A DNA stretch of 64,000 nucleotides from Nitrospirota bacterium (GTDB lineage: Bacteria; Nitrospirota; JACRHL01), in assembly GCA_016212085.1 (NCBI GenBank), contig JACRHL010000005.1:124001-188000 (forward strand), written 5' to 3'. Of this stretch, positions 1 through 64,000 are shown piece by piece. Below the pieces are notes generated by a model that saw only the letters and a program-made list of their open reading frames with translations, ran no database searches and was not told where the DNA came from. A program made the translations under genes and the position numbers. Position 1 is the first letter of the stretch. Each line of letters opens with the position of its first letter.

Positions 1-1
1 G

Positions 2-244
2 CGCTACTTCCGCGACGAGGTGGAGGAGCACATCGTCGACAAGAAGTGCCGCGCGCACTCCTGCGACGAGTTGATCGAGTACGTGGTGATGGAGGACAAG
101 TGCACCACCTGCGGCCTGTGCAAGCCGCCGTGCCCGACCGACGCGCTGCAATGGGAAAAGAAGCAGACCGCCTTCATCAACCACGAAACCTGCATCCGCT
201 GCAAGGCGTGCGTGATGGCCTGCCCGTTCATGGCGATCAAGTAG
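2..244 (+). CDS. nuoF: NADH-quinone oxidoreductase subunit F, C-terminal fragment with 2x[4Fe-4S] tail
   Basis: The gene enters from the left edge, so only the last 80 residues are visible, ending in TAG at 242-244. The fragment carries two ferredoxin-type motifs, CTTCGLCKPPCP and CIRCKACVMACP, after a segment resembling the NuoF C-terminus (YFRDEVEEHI). E. coli-type NuoF ends before such a tail. A C-terminal 2x[4Fe-4S] ferredoxin extension is known in HndC/clostridial and some deep-branching NuoF proteins. It probably belongs to the NADH-oxidising flavin subunit and sits 51 nt ahead of nuoG. A separate ferredoxin gene cannot be excluded, because the frame is open to the window edge. Confidence 0.75.
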   Translation, partial: RYFRDEVEEHIVDKKCRAHSCDELIEYVVMEDKCTTCGLCKPPCPTDALQWEKKQTAFINHETCIRCKACVMACPFMAIK

Positions 245-295
245 CCGGACACGGGTGGACGAAGGCAGCCGGAACGACTTAGCGAGAGGCGTTTG

Positions 296-2962
296 ATGAC
301 CACGGCGACGAAAGTGGGGACCATCACGGTCACCATCAACGGCGAGACCATCGGGGTGCCGAAGGGGACCCGCATCATCCAGGCGGCGCAGTTGCTCGGG
401 ATCGAGATCCCGACCTTCTGCTACCACCCGCGCATGCGGCCGCAGGCGGCGTGCCGCATCTGTACCGTGGAGGTGGTGAAGCCCATGAACAAGATGTTCA
501 TGGCCTGTGCCACCGAGATCATGGACGGCATGGAGGTGCTCACGGATTCGCCGCGCACCCTGGCGGACCGCCGCACCAACCTGGACCTGCTGCTCACCCA
601 GCACCCGCTGGACTGCCCCGTGTGCGACAAGGGCGGCGAGTGCAAGCTCCAGGACTACTCGGTCAAGTACGGCTCGTCGGAGAACCCGTTCGAGACCAAG
701 CGCAAGGACTACCCGGAGGACATCCGCTCCACGGTGCTGGATTTCAACAGCAACCGCTGCATCCTCTGCGGCGCCTGCATCCAGGTGTGCAGCGACATCC
801 AGCAGCTGAGCGCCATCGGCTTTTCCAAGCGCGGCTTCATCACCGTGGTGGGCGCCCCCATGGGCGAGCCGCTGGACTGCGAGTTCTGCGGCCAGTGCAT
901 GGACGTGTGCCCGGTGGGCGCCATCACCAGCCGCTTCTCCAAGTACAAGTTCCGCCCCTGGCAGGAGGAGAAGACCCAGACCACCTGCACCTACTGCGGC
1001 TGCGGCTGCCAGTACAACCTGCGCACCATGGACGGCGAGGTGTCGCGCGTCACCCCCATCGAGGGCGTGGGGCCGGGGCAGGGTTCCCTGTGCGTGCGCG
1101 GCCACTTCGGTTTCCACTTCATGGAGGACGCGCAGCGCCTCACCAAGCCGCTGGTGCGCCGCGGCGACAAGCTGGTGGAGGCCGGCTGGGACGAGGCCCT
1201 GGCCGAGGCCGCCAAGGGCCTGGCCGCCGCCAAGGCCGCCAAGGGCGGCGCGGGCATCGCCGGCATCGCCGGCGGGCGCCTGGCCAACGAGGACCTCTAT
1301 CTGTTCGGCCGCCTGATGCGCAACGCGCTGGAATCGCCCAATTTCGATTCCACCCTGCGTTACGGCTACATCAACGCCGCCACCATCATGCACAAGGCCC
1401 TGGGCGTGACCGGCATGATGAACAGCTTCGACGACCTGCGCCGCGCCGATGCCGTGCTGCTGGTGGGCTCCGACATCACCCAGGAGGCGCCCATCTGCGG
1501 CCTGGCGGTGAAGGATGGCATCACCAAGCGCAAGATGCCCGTGTTCACCGTCGACTCCATGAAGACCGAGATCATGAAGCTCGGCGCGGGGCGCTTGGTG
1601 ATCACGCCGGGCAGCGAGGTGGCGGCCATCAAGGGCCTGGTGAAGGCGGTGGTGGACGAGGGGCTGATCGACGCCGGCGTGGCCGCGAAGTACCCGGCCG
1701 CCGTGGCGGCCATCAAGAAGGAGATGGCCGGCACCTACAAGGAGATCGAAACCCCCACCGGCGCCACCAAGGCCGATCTCGTCGCCATGGCCCGGGCGTT
1801 CGCCAACGCGGACAAGGGCATCATCCTGGCCGGTCCGCGGGTGATGGGCGGCCTCAAGGGCGCCAGCGCCCTGGCCATGCTGATCGACCTGGCGTTCCTC
1901 ACCGGCAACCTGAAGCCCGGCGCGGGGGTGAACCCGCTCACCGGCGAGAACAACGAACTGGGCTTGGTGCTGGCCGGCGCCGCGCCGGAGCTGCTGCCCG
2001 GCGGCCTGCCCTGGTCCGACGGCGCCGCCCGCGCCCGCGTGGAGCAGGCCTGGAACTGCGCGCTGCCGGAGTTCCCCGGCAACTCCCTGACCGACCTCTT
2101 CGACGGCATGCGCGAGGGGCGCATCGGCGCCGCCTACATCGCCGGCACCGATCCGGTGCGCAGCCTGCCGGCGGAACTGAACGTCGCCGCCTCGCTGGAC
2201 GCCCTCGACTTCCTGGTGGTGCAGGACCTGTTCCTCACCGGGACCGCCCTGCGCGCCGACGTGGTGTTCCCGGCCCAATCCTATGCGGAGCGGGACGGCA
2301 CCTTCACCAACATGGAGGGCCGGGTGCAGCGCATCCGCCAGGCCATGAAGGCGCCGGGCAAGGCCCGTCCCGACTGGCAGATCTTCTCCGCCGTGGCGCG
2401 GGAGCTGGAGGTGCCCCTGGAGTATGCGGGGACCGACGAGATCCGCGCCGAGGCCGCCGGCCTGATCCCCCAGTTCGCCGCGCTGGACGTGACCAATGCC
2501 GGCCATGGCGTGGACGTGACGGCGGCGCTGGAGGCCTATCTGGCCGGCGCCTACCTGAAGACCATGGACGACCGCTACGACCTGCCGGCGGTGCTCAACA
2601 CCGCCTCGCCGCACGAGACGCGCCTGTACCTGGCGGACAGCCTGTTCCACTCCGGCCAGATGTCCACCCACAACTGGGGCCTGATGAAGATCGACCCGGC
2701 GGACGAGCTGGTGATGAACCCGCGCGAGGCCCGCAAGCTCCAGATCGCCGAGGGCGACAAGGTGCGGGTCACCAGCCTGCTGGGCAGCGCCGTGGTGCCG
2801 GTGAAGCTGAGCTCCCACGCCAATCCGGGCACGGTGCTGTTCCCCAAGCACTGCGCCCAGTCCCACGTGCGCGACTTGATGGGCGTGGTGGTGGGCAGCC
2901 GCGAGGAGGGCAGCGTGCCCCAGTTCCGCTTCGAGCGGGTCACCGTCGAGAAGGTTCACTGA
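296..2962 (+). CDS. nuoG: NADH-quinone oxidoreductase subunit G
   Basis: This is the large peripheral-arm Fe-S subunit of complex I (888 aa), carrying electrons from the NuoF flavin towards NuoI. In order: a [2Fe-2S] domain (C42, C53, C56, C71), the His-Cys3 cluster (H103, C107, C110, C116), two [4Fe-4S] motifs (C155-C165 and C195-C205), a further CTYCGCGC motif at about 231-238, then a molybdopterin-oxidoreductase fold and a C-terminal dinucleotide-binding-like domain. The ATG at 296 follows GAGAGGC at suitable spacing; a TTG directly before it is ignored. The Cys-rich motif at 231 resembles formate dehydrogenases, but position between nuoF and nuoH assigns it to complex I. Loss of a functional Mo cofactor is assumed from the family, not shown. 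Confidence 0.92.
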   Translation: MTTATKVGTITVTINGETIGVPKGTRIIQAAQLLGIEIPTFCYHPRMRPQAACRICTVEVVKPMNKMFMACATEIMDGMEVLTDSPRTLADRRTNLDLLLTQHPLDCPVCDKGGECKLQDYSVKYGSSENPFETKRKDYPEDIRSTVLDFNSNRCILCGACIQVCSDIQQLSAIGFSKRGFITVVGAPMGEPLDCEFCGQCMDVCPVGAITSRFSKYKFRPWQEEKTQTTCTYCGCGCQYNLRTMDGEVSRVTPIEGVGPGQGSLCVRGHFGFHFMEDAQRLTKPLVRRGDKLVEAGWDEALAEAAKGLAAAKAAKGGAGIAGIAGGRLANEDLYLFGRLMRNALESPNFDSTLRYGYINAATIMHKALGVTGMMNSFDDLRRADAVLLVGSDITQEAPICGLAVKDGITKRKMPVFTVDSMKTEIMKLGAGRLVITPGSEVAAIKGLVKAVVDEGLIDAGVAAKYPAAVAAIKKEMAGTYKEIETPTGATKADLVAMARAFANADKGIILAGPRVMGGLKGASALAMLIDLAFLTGNLKPGAGVNPLTGENNELGLVLAGAAPELLPGGLPWSDGAARARVEQAWNCALPEFPGNSLTDLFDGMREGRIGAAYIAGTDPVRSLPAELNVAASLDALDFLVVQDLFLTGTALRADVVFPAQSYAERDGTFTNMEGRVQRIRQAMKAPGKARPDWQIFSAVARELEVPLEYAGTDEIRAEAAGLIPQFAALDVTNAGHGVDVTAALEAYLAGAYLKTMDDRYDLPAVLNTASPHETRLYLADSLFHSGQMSTHNWGLMKIDPADELVMNPREARKLQIAEGDKVRVTSLLGSAVVPVKLSSHANPGTVLFPKHCAQSHVRDLMGVVVGSREEGSVPQFRFERVTVEKVH

Positions 2963-3008
2963 CGGGGCTTTGGCCGCCGTCAGGGATATTGCATAAGGAA
3001 GCGCTTCA

Positions 3009-4022
3009 ATGGAACTCGGAACAACGGTTCTGCTGGCGGTGATCCAGATCGCCGTGGTCATGGGCGTGGTGTTGCTGTCCGTCGCCTACATGACCTATGC
3101 GGAGCGTAAGGTGCTGTCGTTCATGCAGGACCGCCTGGGGCCGATGGAGGTGGGGCCGTGGGGCCTGCTGCAACCCATCGCCGACGGCCTCAAGCTGTTC
3201 ATGAAGGAGGACATCATCCCGTCCGGCGCCAACAAGATCATCTTCGCGGTGGCGCCCATCATCTGCCTGATTCCGGCGCTCATCGGCTTTGCCGTGGTGC
3301 CCTACAGCGAGGGCTTCTCGCTGCTGGGCGGCACCGGCGGCACGATCACCGACCTGAACGTGGGCCTGCTGTACATCTTCGCCTTCGCCTCCGTGGGCGC
3401 CTACGGCGTGATCCTGGGCGGCTGGGCGTCCAACAGCAAGTACGCCCTGCTGGGCGGCCTGCGTTCCGGCGCCCAGGTGATCTCCTACGAGCTTGTCATC
3501 GGCCTGTCCATCGTGGGCGTGCTGCTCCTGTCCGAGTCGCTCTCCCTGCGCGCCATCACCGAGCACCAGGACGGCGGCTTCTGGCACTGGAACCTGTGGG
3601 TGCAGCCGGTGGCCTTCGTCACCTACGTGATCGCCGCCGTCGCCGAGACCAACCGCCTGCCGTTCGACATGCCGGAGGCGGAGTCCGAGCTGGTGGCGGG
3701 TTTCTTCACCGAATACTCGGGCATGCGCTTCGCCTTCTTCTTCCTGGCCGAGTACGCCAACATGATCCTGGTGTCGTGCCTGGCGTCGGTGCTGTTTCTG
3801 GGTGGCTACGAGGCGCCGGCGGAGTTCCTCAACTTCGTGCCGGGCTTCGTGTGGCTGGCCCTCAAGACCTGGGCCCTGCTGTTCTTCTTCATCTGGATCC
3901 GCGGCACGTTCCCCCGGGTCCGCTTCGACCAGTTGATGAAGTTCGGCTGGAAGGTGCTGATTCCGGTGGCCCTGGTGAACATCCTGGTCACCGCCGTGGG
4001 CGTGTACATCGTCAACAACTGA
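3009..4022 (+). CDS. nuoH: NADH-quinone oxidoreductase subunit H
   Basis: Membrane subunit (337 aa) at the junction of the two arms of complex I, forming the quinone channel with NuoB/D. The family signature region AERKVLSFMQDRLGP lies near residues 29-43, and about eight hydrophobic segments follow. The charged loop ETNRLPFDMPEAESELVAG is present and matches the quinone-site loop of the family. An AGGAAG ribosome site precedes the ATG. It sits 46 nt after nuoG and 38 nt before nuoI, in one operon. Confidence 0.95.
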   Translation: MELGTTVLLAVIQIAVVMGVVLLSVAYMTYAERKVLSFMQDRLGPMEVGPWGLLQPIADGLKLFMKEDIIPSGANKIIFAVAPIICLIPALIGFAVVPYSEGFSLLGGTGGTITDLNVGLLYIFAFASVGAYGVILGGWASNSKYALLGGLRSGAQVISYELVIGLSIVGVLLLSESLSLRAITEHQDGGFWHWNLWVQPVAFVTYVIAAVAETNRLPFDMPEAESELVAGFFTEYSGMRFAFFFLAEYANMILVSCLASVLFLGGYEAPAEFLNFVPGFVWLALKTWALLFFFIWIRGTFPRVRFDQLMKFGWKVLIPVALVNILVTAVGVYIVNN

Positions 4023-4060
4023 CGGTCACCAGGCATAGAACTCAAACGGAAGACAACGCC

Positions 4061-4675
4061 ATGGGTTTGATACGAAGCATATTCATGACCGAGCTGCTGA
4101 TGGGCATGAAGCTCGTCTTCAAGCAGATGTTCAAGCCATACTGCACCCTGCAATACCCGCACGTGCGCCACGACATCCCCGACGGCTACCGCGGCCTGAT
4201 GTCGCTGCTGCGCTACGAGGACGGCAGCGAGCGCTGCGTGGGCTGCTCCCTGTGCGAGGCGGCCTGCCCGTCCAACTGTATCAAGGTGGTGTCGGACGAG
4301 GTGCCGGGCCAGCCGCTGGTGCGCTACGCCCGTGAGTATTACCTCGACATCACCCGCTGCGTGTTCTGCGGCTTCTGCACCGAGGCCTGCCCGGTGGACG
4401 CGCTGGCCATGACCAAGGTGTACGAGGCGTCCGTGTTCGACCGCCGCGACCTCATGTTCGACAAGCGCAAGCTGTACGAGCTGGGCGAGCAGCACCTGGC
4501 GGACGGCAAGGCCTACCTGATCGCCCACAACATGGACGACGGCACCCTGTTCCCCAAGGAGGGGCTGGGTGACAACCGCTACTCCTTCCCGCCGGTGGAC
4601 CTGGGCGAGGGGGAGCGGCCGGTCACCGTCGGCCTGACCCGCGAGGCCCTGGAGATGGAGCTTTCCAAACAATGA
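4061..4675 (+). CDS. nuoI: NADH-quinone oxidoreductase subunit I
   Basis: Ferredoxin-like subunit (204 aa) holding clusters N6a and N6b that pass electrons towards N2. Two canonical motifs are visible: C59-C62-C65-C69 and C100-C103-C106-C110, each followed by Pro. The N-terminus has the amphipathic membrane-contact helix typical of NuoI. The reading frame is open far upstream, but the ATG at 4061 gives the family N-terminus (MGLIRSIF...). The stop overlaps the nuoJ start (ATGATG), suggesting translational coupling. Confidence 0.94.
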   Translation: MGLIRSIFMTELLMGMKLVFKQMFKPYCTLQYPHVRHDIPDGYRGLMSLLRYEDGSERCVGCSLCEAACPSNCIKVVSDEVPGQPLVRYAREYYLDITRCVFCGFCTEACPVDALAMTKVYEASVFDRRDLMFDKRKLYELGEQHLADGKAYLIAHNMDDGTLFPKEGLGDNRYSFPPVDLGEGERPVTVGLTREALEMELSKQ

Positions 4676-5199
4676 TGCAGGCCATTTTCATCTACCTGGC
4701 CACCGTCTGCGTCGTCTGCGCGGTGCTGACGGTGTCGCTCCGGCAGCCGGTCTACAACGTGATGGCGCTGCTCACCATGTTCTTCCACGTGGCGGGCCTG
4801 TACGTCCTGCTCAACGCCGAGTTCCTGGCGGTGGTGCAGATCATCGTCTACGCCGGCGCCATCCTGGTGCTGTACCTGTTCGTGCTGATGCTGCTGAACC
4901 TGCGCTCCGAGTCGCGCCACCTGCACCGGCAGTGGCCGTTCGCGGTGCTCATCCTGGGCTCGGTGGCCGCCATGCTGGTGGGGGCCATGCAGGCGGGCGG
5001 CTTTGGCCTGCCCACCGGCGAGGCCCCTGCCCAGGTGATCCAGGCGGTGGGCAACACCGAGTCCATCGGCCTCACGCTCTACACCGACTATCTGCTGCCC
5101 TTCGAGCTGGCCTCGCTGGTGCTGCTGGTGGCCATGATCGGCGCCATCGTGCTGACCAAGAAGGAGCTGATTCAAGACCACGGGGAGGAGCAGTCGTGA
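4672..5199 (+). CDS. nuoJ: NADH-quinone oxidoreductase subunit J
   Basis: Five-span membrane subunit (175 aa) of complex I, next to NuoK and NuoA. The conserved third-helix region EFLAVVQIIVYAGAILVLYLF with its pi-bulge is visible at about residues 46-66. The start overlaps nuoI by 4 nt; a second in-frame ATG at 4675 is equally possible. The end overlaps nuoK by 4 nt. Confidence 0.94.
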   Translation: MMQAIFIYLATVCVVCAVLTVSLRQPVYNVMALLTMFFHVAGLYVLLNAEFLAVVQIIVYAGAILVLYLFVLMLLNLRSESRHLHRQWPFAVLILGSVAAMLVGAMQAGGFGLPTGEAPAQVIQAVGNTESIGLTLYTDYLLPFELASLVLLVAMIGAIVLTKKELIQDHGEEQS

Positions 5200-5498
5200 T
5201 CCCGCTTTCCAGCTATGTGATTCTCTCCGCGGTGATCTTCTTCATCGGGGTGATCGGGGTGGTGATTCGGCGCACCATCATCGTGGTGCTGCTGTCCATC
5301 GAGCTGATGCTGAACGCCGTCAACATCAATTTCGTGGCCTTCTCCCACTACCTGGAGTCGATCACGGGGCAGGTGTTCGTGTTCTTCACCCTCACCGTCG
5401 CGGCGGCCGAGGTGGCCGTGGGTCTGGCCCTGCTGATCGCCATCTACCGCAATCGCAAGACCGTCAACGTCGAGGAACTCGACGTCATGAAGTGGTAA
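5196..5498 (+). CDS. nuoK: NADH-quinone oxidoreductase subunit K
   Basis: Three-span subunit (100 aa, normal length) with the two conserved membrane glutamates of the proton path. One lies in LLSIELMLNAVNI, the other in the helix AAAEVAVGLALLIAI. It starts at GTG 5196, which overlaps the nuoJ stop (GTGA) and follows the strong GGGGAGGAG site at 5182-5190. That spacing decides the start. Confidence 0.95.
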   Translation: MIPLSSYVILSAVIFFIGVIGVVIRRTIIVVLLSIELMLNAVNINFVAFSHYLESITGQVFVFFTLTVAAAEVAVGLALLIAIYRNRKTVNVEELDVMKW

Positions 5499-5549
5499 GC
5501 GCGCCGCACCCCGGCGTTCGATCCCCGTTAAGGAGTCGCTAGCACCGTC

Positions 5550-7757
5550 ATGGTCACCTACGCACTGATCCCCCTGCTCCCCCTGGTGTCATTCATCGTG
5601 GTGGGGCTGTTCCAGAAGTGGTTCCGCAATCAGGCGCACCTGATCTGCGTGCCGATGGTGTTCCTGTCGTTCGCCCTGTCGCTCACCGCGCTGTTCGACG
5701 TGGCCCAGGGCAACACCGTCAACGTCGACTTCTTCGAGTGGATCCCGGTGGGCTCCTTCAACCCCACCTTCGGGGTGATGGTGGACCAGCTCACCGCCTC
5801 CATGCTGGTGCTGGTGACCCTGGTGTCGTCGCTGGTGCACCTGTACACCGTCGGCTACATGCACGGCGACAAGGGCTACGACCGGTTCTTCGCCTACATC
5901 TCCCTGTTCACCTTCTCCATGCTGGTGCTGGTGACCAGCAACAACTTCCTTCAGCTGTTCTTCGGGTGGGAGGCGGTGGGCCTCTGCTCCTACCTGCTGA
6001 TCGTCCACTGGTACGAGCGCAAGGCGAGCTGCAACGCCAGCCTCAAGGCTTTCATCCAGAACCGCGTGGGCGACTTCGGCTTCGCCATCGGCATCTTCCT
6101 GATCTGGGTCACCTTCGACAGCGTGGACTATCAGACCGTGTTCGCCGCCGTGCCCGAGCACCTGGACGAGAGCGTCTCGTTCCTGGGCTGGGAGGTGAAC
6201 GTGATGACCATGATCGCGCTGCTCCTGTTCGTGGGCGCGGTGGGCAAGAGCGCCCAGTTCCTGCTGCACTCCTGGCTGCCGGACGCCATGGAGGGCCCGA
6301 CCCCCATCTCGGCGCTGATCCACGCGGCCACCATGGTGACCGCGGGCATCTTCATGGTGTCGCGCTGCCACCCGATCTTCAACGCGTCGGAGGTGGCCAT
6401 GATGACCGTGGCCATCGTGGGCGGCTTCACCGCCCTGTTCGGCGCCACCATCGCCCTCACCCAGAACGACATCAAGAAGGTGGTGGCCTACTCCACCATG
6501 AGCCAGCTCGGCTACATGGTGATGGCCTGCGGCATCGGCGCCTATGCCGCCGGCATGTTCCACCTGCTCACCCACGGCGTGTTCAAGGCCCTGCTGTTCC
6601 TGGCGGCGGGTTCCGTCATCCATGCCCTGGCGGGCGAGCAGGACATCCGCAGGATGGGCCAGGCCAAGCGCCACATGCCCACCACCTACTGGACCATGCT
6701 GTGGGGCTCCCTGGCACTGGCGGGCATCTTCCCGTTCGCGGGCTTCTTCTCGAAGGACGAGATCCTGTGGCAGGCCTGGAACACCGGCATGATGGGCAAG
6801 GGGCTGTGGCTGGTCGGCATCATCGTCGCGTTCATGACCGCGTTCTACACCTTCCGCGTGTTCTTCCTGGTGTTCTACGGCGCCGACAACATGGACCATG
6901 AGGTGCGCCACCACGCCCACGAGTCGCCCAAGGTCATCACCATCCCGCTGGTGACGCTGGCCATCGGCTCGCTGCTGGTGGGGTGGCTGGGGCAGCCGTT
7001 CTGGGGCAAGAACCCGGTGCACGAGTACATGAGCCCGGTGTTCCAGTCCGCCGTGAGCGGCACCCCCGCCCTCCAGGCCCATGCCACGCCCCTGCCGGAC
7101 CTGGTGACGGCGGCGTTCGCCGACGACGACGGGCATGGCGCCCCGGCGGCCCCCGAGGCGGCCCTGGGTGCCGAGGCGGCTGTTACTCCCGATGCGGTCG
7201 CCACCCCTGAGGTGGCCATGAGTGCCGAGGCGGTTGTTACCCCCGGTGCGGTTGTTACCCCCGAGGCGGCCGTGAGTGCCGAGGCGGTTGTTACCCCCGA
7301 GGCGGCTGCTCACCCCGTTGCCGCGGCGGCCGCGCACGGCGAGGAGGCCGGCCACGGCGGCCACGACAAGGGCGCCGAGTTCGCGCTGATGGCGCTTTCG
7401 ATGCTGGTGGCCGTGTCGGGCATCTGGATGGCGCACCGCTGGTATGGCCGCCCCAGCCAGGCGCCGTCGCGCCTGGCCGCCGCCTACCAGACCCTGTACC
7501 AGGGCTCGCTCAACAAGTGGTACTGGGACGAGCTGTACGACGCCATCTTCACCCGCCCCACGCTGCGCCTGGCCAACCGCATGTGGCGCGTGGCGGACGA
7601 TATCATCATCGACAAGGTGCTGGTGGATGGCGTGGCCATCACCACCCGTATCACGGGCGAGATACTCAAGTTCTTCCAGACCGGCCGCGTGCAGCACTAC
7701 GCCATGGTCATGTCGCTGGGGATCTTCGTGATCGTCGGGGGCTTCTTCCTGTTCTAG
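5550..7757 (+). CDS. nuoL: NADH-quinone oxidoreductase subunit L with repetitive insert
   Basis: Proton-pumping antiporter-like subunit (735 aa; the family is usually about 610-660). The family core is intact, with GWEAVGLCSYLLI, the HSWLPDAMEGPTPISALIHAATMV helix and a lysine-bearing TM region. The excess length comes from an Ala/Pro/Thr/Glu-rich insert at about residues 515-605, just before the last membrane helices and the lateral-helix region. The insert is encoded by a 54-bp tandem repeat. The C-terminus ends in a hydrophobic anchor. RBS AAGGAG lies at 5530-5535. Confidence 0.93.
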   Translation: MVTYALIPLLPLVSFIVVGLFQKWFRNQAHLICVPMVFLSFALSLTALFDVAQGNTVNVDFFEWIPVGSFNPTFGVMVDQLTASMLVLVTLVSSLVHLYTVGYMHGDKGYDRFFAYISLFTFSMLVLVTSNNFLQLFFGWEAVGLCSYLLIVHWYERKASCNASLKAFIQNRVGDFGFAIGIFLIWVTFDSVDYQTVFAAVPEHLDESVSFLGWEVNVMTMIALLLFVGAVGKSAQFLLHSWLPDAMEGPTPISALIHAATMVTAGIFMVSRCHPIFNASEVAMMTVAIVGGFTALFGATIALTQNDIKKVVAYSTMSQLGYMVMACGIGAYAAGMFHLLTHGVFKALLFLAAGSVIHALAGEQDIRRMGQAKRHMPTTYWTMLWGSLALAGIFPFAGFFSKDEILWQAWNTGMMGKGLWLVGIIVAFMTAFYTFRVFFLVFYGADNMDHEVRHHAHESPKVITIPLVTLAIGSLLVGWLGQPFWGKNPVHEYMSPVFQSAVSGTPALQAHATPLPDLVTAAFADDDGHGAPAAPEAALGAEAAVTPDAVATPEVAMSAEAVVTPGAVVTPEAAVSAEAVVTPEAAAHPVAAAAAHGEEAGHGGHDKGAEFALMALSMLVAVSGIWMAHRWYGRPSQAPSRLAAAYQTLYQGSLNKWYWDELYDAIFTRPTLRLANRMWRVADDIIIDKVLVDGVAITTRITGEILKFFQTGRVQHYAMVMSLGIFVIVGGFFLF
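7168..7320 (+). repeat. 54-bp tandem repeat inside nuoL
   Basis: Units begin at 7168, 7222 and 7276, each opening with GTGCCGAGGCGG followed by (C/T)TGTTAC. The period is exactly 54 bp, i.e. 18 codons, so the frame is kept. It encodes imperfect repeats of an SAEAVVTPEA-type motif in an extramembrane loop. Unit number may vary between strains. Confidence 0.85.
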
Positions 7758-7814
7758 CGGGGGCCGCCGGACGCGCGCCTTGCAGGGTTTTACAAAGGGC
7801 AACGGACAAGCATC

Positions 7815-9302
<1,488 letters not shown>

Positions 9303-9311
9303 GAGACGACC

Positions 9312-10754
9312 ATGACCCCCACCATTCCCATGTCCAGTGTGGTTGCGCTCCTGCCCGAGATGATCGTGGCGGGATTCGCCTGTTTGGTCCTGATGTTCGA
9401 CCTGCTCCTGCCGCGCGACAAGAAGGACCCGCTCGCCTGGTTCTCGCTGGCCGGCGTGGCGCTGGCGGCCTTTGCCACCTGGCGCATCAAGTACGCGGAG
9501 ATTTCGGCCTTCGCCGACACCTTCGTGGTGGACCCGTATTCCAACTTCTTCAAGTTCATCTTCTACGTGATCGTGCTGCTGGTGATCCTGCTGTCGCGCG
9601 CGTACCTGAAGCAGGACCGCATCCACCTGGGCGAGTATTACCACTTCGTGCTGCTGGTGCTCACCGGCATGATGGTGATGGTGTCCGCCACCGACCTGAT
9701 CACCGTCTACATGGGTCTGGAGCTGGTTTCCGTCACCCTGTACATCATGGCCGCGCTCAAGCGCTACGAGAGCCGCTCCACCGAGGCGGGCCTCAAGTAC
9801 TTCATCCTCGGCTCGTTCTCGTCGGCGGTGCTGCTGTACGGCATGTCCATCGTCTACGGCGTGGCCGGCACCACCAACCTGCAGGGCATCGGCGCCTATC
9901 TGAACGGCGCCGGCCCCAACCCGGCGGCCACCGCCGGCCTGATCATGATGGTGGTGGGCCTGGCCTTCAAGGTGGCCGCCGCGCCGTTCCACATGTGGGC
10001 GCCGGACGTTTATGAGGGGTCGCCGACCCCGATCACCGCCTTCATGAGCGTGGGCCCCAAGGCGGCGGCCTTCGCCGTCACCCTGCGCGTGCTGATCGAG
10101 GCCTTTGGCGGCTTGAAGTCCGACTGGGAGGTCATCCTCACCGTGGTGGCGGTGCTCACCATGTTCGTGGGCGCGGTGATCGCCATGGTGCAGACCAGCC
10201 TCAAACGCATGCTGGCCTACTCCTCCATCGGCCACGCGGGCTATGCGTTGATCGGGGTTGTCGTGGGCGACGCCCTGGGCACCTTCTCGGTGATGTACTA
10301 CCTGGCCGTGTACGCGGTGATGAACCTGGGCGCCTTCGGCGTGATGATCATGCTGCGCAACGCCGGCCTGATGGGCGAGGAGATCGACGACCTGAAGGGC
10401 CTCTCCAAAAACCACCCGTGGGCGGCGCTGTTCATGCTCATATTCATGTTCTCCCTGGCGGGCATTCCGCCCACCGCCGGGTTCATCGCCAAGTTCTACA
10501 TCTTCATGTCCGCGGTCAACGCCGGTTACATCTGGCTGGCGGTGGTGGGCGCGCTGCTCGCCGCCGTGAGCGCCTTCTACTACATCCGCGTGATCGTGGT
10601 GATGTACTTCCAGGAACCGGACGGTGAGCACGTGCTCACCCTCAACGCCGGCATGAAGGCGGCCCTGGTGTTCTCGGTGCTGTTCGTGCTGCTGCTGGGC
10701 GTGTACCCGGAGCCGCTGGTGAACTACACCCAGAGCGCCATCCTGAACTTCTGA
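9312..10754 (+). CDS. nuoN: NADH-quinone oxidoreductase subunit N
   Basis: Third antiporter-like subunit (480 aa). Family motifs include YMGLELVSVTLYIMAAL, PFHMWAPDVYEGSPTPITAFM and QTSLKRMLAYSSIGHAGYALIG. GAGAGACG precedes the ATG. It is the last complex I gene, and the next gene follows after only 5 nt, so the operon continues into 10760. Confidence 0.95.
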   Translation: MTPTIPMSSVVALLPEMIVAGFACLVLMFDLLLPRDKKDPLAWFSLAGVALAAFATWRIKYAEISAFADTFVVDPYSNFFKFIFYVIVLLVILLSRAYLKQDRIHLGEYYHFVLLVLTGMMVMVSATDLITVYMGLELVSVTLYIMAALKRYESRSTEAGLKYFILGSFSSAVLLYGMSIVYGVAGTTNLQGIGAYLNGAGPNPAATAGLIMMVVGLAFKVAAAPFHMWAPDVYEGSPTPITAFMSVGPKAAAFAVTLRVLIEAFGGLKSDWEVILTVVAVLTMFVGAVIAMVQTSLKRMLAYSSIGHAGYALIGVVVGDALGTFSVMYYLAVYAVMNLGAFGVMIMLRNAGLMGEEIDDLKGLSKNHPWAALFMLIFMFSLAGIPPTAGFIAKFYIFMSAVNAGYIWLAVVGALLAAVSAFYYIRVIVVMYFQEPDGEHVLTLNAGMKAALVFSVLFVLLLGVYPEPLVNYTQSAILNF

Positions 10755-10759
10755 CCGCC

Positions 10760-11278
10760 ATGGCGGTTCCGGCTGAGGCGGGCGGGGAGGGGCCGCCCGG
10801 CGCCGCGCCGGTGTCCGTCCGCCGTGTTACCGGGCACCTCCTGGCGGTCGCCGACCTGCTCGAGGCGTTTGGCGAGAACCCGCACCGGGTGCGCGCCTAC
10901 CGCAGTGGCGCGGCGGTGCTGGAACGCCACGGCCCGGATCTGGTCCGCCACCTGAACGACGGCACCCTGGCACGGCTGCCCGGAATCGGCCGGGAGCTGG
11001 CGGCCAAGGTGGCGCTGCTGGCCAAGGGGGTGGAACCGCCGGGCCTGGCGGAGCTCACCCGCCGCATTCCCCCCGCCGCGGCCATGCTGGCGCGGGTGCC
11101 GGGGGTGGACCGCAAGCTGGCCATCTACCTGGCGGCCAGGCTGCACGTCGGCACCGTCTCCCAATTGCGTCAACTGGCCGAAACCCATATGCTGCGCACC
11201 ATTCCCTGGCTGCCGCCGGAGCGGGAGCAGGCGATTCGCCAGGCCCTGTCCGGTTTGGTGGAAGGTGGCACACCCTAA
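10760..11278 (+). CDS. Helix-hairpin-helix protein resembling the N-terminal domain of PolX
   Basis: This 172-aa protein resembles only the 8-kDa N-terminal region of bacterial family X DNA polymerases. It shows an ADLLEAFGENPHRVRAYRSGA helix, a first HhH (LARLPGIGRELAAKVALLA) and a second HhH-like stretch (LARVPGVDRKLAIYLAARL). No polymerase palm or PHP domain follows. Likely it binds DNA; no catalytic role is visible. It is probably co-transcribed with nuoN (5-nt gap), although the functional link is unclear. The name is family-level only. Confidence 0.7.
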   Translation: MAVPAEAGGEGPPGAAPVSVRRVTGHLLAVADLLEAFGENPHRVRAYRSGAAVLERHGPDLVRHLNDGTLARLPGIGRELAAKVALLAKGVEPPGLAELTRRIPPAAAMLARVPGVDRKLAIYLAARLHVGTVSQLRQLAETHMLRTIPWLPPEREQAIRQALSGLVEGGTP

Positions 11279-11295
11279 GCCTGGACGAGACCGCC

Positions 11296-11466
11296 ATGCC
11301 CGTGCAGATCAACTACATGCTCAAGGTGAGGGACGGCAAGCTGGGTGCCGTCAGGAAGGCCCTGACCGACGCCGGGATCGAGGTGATCAGCCTGGTGGAG
11401 GTGTACAAGGAGGAGCTGGACAAGGGGGAGGGGGATATCGCCGGGGCGGGGGGCAAGGACGCCTGA
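11296..11466 (+). CDS. Small hypothetical protein (56 aa)
   Basis: A short frame with the same GC3-rich codon choice as its neighbours, starting 17 nt after the HhH gene. The product begins MPVQINYMLKVRDGKLGAVR and has a beta-alpha-beta look (hydrophobic strand, amphipathic helix ending ALTDAG, strand IEVISLVEV). It then has a Lys/Glu patch and a Gly-rich tail. No known family is recognised. The ribosome site is weak (GACGAG). It is likely the last gene of the nuo transcription unit, since a good promoter starts right after it. Confidence 0.6.
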   Translation: MPVQINYMLKVRDGKLGAVRKALTDAGIEVISLVEVYKEELDKGEGDIAGAGGKDA

Positions 11467-11483
11467 GGGCGCGCCGCCCCGGG

Positions 11484-11513
11484 TTGATTCGGACGCCGGC
11501 CGCTGGCTAGAAT
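11484..11513 (+). promoter_or_regulatory. Sigma-70-like promoter for 11576
   Basis: TTGATT (11484-11489), an 18-nt spacer, then TAGAAT (11508-11513). It lies between the 56-aa gene and the exported protein gene, about 60 nt upstream of its start. Confidence 0.5.
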
Positions 11514-11575
11514 GCCCGACGGAAACAGGCATTTTTCCGGTGTGTGGCCGGGCCTTTGCGTTTAAGGAGGGTGTC

Positions 11576-12175
11576 GTGGAAACTCGTATTGGTGGCGCGT
11601 TCGTCCTGGGTGCGCTGGTGGCTACCTGGGTGGTGGCGCAGCCGGCGCAGGCCATCTGGATGGACCTCACCACGGAGCAGGCGACGCGCGCCGAGAAGGT
11701 GGGCGGCTTCAACGCCAGCTCCGCCGACCCCACCCGTTTCATGGACCCGTGGGTGGTGAACCTGGGCGACGGCAAGGGGCAGGGCGCCGCGCTGCTGATG
11801 ACCGAGTTCCTGTCCGTCGCCTTCGCCGCCCAGGAGGCGGCCCGCAACTTCCAGGCGTTGCAGCCGTGGGAGCGCGACGACGCGGTGGCGCGCGGGCGCG
11901 GCAAGCTGGTGTTCTCGGTGACCACCTTCGACGACACCCCGGACTTCGCCGACGGCTTGCGGGGCTGGGTGGAGGTGGGGGGCAAGCGCATCCAGAACTC
12001 CCACTGGCAGAATGGGCCGGCGCAGACCTACCGGGACGGGCTGTACACCGCCGATTCCACCTTCTGGTTCCCCTCCGACGGCATCGACCCGGAGGGCACG
12101 ATCGACCTGGTCATCGAGCACGAGTCCGCCGGAAAGGTCTGGCGCTTCCCGTTCGACCTGTCCAAGATGCGCTGA
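11576..12175 (+). CDS. Exported protein of unknown function
   Basis: 199 aa from GTG 11576, chosen because AAGGAGG (11564-11570) sits 5 nt upstream; the frame is open a little further back. The N-terminus is a signal peptide ([26 protein letters not shown], cut after AQA). The mature part has no recognised domain, no Cys and no membrane span. It looks beta-rich, with [12 protein letters not shown] and a C-terminal [11 protein letters not shown]. The family is not recognised. It has its own promoter and stands between the nuo operon and groES. Confidence 0.75.
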
Positions 12176-12398
12176 CCGGCATTTTCTCCGGGGTGGCGCG
12201 CCGTGCGGGCGGGGCGCGGGTTTCCCAAAAAAAATATCGGTCCGGGGGTTGCCAGCCCGCCCGCGCTGGTTAAAAACCTACCCATCCGGTCACGACGGGG
12301 CCGGTACCGCTTTCTTATCGAAACGAACAGTTCATCGCGGCGCCGTGCGCGGTACCGCGATAGTGCTTCATTGTCCCTTTTTTGGAGGATGCGTCGAA

Positions 12399-12659
12399 AT
12401 GAACCTGAAACCGCTTAAGGATCGCGTGCTGATCAGCTACGTCGAGGAGGCCGAGGTGTCGGCGGGGGGCATCTACATCCCCGACGCCGCCAAGGAGAAG
12501 CCCCAGCGCGGACGTGTGGAGGCCGTGGGCGGTGACGTTGCCGAGGTGAAGGTCGGCGACGAGATTCTGTTCGGCAAGTACACGGGCGACAAGTTCAAGG
12601 TGAACAACCGCGACATGCTCGTCATCAAGGAAGAGGACATCCTCGCCGTGGTGGCCTGA
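12399..12659 (+). CDS. groES: Co-chaperonin GroES
   Basis: Seven-fold lid of the GroEL chaperonin (86 aa). It has the mobile loop ([24 protein letters not shown]) and the C-terminal [13 protein letters not shown]. It is about 10 residues shorter than usual because the roof/hairpin segment between VEAVGGDV and KVGDEIL is reduced. TTGGAGG lies 8-14 nt upstream. No CIRCE inverted repeat is seen upstream. A possible promoter is TTGCCA-N16-TAAAAA around 12248-12275. groEL follows after 58 nt. Confidence 0.95.
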
Positions 12660-12717
12660 CGCCGTCGCGACCGCCTTTTTTCAAGTTCTGTAAACGGAAA
12701 ACGTAGGGATTCAAGAC

Positions 12718-14355
<1,638 letters not shown>

Positions 14356-14395
14356 CGCCCCCCGATGCCGCGCCGCCCCGGTGCGGTGTGATGCC

Positions 14396-14435
14396 AAGCC
14401 CCGCTCCCGGCCACGCCGGGGGCGGGGCTTTTTTG
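14396..14435 (+). terminator. Rho-independent terminator of groESL
   Basis: An AGCCCCGCTCCCGG arm and a matching GCCGGGGGCGGGGCT arm flank a short loop, followed by six T residues. It is placed just after groEL. Confidence 0.9.
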
Positions 14436-14513
14436 TGGCAAGGGCTTGCGGTATCGCGGTGCGGTCCGTTAGTGTGCTGCACTGGGATGCTGGGGCTTCA
14501 TCAGTTCATAGGG

Positions 14514-16769
14514 ATGCGTCCGCGCGTTGGGCGGGGTTGGTGCGTGGCGGCTTGGCTGCGCGCCGCGCTGGCGTGCGTGCTGCCGCTACTGGCCCCGCAC
14601 GCCGCCTGGGCCAGCTCCGTCGATATCACCGACCTGCGCACCTGGTCCGCCCCCGACAACACCCGCCTGGTGCTCGACCTGAACGGCGATCCCAGTTACC
14701 GGGTCACGCGCGAAAGCGATCCCGAGCGGCTGGTGGTGGAGATCCGGGGTGCCCGCCCCCGCACCGCCCAGACCTCCTGGGGTCCGGTGGACGGCCGGGT
14801 AAGCGGGGTGACCATGGAATCCACCCCGCGCGGCACCCGCGTGGTGGTGGCGCTGGCCGGCGAGGGGCAGTTCAAGCACTTCGCCCTGTCGCCCTACCGG
14901 GACAAACCCTACCGCATCGTGCTCGACGTGCTGGGCCCGCGCCGCGAGACCATTTCCGCCGCGCCGCCGGAGCCGACGCCGGAGCCGGTCGTGGCGCCGG
15001 CCGCGCCCCCGGGACGGCCGTTCGTGGTGGTGGTCGACGCGGGCCACGGGGGCGAGGACCCCGGCGCCATCGGCCGCTATTACCACACCCGCGAAAAGGA
15101 CGTGGTGCTCAAGATCGCGCGCTACGTGCGCGAGGAGCTGGCGGCCATGCCCGGCATGCGCCCGTACCTCACCCGCGACGGCGACTACTTCATCTCCCTG
15201 GGTGGCCGCGTGCGCAGGGCCGACCGCCTCCAGGCGGACCTGTTCGTGAGCATCCACGCGGACACCAGCGGCAACCGCCGCACCCGTGGCACCCACGTGT
15301 ACACCCTGGCGCCGCGCAGCTCGGCGGACCGCAGCGCCGTGCGCGTGGCGCGTATGGAGAACGCATCGGACCTGGTGGGCGGCGAACAGGCGGCCGCGCG
15401 GCTGCCGATGATCTTCGACCAGAACGGCTCGCCCAACAACGTGGTCGAGTCGCGGGTGCTGTCGCACCTGGCGTACCGCCGCTTCGCCGACCTGAACGCG
15501 AACGGTCGTGAAGGCCGGCGCTCGGAGGCGCGCTTCTGGGTGCTCAAGGGGCAGCGTCCGTCGATCCTCGTGGAAACCGGCTTCCTGAGCAACAAATTGG
15601 ACGAGCGGGAGTTGCGCTCCGAGGCGTTCCAGCGCGACATCGCGCGCCGCGTGGCGCTGGCCGTGCGGGATTACTACGAGAACCGGGTGAACCCGAGCCT
15701 GGTGGTCTACTCGGTGCAGCCGGGCGACACCCTCACCCGCATCGCGCGCCGCTTCGGAGTGAGCGTGGCCGATATCGTTCGCGCCAACGACGTGGATCGC
15801 GCCTCCCATATCACCGTGGGCAGCCGCCTGAACGTTCCGGTGCGCGGTGCCGGGCCGGCGCCGGCGGAGGTGGAGAGGGTGGCGGACGCGGCGGTGGTGG
15901 CGGAAGCCGGCGCGGATGTGGTGGACTCGGCTGCCGAGGTGGTGGCGGAAGCCGGCGCGGAGGGGGTGGGCGCGGACGCGGAGGTGGTGGCGGAGACGGG
16001 CGCGGACGAGGAGATGACGGCCGAGGCGGAGGCGCGCCCCGTGGCGCTGGCCGCGCCGGAGCCCGAGACCGAGCCGACCCCCCTGGTGGCGCTGACCGCC
16101 ATGAAGGCCCACGCCGCGGACACCCCGAAACCGACCCTGCACACCGTGCGCCGCGGCGACAACCCGACCCGCATCGCGCGCCGCCACGGGGTGCGGCTGG
16201 CGGATCTGATGGCCGCCAACAGGCTGGATGCCCGCGCCGATCTGATCGTCGGCCAGCGCCTGACCGTGCCGGCGCCCCGCAGCGGCGACCGGCTGCACGT
16301 GGTGGCGGCGGGAGAGACCCTGTCGGGCCTGGCGCAGCGTTACGACGTGTCGCTTTCGGAGCTGGCGCGGGTGAACGACCTGCTCACCCGCGCGCGGCTG
16401 GTCAAGGGGCAGCGGGTCATCGTTCCCGGCGCCGGGTTCGGCGCCAGGCCGGCGCCCCCCCGCGAGCACCTGGTGCGTTCCGGCGAGAGCCTGTCGGGCT
16501 TGGCGCAGCGTTATGGCGTGTCGCTATCGTCCCTGGCGGCCGCCAACAACCTGAGCACGCGGGCGCGGCTGCTCAAGGGGCAGCGCCTGCTGGTTCCCGC
16601 CGGCGAGGCCCGTTCCGCCGCCCCGCGCGTGCATGTGGTGGGCGGCGGCGATTCGCTGATCCGCATCGCCCGCCGTTACGACGTGCCGGTGGAGCGTCTG
16701 CGCGACGCCAACCGCATCGCCGATGCCGACCGCCTGTTGATGGGCCGGCGCCTCGTCATTCCCGACTGA
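14514..16769 (+). CDS. amiC: N-acetylmuramoyl-L-alanine amidase with AMIN and five LysM domains
   Basis: Exported murein amidase (751 aa from ATG 14514; ATG 14487 is an alternative) for cell separation. A signal peptide ends near AAWA. An AMIN domain follows at about residues 35-140 and an Amidase_3 domain at about 168-395, with zinc ligands in VDAGHGGEDPG, HTREKD and SIHAD and the catalytic Glu in LVETGFLSN. Then come five LysM modules, the first separated from the other four by an Ala/Glu-rich linker. AmiC homologues usually carry none to two LysM. The signal peptide lacks an obvious twin-arginine motif. Confidence 0.92.
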   Translation: MRPRVGRGWCVAAWLRAALACVLPLLAPHAAWASSVDITDLRTWSAPDNTRLVLDLNGDPSYRVTRESDPERLVVEIRGARPRTAQTSWGPVDGRVSGVTMESTPRGTRVVVALAGEGQFKHFALSPYRDKPYRIVLDVLGPRRETISAAPPEPTPEPVVAPAAPPGRPFVVVVDAGHGGEDPGAIGRYYHTREKDVVLKIARYVREELAAMPGMRPYLTRDGDYFISLGGRVRRADRLQADLFVSIHADTSGNRRTRGTHVYTLAPRSSADRSAVRVARMENASDLVGGEQAAARLPMIFDQNGSPNNVVESRVLSHLAYRRFADLNANGREGRRSEARFWVLKGQRPSILVETGFLSNKLDERELRSEAFQRDIARRVALAVRDYYENRVNPSLVVYSVQPGDTLTRIARRFGVSVADIVRANDVDRASHITVGSRLNVPVRGAGPAPAEVERVADAAVVAEAGADVVDSAAEVVAEAGAEGVGADAEVVAETGADEEMTAEAEARPVALAAPEPETEPTPLVALTAMKAHAADTPKPTLHTVRRGDNPTRIARRHGVRLADLMAANRLDARADLIVGQRLTVPAPRSGDRLHVVAAGETLSGLAQRYDVSLSELARVNDLLTRARLVKGQRVIVPGAGFGARPAPPREHLVRSGESLSGLAQRYGVSLSSLAAANNLSTRARLLKGQRLLVPAGEARSAAPRVHVVGGGDSLIRIARRYDVPVERLRDANRIADADRLLMGRRLVIPD

Positions 16770-16778
16770 TTTATTGCG

Positions 16779-17726
16779 TCAACCGCGCGGGTGGTGGCGG
16801 CGGTGCACCTCCTTCAGCCGCTCCCGCGACACGTGGGTATAGATCTGCGTGGTGCTGATGTCGCTGTGGCCGAGCAGCGCCTGCACCACCCGCAGGTCGG
16901 CCCCGTGGTCCAGCAGGTGGGTGGCGAAGGAGTGGCGCAGGGTGTGCGGCGAGATGGCGCGCAGGCCGCAGCGGGCGGCGCGCCGCCGGATCATGTGCCA
17001 GCAGTTCTGGCGGGTCATGGCGCCGCCGCGCAGGGTGATGAACAGGTGCCCGGAGTCGCGGCCGCGCACCAGCTTCGGCCGTGCGCCGCGCAGGTAGTCG
17101 AGCAGCCGCGCCGCGGCCACCTCGCCCACCGGCACCAGGCGCTCCTTGTCGCCCTTGCCGGTCACCCGCACCAGCCCCTGGTACAGGTCCAGCCCGTCCA
17201 GCCGCAGCCCCACGGTTTCCGACACGCGCAGGCCCGAGGCGTACATCAGTTCGACGATGGCCGCGTTGCGCAGCCCCAGTTCCCCCGGCTCCAGGGCCGG
17301 CTCCAGCAGCCGCGTCATCTCCTCCTCCGAGAGGGCGTCGGGAAGGTGCCGCCACGCCTTGGGGGTGGGCAGGTGCCGGGCGGGGTCAAGGTGGATGGCC
17401 GCCACCTCGAGCAGAAAGCGCACGAAACCGCGAAGGGTGGAGGTGGCGCGGGCGATGCTGCTGGGCACCAGGCCGCGGGCGGTCAGCTCCGCCACGTGGC
17501 CCTGCAACCGCTCGGCGGTGATGGCGCGCGCGTCCCGGATCCGTTCGCGCCGGGCCCACTCCTGGAGGCGCTTCAGGTCCGCCCGGTAGGCCGCCACGGT
17601 GTGGGTGGAGAGGCGCCGTTCCAGCCGCAGGTGCTCCAGAAAGCGCGTCACGTCGCGGTCGAGCGGGGAGGGGGCGTCCGCGTCCGGCGGGGGCAGGGTG
17701 GGGTTGTGGGCTGATCCGTTCGCCAT
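16779..17726 (-). CDS. xerD: Tyrosine recombinase XerD
   Basis: Site-specific recombinase (315 aa) that resolves chromosome dimers with XerC at dif. An N-terminal SAM-like core-binding domain (about 22-110) precedes the catalytic domain. Active-site features are Arg in YASGLRVSE, Lys in TGKGDKER, HTLRHSFATH, GHSDISTTQIYTH with the final His, and the Tyr nucleophile. It runs convergent to the amidase (9 nt apart) and divergent from the LpoA-like gene across 38 nt. Confidence 0.92.
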   Translation of the reverse strand: MANGSAHNPTLPPPDADAPSPLDRDVTRFLEHLRLERRLSTHTVAAYRADLKRLQEWARRERIRDARAITAERLQGHVAELTARGLVPSSIARATSTLRGFVRFLLEVAAIHLDPARHLPTPKAWRHLPDALSEEEMTRLLEPALEPGELGLRNAAIVELMYASGLRVSETVGLRLDGLDLYQGLVRVTGKGDKERLVPVGEVAAARLLDYLRGARPKLVRGRDSGHLFITLRGGAMTRQNCWHMIRRRAARCGLRAISPHTLRHSFATHLLDHGADLRVVQALLGHSDISTTQIYTHVSRERLKEVHRRHHPRG

Positions 17727-17764
17727 CGAATGGTATATTACCGCTTCACCGTCTCCCGTGGGTC

Positions 17765-19954
17765 ATGGAACCGTTGCTCAACACGTCACCCCCCTATCGC
17801 CGCATGCTCCGCCGTCTTGGCCGGGTTCTCGTCCTGTGTACAGCGCTGTTGCTGGGCGCCCTGGCGGGAGGCGCCGGCGCGCAACCGGAGCAACCGGAGC
17901 AGCCGTCCGAGGGGCTGCTGTTCGACGACCCCCTCACCGACATCACGGCGCTGGATGCCGCCGACCGGCTGTTCCTGGCCGGCGACATGAAGGGCGCCGC
18001 CAGTGCTTACAAGCGCGCCCTGGCCACCTTCCCCGACACCAGCTATCTGGATCAGGCGTTGTACCGCCTGGGGGTGGCGCTGTCCTCCCTGGGGCAGCAG
18101 ACGGAGGCCCGTGACGCATGGGAGCGCCTGCTGGCGCAGGTCCCGGAGTCGCCGTTCGTGGAGGAGGTGGGCGGGGAACTGCTGGCCATCTACCGGCGCG
18201 ACCGGGAGTGGGACCGGGTGCTCGACATCCTGCTTGGCCGCCTGGGCCGCGCCCAGCCGGAACAGAAGGCGGGTCTGCTGATCGAAATCGCCGATGCGCG
18301 CCTGGCGCTGGGCGAGCCGGGCCGGGCCATCCAGGATCGCTTGCGGCGCCAGGGCTACCTGCCGCCGGAGGCCCGCGCGGAGGGCCTGGCCGAGCTGCAC
18401 CGGCTGGTGGACGAGCGGATGACCGTGGACGACCTGGAGTCGATCGCCGGCGATTTTCCCGATGCGGTGCCCGGCGCCTGGATCCAGGAGCGCCTGGTGC
18501 GGCACTACCTGGACGCCGGTGTGGTGTACAAGACCGATCACTGGGCGGCGCGTTACGAGGCCGCCTATCCGCGCGAGCCGTTCGCCCGCGAGATCGGGCG
18601 GCTGGTGAAGGAGCAGCGCAAGCGGCTGCGCGCCCACCGGACGCGGGTGGCCGTGCTGCTGCCGCTCAGCGGGCCGCTGGCGGGCTATGGTGAGCCGGTG
18701 CTGAACGGCATCCGGCTGGCCCTGCAACAGGCGCGTGAACGGCTGCCGGACGGGGAGCTGGCCCTGTGGGTGCGCGATCAGGGCGACGGCCGGCCGCTGC
18801 TGACCGGCCACGTCAAGCCGCTGTTCAAGGAGGCGGAGCCGGACCTGCTCATCGGCCCCCTGCTCTCCACCGAGGTGGAGCAGACTGCGCGCCAGGCCCG
18901 CGCCGAGGGGGTACCGCTCATCGCACCCCTGGTGCCGACGCCGGCCGGGGCCGGCGGCGGCGTGGTGGGGCTGGGCGTGGCGCCGGAGGCGGAGGGGGTG
19001 GCCGCCGCGCGTCATGCGTTCCGCTCCGCCGGGTTATCGCGCTTCGTCATCCTTGCCCCGGTGGGCGCCTATGGCGACCGGGTGGGCCGCGCCTTCGCCG
19101 ACGAGCTGGCGCGCCTGGGCGGCAGCGTGCAGGAGACCATCCGCTACGCCGAGGGGGTGTCGGAGGTGCGCCTCAACATCGAGGCGATGGTGAAGCGCGA
19201 CCTGAAGGGGCGTGGCATCCCGGCGGTCACCGAGGGCGACGTGGCGCGCCTGGGAGCCGGCGAGCTGGCACTGGCCGGGCTGCGCAAGGGCGACCCCACC
19301 GCCAAGGTCGGCGCGGTGCCCCCGCCGCCGTTGCAGGGGCCGCCGCTGGGGCCGCATCCGTATTTTCCAGGGTTCGACGCCGTGTTCCTGCCGGGGCCGT
19401 GGCAGCAGGTGGTGCTGGTGGCCCCGCAATTGCCGTTTCTCGACATCAACGTGCCCATCGTCGGCAGCCCCGGCTGGAACGACCTGCGGTTGATCAAGAA
19501 GGGGGGCCAGGCGGTGCTCGGCGCGCGCTTCGTTACCCCGCTGTTCCGGGGCGCCGACCCGGGGCGTGCCTTCGCGAACGCCTATCAGGACGCCTACGAC
19601 CGGATGCCGGACCTGTTCGCCGCGCTGGGGTATGACGCCATGAACCTGGCCATCCGCGCCCTGCTGGACGATGGTGCGCGGACCGGCGGCCCGTGGCCAC
19701 GCCTGGTCGGGCCGTTCGCCGGCGTGACCGGTGCCCTGACGGTGGCGGACGATGGCTCGGTGGAGCGCGACTTCGCGGTGCTGGAGATCCGCCGCCGCGG
19801 CTTTTCGCAACTGGAGCGCGTGGCCACCGCCCCGGAGCCGGCGCGGCCGGTGCGGCCGGCGGCCACGGTGCGCGCCCCCACCGAGGCCGGCGAGGAGGTG
19901 GATCCGGCGCCGCTCTCCGACGACAGTTGGGTCTGGCCGGCGGACACGCAGTGA
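17765..19954 (+). CDS. LpoA/LppC-like periplasmic protein: TPR region plus periplasmic-binding fold
   Basis: 729 aa. A signal peptide runs to AGGAGA (a second start at ATG 17804 would make it shorter and more typical). There is a helical TPR-like region at about 50-270 (AADRLFLAGDMKGAASAYKRAL), then a type-1 periplasmic-binding/LppC-like domain opening RVAVLLPLSGPLAGYGEPVLNGI. In the family (LpoA) this activates penicillin-binding protein PBP1A from the outer membrane. No lipobox Cys is present here, so anchoring differs from LpoA. The neighbours are cell-wall and division genes. An ABC-transporter solute-binding role is the alternative. Confidence 0.7.
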   Translation: MEPLLNTSPPYRRMLRRLGRVLVLCTALLLGALAGGAGAQPEQPEQPSEGLLFDDPLTDITALDAADRLFLAGDMKGAASAYKRALATFPDTSYLDQALYRLGVALSSLGQQTEARDAWERLLAQVPESPFVEEVGGELLAIYRRDREWDRVLDILLGRLGRAQPEQKAGLLIEIADARLALGEPGRAIQDRLRRQGYLPPEARAEGLAELHRLVDERMTVDDLESIAGDFPDAVPGAWIQERLVRHYLDAGVVYKTDHWAARYEAAYPREPFAREIGRLVKEQRKRLRAHRTRVAVLLPLSGPLAGYGEPVLNGIRLALQQARERLPDGELALWVRDQGDGRPLLTGHVKPLFKEAEPDLLIGPLLSTEVEQTARQARAEGVPLIAPLVPTPAGAGGGVVGLGVAPEAEGVAAARHAFRSAGLSRFVILAPVGAYGDRVGRAFADELARLGGSVQETIRYAEGVSEVRLNIEAMVKRDLKGRGIPAVTEGDVARLGAGELALAGLRKGDPTAKVGAVPPPPLQGPPLGPHPYFPGFDAVFLPGPWQQVVLVAPQLPFLDINVPIVGSPGWNDLRLIKKGGQAVLGARFVTPLFRGADPGRAFANAYQDAYDRMPDLFAALGYDAMNLAIRALLDDGARTGGPWPRLVGPFAGVTGALTVADDGSVERDFAVLEIRRRGFSQLERVATAPEPARPVRPAATVRAPTEAGEEVDPAPLSDDSWVWPADTQ

Positions 19955-19956
19955 CG

Positions 19957-20664
19957 ATGGAATTCGCCCAGGTCGTCCAGAAGATCGCCCTGGTGGCCAT
20001 GCCGCTGCTGTTCGCCATCACGCTGCACGAGGCGGCCCACGGCTGGATGGCGGACCGCAAGGGCGACCCCACGGCGCGCCTGCTGGGGCGGGTCACCTTC
20101 AACCCGTTGCCGCACATCGACCCGTTCGGCACGGTGATCCTGCCGCTGATGATGATGGCGCTGGGCACGCCGTTCCTGTTCGGCTGGGCCAAGCCGGTGC
20201 CGGTGAACTTCTCGGCCCTGCGCCGCCCCCGGCTCGACATGGCCTGGGTGGCCGCTGCCGGGCCCGGCGCCAACCTGTTCCTGGCGCTTGTATCCGGCGG
20301 CCTGTTCCACCTGGGGCTGGGCCTGCACCCGGAGTTTGCCCAGGAGGTGTACCGGGGCATGTTCGAGCTGCCGGAGATGGCGGGGGCGGGGGCGGGGTTC
20401 TGGATTCCGCTCCTGTTCATGCTCAAGATCAGCGTGATCTTCAACCTGCTGCTCATGCTGTTCAACCTGATCCCGCTGCCGCCCCTGGACGGCGGGCGCA
20501 TCGCCGTGGGCCTGCTGCCCCGCGCGCTGGCCATGCCGCTGGCGCGCGTCGAGCCGTTCGGCATGTTCATCCTGCTGGCCCTGGTGCTGTGGGACCCCAT
20601 CGGCCTCATGCGCGGGGTGCTGTGGCCGGCGCTCACCGGTCTTGCCTACCTGATCCTGGGCTGA
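19957..20664 (+). CDS. Site-2 protease family (M50) membrane metalloprotease
   Basis: 235-aa integral membrane protein. The HExxH zinc motif (HEAAH) is in the first helix and the second motif NLIPLPPLDGGR is near residue 165. This is the short rhomboid-adjacent M50 type without a PDZ domain, common in bacteria; substrates are unknown. The ATG at 19957 is 2 nt after the preceding stop, and a GTG at 19951 overlapping that stop is possible. Co-transcription with the LpoA-like gene is likely. Confidence 0.85.
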   Translation: MEFAQVVQKIALVAMPLLFAITLHEAAHGWMADRKGDPTARLLGRVTFNPLPHIDPFGTVILPLMMMALGTPFLFGWAKPVPVNFSALRRPRLDMAWVAAAGPGANLFLALVSGGLFHLGLGLHPEFAQEVYRGMFELPEMAGAGAGFWIPLLFMLKISVIFNLLLMLFNLIPLPPLDGGRIAVGLLPRALAMPLARVEPFGMFILLALVLWDPIGLMRGVLWPALTGLAYLILG

Positions 20665-21020
20665 TCCCGGCCCCCCCCTGCGGGCAAGCTACTCCCGTCC
20701 CGTCCGAAAAGGGTTTCCGGTGGCATGGCCTGCCGGGCGCCCCGGTGCGCCGGTTTCCGAAAAATCAGTAACACGAAAGTTTAAAAAATAGCAAAAAAAC
20801 CCGTTGACGCCATTTTTTCGTCGTGTTACGTTTTTATCGTTACGTGTCACGATGTGTTGCACGCATCGGACATGCAGTGCTTTTCATGCCGGCTTGGGGC
20901 AATATTCCATGTCCTCCTCGTCGGCCCGGCCAGGCGCGAACGGCCCAAGCGCGCCCGGTCGCCTTCCTGGACCATCTGGCTGGATGTCAATGGCCTGTTT
21001 TCGTGGGGTTAGGGAGAACG
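20665..21020 (+). other. Intergenic region upstream of the porin
   Basis: 356 bp without a credible gene. The part from 20755 to 20860 is strikingly AT-rich for this genome and holds a promoter-like TTGACG (20804-20809), the NikR-type site listed separately, and an extra GTAACAC half-site at 20768-20774. The rest shows nothing recognisable. Confidence 0.6.
20823..20850 (+). promoter_or_regulatory. Candidate NikR operator
   Basis: GTGTTAC (20823-20829), 14 nt, GTGTCAC (20844-20850). This matches 12 of 14 positions of the GTGTTAC-N13/14-GTAACAC consensus known for some proteobacterial NikR proteins. It overlaps the -10 region expected from TTGACG at 20804 (N17, TACGTT), a geometry that suits repression. 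The genes downstream form a nickel-uptake locus. Confidence 0.6.
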
Positions 21021-22232
21021 ATGATGGTAACCCGTAATGGACTGATCGCAACCGCCGTGGCCGCCGTCATGGGGCTTTCCCTGGCGCTGGGGGTGCCCGC
21101 CTTCGCGCACGAGGACGATGTGGATGGCGGGCACGTGATCCCGCACCAGGTCGGCGCGCTGGCGCTGGATGGCGGCGTGACCTGGTTCGTTCAGGGCACC
21201 AGCGGCAACGGTACCAACGACAGCACCGATCTGACCTATACCATGGACCTGAACCTGACCAGACCGATGGGGGATTCGGGCACGATCAACATCTCGCTGG
21301 AGGCTGGCAACGGCGCGGGGGTGGACGGGCGCCTGGGGTCGCTGTCCACCGCCAACTACGACGCCTTCATCACCGAGATCGCCACCGCCGACAACGCCTT
21401 CAACTCTCCGTCCGTGTCCCAGTTGTACTACGAGGGCGACTACGCCGACGGCCGGCTGGTGGTGGACTTCGGCAAGCTCGACGTGCACAGCATGTACGAC
21501 GACAACGCCTACGCCAACGACGAGACCGATCAGTTCATGTCGGCCATCTTCACCCGCTCCGCCGGCACCACCTATGCGGAGCTGGACCAGTACTATGGCC
21601 CCGGCCTGGCCATCACCGCCGGGCTGACCGAGAGCGCGTCCCTGATGGCGCTGGTGGCCAACGGCAACGGCTCCGGGTTCGACGGCGTGAGCGACCGGCC
21701 CTACAGCGCCGCGCAGCTCACCTTCAGCCCCGAGGTCGGCGGCCTGGAGGGCAACTACCGCGTCTACGGCATCTATGACGCCCGTGCCTACCTGGACAGC
21801 GGCGGCAACACCACCGAGAACGTGGCCTGGGGCGTGAGCCTGGACCAGGCCCTGCCCGGCGGCGTCGGCGTGTTCGCCCGCTACTCCGCCCAGGATGACG
21901 GCATCGTTTCCACCGCCGCTACCGCCACCGCCGCCGGTGACGACGCCAACGTGGTGGACGCCTCCTGGAGCGCGGGTGGTGTCGTCGGCGGTGCGGCCTG
22001 GGGCCGCGCCGCCGACGTGCTGGGCATCGGCTACGGCCTGGTGGGTGTGAACACCCGGCATCCGTCCATGGCCGGGAAGGACGACGAGGGGCACCTGGAG
22101 GCCTATTACAAGCTGGCCGTGTCCGACCATTTCACCGTCACGCCGGACGTGCAGGTGATCACCAACAACGGCGGCGACCCGAACGCGGACACGGTCACCG
22201 TGCTCGGCGTGCGCGGCCAGATGAATTTCTAA
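21021..22232 (+). CDS. Outer-membrane porin, probably for nickel entry
   Basis: 403 aa from ATG 21021 behind AGGGAGA. A signal peptide ends at GVPAFA. The mature protein is a series of alternating amphipathic strands rich in Gly, Asn, Asp and Tyr, and ends in Phe (VRGQMNF), the classic C-terminal signature of outer-membrane barrels. Its N-terminal mature segment starts HEDDVDGGHVIPH, a possible metal-binding His cluster. The specific porin family is not identified. The NikR-type operator and the downstream nik genes suggest nickel permeation, which is inference. Confidence 0.75.
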   Translation: MMVTRNGLIATAVAAVMGLSLALGVPAFAHEDDVDGGHVIPHQVGALALDGGVTWFVQGTSGNGTNDSTDLTYTMDLNLTRPMGDSGTINISLEAGNGAGVDGRLGSLSTANYDAFITEIATADNAFNSPSVSQLYYEGDYADGRLVVDFGKLDVHSMYDDNAYANDETDQFMSAIFTRSAGTTYAELDQYYGPGLAITAGLTESASLMALVANGNGSGFDGVSDRPYSAAQLTFSPEVGGLEGNYRVYGIYDARAYLDSGGNTTENVAWGVSLDQALPGGVGVFARYSAQDDGIVSTAATATAAGDDANVVDASWSAGGVVGGAAWGRAADVLGIGYGLVGVNTRHPSMAGKDDEGHLEAYYKLAVSDHFTVTPDVQVITNNGGDPNADTVTVLGVRGQMNF

Positions 22233-22241
22233 ACCCGAGGC

Positions 22242-22268
22242 GCGGGCGCCCCCGGCTGGGGAGCCCGC
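22242..22268 (+). terminator. GC hairpin after the porin gene
   Basis: GCGGGC and GCCCGC outer arms with CCCC/GGGG inner arms around GGCT, 10 nt after the porin stop. There is no T-run, so it may act as an attenuator or an mRNA-stabilising end rather than a full terminator. Confidence 0.45.
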
Positions 22269-22349
22269 GTCCGTTGGATCGACGGTGTCCTTCGGCGGGG
22301 TGGGGCCGCTGGTGGATTGCCCTTCGCACCTCATGTGGAGATTGTCCCG

Positions 22350-23144
22350 ATGAAAACAATGACCCGAGCCATCGCCGCCGGCGCCGCCCTGGCGCTCACC
22401 ATGGTGGCCGCCCCGGCCCTCGCCCACTTCCAGATGATCATCCCGTCCGACGAGATGGTGGGGCAGGGCGAGAACCGGGGCGTGAACCTCGACCTGCGCT
22501 TCTGGCACCCGCTGGAGGGCCACGGCATGCACATGGCCAAGCCGGCGCGGTTTGGCGTGATGATCCGCGGTGACAAGCAGACCGACCTGCTGGGCACCCT
22601 CAAGGAGGTGACCCTCAAGGACCGCGCCGGCGCGAGCCGCAAGGGCTTCGCCACCCGCTACGAGGTCAAGAAGCCCGGCGACCACGTCTTCTTCGTGGAG
22701 CCCGCGCCCTACTGGGAGCCCGCCGAGGACTCCTTCATCATCCACTACACCAAGGTGGTGGTGAACGGCCTGGGCATGGAGGTGGGCTGGGACAAGCCGG
22801 TGGGCCTGAAGACCGAGATCGTGCCCCTCACCCGCCCCTACGGCCTGTGGACCGGCAACCTGTTCCAGGGCCGGGTGCTGCTGGACGGCAAGCCCGTGCC
22901 GCACTCCGAGGTGGAGGTGGAGTACTACGACGCCAAGGGCGAGATCCATCCGCCCGCCGATTCCATGATCACCCAGGTGATCAAGGCCGACGCCAACGGC
23001 GTGTTCACCTACGCCATGCCCAAGGCCGGCTGGTGGGGCTTCGCCGCCCTCAACACCGCCGCCAAGCCCATGAAACATGACGGCGCGGACAAGGCCGTGG
23101 AGCTGGGCGCCGTGCTGTGGGTGAAGACCCACGACATGAAGTGA
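22350..23144 (+). CDS. nikK: NikK-like periplasmic protein (DUF4198)
   Basis: 264 aa with a signal peptide ending at ALA, so the mature N-terminus is [10 protein letters not shown]. That exposed His resembles a metal ligand seen in this family. DUF4198 proteins of the NikK type accompany ECF nickel transporters and are thought to deliver Ni2+ in the periplasm. The domain has an immunoglobulin/CNA-B-like C-terminal part ([22 protein letters not shown]). It lies between the porin and nikM. Confidence 0.75.
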
Positions 23145-23179
23145 CCCCGGCAGGGGGGCAAATAAACCGCTCCGGGGCT

Positions 23180-23283
23180 GGTAGCCGAATTTTAGGATTC
23201 GTGCTACCTTTCTGAGGGCGGTCATCCCGCGCACGGTTCAAGGGGGCGGGACGAAAGTCCGATACGGCTTCTGCCCCGCCCTC
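23180..23283 (+). promoter_or_regulatory. Structured 5' leader of nikM
   Basis: A first hairpin at 23180-23208 pairs GGTAGC and CGAAT with ATTCG and GCTACC, leaving one bulged T. A second region has two mutually exclusive pairings: GGAC-GAAA-GTCC (23249-23260) or GGGCGGG (23244-23250) with CCCGCCC (23275-23281). The two share GG at 23249-23250. This arrangement suggests a switching leader ahead of a metal transporter. It does not match the cobalamin or NiCo riboswitch cores I know. Confidence 0.45.
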
Positions 23284-23317
23284 TTTCGTGGCCAAAGTTA
23301 GGAGTTGTGTCGTCGTC

Positions 23318-24427
23318 ATGCATATTTCCGACGGTGTTCTTTCCGGGCCGGTGCTGGCGGCCGGCTGGGCCGGTGCCGCGGTGCTGGGCGCGGCCACCAT
23401 GCGCAAGATGGACATGGAGGAGGTGCCCAAGCTGGCGGTGATCGCCGGGGTGTTCTTCGTCGCCTCGCTGATCCGCTTCCCCATCGGCGCCGCCAGCGTG
23501 CACCTGATCCTCAACGGTCTGGTGGGGGTGGTGCTGGGCAAGCGGGCGTTCCCGGCCATCCTCCTGGGCCTCATCCTGCAAGCGGTGCTGTTCGGCCACG
23601 GCGGCGTGTCGGTGATCGGCATCAACGCGGTGATGCTGGGCGGCGGCGCCCTGGTGGCCTATGGCGTGTGGCAACTGCGGCACCTGGTGTCGTTCGCCAA
23701 GCGCGAGGTGGTGTTTGGCGGCCTGGCGGGCGCCCTCGGCGTGCTCTCCGCCGGTTGCGTGCTGGCCCTGGTGATGGTGACCACCGGCGACGCCTTCGTG
23801 GCGGTGGCCAAGGCGGTGGTGTGGATCCACGTGGGGGTGATGGGCTTCGAGGGCCTGGTGGTCGCCGCCTGCGTGGGCTTCTTGGTGAAGGTCCGGCCGG
23901 ACATGCTGGCCGGCTGGCGCCGCCCGCAGGTGAAGCCGGCGCATCCCGCCGCCATCGTGGCGGCGCTGGCCCTGGGCGCGGCCCTGTTCGCCCCCGCCCC
24001 CGCCCACGCCCACAAGCTGCTGCTCGACTACACGGCCCTGGACGACGGGGTGCTGATCGAGGCCTTCTTTCCCGACGGCAAGCCCGCCCAGGATATCGCC
24101 GTGCGCCTGATGGACACCGACGAGAAGGTGATCTCCGAGGGGCGTACCGACGCCAACGGCGGCCACGTGTTCTCCATTCCCGAACACAAGGACTATGTCG
24201 CCGACGCCGACGCGGAAATGGGCCACTACATCAAGGTGACCATCCCGGCCGCCGATCTGTCCGGCGTGAGGCCGGGGCAGGTGGCCTCCCAGCACGAGGG
24301 GGGGCGGCCCAGCAAGGTGCGCGCGGAGGGCATCCCCATCGGCCGGGTGGCCATCGGTTTCGCCGTCATCGCCGCGCTGGCCCTTGTGGCCATCAAGCTT
24401 GGAAAGCGGGGGAAACATGCCGCTTGA
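23318..24427 (+). CDS. nikM: NikM-NikL fusion, nickel ECF transporter substrate-binding subunit
   Basis: 369 aa. The start ATG 23318 is chosen because NikM/CbiM proteins begin MHI-x-DG, where the free N-terminus and His2 bind the metal; here it is MHISDGVLSG. About seven membrane spans cover residues 1-215. A segment beginning PAHAHKLLLDYTALDDG follows a signal-like hydrophobic stretch and reads as a periplasmic NikL-like domain (about 225-345), and a last membrane helix closes the protein. NikM and NikL are often separate genes. The start lies 14 nt after AGGAG. It overlaps nikQ by 11 nt. Confidence 0.85.
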   Translation: MHISDGVLSGPVLAAGWAGAAVLGAATMRKMDMEEVPKLAVIAGVFFVASLIRFPIGAASVHLILNGLVGVVLGKRAFPAILLGLILQAVLFGHGGVSVIGINAVMLGGGALVAYGVWQLRHLVSFAKREVVFGGLAGALGVLSAGCVLALVMVTTGDAFVAVAKAVVWIHVGVMGFEGLVVAACVGFLVKVRPDMLAGWRRPQVKPAHPAAIVAALALGAALFAPAPAHAHKLLLDYTALDDGVLIEAFFPDGKPAQDIAVRLMDTDEKVISEGRTDANGGHVFSIPEHKDYVADADAEMGHYIKVTIPAADLSGVRPGQVASQHEGGRPSKVRAEGIPIGRVAIGFAVIAALALVAIKLGKRGKHAA

Positions 24428-25205
24428 TATCGACCGCCACGCCCACATCGCCTCTCCCATCCAGCGCTGGGACCCGCGCCTCAAGATCTTTTCGCTGCTG
24501 GTGTTCGTGTTCGGGGTGGCGCTGCTGAAAACGCTGCCCGCCGCCCTGTGCGCGCTGGTGGTGGCGGCCCTGGTGCTGCGCACGGCGTCGCTGCCGTTCC
24601 ACTTCGTCAGCCACGGCATGGAGGCGGCGGGGTTGTTCCTGCTGCCGTTCTTCCTGATCATGCCGTTCTCCTACCCGGGGGTGCCGGCCTTCCACGTGTT
24701 GGGCATGGGCTTTTCGTGGGAGGGGCTGCGCTTCGCCACCCTCATCTTCACCAAGGCGATGACCATCATCCTGGGCAGCTTCATCATGTTCGGCACCGCG
24801 CGTTTCGACGTGTCGATGATCGCCCTGCAGCGGCTGCGCTGCCCGGCGATGCTGGTGCAGATGGTGCTGTTCACCTACCGCTACGTGTACGTGTTCATGG
24901 AGGAGATGAAGACGCTGAACGTGGCCATGCGCGCGCGCGGCTTCGTGCCCCGCACCAACATGCGCACCTTCACCATCCTGGGCGGTTACGTGGGCACCCT
25001 GCTGGTGCGCAGCTTCGAGCGCACCGAGCGGGTGTACAAGGCCATGCTGTCGAAGGGCTACAACGGCACCTTTCCCACCATGGTGGAATTTTCCTGGGAC
25101 GGGCGCGACTTTGCCAAGGCCGGGTTGATGCTGGCCGTGGCCGTCGGGCTCCTGGCGGTGGACATGGCGGGCCCCTTCCACACCGCGATCCAGGCGTGGT
25201 ACTAG
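24417..25205 (+). CDS. nikQ: NikQ/CbiQ-type ECF transporter transmembrane subunit
   Basis: 262-aa energy-coupling membrane subunit that links NikM to the ATPase. Family features include the N-terminal WDPRLKIFSLLVFVF and the cytoplasmic coupling motif with ARG (NVAMRARGFVPRTN) near residues 165-180, followed by a second Arg-containing motif (YKAMLSKGYNG). It has about five spans. The start is inside the end of nikM. Confidence 0.9.
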   Translation: MPLDIDRHAHIASPIQRWDPRLKIFSLLVFVFGVALLKTLPAALCALVVAALVLRTASLPFHFVSHGMEAAGLFLLPFFLIMPFSYPGVPAFHVLGMGFSWEGLRFATLIFTKAMTIILGSFIMFGTARFDVSMIALQRLRCPAMLVQMVLFTYRYVYVFMEEMKTLNVAMRARGFVPRTNMRTFTILGGYVGTLLVRSFERTERVYKAMLSKGYNGTFPTMVEFSWDGRDFAKAGLMLAVAVGLLAVDMAGPFHTAIQAWY

Positions 25206-25249
25206 TAATGATCGGGGTCGGTTGACCCCATTTTTCTGCGGAGCGATAC

Positions 25250-26476
25250 ATGTCCGACAACGCGGCCATCCTGGTCGATGACATCCACTTTTCCTACCCG
25301 GACGGGCACGCGGTGCTCAAGGGGCTGTCGTGCGCGATCAGGCCCGGCGAGAAGGTGGCGCTGATCGGCCCCAACGGCGCCGGCAAGTCCACCTTCATGA
25401 GCCACCTGAACGGCGTCTCCCTGGCCACCCAGGGGCGGGTGGTGATCGACGGCATGGAGGTGACCAAGGACAACCTGGTGGCCATCCGCCGCAAGGTCGG
25501 CATCGTGTTCCAGGATCCGGACGACCAGCTCTTCTGCCCCACCGTGTTCGACGACGTGGCCTTCGGCCCCCTCAATCTGGGCCTGCCCAGGTCCGACGTA
25601 CGCGAACGGGTGGCGCAGGCGCTGGAGCTGGTGGGATTGGCCGGCTTCGAGGAGCGTTCGTCGTTCCACCTGTCGTTCGGCGAGCGCAAGCGCCTGGCCC
25701 TGGCCACGGTGCTCTCGTACCAGCCGGACATCCTGGTGTTCGACGAGCCGTCCACCAACATGGACCCCCTCAACCGCCGCAAGCTCATCGAGTGGCTGCG
25801 CCAGTCGGACAAGACCATCCTGCTCTGCACCCACGACCTGGACATCGCCCTCGACGTGTGCGACCGCTGCCTGGTGCTGGCGGACGGGCGCATTGTCGAA
25901 AGCGGCCCCGCCTCGGAGATCCTGTACGACCGCAAGCTGCTCGAGGCCAACAACCTGGAGCTGCCGCTCGCCCTCATGACCCACGAGCTGCTGCACGACA
26001 AGCTGCGCGCCGGGCGCATGGACGAGGAGCACCGCCGCATCATCGAGGAGTTCCTGCACGCGCACCGGCACGCCCACGGGCCGGACGCCCACGAGCACGT
26101 TCACCTGCACGCCCACGACCACGACCACGAGCACCTGCACCACGACGGTGGCGACGCCCACGCCCACGCCCTGGAGGAGGCGGCGCACCACCACGACGAC
26201 GACCATCAGCACGACGACGACCATCAGCACGACGACGACCATCAGCACGACGACGATCACGATCACGACGACCATCACCACCACGGCGATCACGATCACG
26301 ACGAGCACGACGACCACTGCCACGACGATCACGATCACGACGATCACGACCATGACCATGACCACGACGAGCATCACCACCACGATGACGATCACGGCCA
26401 TGGCCACGATCACCACGTCGCGGTGCCGCACTCCCACGCGCCGGTGCCCGGCCCGGAGGGCGGCGCGGGCCGGTGA
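25250..26476 (+). CDS. nikO: NikO/CbiO-type ATPase with a long His/Asp-rich tail
   Basis: ATP-binding subunit (408 aa) of the nickel ECF transporter. Walker A GPNGAGKST is at 40-48, Q-loop VFQDPDDQLF follows, then signature LSFGERKR, Walker B ILVFDEPS and H-loop CTHDLD. The family ends near residue 265. From about 267 to 395 there is a tail made almost wholly of His, Asp and Glu, with three exact HDDDHQ repeats, likely a metal store or sensor. The substrate is judged nickel from the locus; cobalt is the alternative. Confidence 0.9.
   Translation: MSDNAAILVDDIHFSYPDGHAVLKGLSCAIRPGEKVALIGPNGAGKSTFMSHLNGVSLATQGRVVIDGMEVTKDNLVAIRRKVGIVFQDPDDQLFCPTVFDDVAFGPLNLGLPRSDVRERVAQALELVGLAGFEERSSFHLSFGERKRLALATVLSYQPDILVFDEPSTNMDPLNRRKLIEWLRQSDKTILLCTHDLDIALDVCDRCLVLADGRIVESGPASEILYDRKLLEANNLELPLALMTHELLHDKLRAGRMDEEHRRIIEEFLHAHRHAHGPDAHEHVHLHAHDHDHEHLHHDGGDAHAHALEEAAHHHDDDHQHDDDHQHDDDHQHDDDHDHDDHHHHGDHDHDEHDDHCHDDHDHDDHDHDHDHDEHHHHDDDHGHGHDHHVAVPHSHAPVPGPEGGAGR
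26192..26245 (+). repeat. 18-bp tandem repeat in nikO
   Basis: Three identical units of CACGACGACGACCATCAG, each encoding HDDDHQ. They lie inside the His/Asp tail and keep the reading frame. Confidence 0.9.
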
Positions 26477-26484
26477 GGGCCGCC

Positions 26485-27090
26485 ATGGGCGGTTTTCGTT
26501 TTTCCGGGCTGACGCTATCCTGGAAGCTGCTGGTCACCGGCTTCGTGCTGATCCTCGGGGCCGGCTACCTGGCCGGGGCCCTCAACGCCGCCCTGTCGGT
26601 GGGCCTCAGCAGCGCGGACATCGCCGACCACTACCGCGACCGTGCGCTTTCCGCCCACGAGGCGGCCGTCCTGGAGACGGAGGGCTTCGTGGAGGAGCCG
26701 TTTTCGCTGGATGACCCGGAGGCGGAGCCGGCGCCCATGGACCATGCGGACCCCGGGCGGGCCGGGCAGGGGGGGGGGCCGTCCGTCACCATCGAGCAGA
26801 TGGCGCAGCTCAGCCACGTGCACCTGCTCGGGTTTGCCATGATCCTGCTGTCCGCCGGTGCCCTGACGTGCCTGTCCACCCTGCCCGAGGGGGTGCGCGC
26901 GGCGCTGGTGGGGGCGTTGTTCCTGGGCCTGGCCCTGGATATCGCCGGCCTGTGGCTGGTGCGCTTCGTGTCCCCCGGATTCGCCACGCTCAACCTGGCG
27001 GCGGGGGTGACCATTGGCATCTGTTTGTTGATCACGTCGCTGCGCGTGCTTTGGGAGTTGTGGGCCGCGCCGCGACCAGGGAGGACCTGA
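26485..27090 (+). CDS. Four-span membrane protein with SHVHLLG motif
   Basis: 201 aa from ATG 26485; GTG 26473, overlapping the nikO stop, is an alternative. One span is at the N-terminus (about 10-32), then an acidic extramembrane loop, then three spans. The second span starts QLSHVHLLGFAMI. That H-x-H-x-L-G pattern recalls the short heme-copper-like proteins encoded at 29323 and 31054, so heme or metal binding is possible. No named family is recognised. It is coupled to the next gene by ATGA overlap. Confidence 0.6.
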   Translation: MGGFRFSGLTLSWKLLVTGFVLILGAGYLAGALNAALSVGLSSADIADHYRDRALSAHEAAVLETEGFVEEPFSLDDPEAEPAPMDHADPGRAGQGGGPSVTIEQMAQLSHVHLLGFAMILLSAGALTCLSTLPEGVRAALVGALFLGLALDIAGLWLVRFVSPGFATLNLAAGVTIGICLLITSLRVLWELWAAPRPGRT

Positions 27091-27704
27091 TGATGACCCG
27101 TTTTTCGAACCCGTCCCGGCGGTTGCTGGTGGGGATGGCCATGGTGGCGAGCCTGTTTGCCTGGAGCGGGCCGGCCGCGTCCCCCGCGGCCGCCCACGAG
27201 GCGCATGCGGGCAAGATGCAGACCTTTCTCGACACCAAGCTGGCCCTCCGCCAGATGCTGCCCGCCGGCGACCAGGTGGTGCGCCGCAAGGAGGCGCTCT
27301 CGGCGGCCTCGGCCCGCTGGGTGAAGGAGGCGCTCGGCGTGGCCGTGGACGCGGACCTGTACAGCTTCTTTCTGGCCAAGGACGCCAGCGGTGCCGTGAC
27401 CGGGGTCGCCATGGTGACCGAGTTCGAATACCGCCACGGCGCGGTGAGCCTGGCCCTGGGGCTGGACCCGCGGGGCCGGGTGACCCAGGCGGCGGTGCTG
27501 GGCATCCACGAGGCGTACCTGCCCGACCTGATGCGCTCCACCGGCAAGGGCATCCTGCCCGGTCTGGCCGGGCTGGACGTGGCCGGGCTGGCCGCCCGCG
27601 CCGGTGCCGTGAACGATGACGACCAGGCGGGAAAGGTCGTCATGGGTCGCCTGCGCGACATGGCCGCGGTGCTTGCGGGCCTCGACCGTCAGGTGCGACC
27701 ATAG
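27090..27704 (+). CDS. Exported protein of unknown function
   Basis: 204 aa. The start overlaps the preceding stop and follows GGGAGG. The signal peptide ends around SPAAA, and the mature part begins HEAHAGKM. The fold has some likeness to FMN-binding/NqrC-type periplasmic domains (FEYRHGAVSLALGLDPRGRVTQAAVLG), but the Ser/Thr-Gly-Ala-Thr flavinylation motif is absent. It is likely translated together with the four-span protein. Function is not assigned. Confidence 0.6.
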   Translation: MMTRFSNPSRRLLVGMAMVASLFAWSGPAASPAAAHEAHAGKMQTFLDTKLALRQMLPAGDQVVRRKEALSAASARWVKEALGVAVDADLYSFFLAKDASGAVTGVAMVTEFEYRHGAVSLALGLDPRGRVTQAAVLGIHEAYLPDLMRSTGKGILPGLAGLDVAGLAARAGAVNDDDQAGKVVMGRLRDMAAVLAGLDRQVRP

Positions 27705-27798
27705 TTCCTTGGTCTGGCCCGAGTCCTGCGCGGGATGGGCACGCCGCCCGCCCGCGACGGCGTGCCGCAACGTTTCTTGCAACGAAGGGGAACCGGAT

Positions 27799-28011
27799 AT
27801 GACGACCACGCTGAAGGTGGATGGCATGACCTGCCAGGGTTGCGTCGGCAACGTGACCTCCCTGCTCGAGGGGGTGATCGGCGTCCAGTCCGTCAAGGTG
27901 ACCCTCACCCCGGGACGGGCGGTGGTGGTGCACGGTGAGCAGGTGACCCCCGGCGCCCTGGTGGACGCGGTGGAGGGCGCCGGCTTCGACGCCCAGGTGC
28001 AGCCCGCCTGA
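27799..28011 (+). CDS. Heavy-metal-associated (HMA) metallochaperone
   Basis: 70-aa single HMA domain with the metal site GMTCQGC at residues 9-15 and a ferredoxin-like beta-alpha-beta pattern. Proteins of this CopZ type carry Cu(I) to P-type ATPases or cuproenzymes in the cytoplasm. GAAGGGG precedes the ATG. Its position before cbb3-assembly-like genes suggests copper supply to that island. Confidence 0.85.
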   Translation: MTTTLKVDGMTCQGCVGNVTSLLEGVIGVQSVKVTLTPGRAVVVHGEQVTPGALVDAVEGAGFDAQVQPA

Positions 28012-28020
28012 GCGGCCGTG

Positions 28021-28039
28021 GGCCCGCCGGCGGCGGGCC
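28021..28039 (+). terminator. Hairpin after the HMA gene
   Basis: Perfect 8-bp stem GGCCCGCC/GGCGGGCC with a 3-nt loop, 10 nt past the stop. No T-run follows. A new promoter begins 16 nt later. Confidence 0.45.
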
Positions 28040-28055
28040 GCCAGGCGGGAATGTG

Positions 28056-28085
28056 TTGAGATTCCCGCCCCGATTTCCATACAAT
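28056..28085 (+). promoter_or_regulatory. Sigma-70-like promoter of the cbb3-like island
   Basis: TTGAGA (28056-28061), an 18-nt spacer and TACAAT (28080-28085). About 70 nt upstream of the CcoS-like start, and the best promoter seen for the run of overlapping genes up to 34667. Confidence 0.6.
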
Positions 28086-28156
28086 AGTGAGTTCGCGCAA
28101 CTCCCAATGGATGGGTGCGTCCCCAGGGGCGCCCACCGCACATCGAGGCTGCTGCC

Positions 28157-28456
28157 ATGCCCGAGCTTCCCACTCTTTGGGTTCCCTACGTCTGGGTGAT
28201 CTCCGCCGTCCTGCTGCTGATCGGCGTGGTGATCGCCGTCATCTGGGGGTTCCGCAAGGGGCAGTTCGACGAAAAGATCAAGTACCAGATGTTCGAGGAG
28301 CTGGACGACGACATGTACCTCGACGAGGGCGAGCAGGACCTGGCCATGCGCCAGAAGAAGCTGACCCGCGAGGCCCGTCTGCGCCGCGAGGCGGATGAGG
28401 AAAACGCCGAGGCTGGCAAGCCGGGCGGTGACGGGGGGGCATCGGGTCAGGCGTGA
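28157..28456 (+). CDS. CcoS-like cbb3 oxidase assembly protein
   Basis: 99 aa. One membrane helix (about 8-30) is followed directly by IWGFRKGQFDEK, which matches the WAVRSGQFDD signature of CcoS, a small protein needed to insert heme/copper into cbb3 oxidase. The C-terminal half is an extra charged region, making it longer than typical CcoS (about 50-70 aa). The stop overlaps the next GTG start. Confidence 0.6.
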   Translation: MPELPTLWVPYVWVISAVLLLIGVVIAVIWGFRKGQFDEKIKYQMFEELDDDMYLDEGEQDLAMRQKKLTREARLRREADEENAEAGKPGGDGGASGQA

Positions 28457-28896
28457 GGAAGGGCGAAAAGGTCGTCTGGGGGCTCACCGCCATCATCACG
28501 GCGAGTGCCCTGTACGTGGGATACGTGGTCTACAACGCCCCCGCCAAGGTGATGCCCACCTATCAGGTGGAAAGCGCGGCGGCGGCCCAGGGCGAGGCCG
28601 TGTACCGCCGTAACGCCTGTGATGCCTGCCACCGCATCTGGGACGTGGGCGGCCACCAGGGGGGTGTGCTCGACGGCATCGGCTCGCGCCGCAGCGAGCA
28701 GTGGCTGACCGCCTACCTGAGCGCCGACAACCCACAGGCCATCCTGCCGTCCCAGGTCAAGAAATTCTTCCAGATGCCGTCCTTCGCCAGCATGCCCGAG
28801 ACCGATCGTGCCGATCTGGTGGCGTTTCTGTTCAGCCTCAAGGACCGTCAGCTGGAGGTGGCGGCCCCGCCCCAGGGAGGCGGCGATGGCCGATAG
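28453..28896 (+). CDS. Membrane-anchored monoheme cytochrome c
   Basis: 147 aa. An uncleaved N-terminal helix (about 8-27) holds a periplasmic domain with heme motif CDACH near residue 56. Met residues in QMPSFASM can supply the sixth ligand. The layout (anchor plus one heme c) is like NorC or CcoO-type subunits but shorter. It starts at GTG overlapping the CcoS-like stop and overlaps the next gene by 11 nt. Likely the electron entry subunit for the neighbouring membrane proteins. Confidence 0.75.
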   Translation: MRKGEKVVWGLTAIITASALYVGYVVYNAPAKVMPTYQVESAAAAQGEAVYRRNACDACHRIWDVGGHQGGVLDGIGSRRSEQWLTAYLSADNPQAILPSQVKKFFQMPSFASMPETDRADLVAFLFSLKDRQLEVAAPPQGGGDGR

Positions 28897-29326
28897 CCAC
28901 GCGGCGGGGCCCAAGTGGAGCCCGCGCATGCCCCCCACCATGGCGCTCCTTGGCATGGCGCTGGGCGGCACCGTGTACTACATGCTGATCAAGCTGCTCG
29001 GCGTGCACGTCGAGGTCTGGCAGGGGGTGAACACCTTCACCAACCCGCGCTGGTTCGCGGTCACGGCCGTTGCGCCGGCCCTGTCCGGCTTCGTCACCGG
29101 CATCGTCGCCGGTCACAACGGCAAGTGGTATGCCATGGCGCCCGTGGCGGTGCTGCACACCTCGGATTATCTGGAAACCGTGCGCATGGCCACCGGCCAG
29201 TTGACGGTGCTGGGGCCCGTCCTGTTCGTGTTCTTCATGATCGTCATGCTGGAGCTGGCCCTCATGGCCGGCTGGGGCGCCGAGCTGCTGCGCGCCCGCA
29301 TGGCCGGGAAGGACGTGCGCGCATGA
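28886..29326 (+). CDS. Membrane protein of unknown function
   Basis: 146 aa with three to four membrane spans (about 18-40, 57-80, 82-97, 107-130). GGGAGG precedes ATG 28886, which lies inside the end of the cytochrome gene; the stop overlaps the next start. A His in the loop before the last span (VLHTSDYLET) could be a ligand. No family is recognised; a partner of the subunit-I-like proteins is inferred from the tight overlaps. Confidence 0.6.
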   Translation: MADSHAAGPKWSPRMPPTMALLGMALGGTVYYMLIKLLGVHVEVWQGVNTFTNPRWFAVTAVAPALSGFVTGIVAGHNGKWYAMAPVAVLHTSDYLETVRMATGQLTVLGPVLFVFFMIVMLELALMAGWGAELLRARMAGKDVRA

Positions 29327-30018
29327 GCCGGCTGGTCACCGTATCCCGCCCCGGTGAGGAGCACATCATTCCGCTCGCCTCGCTGGATCTGCCGCACGGT
29401 TTCTCGGACCGCGAGCTGAAGGACGCCGTGGCCGTCCACCTCAAGGCCGAGCCGGCGTCCCTGGCCGGTCACCAGGTGGAGCACCAGGGGGACCGGATCG
29501 TGGTGCACGACCGGACCGGCTGGAGCGATGCCATGGTGGTGCGCTTCCTGGTGTGGGGCGTCACCTTCCTGTTCGTGGGCACCATCCAGGGCGTGGTGCA
29601 GGTGATGCCCGACATCCGCCGCTGGATCTTTTCCACCGGCGGCGCCGGCCACATGATCGATCCCCTGGCCCACGCCCACGTGAACCTGGTGGGCGGCGTG
29701 GTGATGGTGGTCATCGCCGTCTGCTACTACCTGTTGCCGCGCACCCTCAAGCGGCCGGTCTACTCGCGGCGCCTGGCGCACCTGTCCCTGTGGGGCATGG
29801 CGGTGGGGGTGTCCATGTGGTACCTGTCCATGGTCACCCTGGGCTATCTGGAGGGCAGTATGATGCTCGCCCAGGGCATCGGCTTCCACGAAGCCAAGGC
29901 GGCGTATCAGCCGTGGCACGCGCTGGGGTTCGTCATCCCCGCGACGGTGATGGGCATCGGCCACTGGCTGTTCATCGCCAACGTCTACCTGACGGTCGCC
30001 AAGCGTCCCAGGGGCTGA
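29323..30018 (+). CDS. Short heme-copper oxidase subunit-I-like protein
   Basis: 231 aa. A soluble N-terminal part of about 60 residues is followed by four spans. The second span begins LAHAHVNLVGGVVMVVIAVCYYLLPR, the H-x-H-x-N-L motif and following Tyr-Pro-Arg end of short cbb3/NorB-like subunit-I proteins. Full subunit I has 12 or more helices and six conserved His; most of these are missing, so this is not a complete oxidase. It may bind heme b. It resembles the 31054 product, so the two may form a pair. Confidence 0.65.
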   Translation: MSRLVTVSRPGEEHIIPLASLDLPHGFSDRELKDAVAVHLKAEPASLAGHQVEHQGDRIVVHDRTGWSDAMVVRFLVWGVTFLFVGTIQGVVQVMPDIRRWIFSTGGAGHMIDPLAHAHVNLVGGVVMVVIAVCYYLLPRTLKRPVYSRRLAHLSLWGMAVGVSMWYLSMVTLGYLEGSMMLAQGIGFHEAKAAYQPWHALGFVIPATVMGIGHWLFIANVYLTVAKRPRG

Positions 30019-30022
30019 GTCC

Positions 30023-31036
30023 GTGCCGGTGATCGAGGATCTCGACGGTCTGCCCGAGGCGGAGGCCGAGGCGCCAGACGCCTATGCCATGGAAAACGAC
30101 CTGCTGGCCATGCCGTCCCTGCCGTGGGCGGCCATCACCGCCACGTTTTTTGCCGTGGTGCTCTGTTTCTGTGTCGCCCACGCCATCCTGCTCGCCACCA
30201 AGGAGAAGAACAAGCTCATCACCGAAACCCTGGCCCTGCGCGACAGCCTCAAGGCCGAGGGGGTGGCCGCGGAGGCCATCCCGCGCGAGGACAGCGTGGC
30301 GCTGATTCCCGCCGGGCCGTTCTGGATGGGCCGCAACGAGGGTGACGAGGGCGCCAACCCGGACTCGGTTCCCATGCACCAGCGCCAGTTGCCCGCCTAT
30401 TACATCGGCAAGTACGAGGTGACCAACGCCGAGTACGCCGAGTTCGTGCACGCCACCGGCTACCGGCCGCCGCCCCACTGGCGGGGCCAGCTGACCTTCC
30501 CGGAAGGGGAGGGGGAACTGCCGGTGACCTACATCAGCAGCGTCAACGCCATGGATTACGCCAAGTGGCGCGGCGGCCGCCTGTGCTCCGAGGCGGAGTG
30601 GGAGAAGGCGGCCCGCGGCGGTCAGGACCAGCGCATCTACCCCTACGGCGACACCTACGACCCGGCGCGCGCCAACATCGATTACCTGGCGGACCACCTG
30701 ACCCCCGTGGGCAGCTACCCCGACGGCGTCAGCCCCTATGGGCTGCACGACGTGATGGGCAATGTCTACGAGTGGACCGCCAGCCACTACGAGCAGTATC
30801 CGGGCAACCAGGACGATCCGGTCTTCTACGCCGCCTTCAAGACCGACGAGGACGGCAACGTGACCATCGATCCGGACGAGGAGAGCTACTACATCGTCAC
30901 CCGTGGCGGCTGCTGGAAGTGCGACCCGTGGTCGTCGCAGCTCACCACCCGCAACCCCACCCGGCCGGATTTCGCCTCCGACTTCTTTGGCATGCGCATG
31001 TGCTGGGACGCGGACCCGTCCGCGAAAAGGGATTAA
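30023..31036 (+). CDS. Membrane-anchored SUMF1-domain protein (NirV-like)
   Basis: 337 aa from GTG 30023. One membrane helix (about 34-56) is followed by a short coiled region and a formylglycine-generating-enzyme-type (SUMF1) domain from about 92. Markers are [46 protein letters not shown] and VMGNVYEWTAS. The active-site Cys pair of true FGE is absent; instead RGGCWKCDPW gives a C-x2-C. It is therefore probably not a sulfatase-activating enzyme. NirV-like SUMF1 proteins occur with nitrogen-oxide reductases, but the role here is open. Confidence 0.75.
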   Translation: MPVIEDLDGLPEAEAEAPDAYAMENDLLAMPSLPWAAITATFFAVVLCFCVAHAILLATKEKNKLITETLALRDSLKAEGVAAEAIPREDSVALIPAGPFWMGRNEGDEGANPDSVPMHQRQLPAYYIGKYEVTNAEYAEFVHATGYRPPPHWRGQLTFPEGEGELPVTYISSVNAMDYAKWRGGRLCSEAEWEKAARGGQDQRIYPYGDTYDPARANIDYLADHLTPVGSYPDGVSPYGLHDVMGNVYEWTASHYEQYPGNQDDPVFYAAFKTDEDGNVTIDPDEESYYIVTRGGCWKCDPWSSQLTTRNPTRPDFASDFFGMRMCWDADPSAKRD

Positions 31037-31053
31037 CCGAGGACAGGACGCCC

Positions 31054-31542
31054 ATGGACCAGAGTCTGACCCTTGTCGAGCGCTACATCCTGCGCTTCTT
31101 CTATGCCTGCATCGGCTATGCCCTGATCGGCTTCTCGTGGGGGGCCATCCAGAGCGGCATTCCGTCCATCCGCCACTTCCTGGAGGCGCCGCCGGCGCGC
31201 TTCATCATCCTGGCCCACGGCCACATCAACCTGCTGGGCTGGGTGGAGATGGCCATCTTTGGCGCCAGCTATTACATCATCCCGCGCATCCTGAAGCGCG
31301 CGGTTTACAGCGAAGGGCTGGTGAAGGTCCACTTCTGGAGCCACAACCTGGGCCTGTGCCTGATGGTGGTGGGCTTCTTCATCGCCGGCCTCAAGGGGGG
31401 GCAACTGTTCTGGGCCGGCACGCCGGACCTGATCGCCCACGCCAAGGCGCCGTGGATGGGGGTGGTGGGCATGGGCGGGTTCCTGGTGCTGGCCGCCAAC
31501 GCCGTCTTCGGCTACAACGTCTACCGCACCGCGCGGCCCTGA
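31054..31542 (+). CDS. Short heme-copper oxidase subunit-I-like protein, second copy
   Basis: 162 aa, four spans. The second span reads LAHGHINLLGWVEMAIFGASYYIIPRILKR, clearly related to the matching span of the 29323 product (both share AH-x-H-x-NL and a YY-x-x-PR end). It lacks the soluble N-terminal extension. GAGGACAGG lies upstream of ATG 31054. A heme-binding role in one complex with its neighbour is inferred. Confidence 0.65.
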   Translation: MDQSLTLVERYILRFFYACIGYALIGFSWGAIQSGIPSIRHFLEAPPARFIILAHGHINLLGWVEMAIFGASYYIIPRILKRAVYSEGLVKVHFWSHNLGLCLMVVGFFIAGLKGGQLFWAGTPDLIAHAKAPWMGVVGMGGFLVLAANAVFGYNVYRTARP

Positions 31543-31636
31543 GTGTCCCCCGGTGCGCGGCGGCCCGGATGCTGGTAAGATGGTGGGCATCGCGCGGGAC
31601 ACAGGGAACGCGTTCCCGATGAAGGACGTTACCTCC

Positions 31637-32137
31637 ATGAAACGACTCGTTGCGGCAGCGGCGGCAACCGCCCTGCTGACGATCGCCCCCGGTTGCGCGG
31701 TGGAAACCACCAAGACCAACCGGGTGGGCGACCATATCAAGCCCATCGTCAACGCCGTGCCCGGCCCTGGCGAGAAGCTGTCCAAGTACTGCACCGCCTA
31801 CAACCCGGACCCGGAACTGCACAAGTTCACCATCAAGGAGCTGGTGGCGGCGGGCAAGCCGTTCGTGCTGATCTTCGGCACGCCCTCCCACTGCACCCAG
31901 TGCCAGAACCAGATCGACACGGTGAGGCACTACCAGGAGCAGTACCAGCACGCCTTCGAGGTGATCCACATCGACCAGTACAAGAACTCCCACGTGTATA
32001 CCGAAATGGGCGTGGCGGGCGACCCGTGGACCTTCCTGGTGGATGGGAGGGGGGTCATCCAGGCGGTCTACCCGGGCGTGACCACCTGGGACAACCTGGA
32101 TGCGGACTTCGCCCGCATGCTCGGCAAGGCGGTGTGA
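31637..32137 (+). CDS. Thioredoxin-like lipoprotein
   Basis: 166 aa from ATG 31637 behind GAAGGAC. The signal peptide ends in a lipobox-like IAPGC, so it is probably anchored to a membrane on the periplasmic side. The thioredoxin-type site is HCTQCQN (C-x2-C) after FVLIFGTPS, with a cis-Pro region GDPWTFLVDGRG. Proteins of this SCO/TlpA type reduce or load copper sites of oxidases, which would fit this island. The stop overlaps the next gene. Confidence 0.7.
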   Translation: MKRLVAAAAATALLTIAPGCAVETTKTNRVGDHIKPIVNAVPGPGEKLSKYCTAYNPDPELHKFTIKELVAAGKPFVLIFGTPSHCTQCQNQIDTVRHYQEQYQHAFEVIHIDQYKNSHVYTEMGVAGDPWTFLVDGRGVIQAVYPGVTTWDNLDADFARMLGKAV

Positions 32138-32403
32138 CCGTGGCGCGCCGGATTCCCCTCGCCATCCTGGCGGTCCTCTGGGCCGTGCCGGCCTGGGCCG
32201 CCGAGCTGGTGGACGAGGAGGGGTATCACTACCTGCACATCTCCCTCGCCGGCCTGTGGGGCGGGTTCTTCACCTTCCTGATCGGCATCTTCACGGTGCT
32301 GGTGGGCCTGTTCCTCTACTTCGCCTGGCGCAAGGCCGACCGGCAGAAGACCCGGACGCCGTTCACCGCGGATCGGGACGAAGAGGACGAACAGGTATTT
32401 TGA
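32134..32403 (+). CDS. Small exported membrane protein
   Basis: 89 aa from GTG 32134 (GTGA overlap with the preceding stop). A signal-like N-terminus ends at AWA. A second helix (about 38-62, LWGGFFTFLIGIFTVLVGLFLYFAW) and a charged, Asp/Glu-rich end follow. It resembles in size the accessory subunits of oxidases, but no family is recognised. Confidence 0.6.
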   Translation: MTVARRIPLAILAVLWAVPAWAAELVDEEGYHYLHISLAGLWGGFFTFLIGIFTVLVGLFLYFAWRKADRQKTRTPFTADRDEEDEQVF

Positions 32404-32499
32404 CGGCGCCCGGGTGTCCGCCGTCCGCGCCGTGTGGCCCGCCCGCGTGAGCGCCCCGTCCAGCCGTTTTCGCGCCGTGCCCGCCCCGAGGCGGCGGCC

Positions 32500-33384
32500 G
32501 TGAAGCGCCGGGGCGTGTTCTGGCGGGTGCTGCTGGTGGTGGGGGTGCCCATCCTCGTCATCCTCTTCACGTTTGGCCGTGAGCTTGCCGACATCGCCGT
32601 CCTGGACCGGCAGAACCCCTTGAACGGCGTGGCCTCCACCCTGCTGGAGCGGGTGGATCGGCACATCCGCGACGCCACCGAGCTGGTGGACCTGATGGCT
32701 TCCGCCATGGCCATGGCGGAAGTGTCCGCCGAGCCCCCCTTGAGCGACTATGGCGAGTATGTCCGTTCCGGGCCCTTTTTCGCCCTGGCCCGGGTTGGCC
32801 CCGGCGCGCCCCGCACCTGGCCCGACCCGCCGCCGGACGGGCTGGGCGCCGCGTGGCTGGGCGGTCCGGCGGTCGGCGTGTCGAAGCTGTTCACCCTGCC
32901 CGACGGCCGCCCGGCCCTGACCATCGCCACGCCCCTGGGCGACGGCGCCCGCGGTCACCTGGTGGCGCTGTTCGACGTGGCCCGCGTGCTGGGGGCGGGC
33001 GAGGTGGAGCGCATGCGCGTGGCGCGCCAGGGGGAGGCGTTCGTGGTGGACGAGGGGGGGCGCGTGATCCTGTCCGCCAACCGCCACCTGCTGGGCCGCA
33101 CCCTGGGTGAACTGGGGCTGGCCACGCCCGGCCCCGGCGGCGAGCAGATGGACCGCTGGCTGGCGGCGGACGGCACCCCCTATCTGGTGGGGCTGGCGCG
33201 CAATCCCGGCTGGTACCAGGGGCCGCACCACGGCTGGATGGTGGGGCTGGTGGCGCCGGAGGCGCAGGTGCTGGGCCGCAACCTGGGCATGAAGCGCTAC
33301 CTGGGCGCGGTGATGGTGGCCATTGTCGTCATCAGCGGGGCGCTGCTGCTGCTGCTCAGGCGCAGCGTGCGGGGGCGGCGGTGA
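32500..33384 (+). CDS. Cache-like periplasmic sensor-domain protein without output domain
   Basis: 294 aa from GTG 32500 (the frame is open back to 32434). Two membrane helices, near the N-terminus and at about 265-287, enclose a periplasmic region with double-Cache character: ATELVDLMASAMAMA helix, FALARVGPG, AFVVDEGGRVILSANRHLLGRTLGEL. No kinase, GGDEF or methyl-accepting part follows, so it ends just after the second helix. It may need a partner for signalling or act in ligand binding only. It overlaps ccoG. Confidence 0.55.
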   Translation: MKRRGVFWRVLLVVGVPILVILFTFGRELADIAVLDRQNPLNGVASTLLERVDRHIRDATELVDLMASAMAMAEVSAEPPLSDYGEYVRSGPFFALARVGPGAPRTWPDPPPDGLGAAWLGGPAVGVSKLFTLPDGRPALTIATPLGDGARGHLVALFDVARVLGAGEVERMRVARQGEAFVVDEGGRVILSANRHLLGRTLGELGLATPGPGGEQMDRWLAADGTPYLVGLARNPGWYQGPHHGWMVGLVAPEAQVLGRNLGMKRYLGAVMVAIVVISGALLLLLRRSVRGRR

Positions 33385-34667
33385 TCGCGGCCAAGCTGAT
33401 CCGCATCCGCCACGGCATCCAGTGGGCGTTGCTGGCGGCCTTCGTGGTGCTGCCGTTCACCGGCCTGTTCCGGGTGGACGTGTCGAGCGGCCGGTTCCTG
33501 ATCGGCGGCATGCAGATCTGGTGGGACGATTTTTTCATCGTCTTTCCGTTCTGGGCCATGATCTTTTTTTCCATGACCGCCTTCTATTCCAACTTCGGGA
33601 TGATCTTCTGCGGCTGGATGTGCCCGCAGCACACCCTGTCGGAGTGGCTCAACGGCCTGGCGCGCCGGCTGCTGGGGCGGCGCGTGCTGGCGGGCATCTC
33701 GCCGGAGCGGGCGGAGGGGCGCAGCAAGCGCAAGCGCATCGGCCTGGTGCTGGCCGGGCTGGCCTTCACGCTGGTGGTGGTGCTGGTGGCCGCCGTGCTC
33801 ACCCTCGCCTCGCTGCGCTATTTCTTTACCCTGGACGACCTGTGGGGGCATTTCGCGCAGGGGCGCTTCAACCTGTACATCGCCGTGTTCACCATCATGC
33901 TCGGCACCTTCGTGGTGATCGACCTGGGGCTGCTGCGCCATTTCTGGTGCAAGTACATGTGCCCGTACGGCCTGTGGCAGTACATGTTCCGCAACCGCGA
34001 CACGTTGCAGATCCGCTTCGCCGCCGAGCGCGCGGCCGATTGCCGCAGCTGCTCCCTGTGCAAGGACGTGTGTCCCATGGATCTGGACCCGCGCCAGCCG
34101 GAGGTCTACACGCGCTGCATCAACTGCGCCATCTGCATCGACGCCTGCGAGGGGTACCTGGGCCGCTTCGGCAAGGGGCCGATCCTGTCGTTCGGCTTCG
34201 GCACCCGGCGCGAGGAGTTGATCCGCATCCAGACCCGGCGCGGCCGCGTGGTCACCCCCAGCGTGCTGTGGCCGGTGGGCGGGGTGCTCGTGTCGGCGCT
34301 GACGCTGGCCTATGGGGTGGCCACCTTCGACCCGCTCAAGATGGTGGTGCACCCGGAGCGCGCCGTGTCGATGCGCGCAACCGCCGACCACGCCGCGTAC
34401 AGTGTGCACCTGGTCAACAAGGGGAGCGGGCCCCAGGTCTTCCGCCTGTCCGTGGACGGGCTGCCGGCGGCGCTGGTGGATATGGAGCGGGGGGAGGTGC
34501 GCCTGCCGGTGGCGGAGAAGGCCGAGGTGCCCCTCATCGTGCGCCACGGCGGCCTGGCATACGACCGCCCCTATCCGTTCCGGGTGCTGGCGGTGGCAGC
34601 GGACGGCGGGCGTTTCGTGGCCGACGCGGTCTATTATCAGCCCGACCTGTCCGCCGCCGGGGGGTGA
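33381..34667 (+). CDS. ccoG: CcoG/RdxA-type membrane Fe-S protein
   Basis: 428 aa from GTG 33381 overlapping the preceding stop. About five membrane spans, with CGWMCPQ and CKYMCPYG motifs near the membrane, then two ferredoxin motifs CRSCSLCKDVCP and CINCAICIDACE, and a C-terminal immunoglobulin-like domain (about 325-428). CcoG reduces Cu(II) to Cu(I) for cbb3 oxidase maturation. It ends the island and is followed by a terminator. Confidence 0.88.
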   Translation: MIAAKLIRIRHGIQWALLAAFVVLPFTGLFRVDVSSGRFLIGGMQIWWDDFFIVFPFWAMIFFSMTAFYSNFGMIFCGWMCPQHTLSEWLNGLARRLLGRRVLAGISPERAEGRSKRKRIGLVLAGLAFTLVVVLVAAVLTLASLRYFFTLDDLWGHFAQGRFNLYIAVFTIMLGTFVVIDLGLLRHFWCKYMCPYGLWQYMFRNRDTLQIRFAAERAADCRSCSLCKDVCPMDLDPRQPEVYTRCINCAICIDACEGYLGRFGKGPILSFGFGTRREELIRIQTRRGRVVTPSVLWPVGGVLVSALTLAYGVATFDPLKMVVHPERAVSMRATADHAAYSVHLVNKGSGPQVFRLSVDGLPAALVDMERGEVRLPVAEKAEVPLIVRHGGLAYDRPYPFRVLAVAADGGRFVADAVYYQPDLSAAGG

Positions 34668-34726
34668 GCGCCGGCCCCCTTCGGCCCGGCTTTGTGGACA
34701 TCCGCGCCCGGGTGCTTTAGCATGAG

Positions 34727-34757
34727 GGCCCCACCGGCCGTGGGCCGTGTTTTTTTG
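34727..34757 (+). terminator. Rho-independent terminator after ccoG
   Basis: GGCCCCAC and GTGGGCC arms (one bulged C) around CGGCC, then GTG and seven T residues. It separates the island from dcd. Confidence 0.75.
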
Positions 34758-34786
34758 GATTCTGGGAGCGGCGCCGTCTTAACGTT

Positions 34787-35323
34787 ATGAGCATCCTTGC
34801 AAGGAGCGAGATCCTACGGGAGATCGAATCCGGCCGCATCCACATCACCCCCTACAACGAGGCCATGGTGGGCCCCGCCAGCGTCGACCTGCACCTGGCC
34901 GACGCGTTCCGGGTGTTCCGCAACTCCCAGAACAACATCGCCGTGCGCCCGGAGTCGGACTTCAAGGACGCCACCCGCGGCATCCGCGTGGCGCCCGGCG
35001 ACTTTCTGCTGCTCAAGCCGGGCGAGACGGTGCTCGGCATCACCCGCGAGCGCATCGACCTGCCGGACGACATCTGCGGCTGGCTGGAGGGGCGCTCGCG
35101 CTTCGCCCGGCTGGGGCTGCTGGTGCACATCTCCGCCAGCTTCATGCAGCCGGGCCTGACCAATCACCAGGTGCTCGAGATGTCGAACTTCGGGCCGATC
35201 CCCCTGGAGATCTACCCCGATATTCCCATCTGCCAATTTATTTTTCAGCGGACGTTGGGCCACGGCACCTACGCCGGCCGCTTCCGGGGGCAGACCCCGG
35301 AGAGCTTCCTGGCCGATGACTGA
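34787..35323 (+). CDS. dcd: dCTP deaminase
   Basis: 178 aa. Converts dCTP to dUTP for thymidylate synthesis. Family motifs visible are GPASVDLHLADAFRVF and the catalytic segment EGRSRFARLGLLVHISASFMQPG with the conserved Glu. A final GRFRGQTPESF resembles the ordered C-terminus that closes over the nucleotide. thyX lies 2.7 kb downstream, in the same pathway. Confidence 0.93.
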   Translation: MSILARSEILREIESGRIHITPYNEAMVGPASVDLHLADAFRVFRNSQNNIAVRPESDFKDATRGIRVAPGDFLLLKPGETVLGITRERIDLPDDICGWLEGRSRFARLGLLVHISASFMQPGLTNHQVLEMSNFGPIPLEIYPDIPICQFIFQRTLGHGTYAGRFRGQTPESFLADD

Positions 35324-35356
35324 CCCGCCCACCCGCCGTTTGTTTTGGGTATAACC

Positions 35357-36796
35357 ATGCGTTTCGACGAACTCGATCTCCCCCTTCAAGTGCTGGCGGG
35401 CATCGCCCACGCCGGCTTTCACGAGTGCACGCCCATCCAGGCCCATTCGTTGCCGGTCAGCCTTTCCGGGCGCGACGTGCTGGGCCAGGCCCAGACCGGC
35501 ACCGGCAAGACCGCCGCGTTCCTGGTCACGGTCTATGCGCGGCTGCTCCGCAACCCGCGCGCCTACCGGGGCGACCAGCCGGCGCCGCGCGCCATCGTCA
35601 TCGCCCCCACCCGCGAGCTGGTGGTGCAGATCGCCAAGGATGCGGAGGTGCTGGGCCGGGACAGCGGCCTGTCCACCGTGGTGGTGTTCGGCGGCGTGGA
35701 CTACGACCGGCAGCGCACCCAGGTGGGCCGGGGCCCCGACGTGCTGGTGGGCACCCCCGGCCGGCTGATCGATTACTTCAAGCAGGGGGTGTACACCCTC
35801 AAGGGGATCGAGATCCTGGTCATCGACGAGGCCGACCGCATGTTCGACATGGGCTTCATCGACGACATCCGCTACATGATGCACCGCATGCCCGTGCCCG
35901 GCGTGCGCCAGACCCTGCTGTTCTCCGCCACCTTTCCGCAGCGGGTGAAGGAGCTGGCCTACGAATACATGCACGAGCCCCAGCAGGTGGCGGTCAGCAC
36001 CGGCCAGGTGACCGCCGAGCGGGTGCGCGAGGTGCTTTATTTCGTGGGCAACCACGAGAAGTTCAGCCTGCTGGTCGGGCTCCTGAACGGCATCATCGGC
36101 GGCCGGACCATGGTGTTCGTGAACACCAAGCGCACCGGCGAGGATCTGGAATACTGGTTCGCCGCCAACCACATCCAGGCCCAGTTCATCAGTGGCGACG
36201 TGCCGCAGACCAAGCGCCTGCGCCTGATCGACGAATTCAAGAGCGGCGCCCTGCCCGTGCTGATCGCCACCGACGTGGCCTCGCGCGGGCTGCACATCGA
36301 CGACGTGAGCCACGTCATCAACTACGACATCCCCCAGGACGCCGAGGACTACGTGCACCGCATCGGCCGCACCGCCCGCGCCGGCGCCGACGGCGACGCC
36401 ATCAGCCTGGGCTGCGAGACTTACTCCGAGTACCTGACCCAGGTGGAGGAGTTCATCGGCCGCAAGATCCCGCTGGAGGCGCCGGACGAGGAGTTGTTCG
36501 CGGATGTGCTGCAACCGCACCGGCGCCGCGAGCGCAAGGGCGACAAGGCCGGGCGCGACCGGGGCAAGGGGGGGCGTGGCGAGCGCGCCCCGCGCCGGGA
36601 GGGTTCGGACGATGGTCGTGACCGCCGCCGGCGCGGCAAGGGCGCGCCGGCGGGGGCGACGGCACCGCCCGAAAAGGCCGCCGTGGTGGCCGCCGCGCCG
36701 GCCGCAACGGCGGAAGGCGCCGCGGCCGCCAAGAAGCGGCGCCGGCGCCGGCGCCGCAAGCCGGGCGGCGCGGAGGGGGCTAGCCCCGAGGGGTGA
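35357..36796 (+). CDS. rhlB: DEAD-box RNA helicase, RhlB type
   Basis: 479 aa. Q motif ([13 protein letters not shown]), motif [28 protein letters not shown] ([13 protein letters not shown]), III SAT (LLFSATF), and [12 protein letters not shown] are all present. The C-terminal tail from about 385 is Arg/Lys/Gly-rich and ends in a run of Arg, likely for RNA or RNase E contact. It starts at ATG 35357. Its 3' end overlaps the convergent queF by 17 nt. Confidence 0.88.
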
Positions 36797-37151
36797 GCTG
36801 GCTGCCGCCGCTGACGGTCACCACCGTGTGAATGCCGCCGCGCACGAAAAAGTCGCCGGTCACGGTGATGCGGCGCGGCGCCACCGCCGCCACGATGTCG
36901 TCCAGGATGCGGTTCGTCACCGCCTCGTGGAAGTGCCCCTCGTCGCGGAACGACCACAGGTAGAGCTTGAGCGACTTGAGCTCCACGCACCGTTCGCCGG
37001 GCACGTAGCGGATGTCGAGGGTGGCGAAGTCGGGCTGGCCCGTCTTGGGGCACAGGCAGGTGAATTCCGGGCAGTTGAAGTGGATCTCGTAGTCCCGCTC
37101 CGGGTTGGGGTTGGGAAAGGTCTCCAACTGCTTGCTGGGGGTGGTGCTCAC
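36780..37151 (-). CDS. queF: NADPH-dependent 7-cyano-7-deazaguanine reductase
   Basis: Type I (single-domain, 123 aa) QueF, which reduces preQ0 to preQ1 in queuosine synthesis. The catalytic Cys is in [13 protein letters not shown] and the substrate Glu/binding motif is [22 protein letters not shown]. It starts at GTG. It is divergent from plsC across 99 nt and tail-to-tail with rhlB. Confidence 0.94.
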
Positions 37152-37171
37152 GGCGCGCGATCTCGATAATC

Positions 37172-37200
37172 GGTGATAATGATTGACGGGCCCCTATAAT
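37172..37200 (+). promoter_or_regulatory. Possible promoter of plsC-thyX
   Basis: A perfect -10 TATAAT at 37195-37200 with a poor -35 (GGTGAT) 17 nt upstream. A local AT-rich patch in the queF-plsC divergent gap. Confidence 0.4.
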
Positions 37201-37250
37201 AACCGATCCCCCGATCCGCCGCCGGAAAGACCGAAGCCCGACGCCGCACC

Positions 37251-38012
37251 ATGAAACGCTACTGGCTGTTGATCCGCCTGTTCCTGTTCCTGCTCAGTGG
37301 GGGCGCGCGCACCATGGCGCGCCTGGCCGTGCTGACCCGTATCGACAAGGACCGTGCCGGGCATTTCCTGCTCACCCGCGCCGGGGAGTGGTCGCGCCGG
37401 GCGATGGCCAAGGCCGGCGCCCGCGTGCGGGTGGAGGGTCTGGAAAAGATTCCGGAGCGGGGGGCGGTGCTGTACGTGGCCAACCACCAGGGCGCCCTGG
37501 ACATTCCCATCCTCATGGGCCACCTGCCCGGCAGCCCGGCCTTCGTGGCCAAAAAGGAGCTGTTCCGCATCCCGGTGCTGGGCTACTGGATGCGCCGCGT
37601 GGGGTGCGTGGAGCTGGACCGGGAGAACGCCCGCGCCGCCCGCCAGGCGATCCTGGAGGCCGCCGATCGGCTGCGCGGCGGGCGCCGCCTGGTGCTGTTC
37701 CCCGAGGGCACCCGCAGCCGCGACCCGGAGGGGCGCATGGCCGCCTTCAAGCGCGGCAGCCTCAAGCTGGCCACCGCCGCGGACGCGGTGCTGGTGCCGG
37801 TGACGGTGGAGGGCAGCCGCTTCCTGCTCCGCGAGCGGGTGCCGGTCGGGTTCGACGGCGAGGTGCGGGTGATCGTGGGTGACCCCATCGACGTCTCCGT
37901 GCTCGACGAGGCGGAGCGGAAGGCGTTGCCGCAACGGGTGCACGCCACCATCGAGTCGACGCTGGCGCGGCACCACATGGGCATCGGCGCCGGCGGCCCG
38001 GTGGCGCCATGA
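37251..38012 (+). CDS. plsC: 1-acyl-sn-glycerol-3-phosphate acyltransferase
   Basis: 253 aa. Makes phosphatidic acid in the membrane. The NHx4D motif is N78-H79...D84 (NHQGALD), and the substrate motif FPEGTRS comes at about residue 150. An N-terminal hydrophobic helix anchors it. The stop overlaps the thyX start (ATGA). Confidence 0.9.
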   Translation: MKRYWLLIRLFLFLLSGGARTMARLAVLTRIDKDRAGHFLLTRAGEWSRRAMAKAGARVRVEGLEKIPERGAVLYVANHQGALDIPILMGHLPGSPAFVAKKELFRIPVLGYWMRRVGCVELDRENARAARQAILEAADRLRGGRRLVLFPEGTRSRDPEGRMAAFKRGSLKLATAADAVLVPVTVEGSRFLLRERVPVGFDGEVRVIVGDPIDVSVLDEAERKALPQRVHATIESTLARHHMGIGAGGPVAP

Positions 38013-39571
38013 AGGTGACCCTGGTCAACAGCTTCGCGCGGCCGTTCGACAACGCGGTGGCCGCCGCCCGCACCTGCTACGCCCCGAACGGCATCGTCAC
38101 CCCGGAGCAGGTGGCCGGCCAGCACCTGACGGACCCGGACAAGCGCCAGCGCGCCAACGAGCGCAAGCACAAGCTTGCCGCCGCCATCTACCAGGCGGGC
38201 CACCACACCACCCTCCAGCACGTGCACCTGCAATTCGCCCTGGAGGGGGTGTCGCGCCAGTTCATCTGGAGCTTCCTGCACGCGCACCCGTTCTACAACT
38301 CGGAGCAGGTGAGCCAGCGCTACGTGACGGTGACGCCGGACCAGGTGTACCTGCCGGAGGGGCTCGCGCCCGCCCAGCGCGACATCTACCTGGCCGCCGT
38401 GGCCCGCCAGATGGCCGACTACGCGCGCCTCACCGAGGCCCTGCTGCCCCTGGCGCGGGCGGAGTACGCCCGGCTGTTCAGGGGGCGGGCCGACCAGCCG
38501 CGCGGGACCGGCGACATCCAGAAGAAGGCCCAGGAGGTGGCGCGCTACCTGCTGCCCGTGGGCACCACCGCCTACCTCTACCACACGGTCAGCCTGCTCA
38601 CCCTGCTGCGCTACCGGCGGCTGACGGACCATTTTGACACCCCGGCCGAGCAGCGCCGGGTGATCGGCGCGATGGTGGCCCAGGTGCTGGCCCAGGATCC
38701 GGACCTCAAGGTCCTGATGGAGGATCCGCTGCCCATCGAGGCGACGCCCGAGTTCGCCCTCATGGCGCGCCTCGCCGAGGGCCGGGGCGCCGCCGGCGCC
38801 CTGATCGCCGGCTTCGACCGGGAGCTGGACGGCCGCACCAGCCGCCTGATCGACTGGTCCGGGCGCGGCGAGCAGACCCTGGCCCGCGCCGTGCGCGAGG
38901 TGCTGGGCGTCACCCCCCGCGAACTGGACGACGACGCGGCCATCGCCGCCGTGCTGGACCCGGCGCAAAACCCCTACATGGGCGAGACCCTCAACCTGAA
39001 GCTGCACACCAAGCTGGGCCGGGCCATGGTGCACCCCCACTACACCTTCGCCAAGAAGCTGTCCCACACCGCCGACAGCCAGGACCAGCGCCACCGCCTC
39101 ACCCCGGCCTCGCGCCCCATCCTCTCCGCCCACGTGGGCGACGCCCCGGACTACGTGACGCCGCTGCTGGTGCGGCAGGACGGGCGCCTGGAGCGGGAGT
39201 TCGCCCGCTCCATGGAACAGACCTGGGACGACGTGGCACGCCTCAAGGCCGCCGGCGCCCCGGAGGAGGCCGCCCACTACCTGCTGCCCAACGCCCTGGC
39301 CATCCGCTTCACCGAGAGCGCCGATCTGGCCGCCCTGCACCACAAGATGGCCATGCGCCTGTGCTACAACGCCCAGGAGGAGATCTGGCAGGCCAGCCGC
39401 GACGAGGCGGAGCAGGTGCGCGCCGTGCACCCGCGCATCGGCCGCTGGCTGCTGCCCCCCTGCGGCCTGCGCGACCGCGCCGGCACCCGCCCGGTCTGCC
39501 CCGAGGGCGACCGCTACTGCGGCGTGAAGGTGTGGCGCCTGGACCTCGCCGACTACCACCGCGTCATCTGA
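38009..39571 (+). CDS. thyX: FAD-dependent thymidylate synthase, two-domain long form
   Basis: 520 aa, about twice the normal ThyX length. It methylates dUMP with folate and FAD. The first domain has HHTTLQHVHLQFALEGVSRQ and NSEQVSQRY, matching the second half of the ThyX motif, but the RHR part is replaced by HAH. The second domain contains QDQRHRLTPASRP, so RHR survives there. The two halves look like a duplicated, complementary pair. No ThyA is seen in the window. A strong hairpin follows. Confidence 0.85.
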   Translation: MKVTLVNSFARPFDNAVAAARTCYAPNGIVTPEQVAGQHLTDPDKRQRANERKHKLAAAIYQAGHHTTLQHVHLQFALEGVSRQFIWSFLHAHPFYNSEQVSQRYVTVTPDQVYLPEGLAPAQRDIYLAAVARQMADYARLTEALLPLARAEYARLFRGRADQPRGTGDIQKKAQEVARYLLPVGTTAYLYHTVSLLTLLRYRRLTDHFDTPAEQRRVIGAMVAQVLAQDPDLKVLMEDPLPIEATPEFALMARLAEGRGAAGALIAGFDRELDGRTSRLIDWSGRGEQTLARAVREVLGVTPRELDDDAAIAAVLDPAQNPYMGETLNLKLHTKLGRAMVHPHYTFAKKLSHTADSQDQRHRLTPASRPILSAHVGDAPDYVTPLLVRQDGRLEREFARSMEQTWDDVARLKAAGAPEEAAHYLLPNALAIRFTESADLAALHHKMAMRLCYNAQEEIWQASRDEAEQVRAVHPRIGRWLLPPCGLRDRAGTRPVCPEGDRYCGVKVWRLDLADYHRVI

Positions 39572-39575
39572 CAGG

Positions 39576-39611
39576 GGCTTGAAAAAGGCCACGGGTGGAC
39601 TTTTTCCAGCC
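39576..39611 (+). terminator. Bidirectional terminator hairpin after thyX
   Basis: GGCT, GAAAAAG and CCAC pair with GTGG, CTTTTTC and AGCC, interrupted by two single mismatches. The A-run and T-run inside the arms let it work in both directions. It is 4 nt past the thyX stop. Confidence 0.7.
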
Positions 39612-39759
39612 GGAACCGGCACGGCGCCGTTGTCGTGTTTGTAATTATTTCAATCGCTTATGCGCGTTGAATCCGCCGGTACATCCCAGTGCGGGCTGCG
39701 GGCGTGCCAAAACCAGCTCCACGCCGGGGCGGCGCGCCGGAACGCCCGGCACGCCGCCG

Positions 39760-39789
39760 TTGAGCAGGCGGGGCAGGCGGGCCTATCAT
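39760..39789 (+). promoter_or_regulatory. Possible promoter of the Fe-S protein at 39831
   Basis: TTGAGC (39760-39765), an 18-nt spacer, TATCAT (39784-39789), 41 nt before the start. Confidence 0.45.
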
Positions 39790-39830
39790 AATGGGTATCC
39801 CGTTCCCCTCAAGCCGGATATCGCCTGCCG

Positions 39831-40547
39831 ATGGATTCGACCGCCCACACCCTCGACCTGTCCACCCGCTACCGGAACCGGCCCCTGGTCAGCGTGGAAC
39901 TGGGCGGCGTGGTGCACCGAGTGCCGGAGGGCGTCACCGTGCTCGAGGCCATGTGGTACGCGGGCATACCCGTGGTGCGCGGCGCCGGTTGCCTGGGCGG
40001 GGCCTGTGGCGCCTGCACCACCACCTACCGCGCGCCGGGCGGCATGGCGCCGAAGACCGGCCTGGGCTGCCAGATCGAGGTGCGCGAGGGCATGTCCATC
40101 ACCCTCTATCCCGTCGATCCGCCCCACAAGCCCACCTACCGGATGGCCGAGCTGGACGACCCGGCGGAGGCGCTGTTCACCATCTACCCGGAGACGCGCC
40201 GCTGCACCCTGTGCGACGCCTGTACCACCGTCTGCCCGCAGGACATCCCGGTGCGCGCCACGGTCCGGCAGATGATGAACCGGCAGTTCGACCTGGTGGC
40301 CCCGGCCTTCGACGAATGCGTGAATTGCAACCTCTGTGCCATGGTGTGCGAGGTGGGTATCGCCCCCAACCTGCTGGGCCTGTATGCCCGCAAGGCGGTG
40401 GCGCGGGCCATGCCGGCGCCGCCGGAGCTGACGCGGCGCATGCGGCAGATCGCGGACGGGGAGTGGGACGGCGCCTGGAGGGAGCTGCTGGCGCTGTCGG
40501 GCGAGGCGCTGGTGGCGCGCTGCGTGGAACTGCGGGGCGCGGCGTGA
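39831..40547 (+). CDS. FrdB/TfrB-like iron-sulfur protein, copy 1
   Basis: 238 aa soluble electron carrier. A [2Fe-2S] domain (C54, C59, C62, C80) is followed by two [4Fe-4S] motifs (C125-C135 and C163-C173). This order is like fumarate reductase/succinate dehydrogenase Fe-S subunits of the TfrB type, but without the CCG domain. It is a paralogue of the next gene (MWY-x-G, RG-x-GCLGG-CGAC shared) and is separated from it by a MITE. It may serve another flavoprotein or be an older copy. Confidence 0.75.
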   Translation: MDSTAHTLDLSTRYRNRPLVSVELGGVVHRVPEGVTVLEAMWYAGIPVVRGAGCLGGACGACTTTYRAPGGMAPKTGLGCQIEVREGMSITLYPVDPPHKPTYRMAELDDPAEALFTIYPETRRCTLCDACTTVCPQDIPVRATVRQMMNRQFDLVAPAFDECVNCNLCAMVCEVGIAPNLLGLYARKAVARAMPAPPELTRRMRQIADGEWDGAWRELLALSGEALVARCVELRGAA

Positions 40548-40581
40548 GCGTTGTCCGGCGGTCGTCGCCAATGGTAAAGTA

Positions 40582-40724
40582 GGGCACCTCCATTAACCGT
40601 CGCGAGCGGTCCGAGTGCAAGGCGGACGGAGCGCAGAGCCCGAGACATATCATGGTGATAGGCGAGGGTTCGAGCACCGCCCAACGCAGCAATCGGAGCG
40701 CGCAGCAGGTTAATAGAGGTGCCC
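40582..40724. mobile_element. 143-bp MITE, copy A
   Basis: Ends are GGGCACCTCCATTAACC and GGTTAATAGAGGTGCCC, a 17-bp terminal inverted repeat with one mismatch. It is flanked by a 4-bp target duplication AGTA (40578-40581 and 40725-40728). The centre has TATCA-TGG-TGATA (40648-40660). It has the same length as copy B at 57143 with 9 mismatches by eye. No coding capacity for a transposase. Confidence 0.85.
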
Positions 40725-40809
40725 AGTAGGCAGGATTTTCCTGTACAACGTGCGCCGACCCGGGGCCTTGATGCCCTCGAGTCGGCCTGCCTTGATCGGA
40801 TCATAAGCG

Positions 40810-41490
40810 ATGTCTGCCGAAATCCAAACCCAGATGATAACCGTCGAGATCATGGGCAAGCAGTACCAGGTGCCCGATGGCATGACGGTCATCAGCACCA
40901 TGTGGTACACGGGCCACCAGCTCACCCGTGGCGTGGGCTGCCTGGGCGGCGTGTGCGGCGCCTGCGCCACCGTGTACCGCAACAAGGACGACTTTGCCCT
41001 CAAGGTGGGCCTGGGGTGCCAGATGCGCGTGGAGGACGGCATGTCGTTCTTCATGACGCCGTATTACCCGGCCGCCAAGCCCAACTACCGCATCGAGGAG
41101 ATCGAGCACCCCAAGGAGGAGCTGTTCAAGTACTTCCCCGAGGCCCTCAACTGCCGCAACTGCAACGCCTGCAACAAGGTCTGCCCGCAGGACATCGACA
41201 TCAAGGGCGCCGTGAAGGACGCGGTGAAGGGCGACTTCGCCGCCGCGGCGGACAAGGCCCTGAGCTGCGTGATGTGCGGGCTGTGCGTGTCGCGCTGCAT
41301 CGCCGAGATGGCCCCCAACATGATCGCCCTCTACGCCCGCCGCACCTGGAGCGTGTTCTACGCCACCAAGCACGAGCGCCTCGACATGCAGATGGAACGG
41401 ATCCGCTCCGGTTACTGGAACGATGAGTGGGAGAAGATCTTCGCCCTGGACGAGGCGGGCATGAAGGAATACTGCAAGTCGCGCCGCTGA
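40810..41490 (+). CDS. FrdB-like iron-sulfur subunit, copy 2
   Basis: 226 aa, paralogue of 39831. [2Fe-2S] site CLGGVCGAC plus a later Cys; [4Fe-4S] sites CRNCNACNKVCPQD and CVMCGLCVSRC. The distance to the flavoprotein gene (31 nt) makes it the probable partner of that subunit. The ribosome site is poor. The MITE lies in its upstream region, so its own promoter may be altered by or inside that element. Confidence 0.8.
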   Translation: MSAEIQTQMITVEIMGKQYQVPDGMTVISTMWYTGHQLTRGVGCLGGVCGACATVYRNKDDFALKVGLGCQMRVEDGMSFFMTPYYPAAKPNYRIEEIEHPKEELFKYFPEALNCRNCNACNKVCPQDIDIKGAVKDAVKGDFAAAADKALSCVMCGLCVSRCIAEMAPNMIALYARRTWSVFYATKHERLDMQMERIRSGYWNDEWEKIFALDEAGMKEYCKSRR

Positions 41491-41521
41491 CGGGCGCGCC
41501 ACCGAATGGAATGACGTGAAA

Positions 41522-43141
41522 ATGGATCCGTTGCTCGAACGTTACCTGGGTGTGATCGAGGTGTCGCGCAAGCACCGCATGGCCCAGGCCGTGCCCCTGC
41601 TGCGCGACCAGGAGAAGGAGGCGCTGCTCGCCGCCTACCACCCGGACTACAAGAAGGAGGCCTACCGGCCCATCCGCTTCGGCCCCAACGCGGGCGCCGA
41701 GACGGTGCACGAGCTGGCCCGCCTGCTGGAGGCGGACAGCCCGCTGGTGGCCAAGCCCGCCAACCTGTCGCGCGCGGATTACGAGGTGGACGTGCTGGTG
41801 CTGGGCGGCGGCGGCAGCGGCGCCACCGCGGCCCTGGCCGCCAAGGACGCGGGGGCGTCGGTGATGATCGCCACCAAGCTGCGCATGGGCGACTCCAACA
41901 CGGTCATGGCCGAGGGCGGCATCCAGGTGGCGGTGAAGGAGGACGATTCGCCCATCCAGCACTTCGTGGACGCCATGCACGGCGGCCATTACAAGAACGA
42001 CCCCCGGCTGCTCAAGGTGCTGGTGGAGGACGGCCCCTTCGTCGTGGATTGGCTGGACTCCATCGGCGTGCTGTTCGACCGCGACCAGGACGGCAACCTG
42101 AAGGTGAAGAAGGGCGGCGGCACCAGCCGCGCCCGGCTGCTCGCCTGCAAGGATTACACCGGCCTCGACATGATGCGCGTGCTCAAGGACACGGTGCTGA
42201 ACGAGCCGGCCATCCAGATCGTCGAGTTCGCCCCCGCCATCGAGCTGCTCACCGACCCGAGCGGCGCGGTCACCGGCGCGGTGTTGCAGAACCTCGACGT
42301 GGACCAGCGCATCGTGGTGCGCGCCAAGAGCATCATCGTCGCCACCGGCGGCATCGGCCGGCTGCACATCCAGAACTTCCCCACCAGCAACCACTTCGGC
42401 GCCACCGGCGACGCCCTGCCGCTGTGCTACCGGGTGGGGGCCCCGCTCGCCTACCCGGGCACCTTCCAGTACCACCCCACCGGCGCCATCCACCCGGAAC
42501 AGATGGCGGGCCTGCTGGTCACCGAGGCGATCCGCTCCGGCGGCGCGCACCTGGTGAACAAGAACGGCGAGCGCTTCGTCAACGAGCTGGAGGCGCGCGA
42601 CGTGGTATGTGCCGCCATCATCCGCGAGTGTGCCGAGGGGCGCGGCATCGACAGCCCGTTCGGCCGCCATGGCGTGTGGCTCGACATCCCGGTGATCGAC
42701 GCCATGAACGGCGACGGCGTGGTGCACCGCCGCTACCCGGGCATGGTGCGCAAGTACGGCCGCCACGGCATCGACATCGGCAAGCAGCCGGTGCTCATCT
42801 ACCCCACGCTGCACTACCAGAACGGCGGGGTCGAGATCGGCGTCAACGCCGAGACCCGGGTGCCCGGCCTGTACGTTTCCGGCGAGGCGTCCGGCGGCAT
42901 TCACGGCACCAACCGCCTGATGGGCAACTCGCTGCTGGACATCATCGTGTTCGGCCGGCGCGCCGGCAAGGCCGCCGCCGAGCGCGCCAAGGCGGTGGGC
43001 TTCGGCGAGCTGACCATCAACCACCTGGACGGCTTCCACAAGGCCATGACCGACGCGGGCGTGACGCCGGACGCGGTCTCGCCCATGATCCTGCCCGACT
43101 ACGTGCGGCGCCCGGACAACGCGGGGAACCTGCCCGGCTAG
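41522..43141 (+). CDS. frdA: Fumarate reductase/succinate dehydrogenase-type flavoprotein, soluble form
   Basis: 539 aa from ATG 41522. FAD site GGGGSG at 95-100, HPTGAIHPEQMAG, and the C-terminal HYQNGGVEIG and GEASGGIHGTNRLMGNSLL. In membrane FrdA/SdhA the FAD is covalently bound to His in a GDSHT-type motif; here it is GDSNT with Asn126, so FAD should be non-covalent, as in soluble fumarate reductases (TfrA). Likely it reduces fumarate to succinate with the downstream carriers. L-aspartate oxidase is less likely given the context. Confidence 0.82.
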   Translation: MDPLLERYLGVIEVSRKHRMAQAVPLLRDQEKEALLAAYHPDYKKEAYRPIRFGPNAGAETVHELARLLEADSPLVAKPANLSRADYEVDVLVLGGGGSGATAALAAKDAGASVMIATKLRMGDSNTVMAEGGIQVAVKEDDSPIQHFVDAMHGGHYKNDPRLLKVLVEDGPFVVDWLDSIGVLFDRDQDGNLKVKKGGGTSRARLLACKDYTGLDMMRVLKDTVLNEPAIQIVEFAPAIELLTDPSGAVTGAVLQNLDVDQRIVVRAKSIIVATGGIGRLHIQNFPTSNHFGATGDALPLCYRVGAPLAYPGTFQYHPTGAIHPEQMAGLLVTEAIRSGGAHLVNKNGERFVNELEARDVVCAAIIRECAEGRGIDSPFGRHGVWLDIPVIDAMNGDGVVHRRYPGMVRKYGRHGIDIGKQPVLIYPTLHYQNGGVEIGVNAETRVPGLYVSGEASGGIHGTNRLMGNSLLDIIVFGRRAGKAAAERAKAVGFGELTINHLDGFHKAMTDAGVTPDAVSPMILPDYVRRPDNAGNLPG

Positions 43142-43205
43142 CACGGCGCCGGAGGCCCGGACGCCAGTTTTATTCCAGAACGACGGCAAGACGTAAGGAA
43201 CACAG

Positions 43206-44372
43206 ATGAACGTTCACGAGTATCAGGCCAAGGATATCCTCAAGCGATACGGCGTGGCCGTGCCCAAGGGTGGGGTGGCGGTCACGCCGGACGAGGCGGT
43301 CGCGGTGGCCCGTGAGCTGGGCGGCCCGGTGTGGGTGGTGAAGTCGCAGATTCACGCGGGCGGCCGTGGCAAGGCGGGCGGCGTCAAGGTGGTGAAGTCC
43401 CTGGACGACGTCAAGGCCGAGTCGGGGCGCATGCTCGGCATGACCCTGGTCACCCACCAGACCGGCCCGCAGGGCAAGGAGGTGAACCGCGTCTACATCG
43501 AGGACGGCTGCAACATCGCCCGCGAGCTTTACCTGGGCGCGGTGATCGACCGCGCGGTGGACGGCGTGACCTTCATGGCCAGCACCGAGGGCGGCATGGA
43601 GATCGAGGAGGTGGCCGCCCACTCCCCCGAGAAGATCCTCAAGGAGCATGTGGACCCGGCGGTGGGCCTGCAAGCCTTCCAGTGCCGCAACCTGGCCTTC
43701 AAGCTGGGCCTCTCGGGAACCCAGATCCGCCACTTCACCCAATTCATGCTGGGCCTTTACGACGCGATCATCGATACCGACGCCGCGCTGGTCGAGATCA
43801 ACCCGCTGGTGATCACCGGTTCCGGCGACGTGATCGCCCTCGACGCCAAGATGAATTTTGACGGCAACGCCCTCTACCGCCACCCCGACATCGAGGCCCT
43901 GCGCGACATCACCGAGGAGGACCCCAAGGAACTGGAGGCCTCGCGCCACGGCCTCAACTACATCGCCCTGGACGGCGCCATCGGCTGCATGGTGAACGGC
44001 GCCGGCCTTGCCATGGCCACCATGGACGTGATCAAGCTCAAGGGCGGCGAGCCGGCCAACTTCCTCGACGTGGGCGGCGGCGCCAATGCCGACCAGGTGC
44101 GCGAGGCGTTCAAGATCATCCTTTCCGATCCCAACGTGAAGGCCATCCTGGTCAACATCTTCGGCGGGATCATGCGCTGCGACGTGATCGCCCAGGGTGT
44201 GATCGAGGCGGCCCGGCAGGTCAACATCGGCGTGCCGGTGGTGGTGCGGCTGGAGGGAACCAACGTCGAGAAGGGCCGCCAGATGATCGCCGAGAGCAAC
44301 ATCGGCGTGGTGGCGGCGCTCGACCTGAACGACGCCGCCGAGAAGGCCGTGGCGGCGGTGGCTAAGCGGTAA
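43206..44372 (+). CDS. sucC: Succinyl-CoA synthetase beta subunit
   Basis: 388 aa. ATP-grasp domain with the N-terminal [17 protein letters not shown] and substrate region [11 protein letters not shown]-terminal CoA-ligase half with [12 protein letters not shown] and [15 protein letters not shown]. Interconverts succinate and succinyl-CoA with SucD. AAGGAAC lies just upstream. 14 nt before sucD. Confidence 0.97.
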
Positions 44373-44386
44373 GGGAACGATACAAA

Positions 44387-45256
<870 letters not shown>

Positions 45257-45278
45257 ACGGGGGCTTTCCCGCGTTGTC

Positions 45279-46232
45279 ATGATCTACGCCACCGGAATAC
45301 ACACGCTCAAGCGCTACGCGTCCCTGGACGAGGTGATCGACCAGGCGGCCCAGTGGCTGGCGGCGGGCCGCATCGGCATGGTGGTCGGCTACGGGCGGCA
45401 GAGCCCGTTCACCGACCTGACCATGCCGACCTTCGTCGTCAGCCGCGAGCAGTTGGAGCAGGAGCTGGTCTGGAACCCGTTCTGCGACTACAACCTGCTC
45501 AACTACGCCAACCTGGGCGCGCGCCAGGCGGCCCGGGGCAAGGGCGGCGTGGCCATCGTGGTGAAGCCGTGCGAGCTGCACAACCTGGACATCCTCATGG
45601 AGGAGGGCAACATGTCCGGGGTGACCCGCGACAACGTGCTGCCCGTGGTGATGCAGTGTTCCGGCGTCTACGAGACCGATGGGCTGAACGCCTACACCAA
45701 AGAGGTGGCGCGCCCCTTCGTGCAGACCAAGTGCCTGGACTGCCCGGAATACCTGGCCGCCCACGGCGCCGCCAAGGTGGCGGAGGACAAGCTGGCGCAC
45801 CCGCGCTACCTGGACTACGAGGCCAACAAGGCGGACGACTCGGAGATCAACTGGGCGGCCACCCTCAACAAGTGCCTGCACTGCTACGCCTGCCGCAACG
45901 TCTGCCCGTCGTGCTACTGCACCCAGGGCTGCCCGGCGGACGAGGCCTCCACCACGCACATCACCAACGCCCTGCGCATGGTGAAGCACATCGACACCAG
46001 CCGCCAGGTGGTCTACAACCTGGTGCGCACCTGGCACATCCAGGCGCGTTGTTCCGAGTGCCTGGAGTGCGAGCGGGTGTGCCCGGTGGACATCCCGATC
46101 ATGGCCCTCAAGTCCAAGCTGGGCCGCGAGTTCGCCGGCGAGGGCAGCCCCGGCGACGTGATGGGCTTCCTGGTGAACTTCGCCGGCCGCATCATGGCCG
46201 AGAACGCCGAGAAGGAGCGGGGGGGCGACTGA
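45279..46232 (+). CDS. Fe-S protein with FrhB-like and 2x[4Fe-4S] region
   Basis: 317 aa cytoplasmic protein. The N-terminal part (about 1-170) has VVKPCELHNLDILMEEGNM, like FrhB/FdhB-type electron-transfer subunits. It is followed by ferredoxin motifs CLHCYACRNVCPSCYC and CSECLECERVCPVD. It likely passes electrons between the NAD-linked subunit and the Fe-S/flavoprotein pair. It is 22 nt after sucD and 1 nt before the next gene. Confidence 0.75.
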   Translation: MIYATGIHTLKRYASLDEVIDQAAQWLAAGRIGMVVGYGRQSPFTDLTMPTFVVSREQLEQELVWNPFCDYNLLNYANLGARQAARGKGGVAIVVKPCELHNLDILMEEGNMSGVTRDNVLPVVMQCSGVYETDGLNAYTKEVARPFVQTKCLDCPEYLAAHGAAKVAEDKLAHPRYLDYEANKADDSEINWAATLNKCLHCYACRNVCPSCYCTQGCPADEASTTHITNALRMVKHIDTSRQVVYNLVRTWHIQARCSECLECERVCPVDIPIMALKSKLGREFAGEGSPGDVMGFLVNFAGRIMAENAEKERGGD

Positions 46233-46233
46233 C

Positions 46234-47322
46234 GTGAGCGTGCGCGGTTACATCCGCCCCGAGCGGCTGTGGCAGATGGTGGACCGGCTGTCCACCGCCG
46301 GCCTGCGCGTGGTGGCCCCCACCACCGTCGACGGCCTGTGCCAGTTCGGCGTGGTCACCGCCGCGAACCAGGTGGTGACCGACTACCTGTTGCCGCAGAA
46401 CACCTTCAAGGAGTTCCTGTTCCCCAAGCAGGAGCAGGTGTTCACCTACCTCAGGAACGGCGACGGCAGCTACCTGCTCACCGAGCCCCGCCGCGCGTTC
46501 CCCGAGACGGTGGTGCTGGGCGCCCGTCCGTGCGACACGGTGGGCATCATGGGCTCGCTGGCGGCGGTGTTCGGGGGCGACAAGTGGGGCTACGAGGATC
46601 CGCTGTTCACGGAGCGGCGGCGGGTGACCACCGTCGTCTCGTTCTCCTGCGACCGGCCCGACATTTCCTGCTTCTGCACCACCCAGGGCCTGGGCCCCGA
46701 CGACCCCAAAGGCAGCGACGTGCTCATCACCCGCACCGAGGGCGACGCGCCGGTGTGCGTGGTGGAGGTGTTCAGCGCCCGCGGCGAGGCGTTGCTCGAT
46801 CACCTGGGCGACCTGGTGGCGGCGGACCGCGACGCGTCCGGCCTGGCCCTGGCCCGCAAGCAGGCCGGTGCCCTGGCGCGCGAGCGCTTCGTGCGGGTGT
46901 TCGACATCTCCCAGGTCAAGACGTTCCTGGACAATCCGGGCAACTTCGACGACGAGATGTTCGAGCGCCTCGGCACCAAGTGCGTGTCGTGCGGGGTGTG
47001 CACCTTCGAGTGCCCCACCTGCCACTGCTTCGACTTCCAGGACGTGGGCGCCCCCGGCTCCGGCGAGCGCATCAAGATCTGGGACTCCTGCCAGCTGCCG
47101 GACTTCACCCTGCACGCCTCCGGCCATCAGCCGCGCAAGACCTCGTGGGAGCGCTACCGCAACCGCTTCCTGTGCAAGTTCAAGATCTACGAGGACGCCT
47201 TCGAGGCCCTGGGCTGCACCGGCTGCGGCCGCTGCGTGCGCGATTGTCCGGTGCACGTGGACATCACCAGCTACGCCATGCAGGCCAACAAGAAACAGCA
47301 ACTGGTGCAGATCGGCGCATGA
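46234..47322 (+). CDS. Sulfhydrogenase beta/AsrA-like 4Fe-4S protein
   Basis: 362 aa from GTG 46234. Family features are LGARPCDTVGIMG in the N-terminal domain, then FeS motifs KCVSCGVCTFECPTCHCFD and CTGCGRCVRDCPVHVD. Such HydB/AsrA subunits relay electrons between an NAD(P)H/FAD subunit and a catalytic partner. Together with 47319 it forms a typical HydB-HydG pair. The stop overlaps the next start. Confidence 0.8.
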   Translation: MSVRGYIRPERLWQMVDRLSTAGLRVVAPTTVDGLCQFGVVTAANQVVTDYLLPQNTFKEFLFPKQEQVFTYLRNGDGSYLLTEPRRAFPETVVLGARPCDTVGIMGSLAAVFGGDKWGYEDPLFTERRRVTTVVSFSCDRPDISCFCTTQGLGPDDPKGSDVLITRTEGDAPVCVVEVFSARGEALLDHLGDLVAADRDASGLALARKQAGALARERFVRVFDISQVKTFLDNPGNFDDEMFERLGTKCVSCGVCTFECPTCHCFDFQDVGAPGSGERIKIWDSCQLPDFTLHASGHQPRKTSWERYRNRFLCKFKIYEDAFEALGCTGCGRCVRDCPVHVDITSYAMQANKKQQLVQIGA

Positions 47323-48206
47323 CCCTTCCCCAGCCCCAGAGGATGAGCGCGGCCAACCTGTACCTGCCCAAGCAGGTGCGCATCCGCAGGATCATCCGCG
47401 AAACCCACGACGTGCGCACCTTCCAGCTGGAGTTCGTGAACCCGGCGGACGGCGCCGCGTTCTCCTACAACGTGGGGCAGTTCGGCGAATTCTCCCTGTT
47501 CGGGGTGGGCGAGAGCACCTTCAACATCTCGTCGTCGCCCACCTGGAAGGGCTACTTCGAGTGCTGCTTCCGCGACGTGGGATTGGTCACCAGCCAGCTC
47601 GCCAAGCTCAAGGAGGGCGACATCCTCGGCTTCCGCGGCCCCTACGGCAACTGGTACGACCTGGACAAGCTGAAGGGCAAGGACCTGGTGTTCGCCGCCG
47701 GCGGCATCGGTTTTCCGCCGGTGCGCTGCCTCATCTGGAACGTGCTGCACGAGCGCGAGAAGTACGGCTCCATCGTCGTCGTGCACGGCGCCCGCACCAG
47801 TGGCGACCTGGTCTACCAGCGCGAGCTTGCGGAATGGTCGAAACGGCCCGATATGCATGTGGTGAAGACCGTCGACCCCGGCGGCGAGCCGGAGGACTGG
47901 GACGGCGAGACCGGCTTCGTGCCCACGGTGCTGGAGGAGCGCGTGCCGTGGATCCTGGAGCGCGAGGGCAAGGGGGTGGAGAACGCCCTGGCCTTCACCT
48001 GCGGCCCGCCGGTGATGATCAACTTCGTGATCAAGTCGCTCACGCGGATGGGCTTCGGGCTGGAGCAGATCCACCTGACCCTGGAAAACAAGATGAAGTG
48101 CGCGGTGGGAAAATGCGGCCGGTGCAACATCGGCAACACATACGTCTGCCTGGAGGGCCCGATTTTCACGGCCGCCCAGGTGGCCGAAATGCCCAAGGAC
48201 GCGTAA
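47319..48206 (+). CDS. Sulfhydrogenase gamma/AsrB-like NAD(P)-FAD subunit
   Basis: 295 aa from ATG 47319 (ATGA overlap; ATG 47343 is an alternative). Ferredoxin-reductase fold: FAD-binding beta-barrel with FGVGESTFNISSSP, NAD-binding AAGGIGFPPVRCLIW and CGPPVM, and a C-terminal [2Fe-2S] Cys set KMKCAVGKCGRCNIGNTYVC. It is the probable NAD(P)H entry point of the cluster. Confidence 0.85.
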   Translation: MTLPQPQRMSAANLYLPKQVRIRRIIRETHDVRTFQLEFVNPADGAAFSYNVGQFGEFSLFGVGESTFNISSSPTWKGYFECCFRDVGLVTSQLAKLKEGDILGFRGPYGNWYDLDKLKGKDLVFAAGGIGFPPVRCLIWNVLHEREKYGSIVVVHGARTSGDLVYQRELAEWSKRPDMHVVKTVDPGGEPEDWDGETGFVPTVLEERVPWILEREGKGVENALAFTCGPPVMINFVIKSLTRMGFGLEQIHLTLENKMKCAVGKCGRCNIGNTYVCLEGPIFTAAQVAEMPKDA

Positions 48207-48279
48207 CCCGCGTCGTGGCAACGCCTTTGGCAATGATCCGTGCGGCCCGAATGGGCGGGCCCACTGCGGGCGAATAACG

Positions 48280-48807
48280 ATGAAGCTGATCGACCTGAGC
48301 ATCATGGAGGTGCGCATCCTCAAGCACCTCTACTGCCAAAACCCCCACCGCAACTACAACGACCCGGAGGAGCTGTTCAAGTACCACCACGGCCTTGAAC
48401 TCACCTCCACCGACGGCATGAAGCTGCGCCTGTACCTCACCAGCATCCGCAGCGGCTCCGACCTGCGCCGGCGCATCAATCCGGGGGTGTGCATCCCGGG
48501 TGGCACACTGGGGTTCATCCACAGCCAGCTCAAGGCCCCACGCATGGTGGCCGACACCCGCGAGAGCATGCCCGAGTCGTTCCGCCGCGCCTTCCACGAC
48601 GCCGTGCGCGCCCTCATCTCGCGGCAACTGGTGGCGGGCTTTTCCGCCGGCTACGAGATCGCCGAGGGCGAGGACGGCTTCCGCGCCCCGGTGCCCGCCC
48701 GCTGGAGTGGCGACGATCACGAGCGGGTGGTGGGCGTGACCCTCACCAAGACCGGGTTCGTGGCGGCCCGCGAGCTGTTCATGCAACTGGCCGAGGAGGG
48801 GGATTGA
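48280..48807 (+). CDS. Hypothetical cytoplasmic protein
   Basis: 175 aa, no signal peptide or membrane span. It starts MKLIDLSIMEVRILKHLYCQ and contains three Cys-poor helices with many Arg and a VTLTKTGFVAARELFMQLAEEG end. The opening resembles a winged-helix leader, but no clear HTH motif is seen. Family not recognised. It is 73 nt behind the HydG-like gene and overlaps the next TTG start. Confidence 0.6.
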   Translation: MKLIDLSIMEVRILKHLYCQNPHRNYNDPEELFKYHHGLELTSTDGMKLRLYLTSIRSGSDLRRRINPGVCIPGGTLGFIHSQLKAPRMVADTRESMPESFRRAFHDAVRALISRQLVAGFSAGYEIAEGEDGFRAPVPARWSGDDHERVVGVTLTKTGFVAARELFMQLAEEGD

Positions 48808-49403
48808 GCGCGCGCACGCTGCTGTTCGTGACCCGCCACGGCCAGACCGACGCCAACCTGGCCAAGCGCGTGCAAGGCCAGGGCGACGCCCCGCTGAACG
48901 CCACCGGCCTGGCCCAGGCCCACGAACTGGCGGAATGGTTCCGCCGCCACCCGGTGGACCGCGTCGTCTCGTCCGACCTGCCCCGCGCCCGCCAGACCGC
49001 CGAGGTGCTGGTGGCGGCCTTGGGCGTGCCGGCCAGCTACCACCCGGAGCTGCGCGCCCGGCGCATGGGCAGCTACGAGGACAAGACCCACGCCGAGATC
49101 GAGGCTGCCGACCCGGCGTCGTTCCAGCGCCTCAAGCACGACCCCGCGTTCGCGCCGCCGGACGGCGGCGAGTCCACCACGCAGCTCATGGAACGCATGG
49201 TGCCGCTCGTGCGCCGGGTGGCCGAAACCCATCCGGGCGGGCGGGTGGTCATCCTGTCCCACCACAAGGTGTGCCAGATGATCATCGCCGAGCTGGCCGG
49301 CGGCGAGATGCGGCCCATCCCCAACGCCCGTCCGGCGGTGGTGGCCTATGAGGGCGGCGTGTTCACCCTGGTCGCGGAGCATGCATCCCATGGCGTTGCT
49401 TAG
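48804..49403 (+). CDS. Histidine phosphatase family protein
   Basis: 199 aa from TTG 48804, chosen because GAGGAGGGGG sits directly upstream and the preceding stop overlaps. The catalytic RHG motif is VTRHGQTDANL, with second Arg in LPRARQTAEVL, Glu/Arg in ELRARRMGSYEDK and the second His in ILSHHKV. It belongs to the phosphoglycerate-mutase-like superfamily (CobC/PhoE group); the substrate is unknown. Confidence 0.85.
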   Translation: MSARTLLFVTRHGQTDANLAKRVQGQGDAPLNATGLAQAHELAEWFRRHPVDRVVSSDLPRARQTAEVLVAALGVPASYHPELRARRMGSYEDKTHAEIEAADPASFQRLKHDPAFAPPDGGESTTQLMERMVPLVRRVAETHPGGRVVILSHHKVCQMIIAELAGGEMRPIPNARPAVVAYEGGVFTLVAEHASHGVA

Positions 49404-49938
49404 GACCGCCGCCATCCCCATGGGCACCCCCTGCCCGGATTTCGACCTGCCCGGCGTGGACGGCCGCAACCACCGCCTGGCCGACTTCGCCCAGGCGCGG
49501 GTGCTGGGGGTGATGTTCATCTGCAACCACTGCCCCTATGTGCAGGCCATCGAGGACCGCTACGTGGCCCTGGTCCGTGCCTACAAGGGGCGGCCGGTGC
49601 AATTCGTGGGCATCTGCTCCAACGACCCGGCGACCTACCCGGACGATTCCTTCGAGAATCTGCAAAAACGCTGGCGCGAGAAAAACTACGGTTTTCCGTA
49701 TCTTCAGGACCTGTCGCAGGACGTGGCGCGCGCCTTCGGCGCCGTGTGCACGCCGGACCTGTATGTCTACGACGCGGGCCGCAGGCTCGCCTACCACGGC
49801 CGCCTGGACGACAGCTGGGGCGACCCCGCCCGGGTGACCCGTGAGGATCTGCGCGCCGCCATCGACGCCCTGCTGGCCGGAACATCCCCGGACCCGGTCC
49901 AGCATCCGGCCCAGGGGTGCTCCATCAAGTGGCGCTGA
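49390..49938 (+). CDS. Redoxin/AhpC-TSA-type thioredoxin-fold protein
   Basis: 182 aa from ATG 49390 (GGAG 10 nt upstream), overlapping the phosphatase end by 14 nt. Thioredoxin-type site FICNHCPYVQAIEDRY (C-x2-C), then cis-Pro region VCTPDLYVYD. No signal peptide, so cytoplasmic. It matches the CNHCPY subgroup of redoxins, whose function is poorly known. Confidence 0.85.
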   Translation: MALLRTAAIPMGTPCPDFDLPGVDGRNHRLADFAQARVLGVMFICNHCPYVQAIEDRYVALVRAYKGRPVQFVGICSNDPATYPDDSFENLQKRWREKNYGFPYLQDLSQDVARAFGAVCTPDLYVYDAGRRLAYHGRLDDSWGDPARVTREDLRAAIDALLAGTSPDPVQHPAQGCSIKWR

Positions 49939-50013
49939 CGGCCAGGGTGTAACGCGCGCGGATCCCGCCCGGCGCGGCGGACATTGGGGGGGGGCGGTGA
50001 ACGGGGGGAACCC

Positions 50014-51168
50014 CTATCCGGCCGCCCTGGCCCGTTCCGGCGAGGGCCTGAGGCCGATGGCCAGCAGGCCGGCGCACAGCGCCACCAGGGCGCTCCCGGC
50101 GAACAGGGCGTGGGCGCCCACCCGCGCGTAGAACAACCCGCACAGGTAGATGGCCACCGTCAGCCCCAGGCCGAACGACAGGCTGCTGTACAGGCTCTGC
50201 CCGGTGGCGCGCAGGCGCGCGGGCATGATGCGGTGGGTATAGGTGACCGCCGCCACGTGGAACAGGCCGAACGACGCCGCGTGCAGCAACTGCGCGGTGA
50301 ACAGCCAGCCGGGGTGGGTGGCGCTGGCCAGGATGCCCCAGCGCAGCACCGTGAGCGCCAGCGACAGCAGAATCATGCGGCGCGTGCCCACGGCGCTCAG
50401 GATCGCCCCGGACCAGGCCAGCACCGCCACCTCCGCCCCCACCCCCAGCGCCCACAGGGTGCCGATGGCGCCACGGCTGTAGCCGAGGCCCTCCAGGTAC
50501 ACGCTGTAGAAGCCGTAATAGGCGCCGTGGCTGGCCTGCATCAGCATGCACACCGCGTAGAACAGCAGCACCGGGCGCGAGGTGAGCAGCATGCGCGCCG
50601 CGCCCCGCGGATGCGCCTCGTGGGAGACGTCCGTGTCCGGCAGGTGCCACACGGACCACAGCACCAGCGTCAGGAGGGCGAGCACCACCCACAGCACCAG
50701 CCGCGACGGCAGCACGTCGAGCACCGGCCCCAGCGCCAGCGTGGCGGCGATGAACCCCAGCGAGCCCCACATGCGCATGCGCCCGTAATCCACCCCCAGG
50801 CGGTCCACCGCCTCCATGGCCGTGGCCTCCACCATGGGCAGGATGCACGCGCGGAACACCGTGTACAGGGTGAGCACCGCCACGATCCACCAATATTCGG
50901 TGCGCACCAGCATCAGTGCGAACACCGCCAGCGCGCCGCCGCTGGTGAGGCGCATCAGCGCGCGGCGCTTGCCGGTGCGGTCGGCGAGCACCCCCCACAG
51001 GCTGGACGTGAGCATGTTGACCATGGGCATCAGGGCGGCGACGGTGCCGATCTGGTAGGCGGTGAGGCCGATGTCCAGGAAATACAGGCTCAGGTAGGGC
51101 ACGAACACGCCCAGCATGCTGAAGTAGATCAGGTAGAAGACGGCCAGGTGCCGCGCGGGGGAAGGCAT
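50014..51168 (-). CDS. MFS transporter, HcaT/LacY-like
   Basis: 384 aa with twelve predicted spans. The loop 2-3 motif is GVLADRTGKRRALMRL, typical of MFS_1_like carriers such as the 3-phenylpropionate transporter. The substrate cannot be told. It starts at ATG 51168 and stands alone on this strand. Confidence 0.8.
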   Translation of the reverse strand: MPSPARHLAVFYLIYFSMLGVFVPYLSLYFLDIGLTAYQIGTVAALMPMVNMLTSSLWGVLADRTGKRRALMRLTSGGALAVFALMLVRTEYWWIVAVLTLYTVFRACILPMVEATAMEAVDRLGVDYGRMRMWGSLGFIAATLALGPVLDVLPSRLVLWVVLALLTLVLWSVWHLPDTDVSHEAHPRGAARMLLTSRPVLLFYAVCMLMQASHGAYYGFYSVYLEGLGYSRGAIGTLWALGVGAEVAVLAWSGAILSAVGTRRMILLSLALTVLRWGILASATHPGWLFTAQLLHAASFGLFHVAAVTYTHRIMPARLRATGQSLYSSLSFGLGLTVAIYLCGLFYARVGAHALFAGSALVALCAGLLAIGLRPSPERARAAG

Positions 51169-51200
51169 GGTGCTAGGCGGGCCGCGGCCGCCCGTGGCCC

Positions 51201-51605
51201 CTAGATGGTATGGCTGTGCGGGAGGCGGCGCTCATCGGGCGCCGCCCCGCTGTCCAGGCATTGGGTGGCGTAGGGCCGGGCCGTGTCCATCAGGGTGGCC
51301 AGTTCGTCCCGCGAGAGCGGGCCGGCGAAGTCGCCCTGCGCCGTGTACAGCTCCGCCGGGACCGACGCCAGCCACACGGCCATGAGTGGCGTGTCGGCCG
51401 TGAACAGGTAGATCCCGCCCACGTCGCAGGCGATGTGGTCCACCTTGGGCAGCGCGGCCAGCAGGTCGCGCTTGGCGGCCCGCGCCTGGGCGTATTCCGG
51501 GGCGGTCGGCGCCAGCCACCCGGCGCCGGCGGTCAGCGCCACCGTGCCCATCACCGCGAGCAGAACCGCGGTGGGCGCCAGGCTGGATGTGCGGCGTATA
51601 TCCAT
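51201..51605 (-). CDS. Hypothetical exported or membrane-anchored protein
   Basis: 134 aa from ATG 51605 (ATG 51614 or a longer form possible). An N-terminal hydrophobic helix (about 10-32) is followed by a small domain with two Cys (HIACDVGG and YATQCLDSG) that could pair, and a His-containing end LPHSHTI. No family recognised. It is 32 nt upstream of the MFS gene, so likely co-transcribed. Confidence 0.5.
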   Translation of the reverse strand: MDIRRTSSLAPTAVLLAVMGTVALTAGAGWLAPTAPEYAQARAAKRDLLAALPKVDHIACDVGGIYLFTADTPLMAVWLASVPAELYTAQGDFAGPLSRDELATLMDTARPYATQCLDSGAAPDERRLPHSHTI

Positions 51606-51721
51606 GGGTTGCATTATCGGCGCACGCGGGAATGGGCTCAAGCCGGTGAAAGGGTGCGGCGGGGCGGTCGGCGCCCGGGACAGGCCGCGTGACGGAAGGG
51701 GCCCGCGCGGCCGGAACGATC

Positions 51722-51750
51722 GCCCCCGCCCGCATGGCGCGGGCGGGGGC
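51722..51750 (-). terminator. GC hairpin after gltA
   Basis: Perfect 12-bp arms GCCCCCGCCCGC and GCGGGCGGGGGC with a 5-nt loop, 46 nt past the gltA stop. No T-run follows on the reverse strand. Confidence 0.5.
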
Positions 51751-51796
51751 CTGAACGGGCTCTGGGGCGGCGCTCTCCTTCCGGGCGCGGATGGGG

Positions 51797-53095
51797 TTAT
51801 CCCTTGCGCCGGGCCACCGGCACGTAGTCACGCGGGGTGGGCCCGGTATAGAGCTGGCGCGGGCGGCCGATGGGGGTGTTGGGCTCCTTGATCATTTCCA
51901 TCCAGTGGGCGATCCACCCCACCGTGCGGCCCAGGGCGAACATCACCGTGAACATGTTGATGGGGATGCCGATGGCCTTGAGGATGATGCCCGAGTAGAA
52001 ATCCACGTTCGGGTACAGCTTGCGGCTGATGAAATAGTCCTCCTTGAGGGCCTTTTCCTCCAGGCGCAGGGCCACCTCCAGCATCGGGTCGTCCACCCCC
52101 AGGGCGTTCAGCACGTCGTGGCAGCTCTCGCGGATGATCTTGGCGCGCGGGTCGTAGTTCTTGTACACCCGGTGGCCGAAGCCCATGAGGCGGAACGGGT
52201 CGTCCGGGTTCTCGGAGCGGCGGATGCAGTTCTCGATGTTGCCCACGGAGCCGATCTCGGCCAGCATCTTCAGCACCGCCTCGTTGGCGCCGCCGTGGGC
52301 GGGGCCCCACAGGGTGCCGATGCCGGCGGAGATGCAGGCGAACGGGTTGGCGCCGGACGAGCCCGCCAGGCGCACGGTGCTGGTGCTGGCGTTCTGCTCG
52401 TGGTCCGCGTGCAGGATGAAGAGGCGCTCCAGCGCCTTGGCCACCACCGGGTTCACCTCGTAATCCTGCGCCGGCACGCCGAACATGAGGCGCAGGAAGT
52501 TCTCCACGTAGCCCAGGCGGTTGTCCGGGTACAGGAACGGCTGGCCCTGGGCGAACTTGTAGCTCCAGGCGGCGATGGTGGGCATCTTGGCGATCAGCCG
52601 GTGGGCCGATACCTCGCGGTGCTCCGGGTTATGGATGTCCAGCGAGTCGTGATAGAAGGCCGACAGGGCCCCCACCACGCCCACCATGATGGCCATGGGG
52701 TGGGCGTCGCGACGGAAGCCGTTGTAAAAATTCTTCAGCCCCTCGTGCACCATGGTGTGCATGGTGATGCTGCGCTGGAACTGGTCGAATTCGTCCTTGG
52801 TGGGCAGCTCGCCGTACAGCAGCAGGTAGCACACCTCCAGGTGGGAGCTGTGCTGGGCGAGCTGCTCGATGGGGTAGCCCCGGTACAGCAGCACGCCCTT
52901 CTCGCCGTCGATGTAGGTGATCTTGCTCTCGCAGCTGGCGGTGGACAGGAAGCCAGGGTCGAAGGTGAAGTGGTCGGTGTCCTTGTACAGCTTGCGGATG
53001 TCGACGACGCTGGGACCGATGCTCCCCTTGTAGACCGGCAGCTCGACCTGCTTGCCCGAATCCGAAAAGGAGAGGGTGGCGTGCTCGTTGCTCAT
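51797..53095 (-). CDS. gltA: Citrate synthase, type II (hexameric, E. coli-like)
   Basis: 432 aa. Condenses acetyl-CoA and oxaloacetate. Catalytic region shows [11 protein letters not shown] (His) and [14 protein letters not shown] (His/Arg), and the C-terminal Asp segment is present. The start is fixed by GGCAGGAGC just upstream of the ATG at 53093-53095. In this window it is the only enzyme making citrate; no ATP-citrate lyase is present. NADH inhibition is known for this form. Confidence 0.95.
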
Positions 53096-53427
53096 GCTCC
53101 TGCCTTCCTTGGTAGTGCCGGCGCCGACGGGGCGGTTTGGCTTCCATCCATAGAGAAAAACCGCCGGGGCGGCGTGTTGGTGCCAGGGTCCAGCGGGCCG
53201 TGGCGCGCCCCCATCGGAGTGTATCCGAATTCGGCGCACGCTGTCTTATCGTCCACTCCGTGCACGCCGTTGAGTCCGTCCATATTTCGTGGAACGCGGG
53301 ATGCCCTTCCCAACAAGGTGGCGCGAACGGTATCCTTAACCCTTTGCCCAACGGCATGGTGCCGCGGGCGTGGTGGGTCTTGTCGAACGTGTCCATTCCC
53401 CGCGAACGCTTTGGTGTCAGCGCCCTC
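53096..53427. other. Divergent gap between gltA and the SNF2 helicase gene
   Basis: 332 bp. The helicase frame stays open upstream to 53137, but the encoded segment has no resemblance to the family and the composition is less coding-like. I see no clear promoter, repeat or RNA gene here. Confidence 0.4.
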
Positions 53428-56400
53428 ATGTCGCGCTTCGGGGAGCGCGTGCTGGGGCGCGCGTCGCGCCTGTTCCGAGCCGGCAATGTGACCAAGCAGG
53501 GCTGGGAGGAGGACGGTGTCCATTACCTGGTGACCGTCCTCGACGATGCCGAGCACCCGGTCCGGGTGGACCTGGCGGGCGCCGATCTGGCCACCGAGTG
53601 TACCTGTGGCGTCGCCGCCTGCGCCCACCAGGCGGCCGCCCTGCTCGATCTGGGCCGCTCGCCGGAGGTGTTCGAGGCGGTTCCCCGGCTGGCGGAGCGG
53701 GTGCCCTGGCAGGTGGTCCTGCGCCGCGGCATGGAGACGGACCTGCCGCCGCCGCCACCGGACGGGGCCGGCGCCTGGCTCGTCTACCGGCTCGATATCC
53801 AGGACAACGGCGATGTGGTGGTGGAAACCCACAAGGTGCAGCCGAGCGGGCGCGGCGCCGAGAAGCACTCCCCCTTCAGCCTGGCCCGGACCTGGGGCGC
53901 GGACCCGCTGGAGCCCGCCCCCGATTTCATGTCCCGCTACGACATGGCCATGTGCCGGCAGTTGCGCCAGTTCCCGGTGGAGGCGCGCCGCCTCGGCCAG
54001 CGGCAGGCCGCCAGCTACCGCTTCACGCCGCCGCTGGAGGCCCGTTACGGCCTGCTCACGCGGCTGGCGCAGGGGGGCCGGCTGTACCTGGCGGATGCCC
54101 CGCAGCCGCTGGTGGTGGGGGCGCCCCAGGTGGTGGTGCCCATCCTGGAGAAGACCGACGACGACGGCTGGTGCCTGCGCCTGCCGCTGGGCGGGGACGG
54201 CCCGGCGCCGAGCGGCGTGCGCGTGATCGCCGGCGAGCCGCCGCTATACTGCGACGGGCAGGTGATCGGCGGCCTCATCGTGCCGTTGCCCGGGCGGCTG
54301 GCGGCGCAGCTTGCCGAGCAGCCGCTGCTGGTGCCCCCGTCGGACCGGGCCGAGTTCGCCACCCATTGGCTGCCGCGCCTGGTGGCGATGGGCGACCTGG
54401 CCCTGCCGCCGGAACTGACCCCGCACACGGTCACCGGCACGCCGCCGGTGCCGCGCCTGACCCTGACCGACACCCGTTCCGAGCTGTTGCTGGGCATGGA
54501 GTTCGTGTACGGCGCCGCGCCGCCGGTGGCCACCGTGGGCATCACCCGCCCGCTGGCGGAGCAGGATGGCCGGGTGGTCCTGTATGCCCGTGACCGGGAG
54601 CGCGAGAAGGCGCTGACGGAGCGCCTGCTTGCGCCGCGCACGCCGGACCTTTCGGCGCCGCTCCCCAAGTCTCCCGGAAGCTGGGCCCTGGCCGGCGACG
54701 ACGCCCTCGACTTCCTGCTCGAGGAGTTGCCACGCCTGGCGGCGGAGGGGTGGCAGGTGTTTGGCGAGGCGTCCCTGGCGGAGCACCGGGTGTACCGGGG
54801 GCAGGCGCGCATGGCCAGCCGCGTGGTGTCGGGCGTCGACTGGTTCGACCTGGAGGTGGGGGCGGATTTCGACGGCACCGTGGTGGGCGCCGACGAGCTG
54901 CTCAAGGCCTGGGAGGCCGGGCGCCGCTATATCCCCCTGCTGGACGGGCGCGTGGCGCGCATCCCCACCTGGGTGCGCGAGCAGGCCGGCGCCCTGCACG
55001 AGGCCGAACTGGGGGCCGGCGGCCAGGCGCGGCTCACCCGCTACCAGGTGCCGCTGGTCATGGAGCTTACCGGCGGCGACGGCGCCGACGCGGCCTTCCG
55101 CGAGGTGGTGGAACGCATCCGCTCCTTTTCCGGCGTGGGTTCGGTGGCGCCGCCGGAGGGCCTCAAGGCCACCCTGCGCCCCTACCAGGCGGAGGGCCTC
55201 GCCTGGCTGGATTTCCTGCGCGAGTACGGCTTCCACGGCATCCTCGCCGACGACATGGGCCTGGGCAAGACCATCCAGGTGATCGCCCTGCTGCTGCTGG
55301 AGAAAAGCCGCGGCAACCTTACCAGCCCGTCGCTGGTGGTGGTGCCCACCAGCCTGATCTTCAACTGGACCCACGAGATCGAGCGCATGGCGCCGGGCCT
55401 GACCGTGGCCGTGTGGCACGGCTCCGACCGCCATGCCAGCCCCGAGCGCCTGCGCGAGGCGGACGTGGTGCTCACCAACTACGCCCTGGTGCGCCAGGAC
55501 CTGGCGCGCCTGGAGGCGATTCCCTTCCACTATCTGGTGCTCGACGAGTCCCAGTACGTCAAGAACCCGGAATCGCAGGTCAGCCGCGCCGTGCGCGAGC
55601 TCAAGGCCACCCACCGGCTGGCCCTGACCGGCACCCCGCTGGAGAACCACCTGGGCGAGCTGTGGGCCCAGTTCGCGTTCCTCATGCCGGGGCTGCTGGG
55701 CAGCTACCGCCACTTCCGGCGCCGCTTCGGCGGCCCCGTGGAGCGCGGCGACGGCGACGCGGCGCAGGCACTGCTCACGCGGGTGCGGCCGTTCGTGCTG
55801 CGCCGCACCAAGGAGCAGGTGGCGGCGGAACTGCCGGAGCGGGTGGAATCCACCCTCTACTGCCGGCTGGAGGACGGCCAGCGCGTCCTTTACGACCGCA
55901 TCCGCGACCTGTGCCGCGCCCAGGTGGCGAACAGCATCAAGACCCGTGGCCTGGGCCGCAGCCGGGTGACCATCCTGGATGCCCTGCTCAAGCTGCGCCA
56001 GGTGTGCTGCCACCCGGAGCTGCTGCCCGCCGCCCTGCGCGGCGACGTGGGCGAATCGGCCAAGATGACCCTGTTCATGGAGTTCGTCACCGAGGCGGTC
56101 GAGGAGGAGCACCGGGTGCTGGTGTTCAGCCAGTTCGTTTCCATGCTGACCATCATCCGCAAGCGGCTGGACACGGCGGGGGTGCCCTATTCGTACCTGG
56201 ACGGTCGCACCCGCGACCGGGAACGGCGGGTGACCGAGTTCCAGGACAACCCCAGGATCCCCCTGTTCCTCATCAGCCTCAAGGCGGGCGGTACCGGCCT
56301 CAACCTGACCGGGGCCGACTATGTGGTGCACTTCGACCCGTGGTGGAACCCGGCGGTGGAGCAGCAGGCCACCGACCGCGCCCACCGCATCGGCCAGACG

Positions 56401-56574
56401 CGCAAGGTGTTCTCCTACAAGCTCATCGCCGAGGACACGGTGGAGGAGAAGATCGTCGCCATGCAGGAGCGCAAGCGCGCCCTGTCCAACATCCTGCTGG
56501 GGGGCGAGAAGGACCTGGTGACCGACCTGGAGCTGAAGGATCTGGAATTGATCTTCGGCACCCTCGACCTGTAG
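53428..56574 (+). CDS. SWIM zinc-finger SNF2 family helicase
   Basis: 1048 aa from ATG 53428. A SWIM finger lies at about 54-68 (CTCGVAACAH: C-x-C...C-x-H). A middle region has no clear domain, and the SNF2 ATPase starts near 600: motif I DDMGLGKT, II DESQ (VLDESQYVKNP), III TGTPLENHLGELW, helicase C with VFSQFVSMLTIIRKRL, and VI TDRAHRIGQT. SWIM-SNF2 proteins move on DNA; partners in bacteria are poorly known. DESQ instead of DExH is normal here. Confidence 0.88.
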   Translation: MSRFGERVLGRASRLFRAGNVTKQGWEEDGVHYLVTVLDDAEHPVRVDLAGADLATECTCGVAACAHQAAALLDLGRSPEVFEAVPRLAERVPWQVVLRRGMETDLPPPPPDGAGAWLVYRLDIQDNGDVVVETHKVQPSGRGAEKHSPFSLARTWGADPLEPAPDFMSRYDMAMCRQLRQFPVEARRLGQRQAASYRFTPPLEARYGLLTRLAQGGRLYLADAPQPLVVGAPQVVVPILEKTDDDGWCLRLPLGGDGPAPSGVRVIAGEPPLYCDGQVIGGLIVPLPGRLAAQLAEQPLLVPPSDRAEFATHWLPRLVAMGDLALPPELTPHTVTGTPPVPRLTLTDTRSELLLGMEFVYGAAPPVATVGITRPLAEQDGRVVLYARDREREKALTERLLAPRTPDLSAPLPKSPGSWALAGDDALDFLLEELPRLAAEGWQVFGEASLAEHRVYRGQARMASRVVSGVDWFDLEVGADFDGTVVGADELLKAWEAGRRYIPLLDGRVARIPTWVREQAGALHEAELGAGGQARLTRYQVPLVMELTGGDGADAAFREVVERIRSFSGVGSVAPPEGLKATLRPYQAEGLAWLDFLREYGFHGILADDMGLGKTIQVIALLLLEKSRGNLTSPSLVVVPTSLIFNWTHEIERMAPGLTVAVWHGSDRHASPERLREADVVLTNYALVRQDLARLEAIPFHYLVLDESQYVKNPESQVSRAVRELKATHRLALTGTPLENHLGELWAQFAFLMPGLLGSYRHFRRRFGGPVERGDGDAAQALLTRVRPFVLRRTKEQVAAELPERVESTLYCRLEDGQRVLYDRIRDLCRAQVANSIKTRGLGRSRVTILDALLKLRQVCCHPELLPAALRGDVGESAKMTLFMEFVTEAVEEEHRVLVFSQFVSMLTIIRKRLDTAGVPYSYLDGRTRDRERRVTEFQDNPRIPLFLISLKAGGTGLNLTGADYVVHFDPWWNPAVEQQATDRAHRIGQTRKVFSYKLIAEDTVEEKIVAMQERKRALSNILLGGEKDLVTDLELKDLELIFGTLDL

Positions 56575-56615
56575 GCCGGTTGCCCGGCAACCGCCGCCGC
56601 CGCTAGCATGGGGCC

Positions 56616-57032
56616 ATGCTGATCGTCCCGCAACGGATCGTCGACGCCATGATCGCCCACGGCCTCAAGGAGAAGCCGCTCGAGTGCTGCGGCTTCCTGG
56701 GCGCCGCGGGGCGCGAGGTGAGGGTGATGATCCCGGTGCCCAACGCCGACCGTTCCACCATGACCTTCTCCATCGCCGCCCCGGCGGTGGAGTATGCCTA
56801 CCGGCGCATCGAGGGGGCGGGCATGGAGGTGGTGTGCATCTTCCATTCCCACACCGAGTCGAGCCCGGTGCCGTCCATCGCCGACGTGGTGCAGGCGGCG
56901 CGCGGCATCGCCTCCCTGGACCCGGATTTCCGCTGGATCATCATGGGCCTGCATGACCCGGCCCAGCCGCTGCTGAAGGCCTACCGCCTCACCGGGCACG
57001 ACTATCTGGAAACGGCTATCCGCGTGGTGTGA
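56616..57032 (+). CDS. JAMM/Mov34-type metalloprotease-like protein
   Basis: 138 aa. JAMM zinc site is complete: Glu in KPLECCGFL, then HSHTESSPVPSIADV (H-x-H-x10-D). Bacterial members cleave C-terminal ends of ubiquitin-like sulfur carriers (ThiS/MoaD) or process cysteine-synthase partners. No such carrier is next to it. The start is 41 nt after the helicase gene. Confidence 0.88.
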   Translation: MLIVPQRIVDAMIAHGLKEKPLECCGFLGAAGREVRVMIPVPNADRSTMTFSIAAPAVEYAYRRIEGAGMEVVCIFHSHTESSPVPSIADVVQAARGIASLDPDFRWIIMGLHDPAQPLLKAYRLTGHDYLETAIRVV

Positions 57033-57142
57033 GGGGCGTGCCCGACCCCGCGTGGCGGGGGTGGAGGGCACGGTGGCGTGTGCTGTGTGTTGAGGCCGGG
57101 GTGGGCCCGCTCATGTGACGCCCCGGGGCGTCATGCGCATGC

Positions 57143-57285
57143 GGGCACTTCTATTAACCGTCGCGAGCGCCATGAGTGCAAGGCGGACGGAGCGCAGAAC
57201 CCGAGACATATCATGGTGATAGGCGAGGGTTCGAGCACCGCCCAACGCAGCAATCGGGGCGCGCAGCAGATTAATAGAGGTGCCC
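57143..57285. mobile_element. 143-bp MITE, copy B
   Basis: Same length and sequence family as copy A, with ends GGGCACTTCTATTAACC and GATTAATAGAGGTGCCC. It is flanked by a 4-bp duplication ATGC (57139-57142, 57286-57289). 9 mismatches to copy A by eye, several of them in or near the ends. Confidence 0.85.
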
Positions 57286-57377
57286 ATGCGTGATGGCGCC
57301 TGTCCGCAGGGCGGATCGTGGCGGTTATTTTCTGGATTACGGGTGTGTTCTGTTTTGGTGTCAACGGGTGAACGCCT

Positions 57378-57423
57378 CCGCATTCCGGTCCGGATGGACG
57401 GGTCTTTCCGGACCGGAATGCGG
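57378..57423 (-). terminator. 17-bp perfect inverted repeat, probable 3' end of the 48-aa peptide unit
   Basis: CCGCATTCCGGTCCGGA and its exact reverse complement with a 12-nt loop. It starts 28 nt past the last stop of the reverse-strand peptide pair. No T-run, so it may protect or end the transcript. Confidence 0.5.
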
Positions 57424-57450
57424 TGTGGCGGCGCATCCCGACAGCCCGCG

Positions 57451-57597
57451 TCAGGCGGCCTTCTTCAGGACATCGTGGAGCGCGTTGGAGTGCTTGGCAA
57501 GGGCGGATGCGCGGCGCTCGGCGTTGATGCCCATGACGGTGATGGCGACGCTGGCGACGGCGGTGAAGGCGATGTAGCCGTAAATCAGGGTGAACAT
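57451..57597 (-). CDS. 48-aa single-span membrane peptide, copy 1
   Basis: Starts MFTLIYGYIAFTAVASVAIT, so the whole first half is a membrane helix. It then has INAERRASALAK and ends LKKAA. Exact length 48, like the two neighbours; 57649 is a close copy and 58171 a distant one. The ribosome site GGAG is 10 nt upstream, and the 25 nt before the ATG (57598-57622) are identical to those of copy 2. No known family. Confidence 0.75.
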   Translation of the reverse strand: MFTLIYGYIAFTAVASVAITVMGINAERRASALAKHSNALHDVLKKAA

Positions 57598-57648
57598 GTT
57601 ATTTACTCCGTATCGTGAGGTTTGTCGTGGTTCCGCAAAAAGGCCGTC

Positions 57649-57795
57649 TCAGGCCGCCTTCTGCAGGGCGTCCGGCTGCGCGCCGGGGCGCTTTGCCAGG
57701 GTGGAGGCGCGGCGCTCGGCGTTGATGCCCATGACGGTGATGGCGACGCTGGCGATGGCGGTGAAGGTGATGTAGCCGTAAATAAGGGTGAACAT
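57649..57795 (-). CDS. 48-aa single-span membrane peptide, copy 2
   Basis: Starts MFTLIYGYITFTAIASVAIT and ends ALQKAA, with the invariant INAERRAS in the middle. It is the first gene of a two-gene unit with copy 1 (51 nt apart) behind the boxed promoter at 57844-57875. The C-terminal part (Lys, Arg, Gln) is probably cytoplasmic. Function unknown. Confidence 0.75.
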   Translation of the reverse strand: MFTLIYGYITFTAIASVAITVMGINAERRASTLAKRPGAQPDALQKAA

Positions 57796-57843
57796 GTTAT
57801 TTACTCCGTATCGTGAGGTTCGTTTCGTTTTCCACATGGCTTT

Positions 57844-57875
57844 AATGTAACGCCCAATTCTGAACGCAAGCTGAA
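57844..57875 (-). promoter_or_regulatory. Promoter with two TTCAG boxes for peptides 2 and 1
   Basis: On the reverse strand: TTCAG-N6-TTCAG (57860-57875), then 10 nt, then TACATT (57844-57849). The boxes repeat every 11 bp, as in sites for OmpR/PhoB-family regulators. Identical geometry occurs at 58365-58396. Confidence 0.6.
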
Positions 57876-57910
57876 TCGGTCATGATTTTTTTAGAGGATT
57901 GACGGATGCC

Positions 57911-57948
57911 TTGCAATCGAACCGCGCAGCAGGTTTTTAGAGGTGCCC
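57911..57948. mobile_element. MITE right-end fragment
   Basis: About 38 bp matching the right end of copies A and B (GCAATCG...CGCGCAGCAGG...AGAGGTGCCC), with TT in place of AA in the terminal repeat. No left end is visible, so it is a decayed or truncated copy. Confidence 0.6.
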
Positions 57949-58099
57949 AGAGGTACCCATGAACATGGGAGGGCACCCAGGCATCTCGCGGCGGCGTGCC
58001 GCCCCGGTTATTGCGTGATTGATGGGCGGGATGGGTGGCGTACCGGACGCCATTTGGCTGGTGCTGTGTTGGGGTGCGGGGTCGGCCGGCCGGCCCCGT

Positions 58100-58141
58100 C
58101 CCGCCCGCCGGCCGCCCCAGAGGGCGTGGCCGGCGGGCGGG
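58100..58141 (-). terminator. 14-bp GC hairpin, probable 3' end of peptide 3 transcript
   Basis: CCCGCCCGCCGGCC and GGCCGGCGGGCGGG are perfect complements, with an inner GCCC/GGGC pairing. It begins 30 nt past the stop of the 58171 peptide, at the same distance as the hairpin of the other unit. Confidence 0.5.
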
Positions 58142-58170
58142 GTTGAGCGCCCTTGTGCGGGCGCCTCGGG

Positions 58171-58317
58171 TTACGCGGCCTTGGGCAGCGAGCGCGCGGT
58201 CCCGCGCTGCGCCCGCAACTGCTCGGAGATATGGCGCTCGGTGCGCACCTCCAGCGCGAAGAGGACGATGCTGGCGACGGCGGTGAGGGTGATATAGGTA
58301 TTGATGACGGTGAACAT
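58171..58317 (-). CDS. 48-aa single-span membrane peptide, copy 3
   Basis: Starts MFTVINTYITLTAVASIVLF and ends LPKAA, and has TERHISEQLR in the middle. Same length and plan as the two tandem copies but diverged. The ribosome site is GGAG with AGGA closer to the ATG. It has its own promoter with the same box geometry. No family recognised. Confidence 0.75.
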   Translation of the reverse strand: MFTVINTYITLTAVASIVLFALEVRTERHISEQLRAQRGTARSLPKAA

Positions 58318-58364
58318 TTCCTGATCTCCAAGGGCTGGGGTTTGTTTGGCTCCCCATTGAGATC

Positions 58365-58396
58365 AGGATACGTCCCGATTCTGAACCGGGCCTGAA
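58365..58396 (-). promoter_or_regulatory. Promoter with two TTCAG boxes for peptide 3
   Basis: On the reverse strand: TTCAG-N6-TTCAG (58381-58396), 10 nt, TATCCT (58365-58370). The segment next to the proximal box (CCCGATT on the plus strand) also matches the other promoter (CCCAATT). Confidence 0.6.
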
Positions 58397-58418
58397 CGTT
58401 GTGTTAGGTTTTCGTTAG

Positions 58419-58581
58419 CAGGCTGTTGAAAAGCGGTGTTTTTCGGCACGCCTGCGTCCGGCACAGGGGTGTGCCGGCGGATTTTATGCGCGTAAGCGCC
58501 TGGAATACGGAGAAACCGGAAAACCGCGATTCTTCGGTTCCGGGTTGAACAAGGCCATCCGTGCCCTTTTTCAACATCCTG
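58419..58581. mobile_element. 163-bp MITE-like element with 15-bp ends
   Basis: Left CAGGCTGTTGAAAA and right TTTTTCAACATCCTG are inverted with one mismatch. Such CAGGCTGTTGAAAA ends are common on small repeats in proteobacteria. No open frame inside; no clear target duplication (TTAG versus TCAG). Together with the flanks it fills the 349-bp gap before acyP. Confidence 0.55.
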
Positions 58582-58666
58582 TCAGTGATTCGATGGTTTG
58601 CCCGGCGAACGCACAAGGCGCGGGCGTGGCGCCGCTCCGGAGCGGCGGGCGCCGTCGGCAAGGGAA

Positions 58667-58942
58667 TCAGTAGCGGATGGTGAAGGCGGTGAACGCCTCC
58701 GCCTCCACGGGCTCGCTGGTGATGTGGTCCACGCGGGCGCCGGGCGGGCCCTCCTCGAGGCGCGCGAGCAGGGCCGCCACCCGGTCCGGCGTGCCCTCGG
58801 CCACCAGGTGCACGCGGCCGTCCGGCAGGTTCTCCACGTAGCCCGTCACCCCCAGGGCCTGGGCGGCCTTCTGGGTGAAGGCGCGAAACCACACCCCCTG
58901 GACATGGCCGGACACCCAGATTTCGGTGCTCACGTGGCTCAT
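58667..58942 (-). CDS. acyP: Acylphosphatase
   Basis: 91 aa. Signature GHVQGVWFRAFTQKAA (catalytic Arg) and GYVENLPDGRVHLVAEG (catalytic Asn). Hydrolyses acyl phosphates. It is last in the reverse-strand operon, 52 nt after the UbiH-like gene. Confidence 0.93.
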   Translation of the reverse strand: MSHVSTEIWVSGHVQGVWFRAFTQKAAQALGVTGYVENLPDGRVHLVAEGTPDRVAALLARLEEGPPGARVDHITSEPVEAEAFTAFTIRY

Positions 58943-58994
58943 GCGCCCATCCGTTGCGTTGACGTGCCGTGCACGGGGCCCAGTATAGCCCCGG

Positions 58995-60254
58995 TCACCA
59001 CCCCGCCACCAGACGCGCGCGCTCCCAGGGGCTCAAGGGCTCGCGGGACAGGCCGGCGATCTCGGCGGTGACCTTGCGGCGCAGGGCCGGGTTGCGGGCC
59101 AGCCCCCGGAAGGCCCGGTCGCGCAGGGTGCACAGCAGGGGGTTGCCGGCGTTCCAGAACAGCACCAGTTCGTCGCCCAGCCGTTGCAGTGCCTCCGCCT
59201 GGGGGCGGCGGGCGCCCTCGTAGGCGTGCAGGGTGGCGGGGCGCACCGTGCCGTGGCGGCGCAGGTCGCCGGCCACGCGGCCGGCCAGCTCCTCCGCGTC
59301 CACCAGGGCCATGTTGCGGCCCTGGGCCACGTGGGGGTTCACGGAGTGGGCCGCGTGTCCCACCAGGGCCACCCCCGGCCCGTGCCAGCGGTGCGCCATC
59401 ACCTTCAGGCAGGGGAAGTAGTGCAGGTCGCGCCAGGAGCGGATGCCGTCCAGGTGGCCCGCAATGCCCGGATGGATCTGTTCCATGCGCTCGCGCAGCC
59501 AGCCGGGCGAGCGGCCGCGCAGGGCGGTCACCCGCGCCAGCGGCACCAGGTAGAAGAAGTACAGGGTGTCCGCCGATACCGGGAACAGCCCCAGGATCTC
59601 GTTGTTGCCCAGGTAGTAACAGCCGTCCCGGTCGAAGCCGGGGGGGCGGGGGAGGGTGCCGGTCAGGTAGCCCTCGCCGTAGCGGCTGACGCGCGCGCCC
59701 ACGCCCATGGCGCGGCGCACCCGCGATTGGGCCCCGTCGGCGCCGATCACCATGCGCGCCCGGATGCGCCGGGTGCGCCCCCCCTGTGCCACCACCACCT
59801 CGGTCCCCCGGTCCCCCTGGCGGGCCAGCCCCTTGCAGGCGGCCCCCTCGTGCACGGCAACGTTGGGCAGCGCGGCCAGGGCCGCCGTCTGGGCCTGGTG
59901 GATGGTCTCCGGCATCAGCACCAGGGTGGTGGGCAGGGGGGTGTCCAGCTCGCCATAGTCGAAGGTGGCCAGGGGCCCGCCGCCGATACGGCGGAAATGG
60001 TACCGGCGGGTTTCCGCGTGGGGCCGGGCGCGCACCGCGTCCAAGAGCCCCAGCCGCTCCAGGGCGGCCAAGCCGTTGGGCTGGATGATCTCGCCCCGGG
60101 GTACCGGCGTGTTGGGGTGCTGCTTTTCCAGGACGCACACGGAGAGCCCGGCGCGGCCCAGCACCAGCGCGCAGGTGAGGCCCGCGGCGCCGGCGCCGAC
60201 CACGACCACGTCGGCCCTGCCGGGCAGGGCCGGGGGAGCGGCCGGGGCGGTCAC
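58995..60254 (-). CDS. UbiH-like FAD-dependent monooxygenase
   Basis: 419 aa. FAD motif VVVGAGAAGLTCALVLGRAGL, second motif VIGADGAQSRVRRAMG, and a third region GHAAHSVNPHVAQGRNMALVDAEEL (GH in place of the usual GD). It belongs to the aromatic-ring hydroxylase/ubiquinone UbiH-VisC group. The ubiD gene upstream in the same operon supports a ring-modifying role, but the substrate is not shown. 4 nt after the SUMF1 gene. Confidence 0.8.
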   Translation of the reverse strand: MTAPAAPPALPGRADVVVVGAGAAGLTCALVLGRAGLSVCVLEKQHPNTPVPRGEIIQPNGLAALERLGLLDAVRARPHAETRRYHFRRIGGGPLATFDYGELDTPLPTTLVLMPETIHQAQTAALAALPNVAVHEGAACKGLARQGDRGTEVVVAQGGRTRRIRARMVIGADGAQSRVRRAMGVGARVSRYGEGYLTGTLPRPPGFDRDGCYYLGNNEILGLFPVSADTLYFFYLVPLARVTALRGRSPGWLRERMEQIHPGIAGHLDGIRSWRDLHYFPCLKVMAHRWHGPGVALVGHAAHSVNPHVAQGRNMALVDAEELAGRVAGDLRRHGTVRPATLHAYEGARRPQAEALQRLGDELVLFWNAGNPLLCTLRDRAFRGLARNPALRRKVTAEIAGLSREPLSPWERARLVAGW

Positions 60255-60258
60255 CGGA

Positions 60259-61107
60259 TCAAGGGGTGGGCTGGACGCAGCGGAACCCCACGTCGTTCAG
60301 GCGGCCGGCGGGGTCCAGAAACAGCCGGTAGGTGGCGCGGGAGTTGTTGGCCACGATGTCCATGAAATCCCGCTGGTCCGGGTAGTGGCCCACGCTGGCC
60401 CAGGAGTTGCCGCGCAGCACCTTGACGGTGGTGCCGAAGCGGTCGTCCTGGTAGGTGCCGCCCGGATAGGGCTGGTACCAGTCCGCCGTCCACTCCCAGA
60501 CGTTGCCGATCAGGTCCTTCACGCCGTAGGGGCTGTCGCCGCCGGCCACGGAGCCCACCGGCAGCGTGTGGCCGCGCGCCACGTTCGCGGCGTCGTGGGT
60601 GTAGGTCGAGCCCCACGGGTAGGCGCGGCCGTCGGTGCCGCGCGCCGCCTTTTCCCACTGGGCCTCCGTGGGCAGGGTTCCGCCCCGCCCGTTGCAGTAG
60701 CTCTCGGCGTCGTGCCAGCTCACGTGGGTCACCGGGTGGGTTTCCAGCCCCTGGGGTGGGGCGGGGCCCTGCCAATGGGGGGGTGGCTGGTGGCCGGTGG
60801 CGGCCACGAACGCCCCGTAGGCGCCGTTGGTCACCTCGGTGGCGTCGATGAAGTACGCCGCCAGGTCGACCGGGTGCGCCGGGTGGGCGGTATCGAACCA
60901 CGGCACCATCAGGCCCAGCTCGGCGCCGCGCCCGTCCACGTCCTCCTCGTCGGTGCCCATGGTGAAGGGGCCGGCGGGTATCCGCACCATGCCCTCGGGC
61001 GCGGCGGCCGCCGCGGCGAGCGGCGGCTTCCGTTGCAGGGCGCCGCCCATGGGGTCGCAGGCGCCCAGCAGCAGGAGGCCGATCAGCAGGGGGAGCCGGC
61101 GCCTCAC
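60259..61107 (-). CDS. SUMF1-domain lipoprotein 1
   Basis: 282 aa from GTG 61107 (overlaps the preceding stop). Lipobox LLLLGAC near residue 16. SUMF1 domain: [68 protein letters not shown], and a final GFRC. The segment after LRGNSW has no Cys, so the FGE catalytic pair is missing. It resembles the two upstream proteins. Probably a periplasmic binding or structural role. Confidence 0.8.
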   Translation of the reverse strand: MRRRLPLLIGLLLLGACDPMGGALQRKPPLAAAAAAPEGMVRIPAGPFTMGTDEEDVDGRGAELGLMVPWFDTAHPAHPVDLAAYFIDATEVTNGAYGAFVAATGHQPPPHWQGPAPPQGLETHPVTHVSWHDAESYCNGRGGTLPTEAQWEKAARGTDGRAYPWGSTYTHDAANVARGHTLPVGSVAGGDSPYGVKDLIGNVWEWTADWYQPYPGGTYQDDRFGTTVKVLRGNSWASVGHYPDQRDFMDIVANNSRATYRLFLDPAGRLNDVGFRCVQPTP

Positions 61108-62114
61108 GACGGTTCCCTCCCGGGTGCCGGGGCGCCCTGGGCGGGGGCGTCGGCGGCGCAGCGGAAGCCGAACGAGTTGTTGCGGATTTTTGGCGAGAAA
61201 CGGCTGCGGTTGTAGCTGGGGGCCGACAGGCCGCACCCGTACGACAGGCAGTCGTACCACGAGCCGCCGCGCAGCACCTTGTTTTTCTCGCCATAGAAGT
61301 TGTTGGGGAAGGCGTTGCCCGGGTAGGGCTGGTACCAGTCCACCGTCCACTCCCACACGTTGCCCGACATGTCGTACAGGCCATACGGGCTCCTGCCGTC
61401 CTCGAAGGAGCCCACCGGCATGGTGTCGCCCTTCTCCTTCAGCGAGGCCCAGCGTTGCGGCGAATTGGCCCGGTCCAGGGCGAAGCGGTTGCCCCACGGA
61501 AACACCTGGCCATCGGTGCCGCGCGCCGCCTTCTCCCACTCCAGCTCGTTGGGCAGGCGCTTGCCCTCCCAGTTGCAGAACGCATCCGCGTCCTCCCAGC
61601 TCACGTACACCACCGGGTGGTTTTCCTTGCCCGCCGGGATGCCGTCCTTCCAGTGGCGCGGGGCGCGGCGGCCGGTGGCGCCGACAAAGCGCTGGTAGCG
61701 GGCGTTGGTCACCTCGTAGAGGTCGATGTAATAGGCGGGAAGGGTCACCATGTGTTCCGGCGTCTCGTCCAGGTCGCCCTTGCCCTCGGTGATCTCGCGG
61801 CCGTCGTTGCCGACGATGGCGGGGCCCGCCGGGATCAGCGCCATGTCGGTCAGGTCCGGGCCGTGGGCGACGGGGTGGGCCGGCGCATCGGCGGCGGTGG
61901 TCAGGCCGGTCTCGTGGGAGCCCGCGTGGCACTCGGCGCAATCCGCCTGGCCCACGTCCACCCGCGGGGCGGAGCCGTCGGGCCCGTGGCAGGCGCCGCA
62001 GGTCTCGGCGGAGACGTGGCTGAACGGCACGCCGCTGGTTGCCGGCGCCGTGGTGCCGCGGGGGGCCAGCGCGAGAACCAGGGCCAGCACGAGGGTGACG
62101 GTGAGCGGGCGCAT
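61104..62114 (-). CDS. Diheme cytochrome c-SUMF1 fusion protein
   Basis: 336 aa, signal peptide at the N-terminus. Two heme motifs CGACH (about residue 36) and CAECH (about 58) are followed by a SUMF1 domain from about 90 ([67 protein letters not shown]). After LRGGSW there is DCLSYGC, a C-x4-C as in FGE, but about seven residues further from the NRxR part. It may bind copper or heme; a true FGE activity is not proven. Confidence 0.82.
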   Translation of the reverse strand: MRPLTVTLVLALVLALAPRGTTAPATSGVPFSHVSAETCGACHGPDGSAPRVDVGQADCAECHAGSHETGLTTAADAPAHPVAHGPDLTDMALIPAGPAIVGNDGREITEGKGDLDETPEHMVTLPAYYIDLYEVTNARYQRFVGATGRRAPRHWKDGIPAGKENHPVVYVSWEDADAFCNWEGKRLPNELEWEKAARGTDGQVFPWGNRFALDRANSPQRWASLKEKGDTMPVGSFEDGRSPYGLYDMSGNVWEWTVDWYQPYPGNAFPNNFYGEKNKVLRGGSWYDCLSYGCGLSAPSYNRSRFSPKIRNNSFGFRCAADAPAQGAPAPGREPS

Positions 62115-62123
62115 GGGCGGCCG

Positions 62124-62981
62124 TTACGGAGCCGGTTCCGCCGCCATGGCGCAGCGCACGCCCGAGTCGCGCGTGGCGGCCGTGGGCGGGAAGTAGAAGC
62201 GGTAGTTGGCGCGGGACATCTGCCCCACCACCGCCCGTCGCGCCTCCGGGTCGGGAAAGTGGCCGTGGTCGCCGTAGGAGTTGCCGCGGATCACCTTGAG
62301 CAACTGGGTGAACTTGTCGCTCGCGTAGGCGCTGCCGGGGTAGGCGCGATAGTAGCTGCTGGTCCATTCCCAGGCGTTGCCGATCATGTCCTCCACCCCG
62401 TAGGGGCTGGCCCCCTGGGGGAAGCTGCCCACCGGCATCAGGCGGCCGTGCTCGCCACGGGAGATGTTGGCCTTCGCCTCCTCGAAGCCGTTGCCCCAGG
62501 GGTAGGTGCGGCCGTCGGCGCCGCGCGCCGCCTTTTCCCACTCCGCCTCGGTGGGTAGGCGCTTGCCGAAGTGCATGCAGGCGAAGGTGGCCTGGTACCA
62601 GTTGAGGCCGGTCACCGGGTAGTCTCCCATCCCTTCCGGGTAGTGGTTGTCCTCCCAGGTGGCGGGGGCGGACTGGGGTATCTCGGTCACGTCGAGGAAT
62701 TGCAGGTACTCGGCGTTGGTCATCTCGTACCGGTCGATGTAGAACGCGGGCAGGTCCACGGCGTGGGCGGGGTTGGCGTCGTCGAACAGGGTGAACGGCA
62801 GGCCGTAGTCGGCCACGTCGCTGGTGGCGTCGGTCTGGTCGGTGCCCATGGTGAAGGGTCCGGCGGGGATGAGCACCATGCCCGGCGAAACGCCGGCGGC
62901 CTTGTGGGTCACCGGCAGGTGGGCGCACCCCGACAGGGTGAGGGTGGCCAGCGCCAGCAGGCACGCGTCGCGTAGGGTCAA
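62124..62981 (-). CDS. SUMF1-domain lipoprotein 3
   Basis: 285 aa from TTG 62981, which overlaps the ubiD stop; GGAG is 7 nt before it. Lipobox LTLSGC. SUMF1 domain: [66 protein letters not shown], ending GVRCAM. The FGE Cys pair is absent ([16 protein letters not shown]). Resembles lipoprotein 1 (YPG-x-x-Y, RA-x-YR). Confidence 0.8.
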
Positions 62982-64000
62982 AATCCGTACTCCTTCCAGC
63001 GGGCGGTGACGCGCGCCACCACACCGGGGTCCATGGCAATGGGGGTGCCCCACTCGCGGTGGGTTTCCGGCGGCAGCTTGCCGGTGGCGTCGATGCCCAT
63101 CTTGCTGCCCAGGCCCGACTCGGGCGAGGCGAAATCCAGGTAGTCGATGGGGGTGTTGTCGATCATCACCGTGTCGCGGATGGGGTCGACGCGGGTGGCG
63201 ATGGCCCAGATCACGTCGTTCCAGTTGCGCACGTCGATGTCGTCGTCGACGATGACGATGAACTTGGTGTACATGAACTGGCGGAGGAAGCTCCACAGCC
63301 CCATCATCACGCGCTTGGCGTGGCCGGGGTACTGCTTCCTGATGGAGACCACGGCCATGCGGTAGCTGCACGCCTCCATGGGCAGGTGCATATCCACCAC
63401 CTCCGGGTAGGCCTGCTTCAGGAACGGCACGAACACCTCGTTCAAGGCCAGCCCCAGGATGGCCGGCTCGTCCGGCGGGCGGCCGGTGTAGGTGCTGTGG
63501 TAGATGGGGTTCCTGCGGTGGGTGATACAGGTGGCGGTGAACACCGGGAAGCGCTCCACCTGGTTGTAATAGCCCGTGTGGTCGCCGTAGGGCCCCTCGT
63601 CCGCATAATCGGAAAGGGACACGTGCCCCTCGATGACGATCTCCGCCGTGGCGGGCACCTGGAGCGGCACCGTGCGGCAGTCGGTCACGTCCACCTTTTT
63701 GCCGCGCAGGAGGCCGGCGAAGTGGTATTCGGACAGGGTGTCGGGCACCGGGGTGACGGCGGCGATGGTGGTGCCCGGGTCGCAACCGATGGCGATGGCC
63801 ACCGGCACCGGCTCGGGCTTTTTTTCGCCCCACGCCTTGTGGTCCAGGGCGCCGCCCCGGTGGGCCAGCCAGCGCATGATGGCGCGCTTCCGGTCGAGGC
63901 GCTGCATGCGGTAGATGCCCAGGTTGGTGCGGCCGCCGTCGGGCCCCCGGGTGATGACCAGCGGCCAGGTGATGAGCGGCGCCGGCTCGCCGGGCCAGCA
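62978..64000 (-). CDS. ubiD: UbiD-family prenylated-FMN decarboxylase, 5' end missing
   Basis: 341 codons visible; the gene enters from the right edge. The family core [21 protein letters not shown] is at the edge. It then shows [50 protein letters not shown] and a C-terminal [16 protein letters not shown]. UbiD decarboxylates 3-polyprenyl-4-hydroxybenzoate in ubiquinone synthesis with prenyl-FMN from UbiX. First visible gene of the reverse operon. Confidence 0.92.

Follow-up and report, generated by a model that had tools for sequence, protein, structure and literature searches.

A family of small single-span membrane peptides, very probably in a PhoP/PhoQ-type regulon, in a class of uncultured Nitrospirota

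Examples of small membrane proteins that adjust the activity of sensor kinases come from a small number of lineages, chiefly pathogens in culture and model bacteria. In Escherichia coli, the sensor kinase PhoQ is inhibited by MgrB, a single-span protein of 47 amino acids (aa) that is itself a product of the PhoP regulon (PMC2789325, PMC8404706). MgrB is inserted with its N terminus inside and its C terminus outside and has two functional periplasmic cysteines (PMC8404706). PhoQ is also the target of a small activator, SafA (PMC8404706), and the kinase SaeS is activated by the small single-span protein ScrA (PMC12239555). In Pseudomonas aeruginosa, PhoP is reported to bind the sequence CGTTCAGNNNNNRTTCAG, and ChIP-seq gave the motif G/ATTCAG (PMC7916210).

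We analyzed a 64,000-nucleotide (nt) stretch of a Nitrospirota genome, here called the window (assembly G000, contig C22, positions 124001 to 188000; genome size, 2.70 Mb). The class of this organism is represented in this analysis by four genome assemblies (G000 to G003), one per genus. In the window, the first-pass annotation had described three reverse-strand frames of 147 nt encoding related single-span peptides, and their coordinates, lengths, and motifs were all borne out. Gene 1 (P0003) lies at 58171 to 58317, gene 2 (P0002) at 57649 to 57795, and gene 3 (P0001) at 57451 to 57597, all on the minus strand and each with exactly 48 codons. The 48-aa products align without gaps and have 17 invariant columns. 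All three contain MFT-x-I at the start, TA-x-AS in the helix, ER-x-x-S, and KAA at the end. Each gene is an open reading frame called by a codon-usage model trained on long or known genes of G000; genes 1 and 2 match the family profile, and gene 3 is part of a repeat. Genes 2 and 3 constitute a 183-nt direct repeat with 87% DNA identity (57443 to 57625 and 57641 to 57823), gene 3 being a tandem duplicate of gene 2 with which a 25-nt leader was copied along. This leader, AACCTCACGATACGGAGTAAATAAC, contains a Shine-Dalgarno-like sequence and is identical before gene 2 (57796 to 57820, minus strand) and gene 3 (57598 to 57622, minus strand), as had been noted for two of the three frames. Elsewhere in the window (60259 to 62981), three adjoining genes look by eye like genes for formylglycine-generating enzymes (SUMF1-like), one of them with N-terminal CXXCH motifs.

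Gene 3 has no promoter box of its own, and we therefore distinguish two transcription units, gene 1 (unit 1) and genes 2 and 3 (unit 2). Thus, the earlier description of three peptides with regulated promoters holds for the two units, each of which is preceded by a box, but not for gene 3 taken singly. As judged from their sequence, these promoter boxes are PhoP boxes of the form CGTTCAG-N5-RTTCAG, located 10 nt before a -10 hexamer. The box of unit 1, CGTTCAGGCCCGGTTCAG (58381 to 58398, minus strand), agrees with this form and with the P. aeruginosa sequence exactly (motif from PMC7916210), and 0.07 matches with at most one mismatch to that sequence are expected in the window. The box of unit 2, GATTCAGCTTGCGTTCAG (57860 to 57877, minus strand), deviates in the second base of CGTTCAG and also in the base that opens the 18-nt motif. 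The hexamers TATCCT of unit 1 (58365 to 58370) and TACATT of unit 2 (57844 to 57849), both on the minus strand, follow 10 nt past the boxes, a spacing that is the same in 14 aligned sites. The geometry TTCAG-N5-GTTCAG-N10-TAnnnT is equal in the two units, in agreement with the first-pass annotation, and the distance from the -10 hexamer to the ATG is 47 to 48 nt in both. A scan of the peptide promoters with the sigma-70 consensus found no site, as can be expected of promoters that depend on an activator and have no good -35 element.

The same annotation had placed a GC hairpin about 30 nt past the stop of each unit. Such hairpins start approximately 27 to 29 nt past the stops, at 58100 to 58141 for unit 1 (GC hairpin; fold z, -5.9) and at 57378 to 57423 for unit 2 (fold z, -4.3), both on the minus strand. 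Neither is followed by a T-run, and a role as terminator is therefore putative. A further hairpin, in the leader of unit 1, begins within the -10 hexamer, so that the transcript probably lacks the greater part of its 5' arm. The leader of unit 2 has no significant fold.

A repeat with inverted ends (GGGCACCTCTATTAA...TTAATAGAAGTGCCC), approximately 135 bp long, was found at 57152 to 57292 of the window, and a partial copy lies beside the unit 2 promoter (57913 to 57949). The genome has at least 43 copies with 82 to 100% identity, some of them at contig ends, and in appearance the repeat resembles a miniature mobile element. Contig C18 has a similar sequence between a PhoP-type box and a two-component system operon (described below).

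The window peptides were extended by profile search to a family of 10 members from three genera. Of the seven additional members, one is a divergent fourth copy in G000, on contig C23 (MYMEIYLTVLF...KKAA). Five are encoded in G002, three in tandem on contig C38 and two behind a gene for a GAF-domain protein, of which a homolog in G000 adjoins box-driven genes for secreted proteins. The last is from G003 and was detected by protein profile alone (E, 0.003). The box before this gene and its G002-like neighborhood independently confirm it: peptide genes of both G002 and G003 sit after the same gene for a CXXCH-rich (multiheme) cytochrome. In G001, an assembly that is 91% complete, the profile search detected no member; one match (E, 0.07) was rejected as chance. 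Outside the class, the profile search of a phylum sample of 396 genomes gave no believable member, with limited sensitivity for a peptide of 48 aa. Its matches (FliF, NfeD-type, and others), read singly, were chance similarities inside other frames. No family match was obtained in plasmids or phages, and a single-sequence scan of named genomes was also negative.

As the first-pass annotation had stated, the peptides fit no recognized family. None of the 10 members matched Pfam above cut-off, and none of the three window peptides matched NCBIfam above cut-off. A weak match to Pfam DUF2973 (PF11189; E, 0.02), restricted to residues 1 to 26, reached 15.3 bits against a gathering threshold of 22.2 and was rejected. 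By these comparisons, the peptides are a new small-protein family of the single-span membrane type. Members share an MFT-like start, a hydrophobic stretch at approximately residues 4 to 22, a variable middle, a basic C-terminal tail, and a K/R/Q-A-A end. AlphaFold2 modeled one helix, confident over the span. With a neutral N-terminal end and a basic C-terminal end, the positive-inside rule predicts an N-out/C-in topology. The AA end is found in 10/10 members but in only 3/127 other called proteins of the same regions, and the last codons vary synonymously among members, indicating that the constraint on this end is at the protein level.

That the frames are untranslated, and that only an RNA or a promoter is conserved, seems barely credible. 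The small size of the frames and the stable 3' hairpins speak for it. In opposition to it stand the conservation at the protein level, the synonymous changes, the fixed ends across genera, the Shine-Dalgarno-like sequences preceding most starts, and a search of Rfam that gave no match. Conservation in relatives, the absence of which had been named as a refutation, was found: members occur in two other genera, and dN was lower than dS in all seven pairs compared, although with few sites the single values are rough.

We searched the G000 genome for the pattern TTCAG-N5-GTTCAG-N10-TAnnnT with at most one mismatch. Five sites were found in 2.70 Mb, and the reversed control gave none. Two precede the peptide units, two precede paralogous genes for secreted helical proteins on contig C23, and one precedes an operon on contig C18. 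Of the six peptide transcription units of the family, the box is present at a comparable position in four: units 1 and 2, the G002 triplet on C38 (GTTCATGGGCAGTTCAG), and the G003 gene (GTTCAGCGTCATTTCAG). The copy on C23 of G000 and the G002 pair behind the GAF gene are without a box.

The C18 operon encodes a cytochrome b561 (Pfam Ni_hydr_CYTB), a diheme cytochrome c (Pfam DHC), a PepSY protein, an OmpR-family regulator, and a histidine kinase. For the kinase, PhoQ was the top NCBIfam model (8e-41, next model 7e-20), with 140 bits against an equivalog cut-off of 497. The E. coli proteins ranked PhoQ (3e-34), QseC (4e-17), and BasS (5e-14), and its closest solved relative is PhoQ. The kinase is thus, by these similarities, of the PhoQ type. 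The regulator, encoded at C18:18712-19374, is 44% identical to QseB, 41% to BasR, and 40% to PhoP of E. coli, and in NCBIfam, PmrA and QseB rank above PhoP, placing it within the PmrA/QseB/PhoP/CarR group without clear membership. G001, G002, and G003 each have one orthologous copy, with 70 to 72% identity.

A box of equal geometry lies upstream of the PepSY/response regulator/PhoQ-like kinase operon in all four class genomes, and another Nitrospirota family, f25, has the same box before cytochrome b561/DHC/PepSY/regulator operons. From this joint presence, phylogenetic footprinting indicates that the box and the two-component system travel together. The peptide genes are not adjacent to the kinase gene. 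The boxes that they share with the PhoP/PhoQ-like operon nevertheless suggest that the peptides are probably made on the command of the sensor, and we regard their membership in a PhoP/PhoQ-type regulon as very probable. Both the sequence and the repeat spacing of the box are identical to those of the P. aeruginosa PhoP regulon, whereas the Nitrospirota regulator falls between PmrA, QseB, and PhoP, and the Nitrospirota regulon consists of cytochromes, secreted helical proteins, and peptides.

The cytochrome b561 and DHC genes in this regulon raise another explanation, namely that the peptides are induced together with these cytochromes and serve a redox complex of the membrane as small accessory subunits, similar to CydX or the CcoM-type peptides of oxidases. 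The multiheme cytochrome gene preceding peptide genes in G002 and G003 points in the same direction. The window neighbors of the peptide genes, in contrast, are acylphosphatase- and JAMM-like genes and not cytochromes, a stoichiometric subunit would not usually have paralogs at several loci, and neither Pfam nor NCBIfam gave a match to known small subunits. We consider this explanation unlikely.

The all-helical secreted proteins behind the box (pLDDT, 88) form a family present in all four class genomes. In G000 they are encoded at L016:11826-12494 and L016:12871-13509, both on the minus strand, with relatives at loci L040, L041, L042, and L053. They have no convincing match in Pfam, among PDB sequences, or by fold. 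A likeness to YfdX seen by eye was rejected: Pfam matched one of six members (E, 0.0018), and neither comparison with E. coli YfdX nor the fold search supported this identity. At two loci with no obvious gene immediately downstream, the box is followed by a similar stretch, TAATCTTTGACTCAGG (L043, G002 C13:14254-14287; L044, G003 C54:9817-9850), which could be a regulated small RNA. In family f25, the same box lies before an operon for TolC-like and membrane-fusion efflux proteins (L111; G158 C33), a hint that metals or another envelope stress may be what the system senses.

This efflux operon and the co-regulated secreted proteins, together with the G002 peptides behind the GAF gene, speak for a further possibility, that the peptides modulate another inner-membrane or envelope protein (a transporter, an efflux pump, or a protease) under the sensed stress, without feedback on the kinase. 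No partner gene, however, is found linked to the peptide genes in every one of the genomes. We give this possibility some weight but do not favor it.

Of the two roles suggested by the first-pass annotation, regulated membrane modulators or toxin-like peptides, the regulated membrane character stands, with a conserved box of the two-component type, and the toxin-like character was not upheld. In favor of a toxin, the peptides are small, hydrophobic, and in tandem. The leaders are short, however, and that of unit 2 shows no significant fold; a simple scan found no antisense promoter-like site at the peptide units. The lack of plasmid and phage matches also argues against it, as does the co-regulation of peptides and sensor operon, which is conserved between genera. 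It is highly improbable that the peptides are toxins of type I toxin-antitoxin systems.

Of the described systems, MgrB is the closest functional parallel, and the peptides resemble it in size, single span, PhoP-type regulon (by box sequence), and co-regulation with the sensor. A blastp search with E. coli MgrB did not match the peptides at an E value of 10, nor was there an MgrB match in Pfam or NCBIfam. None of the ten members shares a conserved cysteine, several paralogs are in tandem, and the topology predicted from charge is N-out/C-in, opposite to the N-in/C-out topology of MgrB. The peptides are thus not MgrB, given the lack of sequence similarity and of conserved cysteines and the opposite predicted topology. 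SafA and ScrA are likewise small proteins with a single span that act on a sensor kinase, an action that we propose for the peptides by analogy. They differ from the peptides in host lineage and regulation.

By the same analogy, the likeliest role of the peptides is to modulate a partner in the inner membrane, and the example of MgrB makes the cognate PhoQ-like kinase the first candidate. The phosphorylated regulator would bind the box and turn on transcription in the manner of class II activators of the OmpR family. The peptide would then insert into the inner membrane with its uncharged N terminus outside and its basic tail in the cytoplasm, where helix and conserved K-A-A tail may bind and modulate the partner. 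If this is the kinase, the peptide could feed back on it as MgrB does on PhoQ, and tandem duplication would raise the peptide dose. The kinase does not need the peptide, since G001 and family f25 have the system without a detected peptide (in f25, none was seen at the five loci read). As a whole, the reading of a new single-span inner-membrane family, made while the PhoP/PhoQ-type system is active and modulating an inner-membrane partner, the kinase first, is our preferred one, held tentatively and with slightly less than even confidence. A narrower version, in which small membrane peptides giving feedback to a PhoQ-type kinase evolved independently a second time, in a phylum distant from the enterobacteria, with a cytoplasmic tail, tandem dosage, and K-A-A as a possible protease degron, is doubtful. 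A degron function of the constant AA terminus is speculation; if true, it would let the peptide signal decay fast once the sensor switches off.

For the four-assembly class, the box gives a regulon map that comprises the two-component system operon with its diheme cytochrome and cytochrome b561, the secreted helical proteins, and the peptides. If the preferred reading is true, the conserved tandem peptides of these uncultured Nitrospirota, tied by their promoters to a PhoP/PhoQ-type system, would point to repeated origins of such an arrangement.
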